From NCBI GenBank assembly GCA_902798705.1, contig CADBXS010000022.1, forward strand, positions 30,544 to 78,893: 48,350 nt of DNA, read 5' to 3'. Under the pieces are notes generated by a model. The model saw only the letters and a program-made list of their open reading frames with translations. It was not told where the DNA came from and did no database searches. Of the stretch, positions 1 to 48,350 are shown one piece after another (within the stretch, counting starts at the first letter, position 1; each line of letters opens with the position of its first letter). The stretch comes from an uncultured Bacteroidales bacterium (GTDB lineage Bacteria; Bacteroidota; Bacteroidia; Bacteroidales; Bacteroidaceae). The translations under genes were made by a program, and so were the position numbers.

Positions 1-3
1 AAA

Positions 4-36
4 GAAGCCCCCAGCACCAATCGCGCTGGGAGCTTC
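4..36 (-). terminator. Terminator of the 1237-aa secreted protein gene
   Basis: Inverted repeat GAAGCCCCCAGC / GCTGGGAGCTTC around a 9-nt loop, 36 bp beyond the stop codon of the minus-strand gene. On the minus strand the stem is followed by TTT. Seen directly; the terminator role is inferred. Confidence 0.7.
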
Positions 37-71
37 CCTAATCAAATGTTTCCGTAATCTTCAGCTGTCGA

Positions 72-3000
72 TTACTTCACGAGAATCTTCTGTACTCTTC
101 CGTTGCTCATGCGAACAATGTTAATACCCTTCTGGAGAGTGTTGACACGAGTACCAGAAACAGTGAAGATCTGCATCATCTGACCCTCAGCAGTCGTAAT
201 TGACTCAATTGCAGAAGCATCAGCACTTGCATCGCGAGAACTGTTCTCACCGAAGTAGGTAAGCTTGAAGTCATCCACGATTGTCCAGTTGCCACCAGGA
301 GTAGCTGCAGGAGCATCGCGCTTCACACCAATGCGGAGTTTCTTGTCTTCACCTACCTTGAGAATCACCTTCACATTGTAAGGATAATACTCGTTGCCTT
401 GCTCGTCGTAGTAAGGAGTGTGGAAGTAAGTGTCGCAAGCAAGCATGGTGTTTGGAATGTAGTGGTCAGCGTTTTCACCAACTGTTGATTCACTTTCCAC
501 ACCGTAAGGAGTCTCAACAACACCAGCGGATGCGTGAGGAAGTGGGTTAGAGAATGTACCTTCGCTCGTAGTTGCATAGAGGAATGCAGTGAGGGTTGGG
601 TCAACATAGTTAGGGTCAGCAGCCAACTCTTCCTGTGCTGCGAGGTAAGCAGCGTAGTCGTCAGCAGCCTGACCGGAACGATGCATACCGTTCACAGAGA
701 GTTCATAAGTACCAGCAGGAACAAGAACGTCCTGATAAGTGTCGAATGTCATCTGATAACGCTCAGCAAGAGGAGCTGTTGTACCACCAGCACCGAAGCT
801 TGAACCTTGCCATCCTTCGTATGTGATATTGTCGAATGTAGGGTTGATGATGACAGAAGTGTAGTCGAGAGGATTGTCGTCAGAAGCCTCGCCGTTAGGC
901 ATCTTCAGATCAACAGTCAGTTCCTCTGCCTTAGTTGTGAGGGCAACGAGTTCCTCAGTAGTGAGGTCAGCATAGTTGTTGAAAGATTCTTCTTCCTCAG
1001 AGAATTTCTCGAGAGCTTCGAGGTTAGCCTCAGGAGCACTTGCAGCCTCCATGAGAGCATCGTAAGCCACCTTGTATGCATCGTAAGCAGCCTTGTTTGC
1101 CTTAGCTGCTGTGAGAGCATTGTTCGTTGCTTGGAGAGCATTCCAAAGTGCATCAGCATCTGTACTGCCAATGATGCCCTGAGCCATGTCGAGCACCTGA
1201 GTAGCCTCGTCAACAGCTGGCTGAGTCATGTCCGAACTGTTTTCGTTCAAGTAGTTTTCAAGTTCTGCAACGTAAGTAGGGAGAATTTCGTTGATAGCGT
1301 CTGCATCCTTACCAACGTAAGTGAGCTTGAATCCAGAGAAGAGGAACCAGTGAACTTTCTGTCCATCGGAAGTGATACCGATCTTCATGTCTTCACCATC
1401 ACCAACGAGTCCGTAAGTAGCAACATTGTAACGACCTGCGCGGAATGCGTATGCAGCACCAACCATACAGTTAGGAACCCAACCCGAAACTGCCTCGCCA
1501 GCAGCATTGTAACCAGTTGCCTCGTAGTCATAACCAGTTGTCCAAGTGTTGGATGGCCAATAAGGTTCGTCGGTCATGTCGAGATAGCAGTTCACGTGGT
1601 CAACAGCTTGGTCTGCTGGCATCACGTCGTTCATGATGTTCTGAATCGTTGAACGGAAGTTGTTCATGTAGAGCCAGCAGTTGATGTCCTCAGTACCGTC
1701 GTAAGAACCATTTCCTGCAGGGCGAACGAATGCATGAGTCTCAATCTTGTAGATACCAGCTGGAGCACCCTTCACAACCTGATAGAAATCAACAGTTGAT
1801 TCATAGCGCTCTGCACACATGTAGTCATCCAAACCACCAAGGGCAGCCGAACCCGTCCAGCCATTCAAAGAGTAATTACCTGTGTTACTACCGAATGCAG
1901 GGTTGGTGAGCATGTCGGTGCAGTCTGTTCCAGGAACGAGGCTGTGAGCAACAGCAGAAGAATAGAGAGAATCAACCGTTGAGATGTAAGCGTTGATTTC
2001 CTCTGTGTTCAGAGGATATTCGCCATTCTCCATCTTCTCCTGGAGAACGAGAGCGATTGGAGTTGGGTATTCAGGATGTTCGTCGATGAAGTCCTGACCA
2101 TCCTCCTCATTGTCAATCTGCATGAAGTCGGAGAATGCATCCCACTCTTCACCAGCAAGAGATGTGTGAGAGTCGAGGTTTGCTTCCCATTCCTCAATCT
2201 TCCTTGCAATGGTCTCGTAAGCAGCTATGTTCTCATTCACCACCTTCTCTGCAGCGTCTGCAGCAGCAGCGGCAGCCTTGATGTCTTCCTTAGAAGTAGC
2301 AGCTTCGAATGCATCAACAGCAGCGTTGTAAGCCTCAATCAGAGCAGCCTGAGCAGCTACGTCGTCACCCATCTTCTCGTAGGTGTAACCCATCTTGTAG
2401 AGCTTCAAAGCATTCTCTTCGCAGTTCTCGTTACCGTAGTAAGTGAGACTTGTGTTCTTGAACGCAAGCCAGTTGAAGTTAGCATTCTTGATTTCGAAAC
2501 CGAGTTCCACATCGCCTGGCTCAGTCAGGATAGAGATGATGGTAAAGTAGTTCTTCGACCAGAGCACACTCTTGCTACCAGAATAGTAGAGAGGTACTTC
2601 CTCCTGAAGGTTGATGCTGTCCTTACCGAAGAACATGTGGATGCCTTCAAACGACTTCAGCTGTTCTGCCTCGCTATAAACACGAGCATCCACGGTGAAC
2701 TTGTAGAGACCAGGAGCCATACTTGGGAGCTTCTGATAAATCTTCTGGTCGGAAAGGAGGCCGCCCGAACCAGTCCAGTGCTCAATGAATGGAGTAGTCA
2801 TGTCGGTACCGTCACCAGGAGCTTCAGTTGACCAAGTGTTGGTAGAGTGAGAACCTGTTGAACCAGTACCCGTGAACTCCTGAGTCCAAGGAGCAACAGA
2901 AGAACCGTCACCAATTTCACTTGTCAAGTCGAGAGGCTCGTCGAACGATGCAAGGGAAGCCTTGTAGTTCACTATGATAGCTGTCACCTGTCCCTCTGCA

Positions 3001-3785
3001 TCAATAAGTTGTTCTGCAGTAGATGCTGTGTTGTTATAGACAGCCTCTGGAGCAGAGAAGTCGAGGAACGAATACTCAGCCTTTGCTGCATCGAGAGTTG
3101 CCTTCAGCGACAAGGCAGCTTGATAAGCAGCTACCTTTGGCTGGAATGCCTCATACTCTTCAGGAGAGAGGAACACCCACTCGTCATAGAATGCGCCTTC
3201 GAACACTGGCTGGTCTTCCAAAATCTCTTCACCCGACTCGTCATTATAGACTAAACTGCTGTCGTAGATGTAAAGACGAGTGTCACCAGGATTCTTCCTG
3301 ACTACTTCACCCACACCCCAATAACCTGCAGTCGCCGAAGTGATGGTGTTATTCTTGAACTTGTAAGAATTGCCCTGCTTCTCAACAATCCAGCCGTCAG
3401 TGCCTGGATAAGCTTCAGTTGTGAAAGCATCAGGAGCATCTACCCACATAGCCTCCCAAGAATTGCATGAAACGAAGAGCCATGCCTTCTTGGTAACAGA
3501 AGGCCAGCAACCAATGTTCCATGTTCCGAGCGGAACAGTCTTTTCCTCATCCTCAAAGGCCTGAGCCATGCGGATGGAATCACCGAAAACTGCAACGGAT
3601 GCACGAGTGTTGTAGTCGTTTGCACCAGCCAAGAAGCCACCAGCTCCTGTGTTGTAGAGGAACTGAATCGTTGCTCCGTCATCAACCATGTCCTGCGTAT
3701 TTGATGGTACAGGCTTGGTCCACTGAGCGAACACCGTAGCCGACATCATCAATGCAGCACCAAGAAGTAAAAATTTTTGCTTCAT
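72..3785 (-). CDS. Large secreted modular protein: jelly-roll modules and helical spacers, T9SS-type tail
   Basis: 1237 aa with a signal peptide (MKQKF...SATVFA-Q). At least three beta-rich modules (roughly residues 290-455, 625-835 and 975-1185) each end in an F-x-L-T-Y-x-G signature (SLTYYG, FKLTYVG, FKLTYFG). They are separated by Ala/Glu-rich helical stretches resembling FIVAR-type spacers. Modules two and three open with a conserved 'NP.F......GW' and continue with 'ERY...FD.YQ.V...AG.Y'. The same module occurs in the gene at 36195-39410, so the two are paralogues. The last ~45 residues (IESITTAEGQ ... GRVQKILVK) match the short C-terminal sorting-type tail on other secreted proteins here. 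Probably surface-exposed or secreted; the jelly-roll form suggests carbohydrate binding, but no catalytic motif is visible. It is transcribed away from the barrel gene from a promoter near 3870. Confidence 0.85.
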   Translation of the reverse strand: MKQKFLLLGAALMMSATVFAQWTKPVPSNTQDMVDDGATIQFLYNTGAGGFLAGANDYNTRASVAVFGDSIRMAQAFEDEEKTVPLGTWNIGCWPSVTKKAWLFVSCNSWEAMWVDAPDAFTTEAYPGTDGWIVEKQGNSYKFKNNTITSATAGYWGVGEVVRKNPGDTRLYIYDSSLVYNDESGEEILEDQPVFEGAFYDEWVFLSPEEYEAFQPKVAAYQAALSLKATLDAAKAEYSFLDFSAPEAVYNNTASTAEQLIDAEGQVTAIIVNYKASLASFDEPLDLTSEIGDGSSVAPWTQEFTGTGSTGSHSTNTWSTEAPGDGTDMTTPFIEHWTGSGGLLSDQKIYQKLPSMAPGLYKFTVDARVYSEAEQLKSFEGIHMFFGKDSINLQEEVPLYYSGSKSVLWSKNYFTIISILTEPGDVELGFEIKNANFNWLAFKNTSLTYYGNENCEENALKLYKMGYTYEKMGDDVAAQAALIEAYNAAVDAFEAATSKEDIKAAAAAADAAEKVVNENIAAYETIARKIEEWEANLDSHTSLAGEEWDAFSDFMQIDNEEDGQDFIDEHPEYPTPIALVLQEKMENGEYPLNTEEINAYISTVDSLYSSAVAHSLVPGTDCTDMLTNPAFGSNTGNYSLNGWTGSAALGGLDDYMCAERYESTVDFYQVVKGAPAGIYKIETHAFVRPAGNGSYDGTEDINCWLYMNNFRSTIQNIMNDVMPADQAVDHVNCYLDMTDEPYWPSNTWTTGYDYEATGYNAAGEAVSGWVPNCMVGAAYAFRAGRYNVATYGLVGDGEDMKIGITSDGQKVHWFLFSGFKLTYVGKDADAINEILPTYVAELENYLNENSSDMTQPAVDEATQVLDMAQGIIGSTDADALWNALQATNNALTAAKANKAAYDAYKVAYDALMEAASAPEANLEALEKFSEEEESFNNYADLTTEELVALTTKAEELTVDLKMPNGEASDDNPLDYTSVIINPTFDNITYEGWQGSSFGAGGTTAPLAERYQMTFDTYQDVLVPAGTYELSVNGMHRSGQAADDYAAYLAAQEELAADPNYVDPTLTAFLYATTSEGTFSNPLPHASAGVVETPYGVESESTVGENADHYIPNTMLACDTYFHTPYYDEQGNEYYPYNVKVILKVGEDKKLRIGVKRDAPAATPGGNWTIVDDFKLTYFGENSSRDASADASAIESITTAEGQMMQIFTVSGTRVNTLQKGINIVRMSNGRVQKILVK

Positions 3786-3864
3786 AATGTTTGAAATTAA
3801 GTTAGTTAAGAAATAATATGAATAAAATCAATTGTTAGACAATTCTGTTAGATAATATCGGACG

Positions 3865-3872
3865 CAAATATA
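3865..3872 (-). promoter_or_regulatory. Promoter -7 box (TATATTTG) for the 1237-aa gene
   Basis: TATATTTG on the minus strand fits the Bacteroidetes -7 consensus TAnnTTTG. A TTTG on the same strand at 3889-3892 could be the -33 element, but the 16-bp gap is shorter than the usual 19-21. It lies 80 bp upstream of the start. The 451-bp divergent gap 3786-4236 otherwise holds AT-rich sequence and the plus-strand promoter. Confidence 0.55.
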
Positions 3873-4099
3873 TGAAAATTATAATAAACAAAGAAAGCGA
3901 AACGACATTTTTCATCCTTCTTCCCGTAAATTTAACAAAAAACGCCTATTTTACACCTTATTTTTATATATCTATATTGTATTTCACACACCCATCCGCT
4001 TAATAACAACTACCATTGCGAACACAGAGATGAGTAACGATTTCCACCTTAATGATGAAAATTTTTAAGTAAAAAACACATATTCAAAATATTTTTCCA

Positions 4100-4107
4100 T
4101 AACTTTG
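4100..4107 (+). promoter_or_regulatory. Promoter -7 box (TAACTTTG) with structured leader for the barrel gene
   Basis: TAACTTTGC matches the Bacteroidetes -7 consensus. No good TTTG is seen at -33. The implied ~120-nt leader begins with an imperfect hairpin (TTCGAAAATGG ... CCATATTTTTCGAA, about 4110-4142). Confidence 0.5.
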
Positions 4108-4236
4108 CATTCGAAAATGGTGTTTATGCCATATTTTTCGAAACGATTGAAGCCTATTCACAACATTTTTCTATGTGGAAAAGCACAATTCTGTTTCAAA
4201 CCATTTTATGCGTTTAACAAATAAAATAAAAATACA

Positions 4237-4767
4237 ATGAAAAAGTTTCTGTTTTTTCTTGCTTGTTTCCTTACTATTTCTGTAGCCAGCCAAGCTCAGA
4301 ATTTAGAGTATAAAAGCAATATCTATCTGGAAGGTTCTGCTGGATTCGGTTTAACATTTACTTCAAAATATGATAACTGTCTTTCCGCATCCTTTGCAGT
4401 TGGTACATTCGTTAAGAAAAATGCAGCTATTGCATTGTCTGTGTCCTACCATCGCTTGTTTAACAGCAACCGAACCTCAAACTTGATTTCCATTGGACCT
4501 AAATTCATGCACCGTATTTATTCAAGCGAACATTTTGATGCGTTTCTCGGAGCTGGTGCAGACGTTGGTTTCGGTTCCAAAAACAGCACCAAATTCATTC
4601 AGGCTTTTGGTGAACCAAACATCAGTGCCGAACTCGATTACAAAGTAGGTAAGTTGTCTATTGGACTCGTTCCAGAATACCGCCTGTGCCTGCCAATCAA
4701 CTACACAAATCATAACGACCATTTCAAGATCTTGTCAGCATTATTGAGAATCAGATACGCTTTTTAA
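4237..4767 (+). CDS. Small outer-membrane beta-barrel protein
   Basis: 176 aa with a clear signal peptide (MKKFLFFLACFLTISVASQA-Q). It then has alternating hydrophobic/polar strands, Gly/aromatic-rich turns and a C-terminal strand ending in Phe (LLRIRYAF), the usual signature of a barrel inserted by BamA. Size and pattern fit an 8-strand OMP (OmpX/OmpW-like or the Bacteroidetes 'outer membrane beta-barrel' family). Codons are more A/T-ending than in the neighbouring metabolic genes. It stands alone, with its own promoter at 4100 and terminator at 4833. The specific function is unknown. Confidence 0.8.
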   Translation: MKKFLFFLACFLTISVASQAQNLEYKSNIYLEGSAGFGLTFTSKYDNCLSASFAVGTFVKKNAAIALSVSYHRLFNSNRTSNLISIGPKFMHRIYSSEHFDAFLGAGADVGFGSKNSTKFIQAFGEPNISAELDYKVGKLSIGLVPEYRLCLPINYTNHNDHFKILSALLRIRYAF

Positions 4768-4832
4768 CGTGCAATCTCCCAATAAAGTTTTTTACTCAGG
4801 AGTATCAAATTTACAGACAATCTCCCCCATAC

Positions 4833-4862
4833 AATCAGCTCGCACCACCATGCGGGCTGATT
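4833..4862 (+). terminator. Terminator after the barrel gene
   Basis: Stem AATCAGCtCGCA / TGCGgGCTGATT with a short loop, followed by TTTTCG, 65 bp after the stop codon. It directly precedes the 22-bp-period array that begins at 4872. Confidence 0.7.
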
Positions 4863-4871
4863 TTCGTAAAG

Positions 4872-5113
4872 GGCCATAGTGGATTATCAGAAGCGCATGA
4901 AGGGATTTACTGAGACACTCTTTTGAATCTACTATAGGCGCGAACCTTCGCTATCGCAATGCCGAACGTTCGGCGTTGCGATAGCGAAGGTTCGCCGAAT
5001 CAACGTTGAGCGTTCGGCATTTTAGTTGAATCAAATGAATGATTGGCTTTCGCTGAACTCAAGGTTCAGCACAAACAAAGGAGAGAACCAGTACAATCGA
5101 AGCCTCCCTGTTC
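4872..5113. repeat. 22-bp-period intergenic array, copy 1 (11 units), with 56-bp palindrome
   Basis: Cutting the sequence every 22 bp from 4872 aligns 11 units. Units 1-3 share the GGATTTACTGA word (best in 4894-4915). Units 4-7 share CGAA.GTTCGGC. Units 8-11 carry the inverted flank word (TTGAATCAAATGAATGATT, later CAAAGGAGAGAACCAGT). Inside it, 4940-4995 is a 56-bp palindrome with one mismatched pair (4960/4975). The same three-part plan is at 26091-26332 and 35835-36010. The period is not a multiple of three, so coding is unlikely. This fills most of the 502-bp gap 4768-5269. Confidence 0.75.
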
Positions 5114-5177
5114 GTTATTTCCCAATGCGATTTGGTTTTGATTTCGTAGTCAATCGCAGGAAAACGAAACTAAAGTC

Positions 5178-5209
5178 TTTGGTGGAAACACAAAAAATGT
5201 GTACCTTTG
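5178..5209 (+). promoter_or_regulatory. Promoter of the trpB-like gene
   Basis: TTTG (5178-5181), exactly 20 bp, then TACCTTTG (5202-5209): a full Bacteroidetes -33/-7 pair. Transcription should begin near 5216, leaving a ~54-nt leader. Confidence 0.75.
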
Positions 5210-5269
5210 CACCGAAGCAAAAATCATTTAACTAAAAATCAGTATTAATTAAGTAAAATTCTCACAATC

Positions 5270-6637
5270 ATGAGCAACAGAACGAAACGCTTCATTCTCC
5301 CAGAATCGGAGATTCCTACACAGTGGTACAACATCCAAGCCGACATGGTGAACAAACCTTTACCTCCACTGAACCCAGCAACCAAAGAGCCTCTGAAGCC
5401 AGAGGACCTGTACCCTATCTTTGCAGAAGAGTTAGCACGCCAAGAATTGAACCAGACCGACGCTTGGATTGACATTCCAGAGCAAGTGAGAGAGATGTAT
5501 AAATACTATCGCTCCACACCACTCGTTCGTGCTTATGGATTGGAGGAAGCTCTCGGCACTCCTGCACACATCTACTTCAAGAACGAAAGTGTGAGCCCAG
5601 TGGGTAGCCACAAGCTGAACTCGGCTCTGCCACAGGCTTACTACAACAAGATGCAGGGTGTGACCAACATTACTACAGAAACAGGTGCTGGCCAATGGGG
5701 TGCTGCACTGAGCTATGCTGCCAAGGTATTTGGATTGGAATGCGCTGTTTATCAGGTGAAGATTTCATACGAACAGAAGCCATATCGTCGCAGCATCATG
5801 CAGACCTTCGGTGCACAGGTCACTCCTTCGCCTTCCATGTCAACCCGCGCAGGAAAGGACATCCTGACTAAATATCCAAATCATCAAGGTTCGCTCGGTA
5901 CTGCCATTTCGGAAGCTATCGAACTGGCCATGACTACACCAAACTGTAAATACACACTCGGTTCGGTACTGAGCCACGTTAGTTTGCACCAGTCGATTAT
6001 CGGTCTTGAGGCTGAAAAGCAGATGCAGATGGCTGGCGAATATCCAGACATGGTGATTGCTTGCTTCGGTGGTGGTTCCAACTTCGGTGGTATCGCATTC
6101 CCATTCATGCGCCACACCATCAAGGAAGGAAAGAAGATTGACTTCGTAGCTGCTGAACCAGCATCTTGCCCTAAGCTCACCCGTGGTGTGTTCCAGTACG
6201 ACTTCGGTGATGAAACAGGTTACACGCCACTGCTCCCTATGTTCACACTCGGCCACAACTTCCGTCCAGCTAACATCCACGCAGGTGGTCTGCGCTATCA
6301 CGGAGCAGGTGTCATCGTCAGCCAGTTGCTGAAGGACGGTTTGATGCGTGCCGTTGACATTCCTCAGCTGGAGACCTTCGAGGCTGGTACACTCTTCGCT
6401 CGTGCTGAAGGTATCATCCCAGCTCCAGAGTCCTGCCACGCCATCGCTGCTACCATCCGCGAGGCTCAGAAGTGCAAGGAAACGGGCGAAGAGAAGGTCA
6501 TCCTCTTCAACCTCTCTGGCCACGGACTCATCGACATGACTGCTTACGACCAGTACTTTGCTGGCGGCTTGCAGAACTATGAGCTCACCGATGCCGACGT
6601 ACAGAAGAACATCGACGAACTCGAGAAGATTATCTAA
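5270..6637 (+). CDS. trpB: TrpB2-type tryptophan synthase beta-like PLP enzyme
   Basis: 455 aa. Tryptophan synthase beta chains join indole with L-serine using pyridoxal phosphate. The PLP lysine motif is visible as SPVGSHKLNSA (around residue 113) and the phosphate-binding loop as CFGGGSNFGG (around residue 262). The N-terminal extension and ~450-residue length fit the TrpB2 ('TrpB-like PLP-dependent enzyme') subgroup rather than the ~400-residue TrpB1. No trpA or other trp gene is nearby, as is common for TrpB2, which can act without TrpA. It may salvage free indole; that role is inferred. It has its own promoter, and KduI follows after 69 bp without a clear terminator, so co-transcription is possible. 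Confidence 0.9.
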   Translation: MSNRTKRFILPESEIPTQWYNIQADMVNKPLPPLNPATKEPLKPEDLYPIFAEELARQELNQTDAWIDIPEQVREMYKYYRSTPLVRAYGLEEALGTPAHIYFKNESVSPVGSHKLNSALPQAYYNKMQGVTNITTETGAGQWGAALSYAAKVFGLECAVYQVKISYEQKPYRRSIMQTFGAQVTPSPSMSTRAGKDILTKYPNHQGSLGTAISEAIELAMTTPNCKYTLGSVLSHVSLHQSIIGLEAEKQMQMAGEYPDMVIACFGGGSNFGGIAFPFMRHTIKEGKKIDFVAAEPASCPKLTRGVFQYDFGDETGYTPLLPMFTLGHNFRPANIHAGGLRYHGAGVIVSQLLKDGLMRAVDIPQLETFEAGTLFARAEGIIPAPESCHAIAATIREAQKCKETGEEKVILFNLSGHGLIDMTAYDQYFAGGLQNYELTDADVQKNIDELEKII

Positions 6638-6706
6638 GAAACAGGCAGAAGCCTCCCCCCCTTGAACACTGACTATCAAAACCTTCAAAAAACATAAAAA
6701 ACCAAG

Positions 6707-7549
6707 ATGAAGACTAATTATGAAATCCGCTATGCGGCTCATCCAGAGGACGCAAAGAACTATGACACGAAGCGTCTGCGCCGCGACTTTCTCATTGAGA
6801 AGGTATTCTCTGACGACGAAGTGAATTTGGTTTATTCCATGTACGACCGCATGATTGTGGGTGGAGCAAAACCCGTGAAAGAAGAACTCAAGCTGGAGGC
6901 TATCGACCCTCTGAAGGCTCCTTATTTCACCACTCGCCGCGAGCTGGGTATTTTCAATGTTGGTGGCAAGGGATGCGTGAAAGTAGGTGACGAGGTTTAC
7001 GAACTCGACTACAAGGAGGCTCTCTACATTGGTCGTGGCGACCGCGACGTAGTGTTTGTCAGTGCTGACTCTGAGAAGCCTGCAAAGTTCTACATCAACT
7101 CCACTACTGCTCACAAGGAATATCCAACGAAGAAGGTGACGAAGAAGGATGCCGACATCCTTGCTCTCGGTAGCCTCGAAGGTTCGAACGACCGTGTCAT
7201 CAACCGCATGATTGTGCAGAAGGTGCTCGACTCGTGCCAGCTGCAGATGGGTATGACCGAACTGAAGCCAGGAAGCGTGTGGAACACCATGCCTGCTCAC
7301 GTTCATTCGCGCCGCATGGAGGCATACTTCTATTTCGAAGTACCTGAAGACCAAGCTGTTTGTCACTTCATGGGCGAAATCGAAGAGACTCGCCACATTT
7401 GGATGAAGGGCGACCAGGCTGTGCTCTCGCCAGAATGGTCCATCCACTCGGCTGCTGCCACCAGCAACTACACTTTCATCTGGGGCATGGGCGGTGAGAA
7501 CCAGGACTACGGCGACCAGGACTTCTACCTCATCACTGACTTGAAGTAA
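6707..7549 (+). CDS. kduI: 5-dehydro-4-deoxy-D-glucuronate isomerase
   Basis: 280 aa, the normal length of KduI. This cupin-type enzyme converts 5-keto-4-deoxyuronate to 3-deoxy-D-glycero-2,5-hexodiulosonate, a cytoplasmic step after polysaccharide lyases act on pectin or glycosaminoglycans. The zinc-site residues are present: [16 protein letters not shown] supplies two His and a Glu, and SIHSAAAT the third His. KduD and the lyases normally associated with it are not in the window. The adjacent GH30 gene may target a uronate-containing glycan, but that link rests on proximity alone. The start ATG at 6707 follows an A-rich stretch (ACCAAG). Confidence 0.93.
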
Positions 7550-7560
7550 AGAAGAACCGT

Positions 7561-7614
7561 TCGCGAAGATTCTTCTTCGTGCCAACATCGCGAAGATTCT
7601 TCTTCGTGCCAACA
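7561..7614. repeat. Perfect 27-bp tandem duplication after kduI
   Basis: Two identical 27-bp copies (7561-7587 and 7588-7614). Each contains the self-complementary CGAAGATTCTTCTTCG, which can form a CGAAGA-TTCT-TCTTCG hairpin. Together with the upstream GAAGAA near 7552 it could act as a terminator for kduI. Seen directly; role inferred. Confidence 0.8.
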
Positions 7615-7654
7615 ATCGAAGGCAGAAAAAGCATAAAAAAATTCATGCTCGAAA

Positions 7655-7690
7655 CAAATGATACAAATACAAAAATACTTGTATCATTTG
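7655..7690. promoter_or_regulatory. 12-bp perfect dyad upstream of the GH30 gene (candidate operator)
   Basis: CAAATGATACAA, 12-bp spacer, TTGTATCATTTG: perfect inverted arms (7655-7666 / 7679-7690), 26 bp upstream of the TAGCTTTG -7 box. Position and symmetry suggest a binding site for a dimeric regulator of the GH30 gene. The right arm contains the only TTTG (7687-7690) available as a -33 element. Confidence 0.5.
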
Positions 7691-7716
7691 AGAAAGCGAT
7701 TTATTGAAAAAGGCGT

Positions 7717-7724
7717 TAGCTTTG
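7717..7724 (+). promoter_or_regulatory. Promoter -7 box (TAGCTTTG) of the GH30 gene
   Basis: TAGCTTTGC matches TAnnTTTG. The expected transcription start (about 7731) lies downstream of the in-frame TTG at 7704, which rules that TTG out and supports the ATG at 7755. Confidence 0.65.
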
Positions 7725-7754
7725 CATCACAAATTCAATAAACGCAAACGAGAT

Positions 7755-10196
7755 ATGAGAAAATGCTTTTTCTGCCTTTATTTATGCCTGATGGCAGTCG
7801 GCGTGTGCAAGGCTCAGCCACAAATCACTGAACCGACACAGGTGTTCTTGATGCACAGTAGTGGCAACCACCTGAAAAAAGGAAACGACAACGGTGGTTA
7901 TCTGGAATCGGCAACAGCTGCCAACCCTCAAAAGATGACACTGTCACCCGACGGCGAAGGCTATTACACGATTCAGACGAGTAGCGGCAATCAGTATCTT
8001 TCGAAACTGAATGCGTGGAACACGACGTTTGTGAGTGAAGCCACAAGCGACGACACGAAATTCAGCCTTGAACCTGCGCTGGGCTCCTACCTGCTCCTTC
8101 GCTGCAAAGGCAACGGTCTTTGCTTAGGAACAGACAGCAACGACCCTGAGCAAAAAGTGTATAGCGACAAGAACGGGTCGGACATGAAGCACTACTGGTT
8201 TCTGAGCGACAAAGTCAACGGCACACTGCCTGTTGACACCCTTTCGTACCTTGTCAGCCCTTCGTTGGTTCGTCAGCATTTCGACGGATGGGGCGTATCG
8301 CTCTGCTGGTGGGCTAATATGTGCGGCCATTGGAGCGATGCAAAAATCGACGAAATCATCACTTGGCTGGTCAGCCCTACAGGTTTGAACTACACCCACT
8401 TCCGCTATAACATCGGTGGTGGCGACGACCCTGAAAACAAGAACTGCACACCTCACCACATGGGCGGGGGCAAAGGATTGCGTGCCGAGATGGAAGGGTT
8501 CAAGGACTTCAGCGGCGACGAATACCACTGGGACCGCGATGCTGCCCAGCGCAAAATCTTGTTGAAAATCCATGAGAAACGTCCTGATGCTGTGTTCGAG
8601 GCATTCAGCAACTCTTGTCCTTACTACATGACCTACAGCGGATGTGTGAGTGGAAATGCCGACGGAGGAAAGGACAATCTCCGTCCTGAATACTATGAGG
8701 AATTTGCCCACTATCTCGTTGATGTTTGCAAACACTACAAGGACACTTATGGCATTGAGTTCAAGACCTTGGAACCATTCAACGAGTCGGTCACAAACTT
8801 CTGGTTTGCCAACGGCGTGCAGGAAGGTTGTCACTTCGACTACCAGTCGCAGATTGCCTTCGTCAAGGTGCTGAAGACAATCCTGAAGGAATCGGGACTG
8901 AACACGGTGATTTCCGCATCCGACGAAACCAACATCGGTCTGGCAGTGGAAGGATTCCGCCAGTTCCGCCAAGCCAAAGCCCTGCCGCTGATTGGGCAGT
9001 GGAACACCCACACCTATTCGGGCTCGAATGTTGATAGAGTGCGCATGGCTTTCCTCGCCCATCAGGAGAACATCCCGCTCTGGATGAGCGAAGTAGGCTC
9101 GGGCGGAAATGGCATCGGTGGCAATCTAAGCCTGACTCAGAAACTTTTCGACGACATGCGTTACCTGCAACCCGAAACATGGATTGACTGGCAATACATG
9201 GAGGAAGCCAACGACCAGTGGTGTACCATCCGTGGCAATTTCAGCCAGCAAACCTACGCGAAAGTGAAGAATTTCTATATACGCCAGCAAGTGAGTCGAT
9301 TCATCAAGCGAGGCTACGACATCATCACAACACTGAACAACCAGTCGTTGGCAGCCGTAAACCCCGACAGGGACACGCTCGTTGTGGTCGTACTGAACGA
9401 AGGAAGTCCTATCGTCCATCAAATTGACCTGGAACACTTCGACATTACATCAAAGACAGCTATCCGTGCCTACCGAACCTCTCAGAGTGAAAATCTGGCC
9501 ATCACACGCGACTACAACATCAAGGACAATGTGCTCACCGTGAAGTTGCCTGCACAGAGCATCACCACGCTCATCATCCCGACCAAGGTAAAAGAAACTA
9601 CGTCGGACAATGAATACCTCATCGTTCCACGCTTGGAGATGACTCGTGCTCTGACCGCCACAGAAGACGGCAAAACCATTGCCATCCAAAACATCAACGG
9701 TGGCGATGGACAACGATGGAAACTCATTAAAAATGGCAACGGCTATTCATTGGAAAATCGCTACGGAATGCGATTGACCTCACATCGTGCTGCTTCGTCT
9801 TCTTCGCTCACAGCCCAGAAAGCAACATCAGGGGAACAGCAATTCAAGATTGAGACAGTGGATTTCCCTTACTGCAAGATAGAGAGTTCACGCTATGCAA
9901 ACTATGTGGTGGACTTGTCAAACGCAAACACAGCACCAGGCACCACCGCCTGCATGTGGCAATACACCGCCGACACCGACATGCCGACGCACCGGCAGTG
10001 GATGTTAGTGCCAATTCTGACGGGAGAAGACCCTGTGCCTGTGGACGACATAGAGAAAGTGACCGCAGAAAGCGGAGTCGCTGACGGCATCTACGACTTG
10101 CAGGGACGACCTGTAGGCACAGCGCAACAAACGTTGAAACCAGGCATCTATGTGGTTCGCAGAAACGGAACCACGATAAAGGAATTGGTGAAATGA
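7755..10196 (+). CDS. Secreted GH30 glycoside hydrolase (endo-beta-1,6-galactanase-like) with C-terminal lectin-like domain
   Basis: About 813 aa from the ATG at 7755, which begins the signal peptide (MRKCFFCLYLCLMAVGVCKA-Q). Residues ~25-135 look like a beta-trefoil/ricin-type segment. A (beta/alpha)8 GH30 domain follows, opening FDGWGVSLCWWA with YNIGGGDDP. The likely acid/base is the Glu of EPFNES and the nucleophile that of LWMSEVG. The FDGWG..LCWWA motif is characteristic of GH30 enzymes related to endo-beta-1,6-galactanase, so arabinogalactan side chains are a plausible substrate. After the GH30 beta-sandwich comes a second ricin-like region (QNINGGDGQRWKL), then a short T9SS-type tail (IYDLQGRPVG...KELVK). 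Possibly dyad-regulated (7655-7690). Confidence 0.85.
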   Translation: MRKCFFCLYLCLMAVGVCKAQPQITEPTQVFLMHSSGNHLKKGNDNGGYLESATAANPQKMTLSPDGEGYYTIQTSSGNQYLSKLNAWNTTFVSEATSDDTKFSLEPALGSYLLLRCKGNGLCLGTDSNDPEQKVYSDKNGSDMKHYWFLSDKVNGTLPVDTLSYLVSPSLVRQHFDGWGVSLCWWANMCGHWSDAKIDEIITWLVSPTGLNYTHFRYNIGGGDDPENKNCTPHHMGGGKGLRAEMEGFKDFSGDEYHWDRDAAQRKILLKIHEKRPDAVFEAFSNSCPYYMTYSGCVSGNADGGKDNLRPEYYEEFAHYLVDVCKHYKDTYGIEFKTLEPFNESVTNFWFANGVQEGCHFDYQSQIAFVKVLKTILKESGLNTVISASDETNIGLAVEGFRQFRQAKALPLIGQWNTHTYSGSNVDRVRMAFLAHQENIPLWMSEVGSGGNGIGGNLSLTQKLFDDMRYLQPETWIDWQYMEEANDQWCTIRGNFSQQTYAKVKNFYIRQQVSRFIKRGYDIITTLNNQSLAAVNPDRDTLVVVVLNEGSPIVHQIDLEHFDITSKTAIRAYRTSQSENLAITRDYNIKDNVLTVKLPAQSITTLIIPTKVKETTSDNEYLIVPRLEMTRALTATEDGKTIAIQNINGGDGQRWKLIKNGNGYSLENRYGMRLTSHRAASSSSLTAQKATSGEQQFKIETVDFPYCKIESSRYANYVVDLSNANTAPGTTACMWQYTADTDMPTHRQWMLVPILTGEDPVPVDDIEKVTAESGVADGIYDLQGRPVGTAQQTLKPGIYVVRRNGTTIKELVK

Positions 10197-10231
10197 GCAA
10201 CCACAGATGGCTCAGATGAACACAGTTTTTT

Positions 10232-10276
10232 TAATGTCACGCAGATATTAATTTCCGTTATTTCTGCGTGACATTA
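10232..10276. terminator. Bidirectional terminator between convergent genes
   Basis: Perfect 14-bp stem TAATGTCACGCAGA / TCTGCGTGACATTA with T-rich sequence before it on one strand and AAAG after. It sits between the GH30 gene (+) and the DUF4252 gene (-). Part of it (10251-10272) recurs exactly, inverted, at 43848-43869. Confidence 0.7.
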
Positions 10277-10303
10277 AAGTTTATAGGTTCTGTGTGAGAA
10301 AAA

Positions 10304-10756
10304 TTACCTGATGCTTTGAATGTCTTCCAACGTGAGAGAACCAGAGAGAGCAATGAGGGTGAAGGCAGATTGATTTCCATCTGCACTGAGAAGCACAAAA
10401 GAAGAGTAATCCTTGCTTTTCTGTTTCATATAAATCGTTGTGTTTTCCTTTCCGTCTTTCACTTCTATCAGTTGCTCATATTTGTTTTTTTGAAGATAGG
10501 ATAAGGCACTTGTTTTCAATTTTTTGACAGCATTCAGATTGTCTGCGGTGAGAATTTGCACGCCATCCATCTTCTGAGAGATTTTCTTCAAGTCCAGCTC
10601 CTTCACATCGAGTTGGGGAAGAAGTTTCAGCATGGTTTTGGACACATAGACAGATGTTACGCCATCAATGTTGCCTAACTTGTCAATAAATTCTTTTTGC
10701 GCAAAAGCAGAAACAGAAAGAATGAACGCAAAGAGGAATATTTGGAATCGTTTCAT
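10304..10756 (-). CDS. DUF4252 family secreted protein
   Basis: 150 aa with signal peptide (MKRFQIFLFAFILSVSAFA-Q). The body, with 'GVTSVYVSKTMLKLLP' near the N-terminus and 'SGSLTLEDIQSI' at the C-terminus, matches the DUF4252 family of Bacteroidetes. These proteins are usually encoded with an ECF sigma factor and a small membrane protein, as here. It is last in the minus-strand cluster, 10 bp after the membrane protein gene. The biochemical role is unknown; envelope sensing or response is a guess from the context. Confidence 0.8.
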   Translation of the reverse strand: MKRFQIFLFAFILSVSAFAQKEFIDKLGNIDGVTSVYVSKTMLKLLPQLDVKELDLKKISQKMDGVQILTADNLNAVKKLKTSALSYLQKNKYEQLIEVKDGKENTTIYMKQKSKDYSSFVLLSADGNQSAFTLIALSGSLTLEDIQSIR

Positions 10757-10766
10757 ATCTTTTCAA

Positions 10767-11114
10767 TTATTTGATGCAATTTTGAAATCTTTCGTTGGTA
10801 CGAACGGTGGTTTCGTCCGCCTTTTCAATTTGTCTGAGTCCTTTGTTGAGTGCTTGTGAAAAAGCCATTAAAGCTCGCTCCGTTTGTATTTGCGCCTCTT
10901 CAACAGAATTCACTTCAATCAGCTTTTCGTCTTGGGAATGTGTGTGAGTTCCGATGCTGATGGCGAGTGCTACGCAAGCAGCCACGGAAACCGTACTCCA
11001 CCAACGGAGACGAATGCTTTTCCGCTTACGCTCCTGTGCATCGAGTTCATCGATGAGCGAGGAAAGGCGTTGGTTCAGTCCCTCTGGGATGCGTATGTCT
11101 TGTTCATTCTTCAT
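10767..11114 (-). CDS. Small single-span membrane protein, putative anti-sigma factor
   Basis: About 115 aa from ATG 11112-11114, which overlaps the 3' end of the sigma gene by 11 bp and so indicates translational coupling. The start is MKNEQDIRIPEGL. A cytoplasmic N-terminal ~50 residues rich in Arg/Lys (ERKRKSIRLRWW) precedes one membrane helix (VSVAACVALAISIG), then a periplasmic Glu/Gln-rich tail. Size, topology and coupling fit an anti-sigma-like regulator of the adjacent ECF factor, though no recognised anti-sigma motif is visible. A longer in-frame start at 11162 would sit inside the sigma gene and is less likely. Confidence 0.7.
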   Translation of the reverse strand: MKNEQDIRIPEGLNQRLSSLIDELDAQERKRKSIRLRWWSTVSVAACVALAISIGTHTHSQDEKLIEVNSVEEAQIQTERALMAFSQALNKGLRQIEKADETTVRTNERFQNCIK

Positions 11115-11604
11115 TGTTGAAAAGGTTTTTGAGTTTTTGATGTGCCCTGCTGAGCAGCACACGGATATTCACGTTGGTCAGCCCCGTTTCCACTTGTATT
11201 TCTTTCACACTCCTACCTTCAAAATCATAGAGCTTTACCACTTCCTGCTGTCGTTTCGGCAACATGTCCAAAGCCTTTTGAGCAACCTCCAGTCGGTCAC
11301 GCCGTTCGATGCTATGTAGCAAATTCGACTCGTCGGACAGGTCCAAGTTTTCGGGTGGAGTATTCTCATAGTTCAGTCGTTTCAGTCGCAGGCGATCGAT
11401 GCAGAGATTCTTGGTTAAAGCCACACAATATGCCTCGGCATTGTCAGCTTGCATGGCAGTTTCTCGTTTTTCCCACAAGCGAATGAAAGCTTCCTGCACC
11501 ATGTCCTCTGCATCCTGGGCATTGCCAAGAAGACGGTAGGCTGCACGATACATCACCTCACTATGAGGAAGGAACTGCTTCTTGAAACTCTCAGCTGACA
11601 CCAC
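11104..11604 (-). CDS. ECF-type RNA polymerase sigma-70 factor
   Basis: 166 aa. Region 2 is seen as YRAAYRLLGNAQDAEDMVQE, with the DAED/AFIRLWE signature for core binding and -10 recognition. Region 4 is LPKRQQEVVKLYDFEGRSVKEI with the helix-turn-helix continuing to VNIRVLLSRAHQKLK. The start is a GTG at 11602-11604, 11 bp after the upstream gene; no in-frame ATG would keep region 2 intact. In Bacteroidetes such factors control small envelope regulons and are held by a membrane anti-sigma, here probably the overlapping downstream gene. Confidence 0.9.
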   Translation of the reverse strand: MVSAESFKKQFLPHSEVMYRAAYRLLGNAQDAEDMVQEAFIRLWEKRETAMQADNAEAYCVALTKNLCIDRLRLKRLNYENTPPENLDLSDESNLLHSIERRDRLEVAQKALDMLPKRQQEVVKLYDFEGRSVKEIQVETGLTNVNIRVLLSRAHQKLKNLFNNEE

Positions 11605-11615
11605 AGGCTAATAAA

Positions 11616-12194
11616 CTACTTAATCAGCTGGTGTATGATAGAGCTATTGATGCCGTAAACCTGAGTGAATCCTACATCGACGGTACTGAGGAGTACGAGT
11701 TCATACAATCCCCCAATCCTTCGCATATAAGTGCGACTAACACCTTCCTCTGTGTTTTTGGCAAATATTTCCTCATACTTATTGCTGAGCTTGAAATTCT
11801 TCAGTTCTTCCAAAAAACTCTCGGCAACGTCCATGTTCGCCCCTGTAGCAGTCATGCTTCTGATTCCCACCACACTTGACTTGTCTTTGAGACAAGCCAT
11901 AAAGAGCGCATTGATAAAACCTTCTTCAGAGCTGCTGAGAAGACTCGTTGAATCTTGTGGTACTTCTACAGTCCAATTCACCGAATCCTCATCAAAATCA
12001 AACTGAACAGGAATAGAACCAAAAGAAGGCATGTTTTCCTTCATCTGTCTTAACAAAGAATCTCGGATGTTGGTAATTTCCTGATATTCAATGCCAGCCT
12101 TGTCCTTCCATTTACTAAAAAAGGCGTTGAAGTCCTGTGCCTGAACCATCAGGCATCCCATTGCCACGAGGCAAATCATCATCAATCTTTTCAT
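11616..12194 (-). CDS. Small secreted protein upstream of the ECF sigma gene
   Basis: 192 aa from the ATG at 12192-12194, chosen because it starts a clean signal peptide (MKRLMMICLVAMGCLMVQA-Q). In-frame codons further upstream would put a polar stretch before it. The mature part is acidic, with 'FFSKWKDKAGIEY' and 'EEGVSRTYMRRIGGLYELVLL'. It resembles the DUF4252-type partner proteins of sigma clusters, but I cannot assign it firmly. It lies first in the cluster, 11 bp before the sigma gene, so the four genes 12194-10304 probably form one operon. Confidence 0.7.
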   Translation of the reverse strand: MKRLMMICLVAMGCLMVQAQDFNAFFSKWKDKAGIEYQEITNIRDSLLRQMKENMPSFGSIPVQFDFDEDSVNWTVEVPQDSTSLLSSSEEGFINALFMACLKDKSSVVGIRSMTATGANMDVAESFLEELKNFKLSNKYEEIFAKNTEEGVSRTYMRRIGGLYELVLLSTVDVGFTQVYGINSSIIHQLIK

Positions 12195-12250
12195 AAGTTT
12201 CTTTCTATTTTTTGTTTTTTGTAATTCTGTCGAAAAGCCTTTCAACAATT

Positions 12251-13522
12251 TTAGGAAAGAGTTTTCTTGCAGAGAATCAGAACGTGGGAATCATCGGCAA
12301 GGGTGGTAGCGAAAAGATAATCGCTTCCTCCCTCATTTAATTTCAGACGTTTGCGAAGTTCGGCAACGGAAAGGGGAAAATTGCGAACCGTAAGGTTAGC
12401 TTTTTGAATGTCTTTCAATAGGTTTTTCAGTTCCTTCTTATTGAAATGAGAGGAAGCAGTGATTTCAAAGATTCTTCCTGGAAAATCGGGAATGAGCGTG
12501 TCGGAGGTGTAGAGTTGGCTGCTTGGATGGAGTTTTTCCACGTGGAACAGTTGTGCTACGGATTTGAATGCCATCGCCTTCATCACCGAAGCATTCGGTT
12601 CGTAGAGATAATGTTTCAGTTCAGAGGTGTAGCGGCAGGTAGCACTTCTCTCGATGGAATGGGAGAAAACGAAGGTTTGCGCAGGAAGATTGGCAAGCAG
12701 ATTGACGCAAACCATTTTCGCTTCGTTTTGGTCGAATCCATCGGAAGTTTTCGGTGTTTTTTGAAGAACAAATAGGATTTCCTTGCATTCTCCGTTCACA
12801 CTCACAATGTGGATTTCCCGAATGCCCTTGAGCTGTCGCTCTGCCTCAACGATATCGAGCATGGGCGAGAGCTTCAGCATCACCACATCGGCTTTGTCGA
12901 GCAGGAGGTCGTTGAATTGAATGACATCGGGAGTGCAGTCGGAGATGGCAACGGTCTTTCCGCCATGCTCATCGCGGCGCGCGGGGTCGATGTAAATGAG
13001 GTGTTGATGGGTGGTCAGCTTGTTCAGGATTTCTTCCGAGTCGGCACAAATCACGTCGCTGTGCTCCACACCCAACAAAGGAAGGTTGTTTTGTGCCAAC
13101 AGGCATAGTTCCTCGTTTCTTTCCACAAAAGTGAGGTGAGTTTTCTGACTCTTTCCCGCGGCCAAAGCCAAGCAGGTGGCATCCACACCGAAGCCACCCG
13201 TCAGGTCGGTAATGTTCAGAGGCTCAGAAGAAAGACACCAGTCCGACTGCTGCATCCACCGAACAAGGATTTCTCCCTTGTAGGCTGCCGTTTGTTGCGA
13301 CGAGCATTGTTCCATCGACAGGTGTTCGGGGAAGATGATTCCTTCGGTTGCTGCCCACAACGGCAACTTCTTCTGTGCCATTTGCCACGCACTGATTTGC
13401 ACTACTGCCTTACGCATATCCACATCGGGATAACGCTGTGCTTGCAGCATCAAGGAGCGAACATCGGAGTTCAAATTCTTGCGAACAAAATCAATGAAAG
13501 ACACAGGACTTGGCATTTTCAT
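12251..13522 (-). CDS. THUMP-like domain class I SAM-dependent methyltransferase
   Basis: 423 aa from ATG 13520-13522. A Rossmann-type methyltransferase core is visible: SAM motif ITDLTGGFGVDATCLALA, FVERNEEL as the acidic second strand, and the motif-IV-like IYIDPARRDEHGG. The C-terminal part (KKELKNLLKDIQKANLTVRNF) fits the THUMP-like domain found with these enzymes in Bacteroidetes. The substrate is probably RNA but not established. The start codon lies inside a GGATTT-rich repeat (13519-13656) that may also be its leader. Confidence 0.8.
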   Translation of the reverse strand: MKMPSPVSFIDFVRKNLNSDVRSLMLQAQRYPDVDMRKAVVQISAWQMAQKKLPLWAATEGIIFPEHLSMEQCSSQQTAAYKGEILVRWMQQSDWCLSSEPLNITDLTGGFGVDATCLALAAGKSQKTHLTFVERNEELCLLAQNNLPLLGVEHSDVICADSEEILNKLTTHQHLIYIDPARRDEHGGKTVAISDCTPDVIQFNDLLLDKADVVMLKLSPMLDIVEAERQLKGIREIHIVSVNGECKEILFVLQKTPKTSDGFDQNEAKMVCVNLLANLPAQTFVFSHSIERSATCRYTSELKHYLYEPNASVMKAMAFKSVAQLFHVEKLHPSSQLYTSDTLIPDFPGRIFEITASSHFNKKELKNLLKDIQKANLTVRNFPLSVAELRKRLKLNEGGSDYLFATTLADDSHVLILCKKTLS

Positions 13523-13656
13523 CAAGGATTTGAAGGATTTAAAGGATTTTTAGTTTGTCTGTCTCAAGCATTTTTAGTTGATAAAGATGAAAAGGTTGGA
13601 TTTTAAAAGATAAAATTCATATAAAAGAGAATCCTTTTAATCCTTTAAATCCTTGA
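13519..13656. repeat. Inverted pair of AAGGATTT-type repeats flanking a 135-bp gap
   Basis: ATCAAGGATTTGAAGGATTT at the left and the inverted form (AATCCTTTAAATCCTTGAT) at the right. The left arm contains the start codon of the methyltransferase gene and the right arm abuts the dipeptidase stop codon. A third, direct copy is at about 27191-27232. Seen directly; function unknown. Confidence 0.7.
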
Positions 13657-13657
13657 T

Positions 13658-14353
13658 TTATTTGATGTAAGGTCTCTTCTCTGCTTTCACCTGCTTGCGT
13701 GTCTTCAAGTTGAAGTGCCACCATTCTGTGCGAAGCACCTTGAAGCCACCAACAGCCATCACCTCGCGCAGGAGTTCACGGTTTTCAACGGCTTGCTTGG
13801 AAATCTTGCCCTGACGCAGGAAAGTGGGTTCAAATTCAGGATGCGCCAACTTGCCCAAATAATCCACAACAGTTCCCATCGGAATGGAGTCGCCATGCTC
13901 GTTGCAGATGGAAATATCGACAGCAAAACCGTAGTTATGCAAACCGCCACCGTTGGCAGGGTTGCTGACATAGATGTTTTTCGATGTGCCTTTCACCACG
14001 TTCCACATCTTCTGCTGCACCGACATGGGGCGACCTGCGTCGTAAATAATCAGACTGAGATTGGGATGCCTACGTTTCAACTCCTTCTGTGCCTGTGCCA
14101 AAGCCTTGGCTGCCAGGGGATGAAGATAGGCTTCGCGCAAGTCGGTATAGAGCACACGCCCCGTGAAGTTGTCGGGACGCGAGTACATGAGGCTCACGTG
14201 GATGGTGGAGTCGTAGTCGAGCACGTTCACAAATCCTTGCTTTGCCATGCTCCGTGCCGTGGCACTCAGTTTCTGCTTCCTCGTCTGCTGTGCAGCGAGA
14301 GGATGAACAGACAGGAAACAAAATGTCAGTAGAAGAAAAATGGAGTGTTTCAT
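13658..14353 (-). CDS. ddpX: D-alanyl-D-alanine dipeptidase (peptidase M15D, VanX/DdpX type)
   Basis: 231 aa with signal peptide (MKHSIFLLLTFCFLSVHPLAA-Q), so periplasmic. Zn-binding and catalytic signatures of M15D are present: YDAGRP, GGGLHNYGFAVDI (His and Asp ligands) and EWWHF (catalytic Glu and His ligand). The family hydrolyses D-Ala-D-Ala, here probably to recycle peptidoglycan rather than for glycopeptide resistance, since no vanH/vanA-like genes are near. Its promoter (-7 box TAACTTTG on the minus strand) lies at 14400-14407. Confidence 0.88.
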   Translation of the reverse strand: MKHSIFLLLTFCFLSVHPLAAQQTRKQKLSATARSMAKQGFVNVLDYDSTIHVSLMYSRPDNFTGRVLYTDLREAYLHPLAAKALAQAQKELKRRHPNLSLIIYDAGRPMSVQQKMWNVVKGTSKNIYVSNPANGGGLHNYGFAVDISICNEHGDSIPMGTVVDYLGKLAHPEFEPTFLRQGKISKQAVENRELLREVMAVGGFKVLRTEWWHFNLKTRKQVKAEKRPYIK

Positions 14354-14399
14354 TTTGTCTTTTGTTAAACTTGTATCAGGATAATCCGTTTTGGACGAG

Positions 14400-14407
14400 C
14401 AAAGTTA
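14400..14407 (-). promoter_or_regulatory. Promoter -7 box of the dipeptidase gene
   Basis: CAAAGTTA on the plus strand reads TAACTTTG on the minus strand, 47 bp upstream of the start. No clear -33 TTTG is seen at the usual distance. Confidence 0.55.
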
Positions 14408-14530
14408 GTAACAATTTTGATAACATGCTGCATCAAGTACAGGGATTTGCTGCAACATGATACATTTTTTGTCAACGATTCCCCCAAAAAATCTCATTCT
14501 TTCGCACAGAACATTTCAGCGATGGGCAAC

Positions 14531-14624
14531 AAACTCCAATCCGTGGTTCGGTTTGTACAATCCGAACCACGGATTATACAAACCAAACTTTGGTTTCTGC
14601 AATCCCAACCACGGATTGGAGTTT
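14531..14624. repeat. 94-bp structured element: four 21-bp hairpin units inside an 18-bp outer stem
   Basis: Outer arms 14531-14548 and 14607-14624 are perfectly complementary over 18 bp (AAACTCCAATCCGTGGTT), followed by TTTCCC. From 14537, four 21-bp units start CAATCC/CAAACC, and each folds as a hairpin: AATCCG-TGGTT-CGGTTT, AATCCG-AACCA-CGGATT, AACCAAA-C-TTTGGTT, AATCC-CAACCAC-GGATT. The same length, ends and loop words are found at 48159-48252 with different stems. It lies in the 573-bp divergent gap 14354-14926, which otherwise holds two promoters. Confidence 0.75.
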
Positions 14625-14783
14625 TTTCCCTTGTCTGCGAAACTTTGGTGCGGACTCTTGGCTTTTTTGTTTTGAAACGCTACAATAAATTCTCCACTTC
14701 ATCGAGTTTAATGGCACAGTTCCGAAAAAATGTTCATTCTGCACATTATTTATAAGCAGAATTCACACAAAAAGTAAAATTCC

Positions 14784-14815
14784 TTTGCTTTATGCAATTT
14801 TTTTTCATAATTTTG
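14784..14815 (+). promoter_or_regulatory. Promoter of the 772-aa secreted protein gene
   Basis: TTTG (14784-14787), 20 bp, TAATTTTG (14808-14815): a complete Bacteroidetes -33/-7 pair. The leader is about 105 nt. Confidence 0.75.
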
Positions 14816-14926
14816 CGGCGATTTAGCTAAATAGACTATTATCTGACGATTAAATGGAGATTTAGTTTCAGTCTTTAATGTCTTAGCGAATTTAATTTTT
14901 TACTACTACTATTTTTTCAACATTTT

Positions 14927-17245
14927 ATGACAAAAAAACGAATCTTAGCTTTTGCTATGTCGTTTGCAATGGTTATCTCGGTTTCTGCCCAAGGCGTGAA
15001 ACTCCGAGCAAACATTATTAATGGACATAGCAACTATTCAGGCTCACGCGATTGGACCACTTACGGCATTGGTTTGTGGGAGTTCACTGATGCCAAAGAA
15101 ACCTACACCAACTATGAGCAGATTGAGCAGAAATCCACGCTCTATGGCAATCAAGGCGCTATCTATGTAGATGGTTATTACTACACTTTCTATGGTCGTG
15201 AGAAGCAGTCGGAGGACGACCCTTACAACTACGACACAGACATGAACAACACCGAAGAAGAGGTGGTTGTGCGAAAGTGGGATGCAACGAACTGGACGAT
15301 GCTCGAAGAGAAAATCTACAAGACAAACGCCAATCTGAATTTCTGCGACCTTACTTACGATGCAAACGACGACAAGGTGTATTGCATCTATAGCGACATC
15401 AGTGGAAGCGGAGAAGACGCTTTCAGCGAATACTATTTTGGTTCACTCGACCTTCAGACGATGACTGTCACCCGCATCAGCAAGCGAGCACTCACCACTG
15501 AGTTCCGCGCCTTGGCAGCCAATCCTAACGGAAAGATTTATGCCATTGGCTATGCTTCGTCTCCTTACGACGGAAAGCTCTGCACCATCGACAAGAACAC
15601 AGGCGAATTTACCGATGTGGGCGACGTGGGTCACGGCATTCAGCGCACCATGCAGTCGGCTGTCTGCGACTGGCGCACTGGAAAGATGTACTGGGCAGGA
15701 CCGATGAACGACGGCAAGGACCACTCTCGCGAAGGCAACCGCTACGGCACCGCACTCTATGAGGTGAACATCGAAACGGGTGCTTCCACATTGCTCTCTC
15801 GCTTCCCTTTCAAGGAAACCGTAGTGGGCATGTACGTGGTAGGCGACATCGTGAAGAAGAACTTCGACGTGAACATCAAACTGAGCACGCCTTCACAGCT
15901 CAATGCCAACGAACTGTCTTCTGCTGTGGCAACCGTGAAGAACTTGGGAACCAATGTTGCTAAGGGCTACACTGTGAAACTCTATGCCAACGGTGTGGTT
16001 CGAGCTACTGTGGAAAACGGTATGGATCTGCAACCAGGCGAAAGTGTTGATTTGGACCTCGACTTCGTTGCCAACGTGAGCGATGGCACCCGTCTCCCTC
16101 TCTACGCAACAGTGGAGATGGCAAATGACGAAAACACTTCCAACAACACTACTACAACGACTGACGTGATTGTCGTGCAATCGATTCTTCCAACGGTAAG
16201 CCTCATGGGTATGGAGGAAAACGGTGTTGTCACTCTCGCTTGGGATGCTCCAAACCTCGACAACCGAAAGGTGACGGAGGACTTCGAGCGCTATGCTCCA
16301 TTCATCGTCAGCAACATCGGCGAATGGACCACAGTGAAGCGTGATGATGCTCAAGCCACTGCCACCATGCGCGACTTCATGGGTTCGTACATCTATCCTA
16401 ATGCAGGAAGTGCATTTGCCTACCAAGTGTTCAACCCATCTGAGGCTGGTATCTACAAGGACAACTACGAAACTGACACTTGCACCTACTACTGTCAGTC
16501 GGGCAAGCAGATGCTCATCGCCATGGCAGGTGCCGTGCCAGCCGACAACACGTCGGGCTTCGACTGGGCAAAGGCAGACAACTGGCTCATCTCACCAGAA
16601 CTCTCGGGCAAGGCACAGACCATTGCCTTCTATGCTAAGTGCTGGACATCGCAAGTGAAGCAGTATGCAAGCAGTTCGAGCTACACGCACTACGACGAAC
16701 AGTTCAATGTGCTCTACTCCACAACTGACAAGAACCCAGAGAACTTCACACGTCTCAATGCCGACGCCATCGTTGCCAAGCAGCGATTCAAGGAAGGCGA
16801 CTTCCAGTTCGAATTGCCAGAAGGTGCTAAGTATTTTGCTATTCAGCACGTGACAGATGGCGAGACAGGTTTCTGCTTCTTCCTCGACGACATCAGCTAT
16901 CAGCCAGTCATCGCCCACATCAAGGGTTACAACGTGTATTGCAACGGCGTAAAGTTGACAGAGGAACCGCTGTCGGCCAATACAATGGATTTCACGACTG
17001 CCATCCAGGGCGCAGAAATCAATTCATTCTCCGTTTCAGTTGTCTATGAAGAAGGCGAGTCCATGGCATCCAATGCATTCGAAGCCATCCCTGCTGCCAT
17101 CAACGACTTGCGCAGCGACCGTCTCCACAAGACAGGCATTTACACACTCAATGGTCAGTACATCGGCACTCAGCTCCCAGCTGTTCGCGGACTCTATGTT
17201 GTTCGCCTCTCAGATGGACAGACTCAGAAAGTGATAGTTAAATAA
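14927..17245 (+). CDS. Secreted adhesin-like protein: propeller-like, CARDB/FnIII and choice-of-anchor J domains, T9SS-type tail
   Basis: 772 aa with signal peptide (MTKKRILAFAMSFAMVISVSA-Q). Residues ~25-310 have repeated 'GxxYxxDxxT' strands like a beta-propeller (CTIDKNTGEFTDVGD, YEVNIETGASTLL). Residues ~315-425 resemble a CARDB-type beta-sandwich (ATVKNLGTNVAKGYTVKLY). A short FnIII-like strand (VTLAWDAP) then leads into a cleaved-adhesin/choice-of-anchor J module (~450-665: DFERYAPF, NWLISPEL, FFLDDISY). A final FnIII-like segment (IKGYNVYCNGVKL) ends in the tail GIYTLNGQYIG...VIVK. Similar modules occur in gingipain-associated adhesins. No protease domain is seen. It is terminated at 17257 and followed by another adhesin gene. 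Confidence 0.82.
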   Translation: MTKKRILAFAMSFAMVISVSAQGVKLRANIINGHSNYSGSRDWTTYGIGLWEFTDAKETYTNYEQIEQKSTLYGNQGAIYVDGYYYTFYGREKQSEDDPYNYDTDMNNTEEEVVVRKWDATNWTMLEEKIYKTNANLNFCDLTYDANDDKVYCIYSDISGSGEDAFSEYYFGSLDLQTMTVTRISKRALTTEFRALAANPNGKIYAIGYASSPYDGKLCTIDKNTGEFTDVGDVGHGIQRTMQSAVCDWRTGKMYWAGPMNDGKDHSREGNRYGTALYEVNIETGASTLLSRFPFKETVVGMYVVGDIVKKNFDVNIKLSTPSQLNANELSSAVATVKNLGTNVAKGYTVKLYANGVVRATVENGMDLQPGESVDLDLDFVANVSDGTRLPLYATVEMANDENTSNNTTTTTDVIVVQSILPTVSLMGMEENGVVTLAWDAPNLDNRKVTEDFERYAPFIVSNIGEWTTVKRDDAQATATMRDFMGSYIYPNAGSAFAYQVFNPSEAGIYKDNYETDTCTYYCQSGKQMLIAMAGAVPADNTSGFDWAKADNWLISPELSGKAQTIAFYAKCWTSQVKQYASSSSYTHYDEQFNVLYSTTDKNPENFTRLNADAIVAKQRFKEGDFQFELPEGAKYFAIQHVTDGETGFCFFLDDISYQPVIAHIKGYNVYCNGVKLTEEPLSANTMDFTTAIQGAEINSFSVSVVYEEGESMASNAFEAIPAAINDLRSDRLHKTGIYTLNGQYIGTQLPAVRGLYVVRLSDGQTQKVIVK

Positions 17246-17256
17246 AAAAATTGTAC

Positions 17257-17293
17257 GGGATAAGAAGGAGTATCAGAAACTTCCTCTTATCCC
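17257..17293 (+). terminator. Terminator after the 772-aa gene
   Basis: GGGATAAGAAGGA / TTCCTCTTATCCC hairpin followed by TTCTCCTTATT, starting 12 bp after the stop codon. Confidence 0.75.
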
Positions 17294-17353
17294 TTCTCCT
17301 TATTAAATAAATATAAACAACTTTTAATATTAACAATTTAAAAACAATTAAGT

Positions 17354-20300
17354 ATGAGAAGAATTACACTTATTTTCGCGTTACTTCTGTCGTTGATGGG
17401 GGTAAGGCAAGCGAATGCGGAAGCAGGAGACTACTCTGTAAATTTCAATGGTTTAACTGCACTTCCTGAAGGTTGGGAAGCTGTAGAGACTACAATTGGA
17501 TTTTCTTATGGTGCCGGTACCTATGAGATTGGTAGTGATTATGCCAAATCAGGAAAAGGATTGTATACCTATCAGACATCGTATGCTGGATATATTGTAA
17601 CAGCACCAGTTATTGGAGAAGTATCTTTTTATGTGAGAGCACGTGCAACAAGAAAAGCTTGCGGTGTAAAGGTTTTTAAGTATAGTGATAGTGGTGTTGG
17701 AGAGGAAATCACGGCTGCCGCAAAATCTTACACATCAAGTAATACTAATACGTCTTGGTCACAGGTTACGTTTAACTTAACAGAAGGAACGCGTCTTGCT
17801 TTCCAATTAAACAATGCAGCTATAGATGATTTCGTTGCAGAAGCTTATGAAGATGGAGCAGAAAAGAAAGCCATTGGTATTTCTGCATTTGCAGCTGATG
17901 AAACTAATTTGAATACAGATACAGAAGGTAAGTACACAGCTTCTTTCACTGTAACTGTTGAAAATAAAGGTAACGTAGCTCTGACAGCAGAGGACAATGC
18001 TACCGTTAGTTTGCTTGATGCAAATAAGAATGTGATTGCTACATCTGATGCTATTGAACTTGCTAAAGATGGTTCTACTGAAATCACTTTGACTTATAAG
18101 GGTACAGCAACGGCTGATGGTGATATTACTTTCTATGTGAAAGAGAATATGACAGACAAGCAATTTGCGTCATCAGCTACTGTTAATGTTCGTTTGGCAG
18201 GAGCTCGTTTTGCCATTGACAACGATGGTTCTGCACAAGATTTCGGCTTCAATGCTATAGATGGTACAAGCGAAAAGTCTTATGCAGTAACAAACAATGG
18301 TAATATTACTATGAATGTAACTATTGCTGCTCCTGAAGGGTATGCTGTTAATCCATCTACATTTACTGTAGAAGCTGGTGCAACCGAAAGCTTTACTGTT
18401 TCATTGAATACAGCTACTGTTGGAATTAAGGCTGGCAATGTCGTTGTTACAAGTGATGCAGTAGATGTTCAGTCATTTAACATTCCTGTAAGTGGATATG
18501 TTTATGCTGATGGAGTTGAGCATGTAGATTTCTCTGCTCTTCCACAGGGTTGGACAATAGCAGGAAACACTTCTATATCTAATGATGTTGCTGATTTCTA
18601 TTATGGTTCATCTAATACAATGGAGACTCCAGCAATTGAATTTGCAGAAGGTAGTGTTCTTTCTATTAGAGGTATGCTTAGATCTTCTTATGGTACACTT
18701 ACAGTAAAAGGTTCAACAGATGGCGGTTCTAATTGGTCTTATAGCAAAGATGTTACAGGTTTCAATGCTAACACATATACAACTGTTGAATTGACAGACA
18801 TTCCTGCTGAAGTAAATAAACTGCAATTTGTTGGTTATTATTTCTACATTGATGACTTGGCAGGATTCAACTATGACCAGAATGCTCCTGTATTGACTGT
18901 TGATCCTACAACAGATGCAGCTTTTGGCAAGGTGAAGGCTTCAGATAGCAAGACTTATACTATTACAAATAGCGGCACAGGCACTTTGACAGGAACTATC
19001 ACTTCTTCTGATGAAACACAATTCACTGTTTCAGAGAGCGAGTTCAGTCTTGGTGCTGGAGAAAGCATGACATTTGACGTCATCCTTGTATTCGATGAGA
19101 ATTATGGTGAAAAGAGTGCTACTATTAGTGTAGTTCCTTCATACGATGAGGCTGCTGCTGTTGTAATCAATGCAACTGCTACAACTTCCGACCCTAATGT
19201 TTGGGAAGAGGACTTCGAGGGAGGTACTGTTCCTGCAAGATGGATTGCTAATGGTTGGACAGTTTCTACTCCAAGTGCATTCCTTGGAGGTAATGGAACC
19301 CAGATGGCTGGTGCAAGTTCTCAGACAGCAACTTTGATTACCCCTCGCTTGATTGCAACTGAAGGCCAAGAATTGACATTCGAACTTGGTGGTTCAGGTT
19401 CTTCTTACCCTCTTACTGTTGAGTATTCTACAGATCGTGAAACATGGGAGACTGTTGCAACTTTCACACAAGATGGCACACAAACGATTGCTGCTCCTAC
19501 TACGACAAGCAACTTCTATCTCCGCTTTACAGGTTGGGTTTATATTGACAACCTTGTAGGCTTCAAACTCGATTTGCCTGCTCACGAAGCTGCTATCACT
19601 GCAACTACAATTCCTGCAACAGGTACCCAGTTCGCTGAATATACAGCAAGCGTAACTGTAAAGGAACAGGCTGGTAAGTCTGAAGAGTTGACTGCTATAT
19701 TCTTCATTGGTGAAACACAATATGGTGAAGCTGTTGTTGAAACTGTTAATGCAAACGGAACAAAGACCTTCACTGTTACATTTACTCCAGAAGAAGCAAT
19801 CAGTGGTGATGCTTACTTCACTGTAACAAATGATGACATCGAACTCACTTCTGAAAAGAAAGCTGTTGAAATTGTTGCTGCTCCAGTTCTTGATGAAACA
19901 GCTGCAAGCGAAATCGCAACAGGCACTGTTGACGCTCTCGTTCTGAAGTACACTCCAAAGAACGGTTGGAACACAATCTGCGTACCATTCGCACTCACAG
20001 AAGATATCTTGAATCAAATCTTTGGCGAAGGATGGAAGGCATACGAGTTCAAGGGCTATAATGATGGAGAATTTACTTTCTACAAACCATCTTTCTATGC
20101 AGCTGGCTATCCTTATTTGGTATTTACAGAGAATGCTCAGGTAGCTACTGATGGTTACAAGTTGGAAAACATCAACATCACAGCAGCAACAGCATTGAGT
20201 GACAACTATGGTGGAGTGACTCTCCAAGGTACTTACGCTCCTGTTGCTGCTCCAAACATGGCAGGCAAGTATGGTGTAGTTCCTAATACCAATGACGTTC

Positions 20301-20539
20301 CAACAATCATGAAGGGTGGTGCAAGTGCTACTTTGAAGGGTTATCGTGGCTACTTCGAAATCCCAAGCGGAGAAGTAAAGAGCTTCAGCTTCACATTTGT
20401 TGACGATGCAACAGGTATTCGTCAGTTCGTTGCAACTCCTGAGAATGGTGCTATCTACGACCTCAACGGAAACAAGGTGAAGAACCTCGTGAAGGGACAG
20501 GTTTACATTATGAACGGACAAAAGATTCTTGTTAAGTAA
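17354..20539 (+). CDS. Large secreted adhesin-like protein with three choice-of-anchor J-like domains, T9SS-type tail
   Basis: 1061 aa with signal peptide (MRRITLIFALLLSLMGVRQANA). At least three beta-sandwich segments resemble choice-of-anchor J domains: 'VNFNGLTALPEGW' (~29), 'VDFSALPQGWTI' (~395) and 'EDFEGGTVPARWI' (~620). They are interleaved with ASH/DUF1573-like segments (KSYAVTNNGNITMNV, KTYTITNSGTGTLTG). A C-terminal jelly-roll-like part (YTPKNGWNTICVPFAL) leads to the tail GAIYDLNGNKVKN...ILVK. Codon use differs from its neighbours: most of the gene prefers T/A-ending codons (GCT, GAT, AAT, ACA) where the adjacent genes are C-ending. That suggests later acquisition or different selection. 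Probably surface-displayed. Confidence 0.82.
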   Translation: MRRITLIFALLLSLMGVRQANAEAGDYSVNFNGLTALPEGWEAVETTIGFSYGAGTYEIGSDYAKSGKGLYTYQTSYAGYIVTAPVIGEVSFYVRARATRKACGVKVFKYSDSGVGEEITAAAKSYTSSNTNTSWSQVTFNLTEGTRLAFQLNNAAIDDFVAEAYEDGAEKKAIGISAFAADETNLNTDTEGKYTASFTVTVENKGNVALTAEDNATVSLLDANKNVIATSDAIELAKDGSTEITLTYKGTATADGDITFYVKENMTDKQFASSATVNVRLAGARFAIDNDGSAQDFGFNAIDGTSEKSYAVTNNGNITMNVTIAAPEGYAVNPSTFTVEAGATESFTVSLNTATVGIKAGNVVVTSDAVDVQSFNIPVSGYVYADGVEHVDFSALPQGWTIAGNTSISNDVADFYYGSSNTMETPAIEFAEGSVLSIRGMLRSSYGTLTVKGSTDGGSNWSYSKDVTGFNANTYTTVELTDIPAEVNKLQFVGYYFYIDDLAGFNYDQNAPVLTVDPTTDAAFGKVKASDSKTYTITNSGTGTLTGTITSSDETQFTVSESEFSLGAGESMTFDVILVFDENYGEKSATISVVPSYDEAAAVVINATATTSDPNVWEEDFEGGTVPARWIANGWTVSTPSAFLGGNGTQMAGASSQTATLITPRLIATEGQELTFELGGSGSSYPLTVEYSTDRETWETVATFTQDGTQTIAAPTTTSNFYLRFTGWVYIDNLVGFKLDLPAHEAAITATTIPATGTQFAEYTASVTVKEQAGKSEELTAIFFIGETQYGEAVVETVNANGTKTFTVTFTPEEAISGDAYFTVTNDDIELTSEKKAVEIVAAPVLDETAASEIATGTVDALVLKYTPKNGWNTICVPFALTEDILNQIFGEGWKAYEFKGYNDGEFTFYKPSFYAAGYPYLVFTENAQVATDGYKLENINITAATALSDNYGGVTLQGTYAPVAAPNMAGKYGVVPNTNDVPTIMKGGASATLKGYRGYFEIPSGEVKSFSFTFVDDATGIRQFVATPENGAIYDLNGNKVKNLVKGQVYIMNGQKILVK

Positions 20540-20564
20540 GAATTTATCATTTCATTTTAGTTTT

Positions 20565-20594
20565 CGGTGGTTGGGATTCCATTCCCAATCACCG
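20565..20594 (+). promoter_or_regulatory. Hairpin between the 1061-aa gene and the small peptide genes
   Basis: CGGTGGTTGGGA / TCCCAATCACCG, a 12-bp stem with one G-T pair and a 6-nt loop, without a T-run after it. No promoter box is visible before the peptide genes, so it may be an mRNA-processing or partial-termination signal between cistrons. Inferred. Confidence 0.5.
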
Positions 20595-20611
20595 TACAAA
20601 CAGAAGAAAAT

Positions 20612-20788
20612 ATGAAAAAAGAATATATTAAACCAACCACCAAGGTAAAGCTCTCATCATTGCAGACTTTTATGCAAGAAGGTTCTCCATTGAAAACTAC
20701 TGTTGCTGACGGTGAGTATAATGGTGATTTCGGCACTAAGTCGAATGATGCAGATGATGAGAAGTGGAGCGAGAGCGGACTTTGGTAA
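20612..20788 (+). CDS. Small peptide 1 (MKKEYIKP family)
   Basis: 58 aa from the ATG at 20612, preceded by AGAAAAT. An upstream in-frame start at 20567 would place the hairpin inside the gene, and the paralogue starts with the same MKKEYIKP, so 20612 is preferred. No signal peptide, no cysteine. The middle is variable (LQTFMQEGSPLKTTV) and the C-terminus is acidic and Trp-rich (EYNGDFGTKSND...W...GLW), with the last Trp directly before the stop. Its paralogue follows 21 bp downstream. Short Bacteroidetes proteins starting MKK.YI.P are common but uncharacterised; a peptide precursor or secreted signal is one possibility. Confidence 0.75.
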   Translation: MKKEYIKPTTKVKLSSLQTFMQEGSPLKTTVADGEYNGDFGTKSNDADDEKWSESGLW

Positions 20789-20809
20789 TAGCATAAAAAC
20801 GATAAGTTT

Positions 20810-20977
20810 ATGAAAAAAGAATATATTAAGCCAAACTCCGAAGTGATATGTCCGTCATTGCAAACTTACTTCGAGCCAGCAAGCAACGGATTTACCACAA
20901 CTGCATCGGAAGAAGAATATAATGGAGAATTTGCAACGAAGTCGAATGATTCTTGGAACAAAGAAGGACTTTGGTAA
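20810..20977 (+). CDS. Small peptide 2, tandem paralogue of peptide 1
   Basis: 55 aa, ATG at 20810, TAA at 20975-20977. Residues 1-8 (MKKEYIKP) are identical to peptide 1. SLQT follows at the same place, and the C-terminal half keeps the order EYNG-F-TKSND-W-GLW, while residues ~9-15 and ~20-33 differ. One Cys (VICPSLQ) is absent from peptide 1. Conserved ends with a variable centre, in tandem, imply a duplicated functional unit. Co-transcription with peptide 1 is near certain (21-bp gap). The Omp28-like secreted protein gene follows 55 bp later. Confidence 0.75.
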   Translation: MKKEYIKPNSEVICPSLQTYFEPASNGFTTTASEEEYNGEFATKSNDSWNKEGLW

Positions 20978-21032
20978 TTATTCTTCAACACATTCCATAA
21001 ACTCTACGTATAAATACAAAAAATAATTATTG

Positions 21033-22712
21033 ATGAAAATATTCAAATCTCTGATGGTTGTGGCGGCACTATCTGCCGCCACAACTGTCTCTGCTCAGTC
21101 GAGCATAGCAAACAGCAGAAAGGCACAGATACAGCTTGTGCCAAGCATGGCTTCCCAACAACTCTTCACCAAGCAGGAAGCTCAGCTGAGTCCATCAACA
21201 ACAAGCGGAAAAAAGTCCATTTCCTCAGTACACAAGGCAAGTCAACTCCACGTGGGCAACGTCACCGATGCCACGCCCCTCGCCTACTCGCTTGCCCTCG
21301 GAGCTGGCAGCACGAGAGTGTGCGCCCAGTACCCCGTTGACCTCCTGAAGAAATACGCGGGCTGCAAGATTACAGGAGTGCGCATCGGATTGGCAAATAC
21401 TACTTCCATCGCCTCCGTCGAAGGATGGATTTCCGAAGACCCAAGTGCCACACCCGTTGTGAATCTCGCCGCAGGTCAATCCTCTACGTTTGAGGAAGGC
21501 TGGAACGAAATCAGTTTCTCGAAGCCTTACACGATTACAGGTAACGAAGCGGATTTCTACATGGGTGCAACCGTTGACATGGCAGACAACCAAGGCTCCA
21601 TCTGCACCACCGACGTTAGTTCCGTCTATGGTTTCCTTTATGAATCCAACGGTTATTGGTACGATGGCACATCGGGCTATGGCACGCTCGCCATCCAGAT
21701 TGTGGTGGAAGGCAACCTGCCCGACTACGACGTGACGCTGTCCAACTTCTCTACCGACGGTCGCTACTACAAGACTTCGGAAAACGATTCGCTCTATTTC
21801 TATGTGGAGTTTTCAAGCTCGGGCATCAAGGACATTCCTTCACTCCTTCTGCAAGGTGTGTTCGACGGCGATGCCACCAAGAGTTTCCAACTCGCCATCA
21901 ATGAGACCATCACAGGCCAATCATCTGCACTCAAGCAAGGCATCAAACTGTCGGAATTCGGACTCGAAACGGGACAGCACTCTTTAGTGCTCCGCGCACT
22001 CGGCACTGCCGATGGCACAGCCATGAGCGAAGGCTCCACCGACGACGATGCAGTGGCTTCCGCCTTTGCCATCTACAGCAACGGCGCCACTCGCAACAAG
22101 ATTCTGATGGAAGTGTTCTGCAATCAGTATAGCCAGACAGACTCGCTCGAAACGGAAATCCTTGAGCGCATGATGTCCACACGTTCCGACATCGCTCCCG
22201 TGTTCATCCATGGCGATTTCTTCGGCGAAGAATTTGCCGACCAGAACGCACTGCCCGTAGCCATCAACTACGCCATGTCCTACGGCCTCAACATGGTTCC
22301 AACCATGCTCGTCAACCGCTTCATGATGCCTGGCTACGAAACCATCGACCTGCCGCTGACGTTCAACTTGGTGGGTTACTCGGGCTATGTGAACGAAATC
22401 GTGAACTACATCAACTCACTCTCACCTGCTTTCTGCTCGCTCACCGTGAAGCCAACGTCTTACGACGAGAAATCAGGAAAGATAACCATCGAGGTAAGCG
22501 GAACCCGCACAGGCGATTTCAACAAGATTTTCCAGAACGGCGCTGTGACGCTCTACCTCACCGAGGACAACTTGTTAGGTCCGCAGGATTGCCCTTACGC
22601 CATGCATGATGACTATGTTCACAACCATGTGCTTCGTTACGTGGCAACGGCTGACTTCGGCGATGAAATCACATGGAGGATGAAAACTCCACCATCGACA
22701 ACATCGACGTGA
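21033..22712 (+). CDS. Omp28-like secreted protein, frameshifted before its C-terminal tail
   Basis: 559 aa from ATG 21033, which gives a signal peptide (MKIFKSLMVVAALSAATTVSA-Q); the TTG just before is less likely. Residues ~65-235 form a beta-sandwich (CAQYPVDLLKKYAGCKITGVRIGLAN). Residues ~345-470 resemble the thioredoxin-fold part of Omp28-related proteins (ILMEVFCNQYSQTD, APVFIHGDFFGEEF, NMVPTMLVNR). The frame runs off at 22712 after DEITWRMKTPPSTTST. The expected sorting tail lies in another frame (22673-22894), so the gene is broken by a one-base loss or a longer deletion not divisible by three. As read here the product lacks its secretion tail. Confidence 0.7.
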   Translation: MKIFKSLMVVAALSAATTVSAQSSIANSRKAQIQLVPSMASQQLFTKQEAQLSPSTTSGKKSISSVHKASQLHVGNVTDATPLAYSLALGAGSTRVCAQYPVDLLKKYAGCKITGVRIGLANTTSIASVEGWISEDPSATPVVNLAAGQSSTFEEGWNEISFSKPYTITGNEADFYMGATVDMADNQGSICTTDVSSVYGFLYESNGYWYDGTSGYGTLAIQIVVEGNLPDYDVTLSNFSTDGRYYKTSENDSLYFYVEFSSSGIKDIPSLLLQGVFDGDATKSFQLAINETITGQSSALKQGIKLSEFGLETGQHSLVLRALGTADGTAMSEGSTDDDAVASAFAIYSNGATRNKILMEVFCNQYSQTDSLETEILERMMSTRSDIAPVFIHGDFFGEEFADQNALPVAINYAMSYGLNMVPTMLVNRFMMPGYETIDLPLTFNLVGYSGYVNEIVNYINSLSPAFCSLTVKPTSYDEKSGKITIEVSGTRTGDFNKIFQNGAVTLYLTEDNLLGPQDCPYAMHDDYVHNHVLRYVATADFGDEITWRMKTPPSTTST

Positions 22713-22894
22713 CAAACACGGCAGACGTCTCACTCTCAGGCTTGGCCAATGGCATTGCCACACTCCACACCGACGATGCTCATGCCAAGAGCGAATATTA
22801 CACCCTCGATGGCATCCGCATCAGCGAACCGAAGCTCGGTCATGGCATTTTCCTTCAGAAGAAAGGAAGCAAGACCGTGAAGCTGATTCGATAA
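22673..22894 (+). pseudogene. Out-of-frame C-terminal T9SS-type tail of the Omp28-like gene
   Basis: In the -1 frame the sequence continues ENSTIDNIDVTNTADVSLSG... and ends YYTLDGIRISEPKLG...KTVKLIR, the same kind of tail as on the other secreted proteins here. It has no ribosome-binding site or independent start that would make sense, so it is the remainder of the upstream gene rather than a separate one. Seen directly in the translation. Confidence 0.8.
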
Positions 22895-23116
22895 GAACGC
22901 AACCCACCTTACTGCAAAAATGCAAAGAAAGCGGAAATATGACAAATCCGAACAGCAAATCTGCGCTAAAAACGTAAAAAACAACGATTATTTTAGCAAA
23001 GAAAAAAATAATTGAAAAAAAACTTGAATAAAATTTGGATATAAAAAACTTTATTTGCAATTTTGCATACGAAAAAATTAGATTTTTTCATAGTTAAGGT
23101 TTAGGTTAAAAATAGG

Positions 23117-23152
23117 GAGGCATCGGTTCGTGATGAACCGATGTCTTGGTTT
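23117..23152 (+). terminator. Strong hairpin terminator in the gap before the radical SAM gene
   Basis: CATCGGTTC-GTGAT-GAACCGATG (23121-23143), extendable by about four pairs, followed by TTGGTTTTTA. It lies 220 bp after the Omp28-like tail. It could end that transcript or a short RNA starting near 23070 (weak -7-like CAATTTTG at 23058-23065). The rest of the 326-bp gap 22895-23220 is A-rich with no other feature seen. Confidence 0.65.
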
Positions 23153-23220
23153 TTATACGTAACCACCTATTTTTCATCAAACCAGTGGTCACAAAAACAA
23201 AAAGAAAAGGAAATCCTGAT

Positions 23221-24075
23221 ATGAGCAAAGACGAAGAAAACAAAGGAACACAGCGGCAAGACGGCACCATCGTCTATTCGTCGGAGACCGAAGGGAAGCG
23301 AGGCATCATCTTCCCAAGCCCTATCTTTGGTCCTATCCACAGTCGCCGACTCGGCGTGTCGCTCGGTGTGAACCTCCTGCCAGGCGATGGAAAGGTATGT
23401 TCCTTCGACTGCATCTACTGTGAATGTGGCTACAACAAGAGCTTTCCGCCTCATCAGAAGTTTCCCACTCGCACCTCCGTGCGCCAAGCCCTCCAGGCCA
23501 AGCTACAGGAAATGAAGGAGAAGGGACCAGAACCCGATGTCATCACCTTCGCCGGCAATGGCGAGCCCACCATGCACCCACGCTTTGCCGACATCATCGA
23601 CGATGTCATCCTGTTGCGCAACGAGTATTTTCCAGAAGCGAAAATCAGTGTGCTCAGCAATGCCACTCGCATTTTCCGTCAGGACGTGTTCGACGCACTC
23701 CTCAAAGTAGATAACAACATCCTCAAAATCGACACCATCAACCCTGCCTACATCCGAATGGTTGATAGACCTATCTCCACGCAGTACAACGTGGAGAAAA
23801 TCGTTTCTCGTATGGCAGAATTTCAGGGCAAGTGCATCGTGCAAACCATGTTTCTGAAGGGTACCCACAAGGGCAAGGATGTATCGAATATTTCCGATGA
23901 ATTCGTCCTTCCTTGGCTCGAAGCCATCCAGCGCATACGTCCTTCCGAAGTGATGATTTACACCATCGACCGCACCACGCCGTCACCATTCCTTGAGAAA
24001 GCCACTCCTGCCGAACTCGACAACATCGGCGACCGAGTGCAATCGCTCGGCATCCCTTGCCAAGTGTCCTACTAA
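23221..24075 (+). CDS. Radical SAM protein, COG0731 (wyosine-synthase-like) family
   Basis: 284 aa from ATG 23221, which has a purine-rich AAAAGGAAATCC upstream; an upstream in-frame start would cross the terminator region. The iron-sulfur motif is CSFDCIYC (CxxxCxxC). It is preceded by GPIHSRRLGVSLGVNLLP, typical of the COG0731 family related to tRNA-wyosine synthesis enzymes, and followed by the SAM-binding GNGEPTMHP. Bacteria do not make wyosine, so the substrate is unknown. It has no SPASM domain, so its closeness to the small peptides does not by itself make it a peptide maturase. Confidence 0.85.
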   Translation: MSKDEENKGTQRQDGTIVYSSETEGKRGIIFPSPIFGPIHSRRLGVSLGVNLLPGDGKVCSFDCIYCECGYNKSFPPHQKFPTRTSVRQALQAKLQEMKEKGPEPDVITFAGNGEPTMHPRFADIIDDVILLRNEYFPEAKISVLSNATRIFRQDVFDALLKVDNNILKIDTINPAYIRMVDRPISTQYNVEKIVSRMAEFQGKCIVQTMFLKGTHKGKDVSNISDEFVLPWLEAIQRIRPSEVMIYTIDRTTPSPFLEKATPAELDNIGDRVQSLGIPCQVSY

Positions 24076-24105
24076 TTCTACATTATTCATTTTTCATCCC
24101 CCTCC

Positions 24106-24300
24106 ATGAGCGACGGCAATTTCAACCGACAACTTCTCCCCAAGACCGACCTCTCCACTGGCTTACGTGCAGGCAAGGCACAAATGCGTGCGAAGGCTGA
24201 GCAAGCCTTCAAGGAAGTCCTTGCCGAACATTTTCCGCAAACCACAACCGAAGAGCGCGAAGCCATCCTGAAAGACTTCATGGAACGCCTGCGCAAGTAA
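24106..24300 (+). CDS. Small conserved helical protein
   Basis: 64 aa, starting MSDGNFNRQLLP, 30 bp after the radical SAM gene and probably co-transcribed. The body is amphipathic helix (RAGKAQMRAKAEQAFKEV, then EEREAILKDFMERL). No signal peptide or metal motif. Good codon use and regular composition support a real gene; the function is unknown. Confidence 0.65.
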   Translation: MSDGNFNRQLLPKTDLSTGLRAGKAQMRAKAEQAFKEVLAEHFPQTTTEEREAILKDFMERLRK

Positions 24301-24307
24301 CACACAA

Positions 24308-25270
24308 TCAATTTTCCCCTTCCCTATTTCTGAAGCTGAGCAATTCCTGCACAGCATCGTGCCCCGTGTCAACCAGCACCAAATTCAGGTTCTTGTATTT
24401 TCCTTTCTCCTCCAAATCCTCCAAGAAAGGATAGACCGGCATTTCCTCATCCCAGAAGCGTCGTCCGAAGAAAATCATTGGTGATGCCAGACCAAAACTC
24501 AGATAGTGGTTCTGCACTGCCTCCTGGAACACCTCCTGCATAGTGCCAGCACTGCCTGGCGTGAAGACGATTCCTCCGAAAGCGATAGTTAGAATGGAAT
24601 CCTCGCGAATACTGTTGTCGAAGAATTTGGCAATGTCCGTGGCAAATGGTGTGGAAGGTTCGTGGCCATAGAGCCAAGTAGGCAAACCCAAACTGCGGAA
24701 AATGTTCTGCGGAAAACGTCGCATCACCTGGAATGCCGTACGCAACCACTCCTCGTCCCTGAACGAAGGAGCCACCTTCAGCATTTCCAACGCCTCATCC
24801 ACCTCCTCCAATGTTCTTCCTGCCATCCAAGCCCCCAAGTGCGTAGCTTCCATAGCACCAGGACCGCCACCCGTCACCATCAGCGAAAAGCGTTCGGTGA
24901 GTTCCTTGCTCATCAGAACAATTTCACGATAAGTGGATTCCGTTCGCAACATCCCATGTCCCCCCATCACACCTACCACCTTCAGGCGGTCGTACTGAGC
25001 CAAGTACTTGTCGAGTGCCTTGCCTATGGCATAATCGTGCAACGAACGTCCCAGCATTTCCCGTTCTAAAGTAGCACGTTTTCCCATGCTCAGATAGTAT
25101 TCATACACCTTCTGGTCGTAGCACTCACCAATAGGCACGGAATCGTTATTCAACAAGCGCTCATATAGAGAACTGGCTGTATAGAGACCTTGAGGCGTCA
25201 CATTGTAAGGAACAGCCATGAAATACTCTGCCAACTTGGCCAAAACATCGAATGTTGGAACAGTAATCAT
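24308..25270 (-). CDS. LOG family (Rossmann-fold nucleotide-binding) protein
   Basis: 320 aa. The LOG signatures are visible as VTGGGPGAMEATHLGAW and FTPGSAGTMQEVFQ, the latter a variant of PGGxGTxxE with Ser-Ala in place of Gly-Gly. LOG proteins include cytokinin-activating phosphoribohydrolases and nucleotide 5'-monophosphate nucleosidases. This longer form, with ~120 extra N-terminal residues, is of the Bacteroidetes type, and its substrate is not fixed. It converges with the small protein gene (8-bp gap). Confidence 0.82.
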   Translation of the reverse strand: MITVPTFDVLAKLAEYFMAVPYNVTPQGLYTASSLYERLLNNDSVPIGECYDQKVYEYYLSMGKRATLEREMLGRSLHDYAIGKALDKYLAQYDRLKVVGVMGGHGMLRTESTYREIVLMSKELTERFSLMVTGGGPGAMEATHLGAWMAGRTLEEVDEALEMLKVAPSFRDEEWLRTAFQVMRRFPQNIFRSLGLPTWLYGHEPSTPFATDIAKFFDNSIREDSILTIAFGGIVFTPGSAGTMQEVFQEAVQNHYLSFGLASPMIFFGRRFWDEEMPVYPFLEDLEEKGKYKNLNLVLVDTGHDAVQELLSFRNREGEN

Positions 25271-25304
25271 AATTATTGCGTTTTTTTCTGGTATTTTAAT
25301 AACG

Positions 25305-25958
25305 TCAGATAAGACGTACTATTTGTTGCTCCGTAGCATTAGGAAGGACGCTGCGCAGATGTGCTAAGATGCGCTGACGCGACTCCATAGGTGTACGCTC
25401 ACACACGCAAGCCTCGCGCCCATAGAGCTCTTCGGGTGTCGTAAGCAACGACCACCCCCATCCATACTCCTTTCCGTGTTTATCAGTAGGATAGACAAAA
25501 TCCTCCGTCACGATGTAGCACCCCATCTGCAAGCGCGTGATGTAGGCATCGAAACGACTCCGCATGTTCGGTCCCGTGAATCCACAGGCAGCACGCAGTT
25601 CACGAGTGATAAGACTCCCATGCATCTGAAGCACATTGAGAATCGTGTCCTCAATACTCCCTTCGGCAGGCTTTGGACTCACACTGCGACGATAGTTGAA
25701 GAAATCGGGCCACCACTCATTGCTGATAAATCCCGCTTTCTTCCTGAAGAACTTGCCATACATGCAACCGCCATCTGTCACCACCTGTCCTTTCCATTTC
25801 CACAAGGGCCAGTCCCATCCACCATCAGGCAAGACAACATAACGGCAATCCTCATCCACCACATCCTCAGCCGAAAAACCACGGATGCCACTATCCAACA
25901 GAGGCAAGAATCCCACCTCATGAACATATTTGATTAGTTGTGCGCAGGAATATATCAT
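25305..25958 (-). CDS. Winged-helix protein, possibly AlkZ-related
   Basis: 217 aa. A Trp-rich N-terminal half (DGGWDWPLWKWKG, EWWPDFFNY) is followed by a winged-helix-like segment (ILNVLQMHGSLITRELRAACG, then MRSRFDAYITRLQMGCYIV). The C-terminus is helical. The pattern recalls AlkZ-type (HTH_42) DNA glycosylase-related proteins but at about half the usual length, so that name is tentative. Its promoter is likely the TATCTTTG box at 26011-26018 on the minus strand. Confidence 0.65.
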   Translation of the reverse strand: MIYSCAQLIKYVHEVGFLPLLDSGIRGFSAEDVVDEDCRYVVLPDGGWDWPLWKWKGQVVTDGGCMYGKFFRKKAGFISNEWWPDFFNYRRSVSPKPAEGSIEDTILNVLQMHGSLITRELRAACGFTGPNMRSRFDAYITRLQMGCYIVTEDFVYPTDKHGKEYGWGWSLLTTPEELYGREACVCERTPMESRQRILAHLRSVLPNATEQQIVRLI

Positions 25959-26010
25959 TTTATCACAAATAACTGTTTTTCTTTTTTCATCGAATTCAAT
26001 TCAACGCTGA

Positions 26011-26018
26011 CAAAGATA
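26011..26018 (-). promoter_or_regulatory. Promoter -7 box (TATCTTTG) of the winged-helix gene
   Basis: CAAAGATA on the plus strand, i.e. TATCTTTG on the minus strand, 53 bp upstream of the start at 25958. Confidence 0.55.
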
Positions 26019-26090
26019 CTGATTTTTTCTATTAGACAGATGATTTTTACAAAGTTTGTTGTTGAATTCGCATGAAGATTATCAAAACCC

Positions 26091-26332
26091 ATTCTCCGGA
26101 TTTCGAGAACTTCTTCTTTGATTTCTCTGAAACGATCCTTTGGATTTACTGAAACAGCGAGGGCTCGACATTAACCCCGCGAAGGTTCGGCAGAACGATG
26201 GCGAAGGCTCGGCAGAACGATGGCGAAGGTTCGGGCAACTAGTTGAAACAAAGGAATGGGTCAGTTAAGACGAAAAAATGAGTCAGTTAAGGCGAAAGAT
26301 TGTTTCAGTTAAACCGAAGAGATGTTTCAAGA
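26091..26332. repeat. 22-bp-period intergenic array, copy 2 (11 units)
   Basis: Eleven consecutive 22-bp units. Three left units carry TTTGGATTTACTGAAAC-like words (26091-26156). Four central units begin GCGAAGGTTCGG or GCGAGGGCTCG (26157-26244); the 26179 and 26201 units differ by one base. Four right units end GTCAGTT/TTTCAGTT (26245-26332). The right unit read in reverse (ACTGAAACAATCTTTCGCC) matches the left word. It fills the 406-bp gap between the winged-helix gene and murI, ending 33 bp from the murI stop. Confidence 0.8.
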
Positions 26333-26364
26333 AAAGTGAAGATGTGGGGCAAACAAAACGAGGG

Positions 26365-27183
26365 TTAGAGCGTGACGTGCTCCACTTCGATTTGCTGGCT
26401 GAGGAAAATGCTTGCTGACTCGCTGAATTTTGTTGGAGACTCGGTGGTGTAGTAATGGCAAGTGCCGCCTTGCGACAGGCGTTGCTGCATTTCGGGATGA
26501 CGGAAAAGATAGTTCTCAAGACTGGCTGCGATGTACTTGCCTTGAGGAATGACGGTGACACCTGCGGGGATGTAGAGCATGATTTTGTCGAGGAGCAAAG
26601 GATAGTGGGTACAACCCAAAATGACGGTGTCGATGAGTGGGTCTTTTGCCATGAGCTTGTCGATGCTGTCCTTCACGAAATAATCGGCACCAGGTTTGTC
26701 AAATTCGCCGTTTTCAACGAGAGAAACCCACATCGGACAGGCCAGTCCTGTGACGCTGAAACCTGGGTGAAGTTTCTCGATTTCGAGCTTGTAGCTTTCG
26801 CTCTTGATGGTGCCTTCCGTAGCGAGCACACCGATGTGGTGATTACGCGAAATGTCGCCCACCACTTCGGCTGTGGGAATGATGACGCCAAGCACACGGC
26901 GGTCGGGGGCATTGTCGGGCAAATAGTATTGCTGGATGGAACGCAGTGCCTTGGCAGAGGCTGTGTTGCATCCGAGGATGATGAGTGGGCAACCCATCTC
27001 GAAAAGCTTTTTCACGGCTTGCAGCGTGAATTCATAGACCACATCGAAAGAACGTGTTCCGTATGGAGCACGCGCATTGTCGCCCAAATAAATGTAATCG
27101 TATTGGGGAAGGCGTGAGCGGATACCGTCGAGGATGGTCAGTCCGCCATAACCGGAATCGAATATGCCAATGGGAGAAGACAT
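26365..27183 (-). CDS. murI: Glutamate racemase
   Basis: 272 aa, the usual length. It makes D-glutamate from L-glutamate for peptidoglycan in the cytoplasm. The two catalytic cysteines are in GCNTASA (~75) and GCTHYPLL (~187), and the N-terminal FDSGYGGLTI holds the catalytic Asp/Ser. In Bacteroidetes murI often follows ompH-like genes, and the same order (ompH then murI on the minus strand, 90 bp apart) is seen here. The intervening 90 bp holds short repeats. Confidence 0.95.
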   Translation of the reverse strand: MSSPIGIFDSGYGGLTILDGIRSRLPQYDYIYLGDNARAPYGTRSFDVVYEFTLQAVKKLFEMGCPLIILGCNTASAKALRSIQQYYLPDNAPDRRVLGVIIPTAEVVGDISRNHHIGVLATEGTIKSESYKLEIEKLHPGFSVTGLACPMWVSLVENGEFDKPGADYFVKDSIDKLMAKDPLIDTVILGCTHYPLLLDKIMLYIPAGVTVIPQGKYIAASLENYLFRHPEMQQRLSQGGTCHYYTTESPTKFSESASIFLSQQIEVEHVTL

Positions 27184-27190
27184 CTGAGAG

Positions 27191-27276
27191 AGAAGTGAAT
27201 CAGGGATTTAAAGGATTTAAAAGGATTTTTTTAAGTGAAACTTCGTTAAACGTTAAACGCTAAACGTTAAACGTTA
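27191..27276. repeat. GGATTTAAA repeat followed by a CGTTAAA heptamer array
   Basis: First TCAGGGATTTAAAGGATTT-type sequence (a third copy of the 13519-13656 repeat), then CGTTAAA at a strict 7-bp period four and a half times (27244-27276). The array reaches into the stop codon of the ompH-like gene. Confidence 0.75.
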
Positions 27277-27822
27277 TTTCAGCACATCAATGATATAAGC
27301 AGACACATCTTCGCCTTGGTCACCATTGATGAAAGGGTACGCCTTGTTGTCGGTATTGAGAATGTAAGCATAGCCTCGCTCCATGCCCACCTTATAGATA
27401 GCATCGTCGAGTTTCTTATAAAGGGGAGCCATTACTTCCTCTTCCGAAGCCTGAAGAAGTTGCTTGGCTTCCTGCTTGAACTTCATGCTTTGTTCCATCA
27501 GCTGTTGCAGTTCTTTCTGTCGCTTCAGCAGGATGTTCTCGGGAAAGGTCTGTTGCCCTTCCACGTACTCAGCAAACTGCTTGGAGAATTGTTCTTCGTT
27601 GCGCTTCAGTTCCTTTTCATACACATTGCGCAGGTCGGCAATTTTCTTCTGAGCAATTTCATAGCCAGGACAATTGCGCAGCATGTCGGTATAGCTGAAA
27701 TAGCCGAAACGCATGTATTCGCGCACCACATGCGTTTCAGAAGAATCGGTATTCGTACTTTGTGCCCAGGCACTCAACGATGCACAAAGAGCCAACAATG
27801 TAGCAAAAAGTAACTTTTTCAT
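27274..27822 (-). CDS. OmpH/Skp family periplasmic chaperone
   Basis: 182 aa with signal peptide (MKKLLFATLLALCASLSAWA-Q). Central long amphipathic helices form the coiled-coil tentacles of Skp (residues ~60-140, rich in Glu/Lys/Gln). A C-terminal strand pair follows (YAYILNTDNKAYPFI). Skp-type chaperones escort outer-membrane proteins to the BAM complex. Its partner bamA is not in the window. A likely -7 box TAACTTTG lies at 27857-27864 on the minus strand. Confidence 0.85.
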   Translation of the reverse strand: MKKLLFATLLALCASLSAWAQSTNTDSSETHVVREYMRFGYFSYTDMLRNCPGYEIAQKKIADLRNVYEKELKRNEEQFSKQFAEYVEGQQTFPENILLKRQKELQQLMEQSMKFKQEAKQLLQASEEEVMAPLYKKLDDAIYKVGMERGYAYILNTDNKAYPFINGDQGEDVSAYIIDVLK

Positions 27823-27856
27823 AAATGTTTGCTTTGTTGAGTTGATTATTTGCTTG

Positions 27857-27864
27857 CAAAGTTA
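27857..27864 (-). promoter_or_regulatory. Promoter -7 box of the ompH-like gene
   Basis: CAAAGTTA on the plus strand (TAACTTTG on the minus strand), 35 bp before the start. No clear -33 element. Confidence 0.55.
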
Positions 27865-27915
27865 CGCATTTTTTCCCTCTGACGAAATTATGACAACATT
27901 TTTCAACGCTTTTTC

Positions 27916-27946
27916 TTGTCGGTTTGGTTAAAAAAAATTATTTTTG
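27916..27946 (+). promoter_or_regulatory. Promoter of the sdhCAB operon, with long leader
   Basis: TTG (27916-27918), 20 bp, TATTTTTG (27939-27946). The implied leader is about 137 nt and contains AATCC...GGATTTTTT (about 28009-28033), a weak terminator-like hairpin that could allow attenuation. Only the boxes are seen directly. Confidence 0.6.
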
Positions 27947-28089
27947 CAAAGTTATAGTTGTGTGTCCCCGTGTTTTCATGGGTGAATGCACAGCATGGCC
28001 ATCAACTAATCCTAACGTTTTGAGGGATTTTTTCGCGAGAAATCAAGAATAAAAAATCTTATATTAATTTATTAAACAAATCAATTTTT

Positions 28090-28842
28090 ATGTGGTTATG
28101 TAACTCTTCAATCGGAAGAAAAGTAGTGATGTCGGTAACCGGCATGGCTCTGATTCTCTTCCTGACGTTTCATGGATGCATGAACGTTGTGGCTCTCTTC
28201 TCAGCCAAAGGGTACAACATGATTTGTGAATTCCTCGGTGCCAACTGGTATGCTGTGGTAGCAACCATCGGTTTGGCTGCCTTGGCATTGATTCACATCG
28301 TGTACGCTTTCTGGCTGACAATCCAAAACCGTAAGGCTCGTGGCAACAACCGCTACGAAGTGACAGAAAAGCCTGGCAAGGTGGAATGGGCTTCTCAGAA
28401 CATGCTCGTTCTGGGTATCATCATTCTGTTGGGTATTCTGCTGCACCTTTTCAATTTCTGGTACAACATGATGTTTGCGGAGCTCTTCCCAAGCATTCAC
28501 TACGACTCAGCTCCTGCTGACGGTTTTGGCAAGATTGTCAACACGTTCACTAATCCTGTCTATGTAGTGCTCTACATCATCTGGATTATTGCACTTTGGT
28601 TCCACCTCGTTCATGGTTTCTGGTCGGCAATTCAGACCATTGGCTGGAGCGGACACATCTGGTTCAATCGCTGGCGCGTCATCGGCATCATCTACGTGAC
28701 TCTGCTGATGCTCATGTTCCTTGCAGTTATTATAGGTTTTGCAACAGGCCTGGCTCCATCGCTCCAAGATGCTTGTGGCGGTGCTTGCTGTGGTGGTGCT
28801 GAAGAAATGTGTGGCGGAATGCCTGAATGTGCTGGTCACTAA
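28090..28842 (+). CDS. sdhC: Succinate dehydrogenase/fumarate reductase cytochrome b subunit
   Basis: 250 aa, five membrane helices (about residues 10-35, 52-75, 98-120, 150-172 and 190-218), as in the B. subtilis-type diheme subunit that anchors the complex and exchanges electrons with quinone. Conserved His residues lie in the helices (FHGCMNV, IHIVYAF, LHLFNFW, HLVHGFW). An odd feature is a Cys-rich tail (DACGGACCGGAEEMCGG...), five Cys in the last 24 residues, not part of the usual subunit. It is first in the operon; sdhA follows after 34 bp. In anaerobic Bacteroidales the complex runs mainly as fumarate reductase. Confidence 0.92.
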   Translation: MWLCNSSIGRKVVMSVTGMALILFLTFHGCMNVVALFSAKGYNMICEFLGANWYAVVATIGLAALALIHIVYAFWLTIQNRKARGNNRYEVTEKPGKVEWASQNMLVLGIIILLGILLHLFNFWYNMMFAELFPSIHYDSAPADGFGKIVNTFTNPVYVVLYIIWIIALWFHLVHGFWSAIQTIGWSGHIWFNRWRVIGIIYVTLLMLMFLAVIIGFATGLAPSLQDACGGACCGGAEEMCGGMPECAGH

Positions 28843-28876
28843 TTTTTACTAATCTTTTTAAAATGTAATCTCTACT

Positions 28877-30856
28877 ATGGTAAAAATAGATTCAAAAATA
28901 CCTGAGGGACCAGTTGCTGAGAAATGGACCAACTATAAGGCTCACCAGCGCTTGGTTAACCCAAAGAACAAGCTGAAGCTCGACGTGATTGTCGTTGGTA
29001 CTGGTCTTGCCGGTGCTTCTGCTGCAGCTTCTCTCGGCGAAATGGGCTTCAACGTGCTCAACTTCTGCATCCAGGACTCTCCTCGCCGTGCTCACTCCAT
29101 CGCTGCTCAGGGCGGTATCAATGCTGCCAAGAACTACCAGAACGATGGTGACTCTGTTTATCGTCTTTTCTACGACACTGTGAAGGGTGGTGACTACCGT
29201 GCTCGCGAAGCCAACGTTTATCGCCTTGCGGAAGTGTCGAACAATATCATCGACCAGTGCGTTGCACAGGGCGTTCCTTTTGCTCGTGAATATGGTGGCA
29301 CACTCGCTAACCGTTCATTCGGTGGTGCTCAAGTAAGCCGTACATTCTATGCCAAAGGACAGACGGGTCAGCAGCTCCTCCTCGGTGCTTACTCTGCACT
29401 CTCTGCACAGGTGAATGCGAAGAAGGTGAAGCTCTATACTCGTTACGAAATGCTCGACGTGGTGATTATCGACGGTCGCGCTCGCGGTATCATTGCCAAG
29501 AACCTCGTAACTGGTAAGCTTGAGCGCTTCTCTGCCAATGCCGTTGTGATTGCAACTGGTGGTTACGGAAACACTTACTTCCTCTCGACGAACGCAATGG
29601 GTTGCAACGTCACAGCAGCTATGTCGTGCTACCGCAAGGGTGCTTACTTTGCAAATCCTTGCTACGTGCAGATTCACCCAACTTGTATTCCAGTTCACGG
29701 CGACAAGCAGTCGAAGCTCACACTGATGTCAGAGTCGCTTCGTAACGATGGTCGTATCTGGGTACCAAAGAAGTTGGAAGACGCCAAGAAACTGCAGGCA
29801 GGTCAAATCAAGGGTAGCGATATTCCTGAAGAGGATCGCGACTACTACTTGGAGCGCCGCTATCCTGCATTCGGTAACCTCGTGCCTCGCGACGTTGCCA
29901 GTCGTGCAGCCAAGGAGCGTTGCGACAAGGGCTTCGGTGTGAACAACACAGGTCTTGCCGTATTCCTCGATTTCTCCGAATCCATCGAGCGTTTGGGCCT
30001 CGACGTAGTGCTTCAGCGCTATGGCAACCTCTTCGACATGTATGAGGAAATCACCGACGTGAACCCAGGCGAAGTGGCTCGCGAAATCAACGGCGTGAAA
30101 TATTACAACCCAATGATGATCTTCCCTGCAATCCACTACACAATGGGTGGTATTTGGGTTGACTACGAACTCCAGACTTCCATCCCTGGACTCTTCGCTA
30201 TTGGCGAGTGCAACTTCTCCGACCACGGTGCTAACCGCCTCGGTGCCAGCGCACTCATGCAGGGTCTTGCCGACGGATATTTTGTTCTTCCTTATACCAT
30301 CCAGAACTACCTTGCCGACCAAGCTATCTGGCCTCGCATCTCTACCGATGCTCCAGAGTTCGCAGAAGTGGAGGCAGCTACAGAAAAGCGCATCCAGAAG
30401 CTCATGAACATCAAGGGCAAGCGCTCTGTTGACTCCATCCACAAGGAACTCGGTCTCATCTGCTGGGAATACATCGGCATGGGTCGTACAAAGGAAGGTC
30501 TTGAGACAGGTATCAAGAAGATTGATGCACTCCGCAAGGAATTCGACACCAACCTCTTCATCCCTGGTTCTCGCGAAGGTCTCAACATCGAGCTCGACAA
30601 GGCCATCCACCTCGACGACTTCATCACGATGGGTAAGCTCATCGCTTACGACGCCCTCAGCCGCAACGAATCATGCGGTGGTCACTTCCGCGAGGAATAT
30701 CAGACTGAGGAAGGTGAAGCTAAGCGCGACGACCAAAACTACTTCTACGTAGGTTGCTGGAAGTATCAAGGCTCCGACGATGTGGCTCCAGAACTCATCA
30801 AGGAACCACTCGAATACGAAGCTATCAAGGTTCAGACACGTAATTACAAGAATTAA
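28877..30856 (+). CDS. sdhA: Succinate dehydrogenase/fumarate reductase flavoprotein subunit
   Basis: 659 aa. FAD-binding [17 protein letters not shown] (~35-55), the covalent-FAD histidine in [11 protein letters not shown], the substrate-loop HPTCIP, and [13 protein letters not shown] near the C-terminal third of the FAD domain. Length and order match the non-classical flavoprotein of B. subtilis/Wolinella-type complexes. It lies in the cytoplasm on the membrane with SdhB and SdhC and catalyses succinate/fumarate interconversion. The start follows ATCTCTACT, 34 bp after sdhC. Confidence 0.95.
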
Positions 30857-30869
30857 TAAAAAGTTTTTT

Positions 30870-30958
30870 AAAGTTTAAAGTTTAAAGTTTAACGAAGTTA
30901 CACTTCTCAGCTAAAACTCAAAAACTCAAAAACTTAAAAACTCAAAAACTTAAAAAAC
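30870..30958. repeat. AAAGTTT heptamer and AAAACTCA octamer arrays in the sdhA-sdhB gap
   Basis: AAAGTTT three times at a 7-bp period (30870-30890), then AAAACTCA/AAAACTTA five times at an 8-bp period (30913-30952). The second array runs to within six bases of the sdhB start codon and so covers its ribosome-binding region. Confidence 0.8.
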
Positions 30959-31717
30959 ATGGACAAGAATATATCATTCACCATTAAATATTGGAAGCAG
31001 AATGGTCCTAAGGACAAGGGTCACTTCGAAAGCCGTCAGATGAAGGATATCCCTGGCGACACTTCCTTCCTCGAAATGCTCGACATCCTCAACGAGGAGC
31101 TCGTTGAAGAAGGCAAGGAGCCTTTCGTCTTCGACCACGACTGCCGCGAGGGTATTTGCGGTATGTGCTCGCTCTACATCAACGGTACTCCACACGGCAA
31201 GACCGAGCGCGGTGCTACCACTTGTCAGCTCTACATGCGCCGCTTCAAGGATGGCGACGTGATTACTGTGGAACCTTGGCGCTCAGCAGGTTTCCCTGTT
31301 ATTAAGGACTGTATGGTTGACCGCACAGCATTCGACAAGATTATGCAGGCAGGTGGTTATGTATCTGTTCGCACAGGTGCACCTCAGGATGCCAACGCCA
31401 TCCTCATTCCTAAGCAGGATGCCGACGAGGCTATGGACTGCGCCAGCTGCATCGGTTGCGGTGCTTGCGTAGCAGCCTGCAAGAACGGTTCGGCTATGCT
31501 CTTCGTGAGCTCGAAGGTCAGCCAGCTCGCTCTCCTTCCTCAAGGCAAACCAGAAGCAGCTAAGCGTGCGAAGGCCATGGTGGCAAAGATGGACGAACTC
31601 GGCTTTGGCAACTGCACCAACACTCGTGCTTGCGAAGCTGTGTGCCCTAAGTGCGAAACCATCGCCAACATCGCTCGCCTCAACCGTGAATTCATTTGGG
31701 CTAAGCTCAAGGACTAA
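30959..31717 (+). CDS. sdhB: Succinate dehydrogenase/fumarate reductase iron-sulfur subunit
   Basis: 252 aa. The [2Fe-2S] ligands are in [10 protein letters not shown] with a further Cys in TTCQLYMR. The [4Fe-4S] and [3Fe-4S] ligands are in [17 protein letters not shown] and [15 protein letters not shown]. It passes electrons between the flavoprotein and the cytochrome b subunit. It is separated from sdhA by 102 bp that hold two simple repeat arrays instead of a normal leader. A clear terminator follows at 31729. Confidence 0.95.
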
Positions 31718-31728
31718 CACCTACATAC

Positions 31729-31765
31729 AAAGAACAGGTAGCCCGCAATGGGTTGCCTGTTCTTT
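31729..31765 (+). terminator. Terminator of the sdhCAB operon
   Basis: AAGAACAGGTAGCCC-GCAAT-GGGTTGCCTGTTCTT followed by TCTTTAT; 15-bp stem with two imperfect pairs, 11 bp after the stop codon. Confidence 0.8.
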
Positions 31766-31839
31766 CTTTATCATCCGATGATCCTATTACACCTTTTCAA
31801 CCTTATCTTTTTTTTTAACCTAACTAAACACCATTAACT

Positions 31840-33279
31840 ATGAAACGTTTATTTTTAAAACAGATTCTTCTCGTCTGCCTACTTTTGTTGAAGGCAGCAA
31901 GTGGAAATGCAACGACATCGTTGTATTCCAACCCCGACGACAGTATTTTCTCCTACATGAAGCGAGCCATGCGCTTCAACGAACTCTTTCCACAGGAGAA
32001 AGTGTATCTTCATTTCGACAACACGGGCTACTTCAAGGGCGAAACCATGTGGTTTCAGGTCTATGTGGTTCGTGCCGATAACGGTCGGCTTAGCGACCTC
32101 AGCAAGATAGTCTATGTGGAACTGCTTGACCCAAGCGGTAACATCATAGAGAAACGAAACATCAAAATCGTGGATGGTTTGGGCTATGGCGACATCAAGC
32201 TCGACAGCATGATTTTCGTCACAGGCTTCTACGAAGTGAGAGCCTACACGCGCTACATGACCAACTGGGCAAAGGGTGGTGCCGTGGATAAGGACAGCGC
32301 AAAGGGACTCGACAAGAAAGTTGTCACCTCCAATAGTTGGCTTAAAATGGACAAGAAGAACAAAGACACCAGCTATCTGTCGGGCATCTTCTCGCGCGTA
32401 TTTCCTATTTTTAAAGAACCCCAAGCGGAAGGCGACTATTCTTACCCTGCCATCGACACCCTCAGCTACCGTTACCGTCTGCCTGATCGCGAATTTAATG
32501 TGGACACCTTGGGAAACCTCGAAGGACAGGGAAAGAAGGGACGCAAAGCCCATGACTTCGTCGTCAACTTCTATCCCGAAGGAGGCGACTTGGTGAAGGG
32601 TATGCGCAGCCGAGTGGCCTTCGAAGTTATCGACCGCAAGACACTCGAACATCAGAAAGTGGTTGGCATGGTGATGGACAAAAATGGCGAAGTGCTTGCC
32701 ATCACCCCAACGGGCAAGAACGGACGTGGCATCTTCGAAATCATCCCACAGACCGACGACTTACAGTTAATCATCACCGACACCAACCGCAAGAAGCATG
32801 AATTCGAACTGCCTACAGTGAATGACGAAGGCTGCGTGGTGCGCATGAACACACTCGACGATGCCGAAATCTCCACACTACTGCAATGCTCACCGGCATT
32901 GGTCGGCAGAAAGCTGGGCTACGTCATCATGAACGAAGGAAACATCGTCTTTGCTGACACCATCACGGCTGAACCAAACATGAGTCTGGCCTGGCGACGC
33001 GCTGAGATGAAGCCTGGCGTCAACCAACTCACAGTCTTCACTGCCGACGGACACATCCAAGCCGAGCGACGCTTCTTCATCTGCCCTCTCTTCACCGAAG
33101 AGAACAACATCACCATCATTGTTGATTCCGACTCCGTGCTAAAGCCATGCGGCAAAGTTAAACTCCAACTCAACACCGTAGCCAATGCCCATCTCTCCTT
33201 GCAGGTACACTCAACAACGGAAAGTCGGGCGACATCCGCACTTACATGCTGCTCGGCAGTGACATCCGAGGCTACATAG
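31840..33279 (+). pseudogene. N-terminal part of a frameshifted large envelope protein (MG2-like strands)
   Basis: 479 aa with signal peptide (MKRLFLKQILLVCLLLLKAASGNA). Early 'EKVYLHFDNTGYFKGETMWFQVYVV' is typical of the alpha-2-macroglobulin MG2-like domain that opens a family of large Bacteroidetes envelope proteins. More beta-sandwich repeats follow. The frame ends at 33279 with an unrelated-looking peptide, while the family sequence resumes one frame back (NNGKSGDIRTYMLLG...) at about 33201-33246. The break therefore lies near 33199-33210. The two parts together would make a protein of ~1310 aa. A base loss, a small deletion or an assembly error would explain it. Confidence 0.75.
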
Positions 33280-35771
33280 CACATCCCGAATACTATTTCG
33301 AGAAGGATGACCGCGTGCACCGCATGGCTGCCGACACGCTCATGCTCGTACAAGGATGGCGACGATACGCATGGGAACAGATGACCGACCCCAAACCGAT
33401 GTCGGGTAAGCATCAAATCATCGAGGACAAGCAGTATGTCTATGGACGAATTGGCAATTCACAAAGCATTTGGTTAAGGAACCATCCCATCGATAGCGTT
33501 CTAATCAGTGCCACACTTTGGAATTTCGAACAGCAGAAGAGCCTCAAGGGAAAGGCCTTCACTGACTCCTTAGGCAATTATGCTTTCCGCATCAACGACG
33601 ACTTGTATGGCTACTACAACATGGACCTATTATCACGCATCGAGGGAGAGCCGAAAACCTTCACCATCACCATCGACCGACAGTTCCGCCCATCCTTACG
33701 AACCATCATGAAGGAAGAATCGCAGCGAATCGATGTGCCGCAGCCGAATCTCTTCGAAGTCAAACGCACCGTCTCCACGGATGATGATGAGGAAGAAAAA
33801 AATAAACCTTACCGCATACAGGTGGGAAAGCGTGAGTTCCTCACCAAGACCGTCAAGGTGAAATCCAAAAAGAGCTACTGGACCGACCCTGGCATCGGCT
33901 GGTATGGCGAAGACAATGCACGCCTCTATGCACAAATCTACTATGATGCAGAAGATATCTCCCAGGGCATGTTGGACCGTGGTGAAATCGTTCCTGTCAT
34001 TGAACAATACCTGGAGAGAGTCAATCCTTTGTTCAAAGTCAAAGATATTAATAAGACTGACTCTGAAGGTCATCTCCTCTATCAATACGTTGATGGTAAA
34101 CGTTTAATTCAAAATGTTTACTACAACGACAAACCTATTCACCCAATCATTGGTAATTACATGTCGGTTCCAACCCCTGTCCATGAAGGCGAAAGTCCTC
34201 GTGAAGTTTATTCCCCTCCAATTTTTCTCGATGAAGTAAAATCCATATACATCAGCCACAATCCATCAAGCAGCGACTATCGAATCTGGATATTCCCATA
34301 TCCTTCCTTCTCCACCGAGAGCAAGAAGGGCAGACGCTCCACTCATTTCTACGGCTACAGCATTCCGTCGAAGTTTGAGATGGATGACTACACCAATCTG
34401 CCTTCGATGGAAGACTTCCGCCGAACACTCTATTGGGCTCCAAATCTGCAAACCGACGTGACGGGACGTGCCACCGTGGAATTCTTCAACAACTCCTCTT
34501 GCAAGCACATCTATGTCTCTGCCGAAGGTATTGGCGACGCGGGAGGATTCATTGCCTACGACAAGACTCACGCCGCCTACAAGCTGGAGGAAATCAAGGC
34601 TGATGAACAAGAGGAAAAAGAGGGAGCAAATACCCCTGGCTCGCCTGATGCCAACCAACCTGTCAATGTGCAGGCCGTCGTGATTGACAAGAACACTCGC
34701 GAGCGCATTCCTCATGCACACGTCTATGTGGATGCTGACAACGGAACCATGACCAACCTCGACGGACAGTTTGTTGTCAATGCACGCCGCAGCGACCAAA
34801 TCCGCATTTCCTTCGTTGGCTACGAAACGCTTGCCGTGTCAGCCAGTGAACTCACCCTTGCCTCCGATTCCATCATGCCTGTCCTTGCCCTCAGTCCTGC
34901 CGAGAACATGCTGAGCGAAGTGGTGGTAGAACCTGTTGACCACATCATCCGCCAGCTCATTGCCAACTACGACAAGGAATTCAAATCAAAGAAAAACAAG
35001 AGTTCCCGTTTCTACTATCGTCAGACCACCAGCGTACTGGACAACTGCACGGAATACACCGAGGCTTTCTTCAACGCCAATTCCAACTACTCCATCCGCA
35101 ACCTCGGCATCGTCAACGGACGGTACGCCTATGTGGACCACGACTCCATGGGCGTTTATACCAATGTCAACAATTTCCAGTTCCTCTCCGAACTGCCTGT
35201 AAGAGGGCAATCTGACAAAGTCATTGGTCCGCTCAGCAATAGATACAAGGACTTCTACGACATCAGCTACGAAACGCTCTCCAGTCCAACCACAGGAAAA
35301 CCGACCCACTACAAAATCCATTTCACTCCTAAGCCAAGCATCAAGGCTTCCATCATCGAGGCAACACTCTATGTATCCACCGTTTCGCGCACACTCGAAC
35401 GCTACGAGGGCACAGTACACAATCTGAATGTGCGCGATGCCAATTGGAGGAAATTCCCTATCCTTGCAAACTTCGACATCAGCTACACTCGCGACCGCAA
35501 ATACACCGAAGTGCAGTCAGTTGTTGTCGATGCCACAGCCGTGTACGACGGACTTCCATACCAATTCTCGTCCATGCTCTTCAACACGGGCAAGCTCAAG
35601 GAGAAGCAGAACAAGTTCATCCACACCAACGACAATCTGCGCAAGCAAATCGACACCACCACTTACAACCCTCGCTTCTGGGACGAAAACGAAATCGTGA
35701 AGCGAACCGACCTCGAGAACTCCATCATCGAAATGATGGAAAAGAAAGAACTTTTCTCCAATTATAAATAA
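33246..35771 (+). pseudogene. C-terminal part of the same envelope protein, with carboxypeptidase-regulatory-like domain
   Basis: 841 aa from the first ATG, but the homologous reading frame is already open from about 33201, so this is the continuation of the previous gene. The 'MLLGSDIRGYIAHPEYYF' block is the family's conserved centre. Around residue 480 a CarboxypepD_reg-like beta-sandwich appears (AVVIDKNTRERIPHAHVYV, GQFVVNARRSDQIRISFVGYE), as in TonB-dependent receptor N-termini. The last ~270 residues resemble the region that follows such domains in DUF5686-like proteins. No barrel is evident. If the frame is intact in vivo, the product is a periplasmic or outer-membrane-associated protein. 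Confidence 0.75.
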
Positions 35772-35834
35772 GGTCGTTGGCGTTGCCATTGGCGTTAGCT
35801 TTTGGCTTCCCTCCCCTTTTGGGGAGCTGGAGGG

Positions 35835-36010
35835 GGCAATTAAGGGATTTACTGAAACGCAACTTTGATTCAACTATATGTGCGAAGGTTCATTAATTCG
35901 ACGATGAACCTTCGCGAGATTTATGCCGAACGTTCGCGAGAAAAACGCCGAGGGTTCGGCATTTTAGTTCAATCAAATGAATGATTCAGTACAATCAAAG
36001 AAGCGAGTTA
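35835..36010. repeat. 22-bp-period intergenic array, copy 3 (8 units)
   Basis: Eight consecutive 22-bp units. Two left units carry GGATTTACTGAA and TTTGATTCAACTA. Four central units carry CGAAGGTTC, GAACCTTCG, CGAACGTTCGC and CGAGGGTTCGGC. Two right units carry AATCAAATGAATGATTCA and TACAATCAAAG. Compared with 4872-5113 the right flank lacks exactly two units (44 bp). Preceded by a TTTTGGGGAGCTGGAGGGGG stretch also seen near 46396. It occupies the 423-bp gap 35772-36194 together with the next promoter. Confidence 0.8.
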
Positions 36011-36130
36011 CAAAAATACCTTCCGAAAAGCTGAGATAGTAAGTGAGAAGGAATTGTATTTGTTTCTTCAACGATAGCCTTTCCTTCTCAAAAAATTCTC
36101 CAATCTCTTTTCACTTTTCTCTTTTTCCCT

Positions 36131-36138
36131 TATCTTTG
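36131..36138 (+). promoter_or_regulatory. Promoter -7 box (TATCTTTG) of the 1071-aa gene
   Basis: TATCTTTGC fits TAnnTTTG, 57 bp before the start codon; the -33 region is T-rich without a clear TTTG. Confidence 0.6.
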
Positions 36139-36194
36139 CAACATCTTTTCGACAAAAGAATTGTACTAACTATCATTTATAAAATTTTTGCAAT

Positions 36195-39100
36195 ATGAGA
36201 AAAATCTACATGCTCTTTGCAGGAATGGTTTGCTCAGCAGCAATCCATGCACAGACCACACTTCCTCGCGCGGTCTATACACTCGACTTCGAGGGAGCTA
36301 CCACGGTGGCAGATGTCAAAGGAACTCAAGTGGGTGACGGCGAACTGCGCCAATCCACCGACCCAAACTTCGGTACCTACTACCAGAACGCACCCAATGC
36401 AGCCGTTGCCACCAAGGCAACGAACTACCTCCGCATCGAAACCGACGGACTGAAGAAGGCTGGTGAGAAAGCCACCGACGCCATCTCTATCGGATTCTGG
36501 GTGAACCCAACTGTGGCAAACACCGTATTCCCAAACATCAACTACTACTATTCCGTTCTCTACACCTTCTATACAGCAGGCAATCGTGGACTCACTTCCA
36601 GCGATGGATGGAACGGACCTATGTGGGCACAGAACGCACGCGGATGGCTGCAAATCAACGACTGGGCCGGTCGCTGGGATGACTTCGGCGATGACGAAAA
36701 CGTCAATGCTGCTAACACCATCAACACAGACTGGCTCAAACAACACACGGAAGAGCAAATCGTGCAGGATGCTGAAGGCAACGACTCCATCGCCCTTGTG
36801 CCAACCGACTTCAACGACAACTGGCACTACGTGGCACTCGTCCTCTCGCAGAAAGACAACACCGCCAACATCTACGTGGACGCACAGCTCTTCAACCAGT
36901 GGAACTGCAAGGCCGACTTCTACAGCGACGGTTCTGCTTCCTATTTCTTCAAAAACCTCGGTGGCTATGCTGACCTCTACCTCGGTGGTGTGGCACAGTG
37001 GACTTGGGCTGACCCCGACCCAGCCTTTGCTTACGACGACTTCACCATCTACGCTGGTCCGCTCGACGAAGAACAGCAGCAACTCGTCATGAAAATCAAG
37101 AGCGGCGAAGTGGATGACGACGTTCGCCTTGCATTGGCTCAGAGCGAATTCATCAACGTGATGGACGAATACGAGGAATTCCTTGGCGAACTCGAAGAAT
37201 ACGAGACTCTCTTCGAAGGACTCGAGACCTACGCTACAGGCATTTCCGACGAACTCGACGACAACCCAAGCATCGAAGGATACACTACGGGTGCAGCTAA
37301 CATCCTTGCTCGCATCGAGGAAATCAAGCAGATTGTGTCGGCTTGCAATGCAGCCAAGGCCAACATCGCTGCCGAGAAGGAATATGCCGAAATCACCAAC
37401 TATCCAGGCAAGGACAGCTACATCGAAGCACTCGAAGCAGCACTGGCTAAGCTCGACAACCCAACTTCCGCTGAGGATGCTGAAGCTGCCATCGCAGCCG
37501 TAGCAGCAGCCAAGGGACGCTACGTCACTTCGCAGCCGCTTCCAGAAGATGGCTCAGGCATCAATGTCACAGCCCTCGTGCTCCATCCTTGGTTCTGCAA
37601 TCCTGATGCTGAACCAACCCAGAACGAGGACGGTTCCTACAGTTTCCCTTACGAAACCGACCATGCCTACGCTGTCAACTCCACTCCTTCTGATGCCAAC
37701 GCAACAGGATGGGTGAACGGCAACTCCTTCGTGGTGGATGATGCTCGTGTCAACTGGACAGAAGGACGCATCACATGGAACAACTGGCACAACAAGACCA
37801 CAGTCGGTTCCCTCGATGTTCACCAAGACATCACAGGGCTTCCTGCAGGCTACTACAGCGTTTCTGCCGACTGGATTACCAATGCCGCACCAACCACTCA
37901 GCACACTTACGCAACGGCTAACGGCGTGACCAAGTCATCCACTGTGCTCGACAACCAAGGTTGGGACAGCCAAGTATGGACCACTCTCGCTACCGACAAG
38001 ATTCTTGTAGGCGAAGACGGACAGCTCACCATCGGAGGTGCTTCCACTACCATCGGACAGGCATACGTCGGTTGGTTCTGCGTTACCAACTTCGTGCTCA
38101 CTTACTACGGCACCGACATCGACCTCACTGCCGACCTCCAGTCCAAGCAGGAAGACATAGCCGAACTCGTCTCTACTCTCAACTTCAAGGGCGACGTAGC
38201 AGCTACCAATGCAGCCGTTGAAAGCATCATTGCCAACAACGACACATACAACGCCATCGCTCTCCTTACCGACCTCATCGACAAGACGCAAGGTGTGGCA
38301 GCTACTGAAAACAACTTCATTGCTTCCTTCGAAAGCTTCAACGACGGAATCGTTGGCAAGACAGGTGCAGCTGCAGCAGCACTCAGCAGCGTGAGCCGCA
38401 ACATCGCCGAGGCACTCGAAGCCGACACCACCACCGTGGCAGCTATTCCAGGCTTCCAGTCGCTCATCGACACCTATCGTGCATACGCCGCTGTGGCAGA
38501 AGCAGCACAGGCATGGAACACCGAGTCTGTCAATGCTAAAATCGACGAACACATCGCCATCTTCGCCGACTCCACACCTGATGCCGACGCAGTGAAGGCT
38601 CTCCAGGACGAACTCTCCAACATGATGAAGTCGTCCATCACCGACAAGGTGGCCAGCGAAGACAACCCTCTCGACATCACGGCCTTCCTCGCTAACCCAA
38701 GCTTCACAAACGACAGCTACGCAGGATGGACAGTTGCCAACGGCACACCTGGTAACTACTACTCCGAATGTGAGTTCTACAACACCAATTTCAATATCTA
38801 CCAGATTGTAAGCGGACTGCCAGCAGGCTTCTACCGCTTCGCCGTTCAAGGCTTCTATCGCGACGGCTCTTGCGAAACAGCCTACACCAACGCTACTATG
38901 CTCGATGAAGAGACTGGCGAACCAAGCAATGTGCTCAACGCTAAGCTCTATGCCAACGAAATGCAGAGCGACATCCAGTCGTGGGCAGACTTCAAGCTCA
39001 AGGGTGAGCAGTTCAACGGCTACTGGAGTCCAAACGCAACCGATGAGTCCATCGAAGCAGAAGACGTGCTCTACTTCGCTAACACCATGGAAGCAGCCAA

Positions 39101-39410
39101 CATCCTCTTCGACCAGAAGAACTTGAACGTCGATGGCAACACCGTTGACTTCTATCTCGACGGCACACAGGACGCAAAGCTCGGTATCCGCAAAGACACC
39201 ACCATCTCTGCCGACTGGACCATCTTCGACAACTTCCATCTCTACTATCTTGGTCAGGACACCCCAACAGGCATCGAGCAGGTGAGTGAAAGCATCGCTT
39301 CACGCTCCACACTTCACGCTTCACGCTACACCCTCTCCGGTCAGCGCGTCAGCATCATCACTCGCCCAGGCATCTATATCGTGAATGGCAAGAAAGTGAT
39401 TGTGAAGTAA
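36195..39410 (+). CDS. Secreted LamG/jelly-roll modular protein with T9SS-type tail
   Basis: 1071 aa with signal peptide (MRKIYMLFAGMVCSAAIHA-Q). Residues ~25-295 look like a LamG/concanavalin-type fold (YTLDFEGATTVADV, DNWHYVALVLS, NIYVDAQLFN, YDDFTIYAGPL). Ala/Glu-rich helical spacers then alternate with two modules of the type found in the gene at 72-3785, ending FVLTYYG (~640) and FHLYYLG (~1015). The last module has 'NPSFTNDSYAGW' and 'GLPAGFYRFAVQGFYRDG'. The tail is SRYTLSGQRVS...GKKVIVK. Near the 3' end a CTTCACG heptamer array (39298-39332) is read in frame. Probably surface-bound glycan-binding; no catalytic motif seen. Confidence 0.82.
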   Translation: MRKIYMLFAGMVCSAAIHAQTTLPRAVYTLDFEGATTVADVKGTQVGDGELRQSTDPNFGTYYQNAPNAAVATKATNYLRIETDGLKKAGEKATDAISIGFWVNPTVANTVFPNINYYYSVLYTFYTAGNRGLTSSDGWNGPMWAQNARGWLQINDWAGRWDDFGDDENVNAANTINTDWLKQHTEEQIVQDAEGNDSIALVPTDFNDNWHYVALVLSQKDNTANIYVDAQLFNQWNCKADFYSDGSASYFFKNLGGYADLYLGGVAQWTWADPDPAFAYDDFTIYAGPLDEEQQQLVMKIKSGEVDDDVRLALAQSEFINVMDEYEEFLGELEEYETLFEGLETYATGISDELDDNPSIEGYTTGAANILARIEEIKQIVSACNAAKANIAAEKEYAEITNYPGKDSYIEALEAALAKLDNPTSAEDAEAAIAAVAAAKGRYVTSQPLPEDGSGINVTALVLHPWFCNPDAEPTQNEDGSYSFPYETDHAYAVNSTPSDANATGWVNGNSFVVDDARVNWTEGRITWNNWHNKTTVGSLDVHQDITGLPAGYYSVSADWITNAAPTTQHTYATANGVTKSSTVLDNQGWDSQVWTTLATDKILVGEDGQLTIGGASTTIGQAYVGWFCVTNFVLTYYGTDIDLTADLQSKQEDIAELVSTLNFKGDVAATNAAVESIIANNDTYNAIALLTDLIDKTQGVAATENNFIASFESFNDGIVGKTGAAAAALSSVSRNIAEALEADTTTVAAIPGFQSLIDTYRAYAAVAEAAQAWNTESVNAKIDEHIAIFADSTPDADAVKALQDELSNMMKSSITDKVASEDNPLDITAFLANPSFTNDSYAGWTVANGTPGNYYSECEFYNTNFNIYQIVSGLPAGFYRFAVQGFYRDGSCETAYTNATMLDEETGEPSNVLNAKLYANEMQSDIQSWADFKLKGEQFNGYWSPNATDESIEAEDVLYFANTMEAANILFDQKNLNVDGNTVDFYLDGTQDAKLGIRKDTTISADWTIFDNFHLYYLGQDTPTGIEQVSESIASRSTLHASRYTLSGQRVSIITRPGIYIVNGKKVIVK

Positions 39411-39460
39411 TTCCCAGCATCTCCATTTCGACATCTATCAAGTCGAACTGATAACAAAGT

Positions 39461-39490
39461 GAAGGCGGAAGGAACATCCCTTCCGCCTTC
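39461..39490 (+). terminator. Terminator after the 1071-aa gene
   Basis: GAAGGCGGAAGG / CCTTCCGCCTTC with a 6-nt loop, then ATTATTAT; 50 bp after the stop codon, within the 309-bp gap 39411-39719. Confidence 0.75.
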
Positions 39491-39659
39491 ATTATTATAT
39501 TGTCATCCGCAAAAAAAGGACAGAGCTTGAAAGTTAGAAACTCTTGCCACCAATCCATGAAATACACGATCCAAACTATTCCACTATGTTTATTCCTCCC
39601 AATTGCCAAGTTCTGATTCCTCTGTTGAGGGTTTCAGGTTGAAATGTAGGCATAAAAAA

Positions 39660-39694
39660 CCACTCCCTTGCATGGATAAGATGCAAAGGAGTGG
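39660..39694 (-). terminator. Terminator of the lipoprotein-like gene (paralogous to 42856-42892)
   Basis: CCACTCCCTTGCAT / ATGCAAAGGAGTGG, with a TTTTTT run after the stem on the minus strand, 26 bp beyond the stop at 39720. Nearly the same hairpin follows the gene at 42921. Confidence 0.75.
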
Positions 39695-39719
39695 ATGAAT
39701 GTATCAGGGGATGAGAAAA

Positions 39720-40247
39720 TTAAAAAGTACCATCCTTTGTAACAGAAATAGTCAAGTGCTTACATGAGTTTGCATCTTTGGCAAATTCAGCAAGAACCGT
39801 GTTTGAGGAGAAAGCGTCGTGCATATATGCATCGTGAACTTCTCTCGAAGTTGCAATTGTACCATCGGAATTGATGATCTGAACTTGCATGACATATTTG
39901 ATCAATGCTTCACCTTGTGCAGTGGCTGTTGCACCTGGTTCTCTATTCTTTGGAGCCAATGCATAATACATTTCGAAAGTCTTTGGCATTTTGCTGGCAT
40001 CAAATTCAACGGTTTTCTCCCAATTAGCTTTTTCAACGGTTTCCATTTGACTGCCATTACTATCCGTGAAGTAAGAATTAACTCTAAATTCTGATAAAAT
40101 AGGGGAAGAAACTACCATAGAATAAATAACTCTCACTTTCTGGAATGTGGCACCCTTTGGCTGAGTGTTGTCGTCATCGTCACCTCCACATGCTGTTAAA
40201 ACTGCTGTGTGCCGCAAAGAATGATAGCGGCAAGGAATAAATTCCAA
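39720..40247 (-). pseudogene. Lipoprotein gene with broken signal peptide
   Basis: The translated frame (175 aa) has a lipobox-like LTACGGDDDD but no signal peptide before it and only a TTG start. The missing hydrophobic part is in another frame just upstream: on the minus strand, KKFWNLFLAAIILCGT (codons from about 40257 downward). A single base shift near 40205-40210 would join it to AVLTACGGDDDD, and its initiator would be ACG rather than ATG. So an ancestral surface lipoprotein has a damaged 5' end, or the sequence has errors. The mature part (about 150 residues, beta-rich) is otherwise intact and unassigned. A terminator follows at 39660. Confidence 0.65.
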
Positions 40248-40299
40248 AATTTTTTCGTGATGTTTTTTTAAAATTAAAACTAAGTTGATTTATAAATAG

Positions 40300-41079
40300 T
40301 TATTTACATTTGATGTCTTTGAATTGCCAAGTGGATGATGGCTCAATGAGGTCGAAATCGCTTGCTTCGTCAGGCAATGCAGGGAAAATGAGTGCGAAAC
40401 GCAACTTCTGGTATGGCCATGGGATGTAAGTTTGGGCAGGAGCCATCGTGACATTCTGCACACTAACAAGTCCGAGTTTTCCACCCTTGTTGCCCTTGAT
40501 GTAAGTAGTGCCATTCATATAGATTCCTAAGTTTGTAGATCTTGACTCTACTTCCATCTCGACACGAGTTTCGGTATTAGAGCAGGCAACACGCAGAATC
40601 TTCACGTTTGACGCTTTTTTCTTGTTGACATAAACAGGATTCTCTCGCATGTATCGGTAGCCCGAATAGTCGGCAAGTGTGATGTTGGCATTGTGCAAAA
40701 TGCTTGGTCCATCATCCTCGCGTCCACCTTTCACATAGAGACTCGTAATCTTTTTCGACAGGGTACGCTGATCGGTATAACCATACTTGCAGTTCAGTTT
40801 GGCTGCCTCTTCATATTTCTCAAGTGCTTCTTCCCAGTTCTCCTTTTCCTCGAAAGCCTTGGCTTCGGTCATGGCATCCTGAAAACTCTGTTCGAACTCC
40901 ACCTTCTGCTGTGCCTGAATCTCCATCTCCTTTTTCCGCTCTGCCGACTCAAGAACGGCTCTGCCTAAGTTAAGTACGCCATCGATAGTGCTTCGTGTGT
41001 CCCAACTGTTCCACGTCTGTGCATTGGAAGGGTGTGCAATCACCAACCCTAATACTGCTAATAAAAAATACTTTTTCAT
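40300..41079 (-). CDS. Secreted/periplasmic protein with N-terminal helical (TPR-like) region
   Basis: 259 aa with signal peptide (MKKYFLLAVLGLVIAHPSNA-Q). Residues ~45-115 form a long Glu/Lys-rich helix and a single TPR-like pair (AFEEKENWEEALEKYEEAAKL). The C-terminal ~140 residues are beta-rich (RVEMEVESRSTNLGIYMNGTTY). I do not recognise the family. It precedes the damaged lipoprotein gene on the same strand (52-bp gap). A -7 box TATTTTTG lies at 41141-41148 on the minus strand. Confidence 0.75.
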   Translation of the reverse strand: MKKYFLLAVLGLVIAHPSNAQTWNSWDTRSTIDGVLNLGRAVLESAERKKEMEIQAQQKVEFEQSFQDAMTEAKAFEEKENWEEALEKYEEAAKLNCKYGYTDQRTLSKKITSLYVKGGREDDGPSILHNANITLADYSGYRYMRENPVYVNKKKASNVKILRVACSNTETRVEMEVESRSTNLGIYMNGTTYIKGNKGGKLGLVSVQNVTMAPAQTYIPWPYQKLRFALIFPALPDEASDFDLIEPSSTWQFKDIKCK

Positions 41080-41140
41080 ATTCTCAAAATTTGTTTCATT
41101 TAGTAATATTAATTTCTGATTCCTCTTGATAATCTCCCTG

Positions 41141-41148
41141 CAAAAATA
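41141..41148 (-). promoter_or_regulatory. Promoter -7 box (TATTTTTG) of the periplasmic protein gene
   Basis: CAAAAATA on the plus strand, 62 bp upstream of the start at 41079. Confidence 0.5.
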
Positions 41149-41297
41149 ATTTGAAAAAATGATTGAAGAGTTGTGTTAGTGTAAATTTGTTTGAAGATGT
41201 TGCGCGAGATACTGAATTTTGCGCAAAAATTACGCTTTTTAGGGGCCGTACAAGCTATTTGACCACGTAGTTTATGTAGCTTTACCCAATAAAAATG

Positions 41298-41305
41298 TAC
41301 CTTTG
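41298..41305 (+). promoter_or_regulatory. Promoter -7 box (TACCTTTG) of the 201-aa membrane protein gene
   Basis: TACCTTTGC, 24 bp before the start codon; no TTTG at the usual -33 spacing. Confidence 0.6.
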
Positions 41306-41328
41306 CATTATAATTCAATTCGACTTTC

Positions 41329-41934
41329 ATGGAAACAATGGATGTAAAAAACACTCCAACTGAAACTGCGAAAAGCATTGAAAACAAATACAGGGTGAAC
41401 CATGTTGATAGTGGATTCCCTCGATGGCTCATTGAGTCGGCCTTTGTCTGTATGCTTGTGCAGGCCCTCATCAACTGGACTCCTCTGTTACACTGGTTCG
41501 AAGCTAACATGCCATGGGCACAGGCAGTGTTTTCCACTTACGGCGAGTTGGTGATGTTTGTGGCGCTGATGCGTGGCATGCGTTCTCTCTATCATCCGTT
41601 CACAGGATGGTGGTGGTGTATCATTGCGCTCAATGTCATGGGGTTCATAGCGTTCCTGCTACCACAATTTGAGGAAGTCTTTGGCTTGCCGGTGGCGGTG
41701 TCCCTCTTGCTGGTCTATCTGCCTTTGGGAATTCTGTTGTGGGTCTTCTATCGCGGTCGCCTGCGCCAGGTAGGCATTTGGATGGCACTCTATATCCTCA
41801 TCTCGAGCATCATCCCTGTTCTATGGTATTTGCTGCTAAACCCTGAATTGGGTTTATCTGATTTATTCTTGGAAATCCCCACCGTCCTCGTCATTGCTAT
41901 CTTTGCCTGGGTCATGCGACGGGTGCTGGTTTGA
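41329..41934 (+). CDS. Integral membrane protein of unknown function
   Basis: 201 aa. A ~35-residue polar N-terminus is followed by about five hydrophobic helices (near residues 38-57, 65-82, 90-110, 120-140, 145-165, then 175-195). It ends in the basic RRVLV. No family recognised. Its last 72 bp overlap, tail to tail, the 3' end of the AraC-type regulator gene on the other strand, so the two transcripts are complementary there. Confidence 0.75.
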   Translation: METMDVKNTPTETAKSIENKYRVNHVDSGFPRWLIESAFVCMLVQALINWTPLLHWFEANMPWAQAVFSTYGELVMFVALMRGMRSLYHPFTGWWWCIIALNVMGFIAFLLPQFEEVFGLPVAVSLLLVYLPLGILLWVFYRGRLRQVGIWMALYILISSIIPVLWYLLLNPELGLSDLFLEIPTVLVIAIFAWVMRRVLV

Positions 41935-42687
41935 TTTTGGCTTACGTCCCCGCTTCTTGGCCATTTTCGCCGAATCATCCATGTCGGTTGCAGAAGGCTC
42001 TTGGCCGTCCTTCGTCACTGTGTCTTTCACGCTCTGCCGATACTGCACAGGAGTGATGCCGAGTCGTCGCTTCACCTCGGTCTGAAAGGTGCGGCGTCCG
42101 CCGAACCCAGCCTCTGTACCTACAGCCTCGATGGTCCAGTTGGGTTGTTCGCGCAATAATCTGCAAGCCAAAAGGAAACGCTTCTCGTTGAGGTACTCAT
42201 TCAGGTTCGCATACCGCTCGTTGTTCTTGAAAAGCGAATTGAGCCGTCGCTGCGTCAGTCCGAGTGCCTGAGCCATCGTCTTCAGCGTCAGTGTCGAGTC
42301 AGCGAACAGTTGTGTCTCGTTCATTCGTTCGTCCACCCATGCCATCAGTTGTTCGTTGGTCATGTCGGCAGTCTGTTGGATGGCTTCTCGGTGTTCGCGC
42401 GTTTGTTCCGTCAAGAGTGTCACTTCGTCGAAGACTCCATTCTTCAGTTGCTCAGCCAATTCCTCCTGTCGCTTTTTCAACGTCTCAATCTTTTCCTTCT
42501 GCTCTGCCAGTTCACGACCCTGTATCTTGTTCTGCTCCAAAAGCATATTCTGGTTATCCACCAATTGGGCATTGGTAGAGATGATTTTCTTCGTATTGGC
42601 ATTCACCACAAGCACTGTGAGAATGAATGCCAACACAAGTACAATTATTATAGCAGTTATCAGTAGATTGGCATTATCCATGGGCAT
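41863..42687 (-). CDS. Membrane-anchored AraC-type transcription regulator with basic tail
   Basis: About 274 aa from ATG 42685-42687 (a second ATG follows at 42679-42681); the GTG at 42709 is less likely. One N-terminal membrane helix (ITAIIIVLVLAFILTVLVV), a ~70-residue coiled coil (QNKIQGRELAEQKEKIETL...), then an AraC double helix-turn-helix (TLKTMAQALGLTQRRLNSLF and WTIEAVGTEAGFGGRRTFQT, ending LGITPVQYRQ). After the domain comes an acidic/basic tail with KKRGRKPKS, similar to an AT-hook. Membrane-tethered AraC regulators with coiled coils occur in Bacteroidetes. A TATTTTTG box lies at 42725-42732 on the minus strand. Confidence 0.82.
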   Translation of the reverse strand: MPMDNANLLITAIIIVLVLAFILTVLVVNANTKKIISTNAQLVDNQNMLLEQNKIQGRELAEQKEKIETLKKRQEELAEQLKNGVFDEVTLLTEQTREHREAIQQTADMTNEQLMAWVDERMNETQLFADSTLTLKTMAQALGLTQRRLNSLFKNNERYANLNEYLNEKRFLLACRLLREQPNWTIEAVGTEAGFGGRRTFQTEVKRRLGITPVQYRQSVKDTVTKDGQEPSATDMDDSAKMAKKRGRKPKSNQHPSHDPGKDSNDEDGGDFQE

Positions 42688-42724
42688 TGAAGTTAATTGA
42701 TGTGCTTTCACATGCTTTGTGATG

Positions 42725-42732
42725 CAAAAATA
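42725..42732 (-). promoter_or_regulatory. Promoter -7 box (TATTTTTG) of the AraC-type gene
   Basis: CAAAAATA on the plus strand, 38 bp before the chosen start at 42687. Its expected start site (~42718) is upstream of both ATG candidates and of the GTG. Confidence 0.5.
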
Positions 42733-42855
42733 CCCTTATTTCGTCAAAGCCCCAAGTTTGCCACGAATAAACATTTATAATATGTGGCAGAAATCGCTAT
42801 TTTGCGCAAAACAGCCCCTTTTAAATAGTCAAAATAACAATTTCCTACAAAAAAA

Positions 42856-42892
42856 TCCACTCCCCTGCACTGTGAGGATGCAAGGGAGTGGA
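42856..42892 (-). terminator. Terminator after the 296-aa secreted protein gene
   Basis: TCCACTCCCCTGCA / TGCAAGGGAGTGGA with a T-run on the minus strand; 28 bp after the stop. It shares stem sequence with 39660-39694, and the differences fall so that each copy keeps its pairing apart from one weak pair. Confidence 0.75.
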
Positions 42893-42920
42893 TTCATATA
42901 ATAATTAAGGTGAGGCGAGC

Positions 42921-43811
42921 TTACTTCAGCGTGAGAACAACGATAGACTTATTGACTTGTCCTGTTTGTGCGCTTTCGCTATCGACAGTGAGCTGACGTA
43001 CCCATCCGTCATCACCGATTTCGTAAGTAGCTTTCTGCCTTGCCGACACCTTGACGGTTCCCCTCTGAAGAGCCTGGTCGATTTGTCCTTCGAACATGGA
43101 AGCCAGACTTGGCATAAGCTGCTTCACTTGCTTCACAAGGTATTCCTTGATTTCCTGCACGTTCATGTCGAGATTGGAGTCGGCAATGATGGTCTTGCCC
43201 CCATTGCTGAGGTGGTAAATGGTTTTCAACTTAAGTCCCTGCATGTTGAAGGATTCTTCTTCCATACCTTCGGAGATGGTCTTGCCGTTGAGATTCAATG
43301 GACTTGGTATGCTGAGCGCCATCTTGAGCATGTTTTCTGAAGAGAACTTCTCTTCCACCATCTTCATGATGTTTTCGCGAGGCAGCACAACATTCATCTG
43401 CTGCATCTGTGCGCTGTTGAATATCTCGTCAATCACATCGACAGCGTGCTTCTTCTGTTCCTCCAAGTTCCTGACATTAACGATTTTGCCCTCCTTGTTG
43501 GTGTCGTAGATAACAATTTGGTTGGCGAACACTTTTTCCAGCACCTGAGTGAGGTTGGAAAAATTGATGTCCGTCTTTGTGTTACCGAGATTACTTTCTA
43601 CCTGAACGACGAAACCATTCTTGGTTTTATCTGTGACAGTATAGACATCGTCATGCGAGGTTCGTACCATCTGACCTTGAACGGATGTTTCGCCGGTTCC
43701 GACGTACGTCTTCACATCGCCTTTTTTCATTTTGGGTACAATTTTCACGCTTTGTGCCATGATGGATGTTGCCATCAGCAACAGTAGTGACAGGATTGTT
43801 GCTCTTTTCAT
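42921..43811 (-). CDS. Secreted protein of unknown function
   Basis: 296 aa with signal peptide (MKRATILSLLLLMATSIMA-Q). The mature part is beta-rich, with KKGDVKTYVGTGETSVQGQ at the start and DDVYTVTDKTKNGFVVQVES next. A helical middle (EEQKKHAVDVIDEIFNSA) follows, and it ends NKSIVVLTLK. It looks like a lipocalin- or DUF6263-like periplasmic fold, but I do not assign it. Single gene with its own terminator. Confidence 0.75.
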   Translation of the reverse strand: MKRATILSLLLLMATSIMAQSVKIVPKMKKGDVKTYVGTGETSVQGQMVRTSHDDVYTVTDKTKNGFVVQVESNLGNTKTDINFSNLTQVLEKVFANQIVIYDTNKEGKIVNVRNLEEQKKHAVDVIDEIFNSAQMQQMNVVLPRENIMKMVEEKFSSENMLKMALSIPSPLNLNGKTISEGMEEESFNMQGLKLKTIYHLSNGGKTIIADSNLDMNVQEIKEYLVKQVKQLMPSLASMFEGQIDQALQRGTVKVSARQKATYEIGDDGWVRQLTVDSESAQTGQVNKSIVVLTLK

Positions 43812-43847
43812 TTTTCTTTTTTTCGTTTTTTATATTTAGTTTTTATT

Positions 43848-43869
43848 GTCACGCAGAAATAACGGAAAT
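43848..43869. repeat. 22-bp exact repeat shared with the 10251-10272 terminator
   Basis: Begins GTCACGCAGAAATAACGG and is identical over 22 bp to the reverse complement of 10251-10272. It lies in the 127-bp gap between the secreted protein gene and the RNase R 3' end. Seen directly. Confidence 0.8.
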
Positions 43870-43938
43870 AAAGGATATTTATTATCTGCGTATCATCGCG
43901 GTTTCTGCTTGACCTTTTCAATTTTCATTCTTCACACT

Positions 43939-46242
43939 TCATTTCTTCTTTTTACCGCCTTTCTTCTTCGGGATTTCGAGATAGAACTTCGTACCTGTTG
44001 TGACAGGAGCAGAAGAAGAGAGTTTGCGGACGAAGTCGAAGTCGAGTTGCTTACGATAGAGATTTGCCTTGGCCACCTTGATGCGAATCTTGTCACCAAG
44101 CGAGAACTTGTGGTGCGTCTGCCTGCCTGTGAGACAGTAATTGCGCTCGTCGAAGTCGAATGGTTCGTCACCAAGGAAGCGAACGGAAATGAGACCTTCG
44201 CAGTGGTTCTCATCGATTTCGGCATAGACACCGAAATCGGTCACTCCACTGATGGTGGCATCAAATTCTTCTCCAATCTTGTCGGCCATAAATTCCACCT
44301 GCTTGTACTTGATGCTGGCACGCTCGGCATTGGCAGCCAGTTGCTCCATGTCGGATGCGTGTTCGCAGAGTGCTTCATACTTCTGCTGGCTGGCACTTCT
44401 GGCTCCTTCGGCATAGCGGGTGAGCAGACGATGAACCATGAGGTCTGGGTAACGACGGATAGGAGAAGTGAAATGCGTGTAGAAGTCGAAAGCCAGTCCG
44501 TAGTGCCCGATGTTGATGGTGCTGTAGCGCGCCTTCATCATGGCACGGAGAGAAACCGTCTCCACGAGTTGCTGGATAGGCTTGTCCTTCACGTCCTTGA
44601 GCAGTTTGTTGAGACTCTTCGCCACTTCGGTCTTGGTGCCTTGCGTGCGAATCATATAGCCAAACTTGCTGACGAAATGCTCCAGGTTGTCGAGCTTGGT
44701 TGGATCAGGCATATCGTGCACACGGTAAGGCAGTGTCTTTGCCTTTCCATCGCCCTTCTTCACCTTGCCCACACTCTCAGCCACCGTGCGGTTTGCCAGC
44801 AACATGAACTCCTCAACGAGTTTGTTGGCATCCTTGGCACGCTTGAAATACACGCTGAGCGGTTTGCCCTTCTCGTCGATTTCGAAACGAGGTTCCACGC
44901 GATCGAAGTCGATGGCACCGTTCTTCATTCTTCTTTCACGCAGCTTGTGCGCCATGCGGTTGAGGACAATCAGTTCGTCCTTGTAGGTCTCGGCAGGTTT
45001 GGCGCCCTCTGCCAATGGTTGTTCAGGCGTAGGATACTGGTAGTCCTCGGGCGAAGCCTCATTGTATTGTTCGAGCAGGTGTTGCACTTCTTCATAAACG
45101 AATCGACGGTCGCTCTTGATGACGGTGTGTACGATGCGGTGGCTGAGCACGTCGGCATCCTCATTCATTTCGAAGACGACAGAGAAGCTGAGTTTCTCTT
45201 CGTCGGGACGGAGCGAGCAGATGAAGTTGCAAAGTCGTTCAGGAAGCATTGGCACGGTGCGGTCCACGAGATAGACAGAGGTGCCACGCTGTTGTGCTTC
45301 CTTGTCGATGATAGAACCTTCGAGCACATAGTGCGATACATCGGCAATGTGGACACCCACTTCCCACACACCTTTCTTCACCGAGCGGATGGAGATGGCA
45401 TCGTCGAAGTCCTTGGCATCGCGCGGGTCGATGGTGAAGGTGAGCACGTCGCGGAAATCCTCGCGTTTGGCAATCTCCTCAGGTGTGATACCTGGGTCGA
45501 TGCGGTTGGCAGCCTGTTGCACAGCCTCTGGGTATTTGTATGGCAAACCGAACTCAGCCAGGATGGCATGCATCTCGGTGTCGTTGTTTCCACTCTCGCC
45601 GAGGATGTCAACCACCTCACCGATAGGGTTGCGGGCATTTTCTGGCCATGAAGTGACCTTCACCAATGCCTTTTCGCCCGTATGCCCTCCCTTCAGCTTG
45701 TCGATAGGGATGAGGATATCGTGCGGCAGTGAACCGTCGGGATTGACGAGGAAGGCAAACTGTTTGCCCACTTGCAGACTGCCGATGAATGGTTTCTCGT
45801 TGCGCTGGAGGATTTCGATGATTTGTCCGTGAATCTTCTCGGAGCCACGCTTCTTGGCAAAGAGGCTGACCTTCACCTTGTCGCCTGGGAGCGCATGCAT
45901 CGTGTCGTCGTCATAGACACTGACTCCTGTGCCGTCAGGCAAATCCACATAGTTGCGCCCGCCGTTGGTGCGGGTGAACGTGCCTTCGCACACTTGTGTG
46001 TGACCGTTGTAGGAAAACTCGCCGTCTTCGTTCACCACGATGTCCTGACTGTCAATCATCTCGTTGAGCACATCGATGCAAAGCATCTTGAGCGGATGAG
46101 TTGTGAATTTCAACGCCTTGAAGAGCTGTTTGGGAGTGAAATATGCCCCTGGGTGCAAACTCAGGAAGTGGCTCACGGTGCTGCGCAGTTCCTTCTTGCC
46201 GATTTTCGACCTCGAAGTGGTTTTTTTCTTAGACTTTGCCAT
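43939..46242 (-). CDS. rnr: Ribonuclease R
   Basis: 767 aa from ATG 46240-46242 (MAKSKKKTTSRSK); in-frame codons upstream give no better start. An N-terminal winged-helix region, cold-shock domains (GTFTRTNGGRNYVDLPDG), then the RNB catalytic domain with DPRDAKDFDDAIS, whose Asp residues bind Mg, and the family signature HFTSPIRRYPDLMVHR. A C-terminal S1 domain (ATISGVTDFGVYAEIDENHCEG) is followed by a Lys-rich tail (KKKGGKKKK). It degrades structured RNA 3' to 5' in the cytoplasm. Length and order are normal. Confidence 0.95.
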   Translation of the reverse strand: MAKSKKKTTSRSKIGKKELRSTVSHFLSLHPGAYFTPKQLFKALKFTTHPLKMLCIDVLNEMIDSQDIVVNEDGEFSYNGHTQVCEGTFTRTNGGRNYVDLPDGTGVSVYDDDTMHALPGDKVKVSLFAKKRGSEKIHGQIIEILQRNEKPFIGSLQVGKQFAFLVNPDGSLPHDILIPIDKLKGGHTGEKALVKVTSWPENARNPIGEVVDILGESGNNDTEMHAILAEFGLPYKYPEAVQQAANRIDPGITPEEIAKREDFRDVLTFTIDPRDAKDFDDAISIRSVKKGVWEVGVHIADVSHYVLEGSIIDKEAQQRGTSVYLVDRTVPMLPERLCNFICSLRPDEEKLSFSVVFEMNEDADVLSHRIVHTVIKSDRRFVYEEVQHLLEQYNEASPEDYQYPTPEQPLAEGAKPAETYKDELIVLNRMAHKLRERRMKNGAIDFDRVEPRFEIDEKGKPLSVYFKRAKDANKLVEEFMLLANRTVAESVGKVKKGDGKAKTLPYRVHDMPDPTKLDNLEHFVSKFGYMIRTQGTKTEVAKSLNKLLKDVKDKPIQQLVETVSLRAMMKARYSTINIGHYGLAFDFYTHFTSPIRRYPDLMVHRLLTRYAEGARSASQQKYEALCEHASDMEQLAANAERASIKYKQVEFMADKIGEEFDATISGVTDFGVYAEIDENHCEGLISVRFLGDEPFDFDERNYCLTGRQTHHKFSLGDKIRIKVAKANLYRKQLDFDFVRKLSSSAPVTTGTKFYLEIPKKKGGKKKK

Positions 46243-46261
46243 AAAACTAAATTTCAAGTTT

Positions 46262-46440
46262 CAAGATAACGTGAAGCGAGGAAAGTGAAAAGTGAAAAGT
46301 GGAAAGTGAAAAATTCCATCCGGATAGCGGTTTTCGTTTTCGTTATCGTTTTCGTTCATAAGATAGCATTTTTCACTCTTCACTCTCTCCCCCTCGGGGA
46401 GCTGGAGCGGGGCCTACTTTTCACTATTCACTCTTATTTT
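46262..46440. repeat. Simple repeats upstream of rnr: AAAAGTG heptamers, CGTTTTCGTTAT, GGGGAGCTGGAG
   Basis: GAAAGTG/AAAAGTG four times at a 7-bp period (46281-46308), then GTTTTCGTTTTCG-type repeats (~46330-46360). TTTTCACT.TTCACT blocks (~46369-46384 and ~46420-46432) are the inverted form of the first array, with CCCCCTCGGGGAGCTGGAG between them. This is most of the 314-bp gap 46243-46556. Confidence 0.75.
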
Positions 46441-46517
46441 TGCGTCTAAAGTAGTGATTTTCTTGCAAACAGCGTATTTCTCTTACGTTAAAATGTTACA
46501 AAAACGCCAAAAAGAGC

Positions 46518-46525
46518 TAACTTTG
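46518..46525 (+). promoter_or_regulatory. Promoter -7 box (TAACTTTG) of the SDR epimerase gene
   Basis: TAACTTTGC, 31 bp before the start codon; no consensus -33 TTTG. Confidence 0.6.
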
Positions 46526-46556
46526 CAACAATTTAGACGAAAAAACGATAACTGAG

Positions 46557-47612
46557 ATGGAAAAACTGAAGATTCTGGTGACAGGTGCCAGCGGATTTAT
46601 TGGTAGTTTTCTTTGCGAGGAAGGACTGCGCAGGGAAATGGAAGTGTGGGCAGGTATAAGGAAAACATCCAGCAGGAAATGGTTGCAAAACGAATGGCTG
46701 AAATTCCAGACGCTCGACCTGAGTAATACCGACACATTGCGCCAACAACTCAGCGACTTCAAGCAAAAGAACGGCAAGTGGGACTACATCATCCATGCAG
46801 GCGGTGCCACAAAATGCGTGGACCCAGCCGATTTCATGAAGCACAACTACCAGTGCACAGTGAACCTCGTGCAGATGCTTCAGGAACTCGACATGGTGCC
46901 TCGCCTCTTCGTCTATCTCAGCAGTTTCAGTGTGCTCGGACCTATCAAGGAAACGCTCAACCCTGCCACGAACACCTACGAGGAGATGTATGCCACCGAC
47001 ACGCCACAACCCAACACGGCATACGCCAAGAGCAAGCTCCGAAGCGAGCAGTTCCTTCAGTCGCTCAACTACCTCTTCCCTTACGTCATCTTCCGCCCAA
47101 CGGGCGTGTATGGACCACGCGAGCGCGACTATTTCCTCATGGCAAAGAGCATCAAGCAACATGTGGATTTCTCCGTGGGCTACAAGAAACAAGAAATCAC
47201 CTTCGTGTATGTTCGCGACCTCGTGAATGCCATCTATGCCTCCATCCAGAAGACGGAAGAAGGAGCCTTGGAGCGTATCGAACGACAAATCTTCAATGTG
47301 AGCGACGGACAAGTGTATTCTTCCCGTGCCTTCAGCGACTACATCCAGCAAGACCTCGGCATCCGCTTTCTCCTTCGTATCAAGGCACCTGTGTGGTTGC
47401 TTCACGTCATCTGCGCCATTGGTGACCGCATCTCGCAATGGACCAAGAAACCAGTCACACTTAACCTCGACAAAGACCACAGCCTGCGTCAGCGCAACTG
47501 GCGATGCGACATCACTCCGCTCCGCCAGCTCCTCGATTTCGAACCCAAATGGCAATTGGAACGAGGAACTCGCGAGACCATCGATTGGTATGTGAAAAAC
47601 AAATGGCTCTGA
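46557..47612 (+). CDS. Extended SDR family NAD(P)-dependent epimerase/dehydratase
   Basis: 351 aa. The dinucleotide-binding VTGASGFIGSF opens the protein and the catalytic YAKSK (Tyr and Lys of the YxxxK motif) is at about residue 160. RPTGVYGPRERDY follows, typical of extended SDRs acting on sugar nucleotides or steroid-like substrates. The substrate cannot be told from the sequence. Single gene; no partner for glycan synthesis is in the window. Confidence 0.88.
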   Translation: MEKLKILVTGASGFIGSFLCEEGLRREMEVWAGIRKTSSRKWLQNEWLKFQTLDLSNTDTLRQQLSDFKQKNGKWDYIIHAGGATKCVDPADFMKHNYQCTVNLVQMLQELDMVPRLFVYLSSFSVLGPIKETLNPATNTYEEMYATDTPQPNTAYAKSKLRSEQFLQSLNYLFPYVIFRPTGVYGPRERDYFLMAKSIKQHVDFSVGYKKQEITFVYVRDLVNAIYASIQKTEEGALERIERQIFNVSDGQVYSSRAFSDYIQQDLGIRFLLRIKAPVWLLHVICAIGDRISQWTKKPVTLNLDKDHSLRQRNWRCDITPLRQLLDFEPKWQLERGTRETIDWYVKNKWL

Positions 47613-47628
47613 CCACGATTTGCTCAGA

Positions 47629-47705
47629 ACCACTGATTGATTTTTCCTTAACCGCAGATTGAAACGGATTTTTTCTCAACCACAGATTTCGCAGATGAAC
47701 ACAGC
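47629..47705. repeat. ACCACAGATT...CAGATGAACACAG-type intergenic sequence
   Basis: Two imperfect units (AACCGCAGATTGAAACGGATT, then AACCACAGATTTCGCAGATG with AACACAG after it). A relative lies at 10199-10227 (AACCACAGATGGCTCAGATG, then AACACAG), in both cases just after a gene. Confidence 0.65.
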
Positions 47706-47723
47706 TTCTATTCTGAGAGAAAT

Positions 47724-47877
47724 TTGTGGATGTACTGAACCGCTTTTTGGGGATTGTCAGAAGCAAATTTGGGGACTGACTGAAGCTTTCCTTTAGATTG
47801 GCTACGCCGAGCTGAAGGTTCTGCACGACAGGGCACTCCTTGATATTATTCGCTGAACAGTTACAAGTTCTCAGAAC
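47724..47877. repeat. 22-bp-period intergenic array, copy 4 (divergent, 7 units)
   Basis: Cut at 22 bp, the first three units align as GGATGTACTGAA, GGGATTGTCAGAA and GGGACTGACTGAA. The fourth and fifth carry GATTGGCTACGCCGAG and CTGAAGGTTCTGC, and later units are poorly conserved. The left part clearly belongs to the same family as the other three arrays; the right part is weak. Confidence 0.55.
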
Positions 47878-47892
47878 AACTAATGACCTTTT

Positions 47893-48074
47893 AGTAATGA
47901 TAAAAAAATAAGTTGGTACAGTTTATTCATATTTTGGAGATGTTTTTGTTCGTTTTTGAGGGAGTGATGCGGGCATCATGACTGAGGAAACGGGCGAAAA
48001 CAGCCCAAAAGATGAAGACGACACAACTAACATGGGCATCTCAAAATGTGCCAAGTTATTTTTTTATCGTTACT
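47893..48074. mobile_element. 182-bp MITE-like element with 28-bp terminal inverted repeats
   Basis: Ends 47893-47920 and 48047-48074 are inverted copies matching at 25 of 28 positions (AGTAAYGATAAAAAAATAA...). Further complementarity continues inward (TTTTGGAGATG with CATCTCAAAA). There is no open reading frame inside. TTA occurs on both sides of the 47894-48073 core and could be a 3-bp target duplication. It may be a non-autonomous insertion or a long hairpin. Confidence 0.5.
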
Positions 48075-48158
48075 TAACAGCTGCTCCGAATAAAACTTTG
48101 TAGTTCTTCATTTCTTACTTTCCAAGTCTTTGTTTCAAACTTAGTGGATGTGGAGAAT

Positions 48159-48252
48159 AAACTTGGAGCAGTACCACCGCTCTTATAAGCGATGGTTTCG
48201 CTCTTGTAAGCAGTGGTTCTGCTCTTATAAGCAGTTGTACTGCTCTAAGTTT
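48159..48252. repeat. 94-bp structured element: 21-bp hairpin units inside a 16-bp outer stem (second locus)
   Basis: Outer arms 48159-48174 and 48237-48252 pair over 16 bp with one G-T pair (AAACTTGGAGCAGTAC). Inside, GCTCTTATAAGC-type units repeat at 21 bp (48179, 48200, 48221). Each folds as AGCGA-TGGTT-TCGCT, AGCAG-TGGTT-CTGCT or AGCAG-TTGTA-CTGCT. A perfect 12-bp inverted repeat TTTTTTTCCAAA / TTTGGAAAAAAA (48250-48261 / 48285-48296) follows, then a TACTTTTG -7-like box at 48301. Same length and plan as 14531-14624. This ends the 738-bp non-coding stretch 47613-48350. Confidence 0.75.
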
Positions 48253-48350
48253 TTTTCCAAAAAGAGGTAAGTTTGTACCGAAGATTTGGAAAAAAATATG
48301 TACTTTTGTGGAAAGTTTTATTCCTTATGTAAAGCTCGCCGTGTTAACGT

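Follow-up and report, generated by a model that had tools for sequence, protein, structure and literature searches.

The nearest element found in print to the intergenic arrays described here is PINSR of P. intermedia, a 188-bp intergenic 'incomplete repeat' that was judged non-coding and is present in 177 and 184 copies in two strains (PMC4755523). According to the part of that report available to us, PINSR belongs to a small group of species, has no terminal inverted repeats and occupies regions of which about three-quarters are common to the strains (sequence records NC_017860/NC_017861; PMC4755523). The arrays resemble PINSR in being intergenic, present in many copies and group-specific, but they differ from it by description, as the same part of the report makes no mention of a 22-bp period, dyads or a four-site core (PMC4755523). 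The kind of element itself was not described in the open-access literature searched, where PINSR, compared by description only, came nearest; an earlier note on this DNA had known of no named family, and this holds apart from this one possible relative. Should PINSR follow the 22-bp four-dyad plan, it would be a member of the kind that has already been published.

REP and BIME elements, like the arrays, are intergenic palindromic repeats that are present in many copies, are lineage-specific and are sometimes arrayed. In the sections of the source seen, REPs are palindromes of 20–40 bp, most with GTAG or CGTC tags, and are tied to RAYT transposases (PMC3733652), whereas the arrays are made of dyads of 10–15 bp in strict register, the core word of the host genome being the 10-bp dyad CGARSSYTCG at 22-bp steps. 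Plasmid iterons are tandem repeats bound by Rep proteins and resemble the arrays most in the Chlamydia plasmid, which usually has four 22-bp repeats (PMC7143637, seen in part). Iterons, however, sit at a single plasmid origin, whereas the arrays are palindromic, have mirrored flanks and lie in many chromosomal gaps; a plasmid iteron is not in keeping with the 49 separate places found in the host sequence examined. Regulators of the octameric Lrp type (BarR, Grp, FL11) have four to five regularly spaced semi-palindromes, putatively bound by one dimer each, and intergenic DNA is reported to be wrapped around the octamer (PMC10201364, PMC2995911). Their operators are control regions of particular genes, and the parts of these papers that were available do not describe an exact 22-bp step or a flank plan (PMC10201364, PMC2995911). 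Four dyads in line would suit four dimers of one oligomer, which is offered as an analogy with these regulators and not as an identification.

CRISPR arrays consist of near-identical repeats of 24–48 bp with non-repetitive spacers and cas genes, and do not fit, as the repeated word here is 10 bp and the 12-bp spacers are partly common to copies. MITEs are recognized by terminal inverted repeats, a target-site duplication and sharp ends, and intrinsic terminators by a hairpin followed by a T tract. From the sequence comparisons below, we give about an even chance to the proposal that each array is a DNA-level docking platform between neighbouring transcription units.

The three arrays and their copies in the host clade

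The window (the whole stretch of 48,350 nt that was analysed) lies in the genome of the host, a rumen-type bacterium (G000; 3.31 Mb, 82% complete), and contains three arrays of one plan in a single register, made up of flank units, four palindromic core units (CGARSSYTCG) and inverted flank units (Table 1). The 22-bp period that the earlier note had read in all three gaps was confirmed, with lag-22 identities of 0.40, 0.58 and 0.42 for arrays 1, 2 and 3 compared to about 0.25 after shuffling. Base shuffles gave means of 0.25–0.26 and reached the observed value in 0, 0 and 1 of 5,000 cases, and the best lag other than 22 in the range 12–39 gave 0.298, 0.330 and 0.307, respectively. Arrays 1–3 are copies of one element, with GGATTTACTGAAAC exact in arrays 2 and 3 and carrying one mismatch in array 1. 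The three-part plan with inverted right units stood as a plan, with 74% complementary arms that span 38 nt (array 2) and 27 nt (array 3), but no inverted arm pair of that type was listed for array 1. Likewise, the 22-bp register held, whereas the counts of 11, 11 and 8 units are only approximate because the outer units are degenerate; copy-to-copy changes in whole units, as the note had proposed, were supported. No Rfam family matched across the window at the gathering threshold, and a Pfam search of the ORF immediately left of array 1 gave no match at E ≤ 0.001. Two boxes are called promoter-like from what we take to be the Bacteroidota consensus.

Table 1. Positions of the arrays and of neighbouring features in the window.
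Feature	Position	Strand	Basis
Array 1 in full, a four-dyad core between two flanks (some 11 units of 22 bp)	4872..5113	+	Lag-22 self-identity 0.395; blast matches in own genome
Array 1 core, dyads CGAACCTTCG, CGAACGTTCG, CGAAGGTTCG, TGAGCGTTCG starting at 4941/4963/4985/5007 (step exactly 22 bp)	4941..5016	+	Letters; PWM core match
Array 2, whole element, core orientation minus strand	26091..26332	-	Lag-22 self-identity 0.577; tandem rows of period 22; minus-strand core match
Array 2 core, CGAGGGCTCG, CGAAGGTTCG, CGAAGGCTCG, CGAAGGTTCG (+ strand letters) starting at 26158/26180/26202/26224 (step exactly 22 bp)	26158..26233	-	Letters; comparison with RUG849 (G011)
Array 3, whole element, about 8 units	35835..36010	+	Lag-22 self-identity 0.422; missing at the matching place in UBA4361 (G002) and RUG849 (G011)
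Array 3 core, CGAAGGTTCA, TGAACCTTCG, CGAACGTTCG, CGAGGGTTCG starting at 35883/35905/35927/35949 (step exactly 22 bp)	35883..35958	+	Letters
Probable core-less remnant or half element, consecutive flank-type units GGATGTACTGAACC, GGGATTGTCAGAAGC, GGACTGACTGAAGC	~47728..47824	+	By eye
Terminator-like hairpin left of array 1 and outside it, 12-nt arms 92% complementary	4833..4862	+	Hairpin read from sequence; role putative
Bacteroidota -7-type promoter-like box TACCTTTG, in the stretch separating array 1 from the PALP gene (5270-6637)	5202..5209	+	Sequence; presumed consensus
Promoter-like box TATCTTTG, between array 3 and the ORF at 36195	36131..36138	+	Sequence; presumed consensus

That the three loci are related was borne out by a blast search with array 1, which gave 66 matches in its own genome, a count taken among the 40 of 99 first-look candidates that were scored and including some self-matches of palindromes to the opposite strand. 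Searching 427 kb of host sequence (the window and 20 stretches) with a 106-bp core profile gave 24 matches and none in the shuffled control, and core profile, blast and pattern loci together gave 49 distinct elements in the examined host sequence. These densities cannot be scaled up, the host stretches coming from contigs already known to carry copies and those of the two clade relatives, Prevotellaceae bacterium UBA4361 (G002; L069) and isolate RUG849 (G011; L070; 89% complete), having been chosen around matches. Counted over whole genomes, the word pair CGARSSYTCG-N12-CGARSSYTCG occurred 216 times in the host, 315 times in UBA4361, 134 times in RUG849, twice in G010 and not at all in nine other congeners, with a reversed control of 0 in all 13 congeneric genomes. 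As a core holds a maximum of three such pairs, the 216 pairs lead us to infer at least about 70 arrays in the host. Three units in a row were detected in four of 399 family genomes (UBA4361, 186; host, 122; RUG849, 70; G093, 1), and the reversed three-unit control gave three matches in one family genome only (G084). The G084 matches are perhaps another private word at 22-bp spacing. Host copies had spacers as well as dyads in common, and their long matches were mostly 68–85% identical. One stretch of UBA4361 (L101, 19558–19744) holds four core units followed by four near-identical flank units (AGTCCCCAATCGCGTTCG) and resembles recent tandem growth.

The register was exact. Centres of the word CGARNNYTCG lay 22 (57 pairs), 44 (33) and 51 bp (1) apart in the fetched host stretches, 22 (42), 44 (26) and 28 bp (1) apart in those of UBA4361 and 22 (11) and 44 bp (6) apart in those of RUG849, so that 175 of the 177 pairs within 60 bp were spaced by 22 or 44 bp and none by 21 or 23. 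The central dinucleotide was GG or CC at 146 of 155 sites in the fetched stretches. With a tolerance of two mismatches, exactly four core dyads were counted in 24/24 arrays of the host stretches, 15/16 of UBA4361 (one had five) and 5/5 of RUG849, or 44/45 combined. In the left flank the word AACTAGTT stood 10 bp before the core in 21 elements and 11 bp before it in 17, and this shift of one base pair was offset by an outer anchor that kept a total of 18 or 40 bp from the core in 29 of 38 elements (five misfits, four unscorable). Among the better-scoring elements, 43 of 44 right-flank words followed the series 23+22k (23, 45, 67, 89 or 111 bp). A coding origin was rejected, in agreement with the earlier note, since 22 is not a multiple of three and no called gene spanned any of the 49 host elements.

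Turnover at orthologous gaps and arrays in other genera

A 22-bp array upstream of the PALP gene was present in four of the ten congeners with a close homologue (host, UBA4361, G008 and G010), and there G008 and G010 each used a word of its own, related neither to that of the host nor to that of the other. In a register-anchored comparison of array 1 between the host and UBA4361, half-site letters of the core were alike at 22 of 24 positions and spacer letters at 12 of 48, the chance level, with fourfold sites of the PALP gene 67% identical. This pattern could alternatively be due to independent arrival or to conversion by another copy. The core of array 2 was identical at 103 of 106 positions between the host and RUG849, with fourfold sites of murI 64% identical, and spacers are therefore not always free, which counts against a docking platform. 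Also counting against it, arrays come and go: neither clade relative had array 3, and RUG849 retained promoter-side sequence. Upstream of the PALP gene of G010 (L182 1338–1360, equal to L214 5452–5474) we observed a short ORF with three consecutive Trp codons (TGGTGGTGG) and then a terminator-like hairpin, a leader that is likely a trp-type attenuator; the region upstream of the PALP gene in G008 (L183) resembles it by eye.

The lag-22 peak that the earlier note had proposed to look for in other intergenic regions was present. Pooled over the non-coding DNA of 16 genomes outside the host clade, lag 22 scored 26 and lag 44 scored 17, with 10 for the next best lag (14). At least one array was seen in 18 of 25 family genomes, a set that includes the host clade. 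The signal was weaker in a second set of 20 family genomes (seven matches at lag 22 compared to six at lag 21, some of which look like simple sequence). Six more distant Bacteroidota and E. coli gave one lag-22 match, and no array was found in 15 genomes of other families of the order, of each of which about 1–20 kb was scanned. In 100 kb of each, the peak was also weak in B. finegoldii (1 at lag 22 vs. 1 at lag 23) and in Parabacteroides (3 vs. 3). One Lrp/AsnC gene is annotated in a Parabacteroides stretch.

Array words differed between genomes (CCAAGCGCTTGG and CACCGCAGTG in G008, CGAAGGCCTTCG in G007, CGACCTAGGTCG in G017, TCACTCGAGTCA in G022), and the G008 word CYAAGNNCTTRG had no match as three units in 61 phylum genomes, a set without G008. 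A 22-bp array of about 12 units in G007 (L148, 15218–15493) has a word that drifts gradually from CATTTTCCGTGCGC to TGTTTATAGTGCATTTGCG. Three sets of observations from these genomes count against the docking platform. G007, G008 and G022 each had several words, and one protein per genome is therefore too simple; runs of five or six sites were found in G007, G008, G015 and G019 and a run of three in G010; and a palindromic unit consensus was significant by column permutation in only 17 of 34 arrays outside the host clade at p < 0.05 (12/34 at p < 0.01), the remaining 17 showing no significant palindrome at p < 0.05. The corresponding figures for the host clade were 15/53 and 10/53, where flanks blur the consensus.

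Two further genera were read locus by locus. G093 had 214 pairs of GGTGTACACC, allowing up to one mismatch, with four core units at eight of nine loci and three at the ninth. Flank words of CGAGCGCTCG type were seen by eye on both sides of the core at all nine loci, and under a strict in-register test flanks were on both sides at 6/9 and on one side only at 3/9, where the other flank was apparently shifted, a further point against the docking platform. In G015, of a third genus, 95 pairs of ACTAACGTTAGT were counted when three mismatches were tolerated, and the elements consist of six units between A and T runs, with a length of 125–126 nt at 9 of 15 loci in a strict test. A 400-kb sample of the cultured Prevotella sp. 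oral taxon 299 F0039 (eight stretches of NC_022111.1, a 1.77-Mb record filed as a plasmid) gave 32 arrays at lag 22, 23 at lag 44, nine at lag 66 and three or fewer at any other lag. Its word AAAAGCAATGCTTTT formed 22-bp runs of three (6), four (25), five (10) and six sites (1), with counts of 0, 0, 2 and 0 at lags 20, 21, 23 and 24, and scaling up suggests about 190 arrays. In Bacteroides finegoldii each of the two arrays read, out of 10 places in its records, had four sites of CACGGCCGTG type spaced by 22 bp, and an eleventh place was in Parabacteroides distasonis, of a different family. Phocaeicola massiliensis had an array at 63 places in 28 records, all of its own species in a collection with few records of that species, with four TACAGTC/TACGGTC units in 4/4 arrays read. 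By eye, flank units carried on the register on both sides in these last two species. The 22-bp spacing is common to genera, whereas each species or small group has site letters of its own; as far as sequence can tell, this hints at a protein platform.

The privacy of these families would also suit selfish interspersed repeats, in which a copied element spreads through gaps, each lineage having its own family, and the register reflects the enzyme that copies or binds the element and is of no use to the host. This reading, which we consider unlikely, is favoured by the shared spacers and dyads of host copies, by presence and absence at orthologous places and by the restriction of the families, the GGTGTACACC pairs of G093 being found in none of 16 congeners and the Phocaeicola array only in P. 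massiliensis records. The ends of the elements, however, are uneven in steps of whole units, and inspection of copies by eye showed neither a target duplication nor a terminal repeat. The Y1 transposase family of the REP/RAYT system (PF01797) had no match in the host or in RUG849, genomes whose incompleteness allows for a missed gene, with one match in UBA4361 and a presence in 7 of 13 genomes of the genus. The PALP gap is occupied in two congeners (G008 and G010) as in the host, with unrelated words, and copying alone does not explain why unrelated families have the register and usually four sites in common. A purely mutational origin, in which slippage or template switching in replication hairpins yields 22-bp palindromic tandems free of selection, appears very improbable. 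Whole-unit gain and loss and the spacer mosaics seen by eye in G093 are what it would produce, yet spacers vary from unit to unit while their length stays exact, different words share one register within single arrays (G093, G007), and slippage gives no reason for 22 in many genera or for four core copies.

Gene setting, possible RNA hairpins and a proposed docking platform

The earlier note placed all arrays just 3' of a gene, and this was not borne out as a rule. The 49 host copies were in 28 co-directional, 10 divergent and six convergent gaps, with the neighbour undetermined for five; our own gene caller is crude (43 genes called in 50 kb of E. coli vs. 49 annotated CDS), and the divergent count may be too high owing to genes that it missed. 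A convergent-gap rule found no support in the host clade (46 convergent gaps held 8 arrays and 300 other gaps held 38, p = 0.36), and genomes outside it did lean convergent (8 per 32 vs. 15 per 220, p = 0.004). A fixed orientation relative to genes was not supported, the host elements being split 17 vs. 11 with no clear bias. Promoter-like TAnnTTTG boxes within 350 bp of the 49 host elements pointed away from the element 32 times and towards it four times on the right side, and 22 and six times, respectively, on the left. As these boxes mostly point away and, by eye, a distinct terminator-like hairpin parts the gene from the array at several loci, the host arrays probably sit mostly between transcripts and would be little transcribed themselves.

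The same hairpins bear on a second reading, in which the arrays are giant bidirectional terminators or RNA hairpins, with units pairing across the array and flanking A/T tracts releasing polymerase on either side. Folding supports this in part. Arrays 1 and 3 folded strongly (z -8.7/-7.8 and -4.9/-6.2), and z was below -3 in 38/49 elements of the host, 12/16 of UBA4361, 9/9 of G093 and 15/15 of G015 compared to 5/40 other host intergenic pieces. Palindromic words, however, fold automatically, as any row of palindromes would; array 2 had no fold (z +0.4 and +1.1) and five of 49 host elements had z above -1. The symmetric centre showed no covariation (host, 38 elements and 43 pairs, z 1.1; G015, 11 elements and 49 pairs, z 1.0), a result qualified by small local signals (z 5.2 over 13 pairs), and neighbouring GG/CC centres in UBA4361 combined at random (12, 11, 10 and 9). 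The tracts divide the genera. In G015 an A-run on the left and a T-run on the right flanked 11 aligned elements, which had been chosen with at least AA and TT at their ends, and nine of 15 loci passed the stricter A4...T4 test; in G093 the cores had A4 on the left at 9/9 loci and T4 on the right at 8/9. Both neighbours could be called at 11 G015 loci, seven of which are convergent, and a giant bidirectional terminator fits the genera of G015 and G093. The host cores, in contrast, had no such tracts (A4 left 0/49, T4 right 14/49), their divergent gaps hold elements, hairpins separate from the array are already in place at several loci by eye, and stems with 12-nt loops need no exact 22-bp spacing. 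The RNA hairpins that the earlier note had offered as one of two guesses find some support in the folding of arrays 1 and 3 and the tracts of two genera, and none in array 2, covariation or centres. Because of the fold, covariation, centre and tract results taken together, we hold the RNA reading to be unlikely and favour the DNA platform.

A binding platform for a protein contacting one face was the better of the note's two guesses, and the strict register of two turns argues for it. Also in its favour are the usual number of four dyads, the half-site letters that stay alike at the PALP gap where spacers differ, the use of that gap by unrelated words in G008 and G010, and the absence of called genes across the 49 host elements. 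In the docking platform proposed here, four identical protein dimers would sit on the four palindromes, and because the centres are exactly 22 bp apart (about two turns) all four would lie on nearly the same helix face. The four dimers would probably form one closed oligomer (an octamer), with about 88 bp of DNA wrapped or bent around it, and additional dimers, whether of this protein or of another, would extend the complex over the flank units, which have a polarity mirrored about the core. Such complexes, at an estimated 70–200 gaps per genome, may anchor the nucleoid in an architectural or insulating role.

A broader version is possible but doubtful, namely a common Bacteroidales chromatin element in which an octamer-sized protein wraps four phased dyads with mirrored flanks at about 70–200 gaps per genome and the DNA code and its reader change together from species to species. 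If this is true, architecture and sometimes position would be conserved without sequence, a bacterial counterpart of fast-evolving satellite/reader pairs. Homology searches would be blind to an element with private letters and conserved spacing, which may explain why it was overlooked even in cultured Bacteroides and Phocaeicola. A protein platform would mean that a major lineage of the gut and rumen has a so far unrecognized protein that organises its DNA by a species-specific code readable from the genome, and would make nucleoid boundaries, repeat spread and binding-site turnover testable in cultured strains.

Other repeats in mobile DNA and near the arrays

Array 1 had no match among 72,556 plasmid records, and the Phocaeicola array had none in the phage collection. 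Two GC-rich IMG/VR contigs matched the three-unit pattern. The match in L235 (4594–4907) was rejected, being an 11-bp tandem of GAGGGCTCGTC that fits the pattern because 22 is twice 11. The other, a viral contig (L236, 6887–6940), has three tandem 22-bp units with CGAACCTTCG, and no flanks.

A second interspersed intergenic repeat of CTCCCCTTTTGGGGGAGCTGGAGGGGGC type, with GCCATTGGCGTTAGCTTT, adjoins several arrays by eye (window ~35780–35840; L003, L011 and L098). The window also has tandem repeats of 7 and 8 bp (CGTTAAA, TTTAAAG and AAAACTCA) at 27244–27276, 30867–30892 and 30913–30956. Lag 14 was also strong in the non-coding DNA of the host (25) and was the strongest lag in UBA4361 (33).
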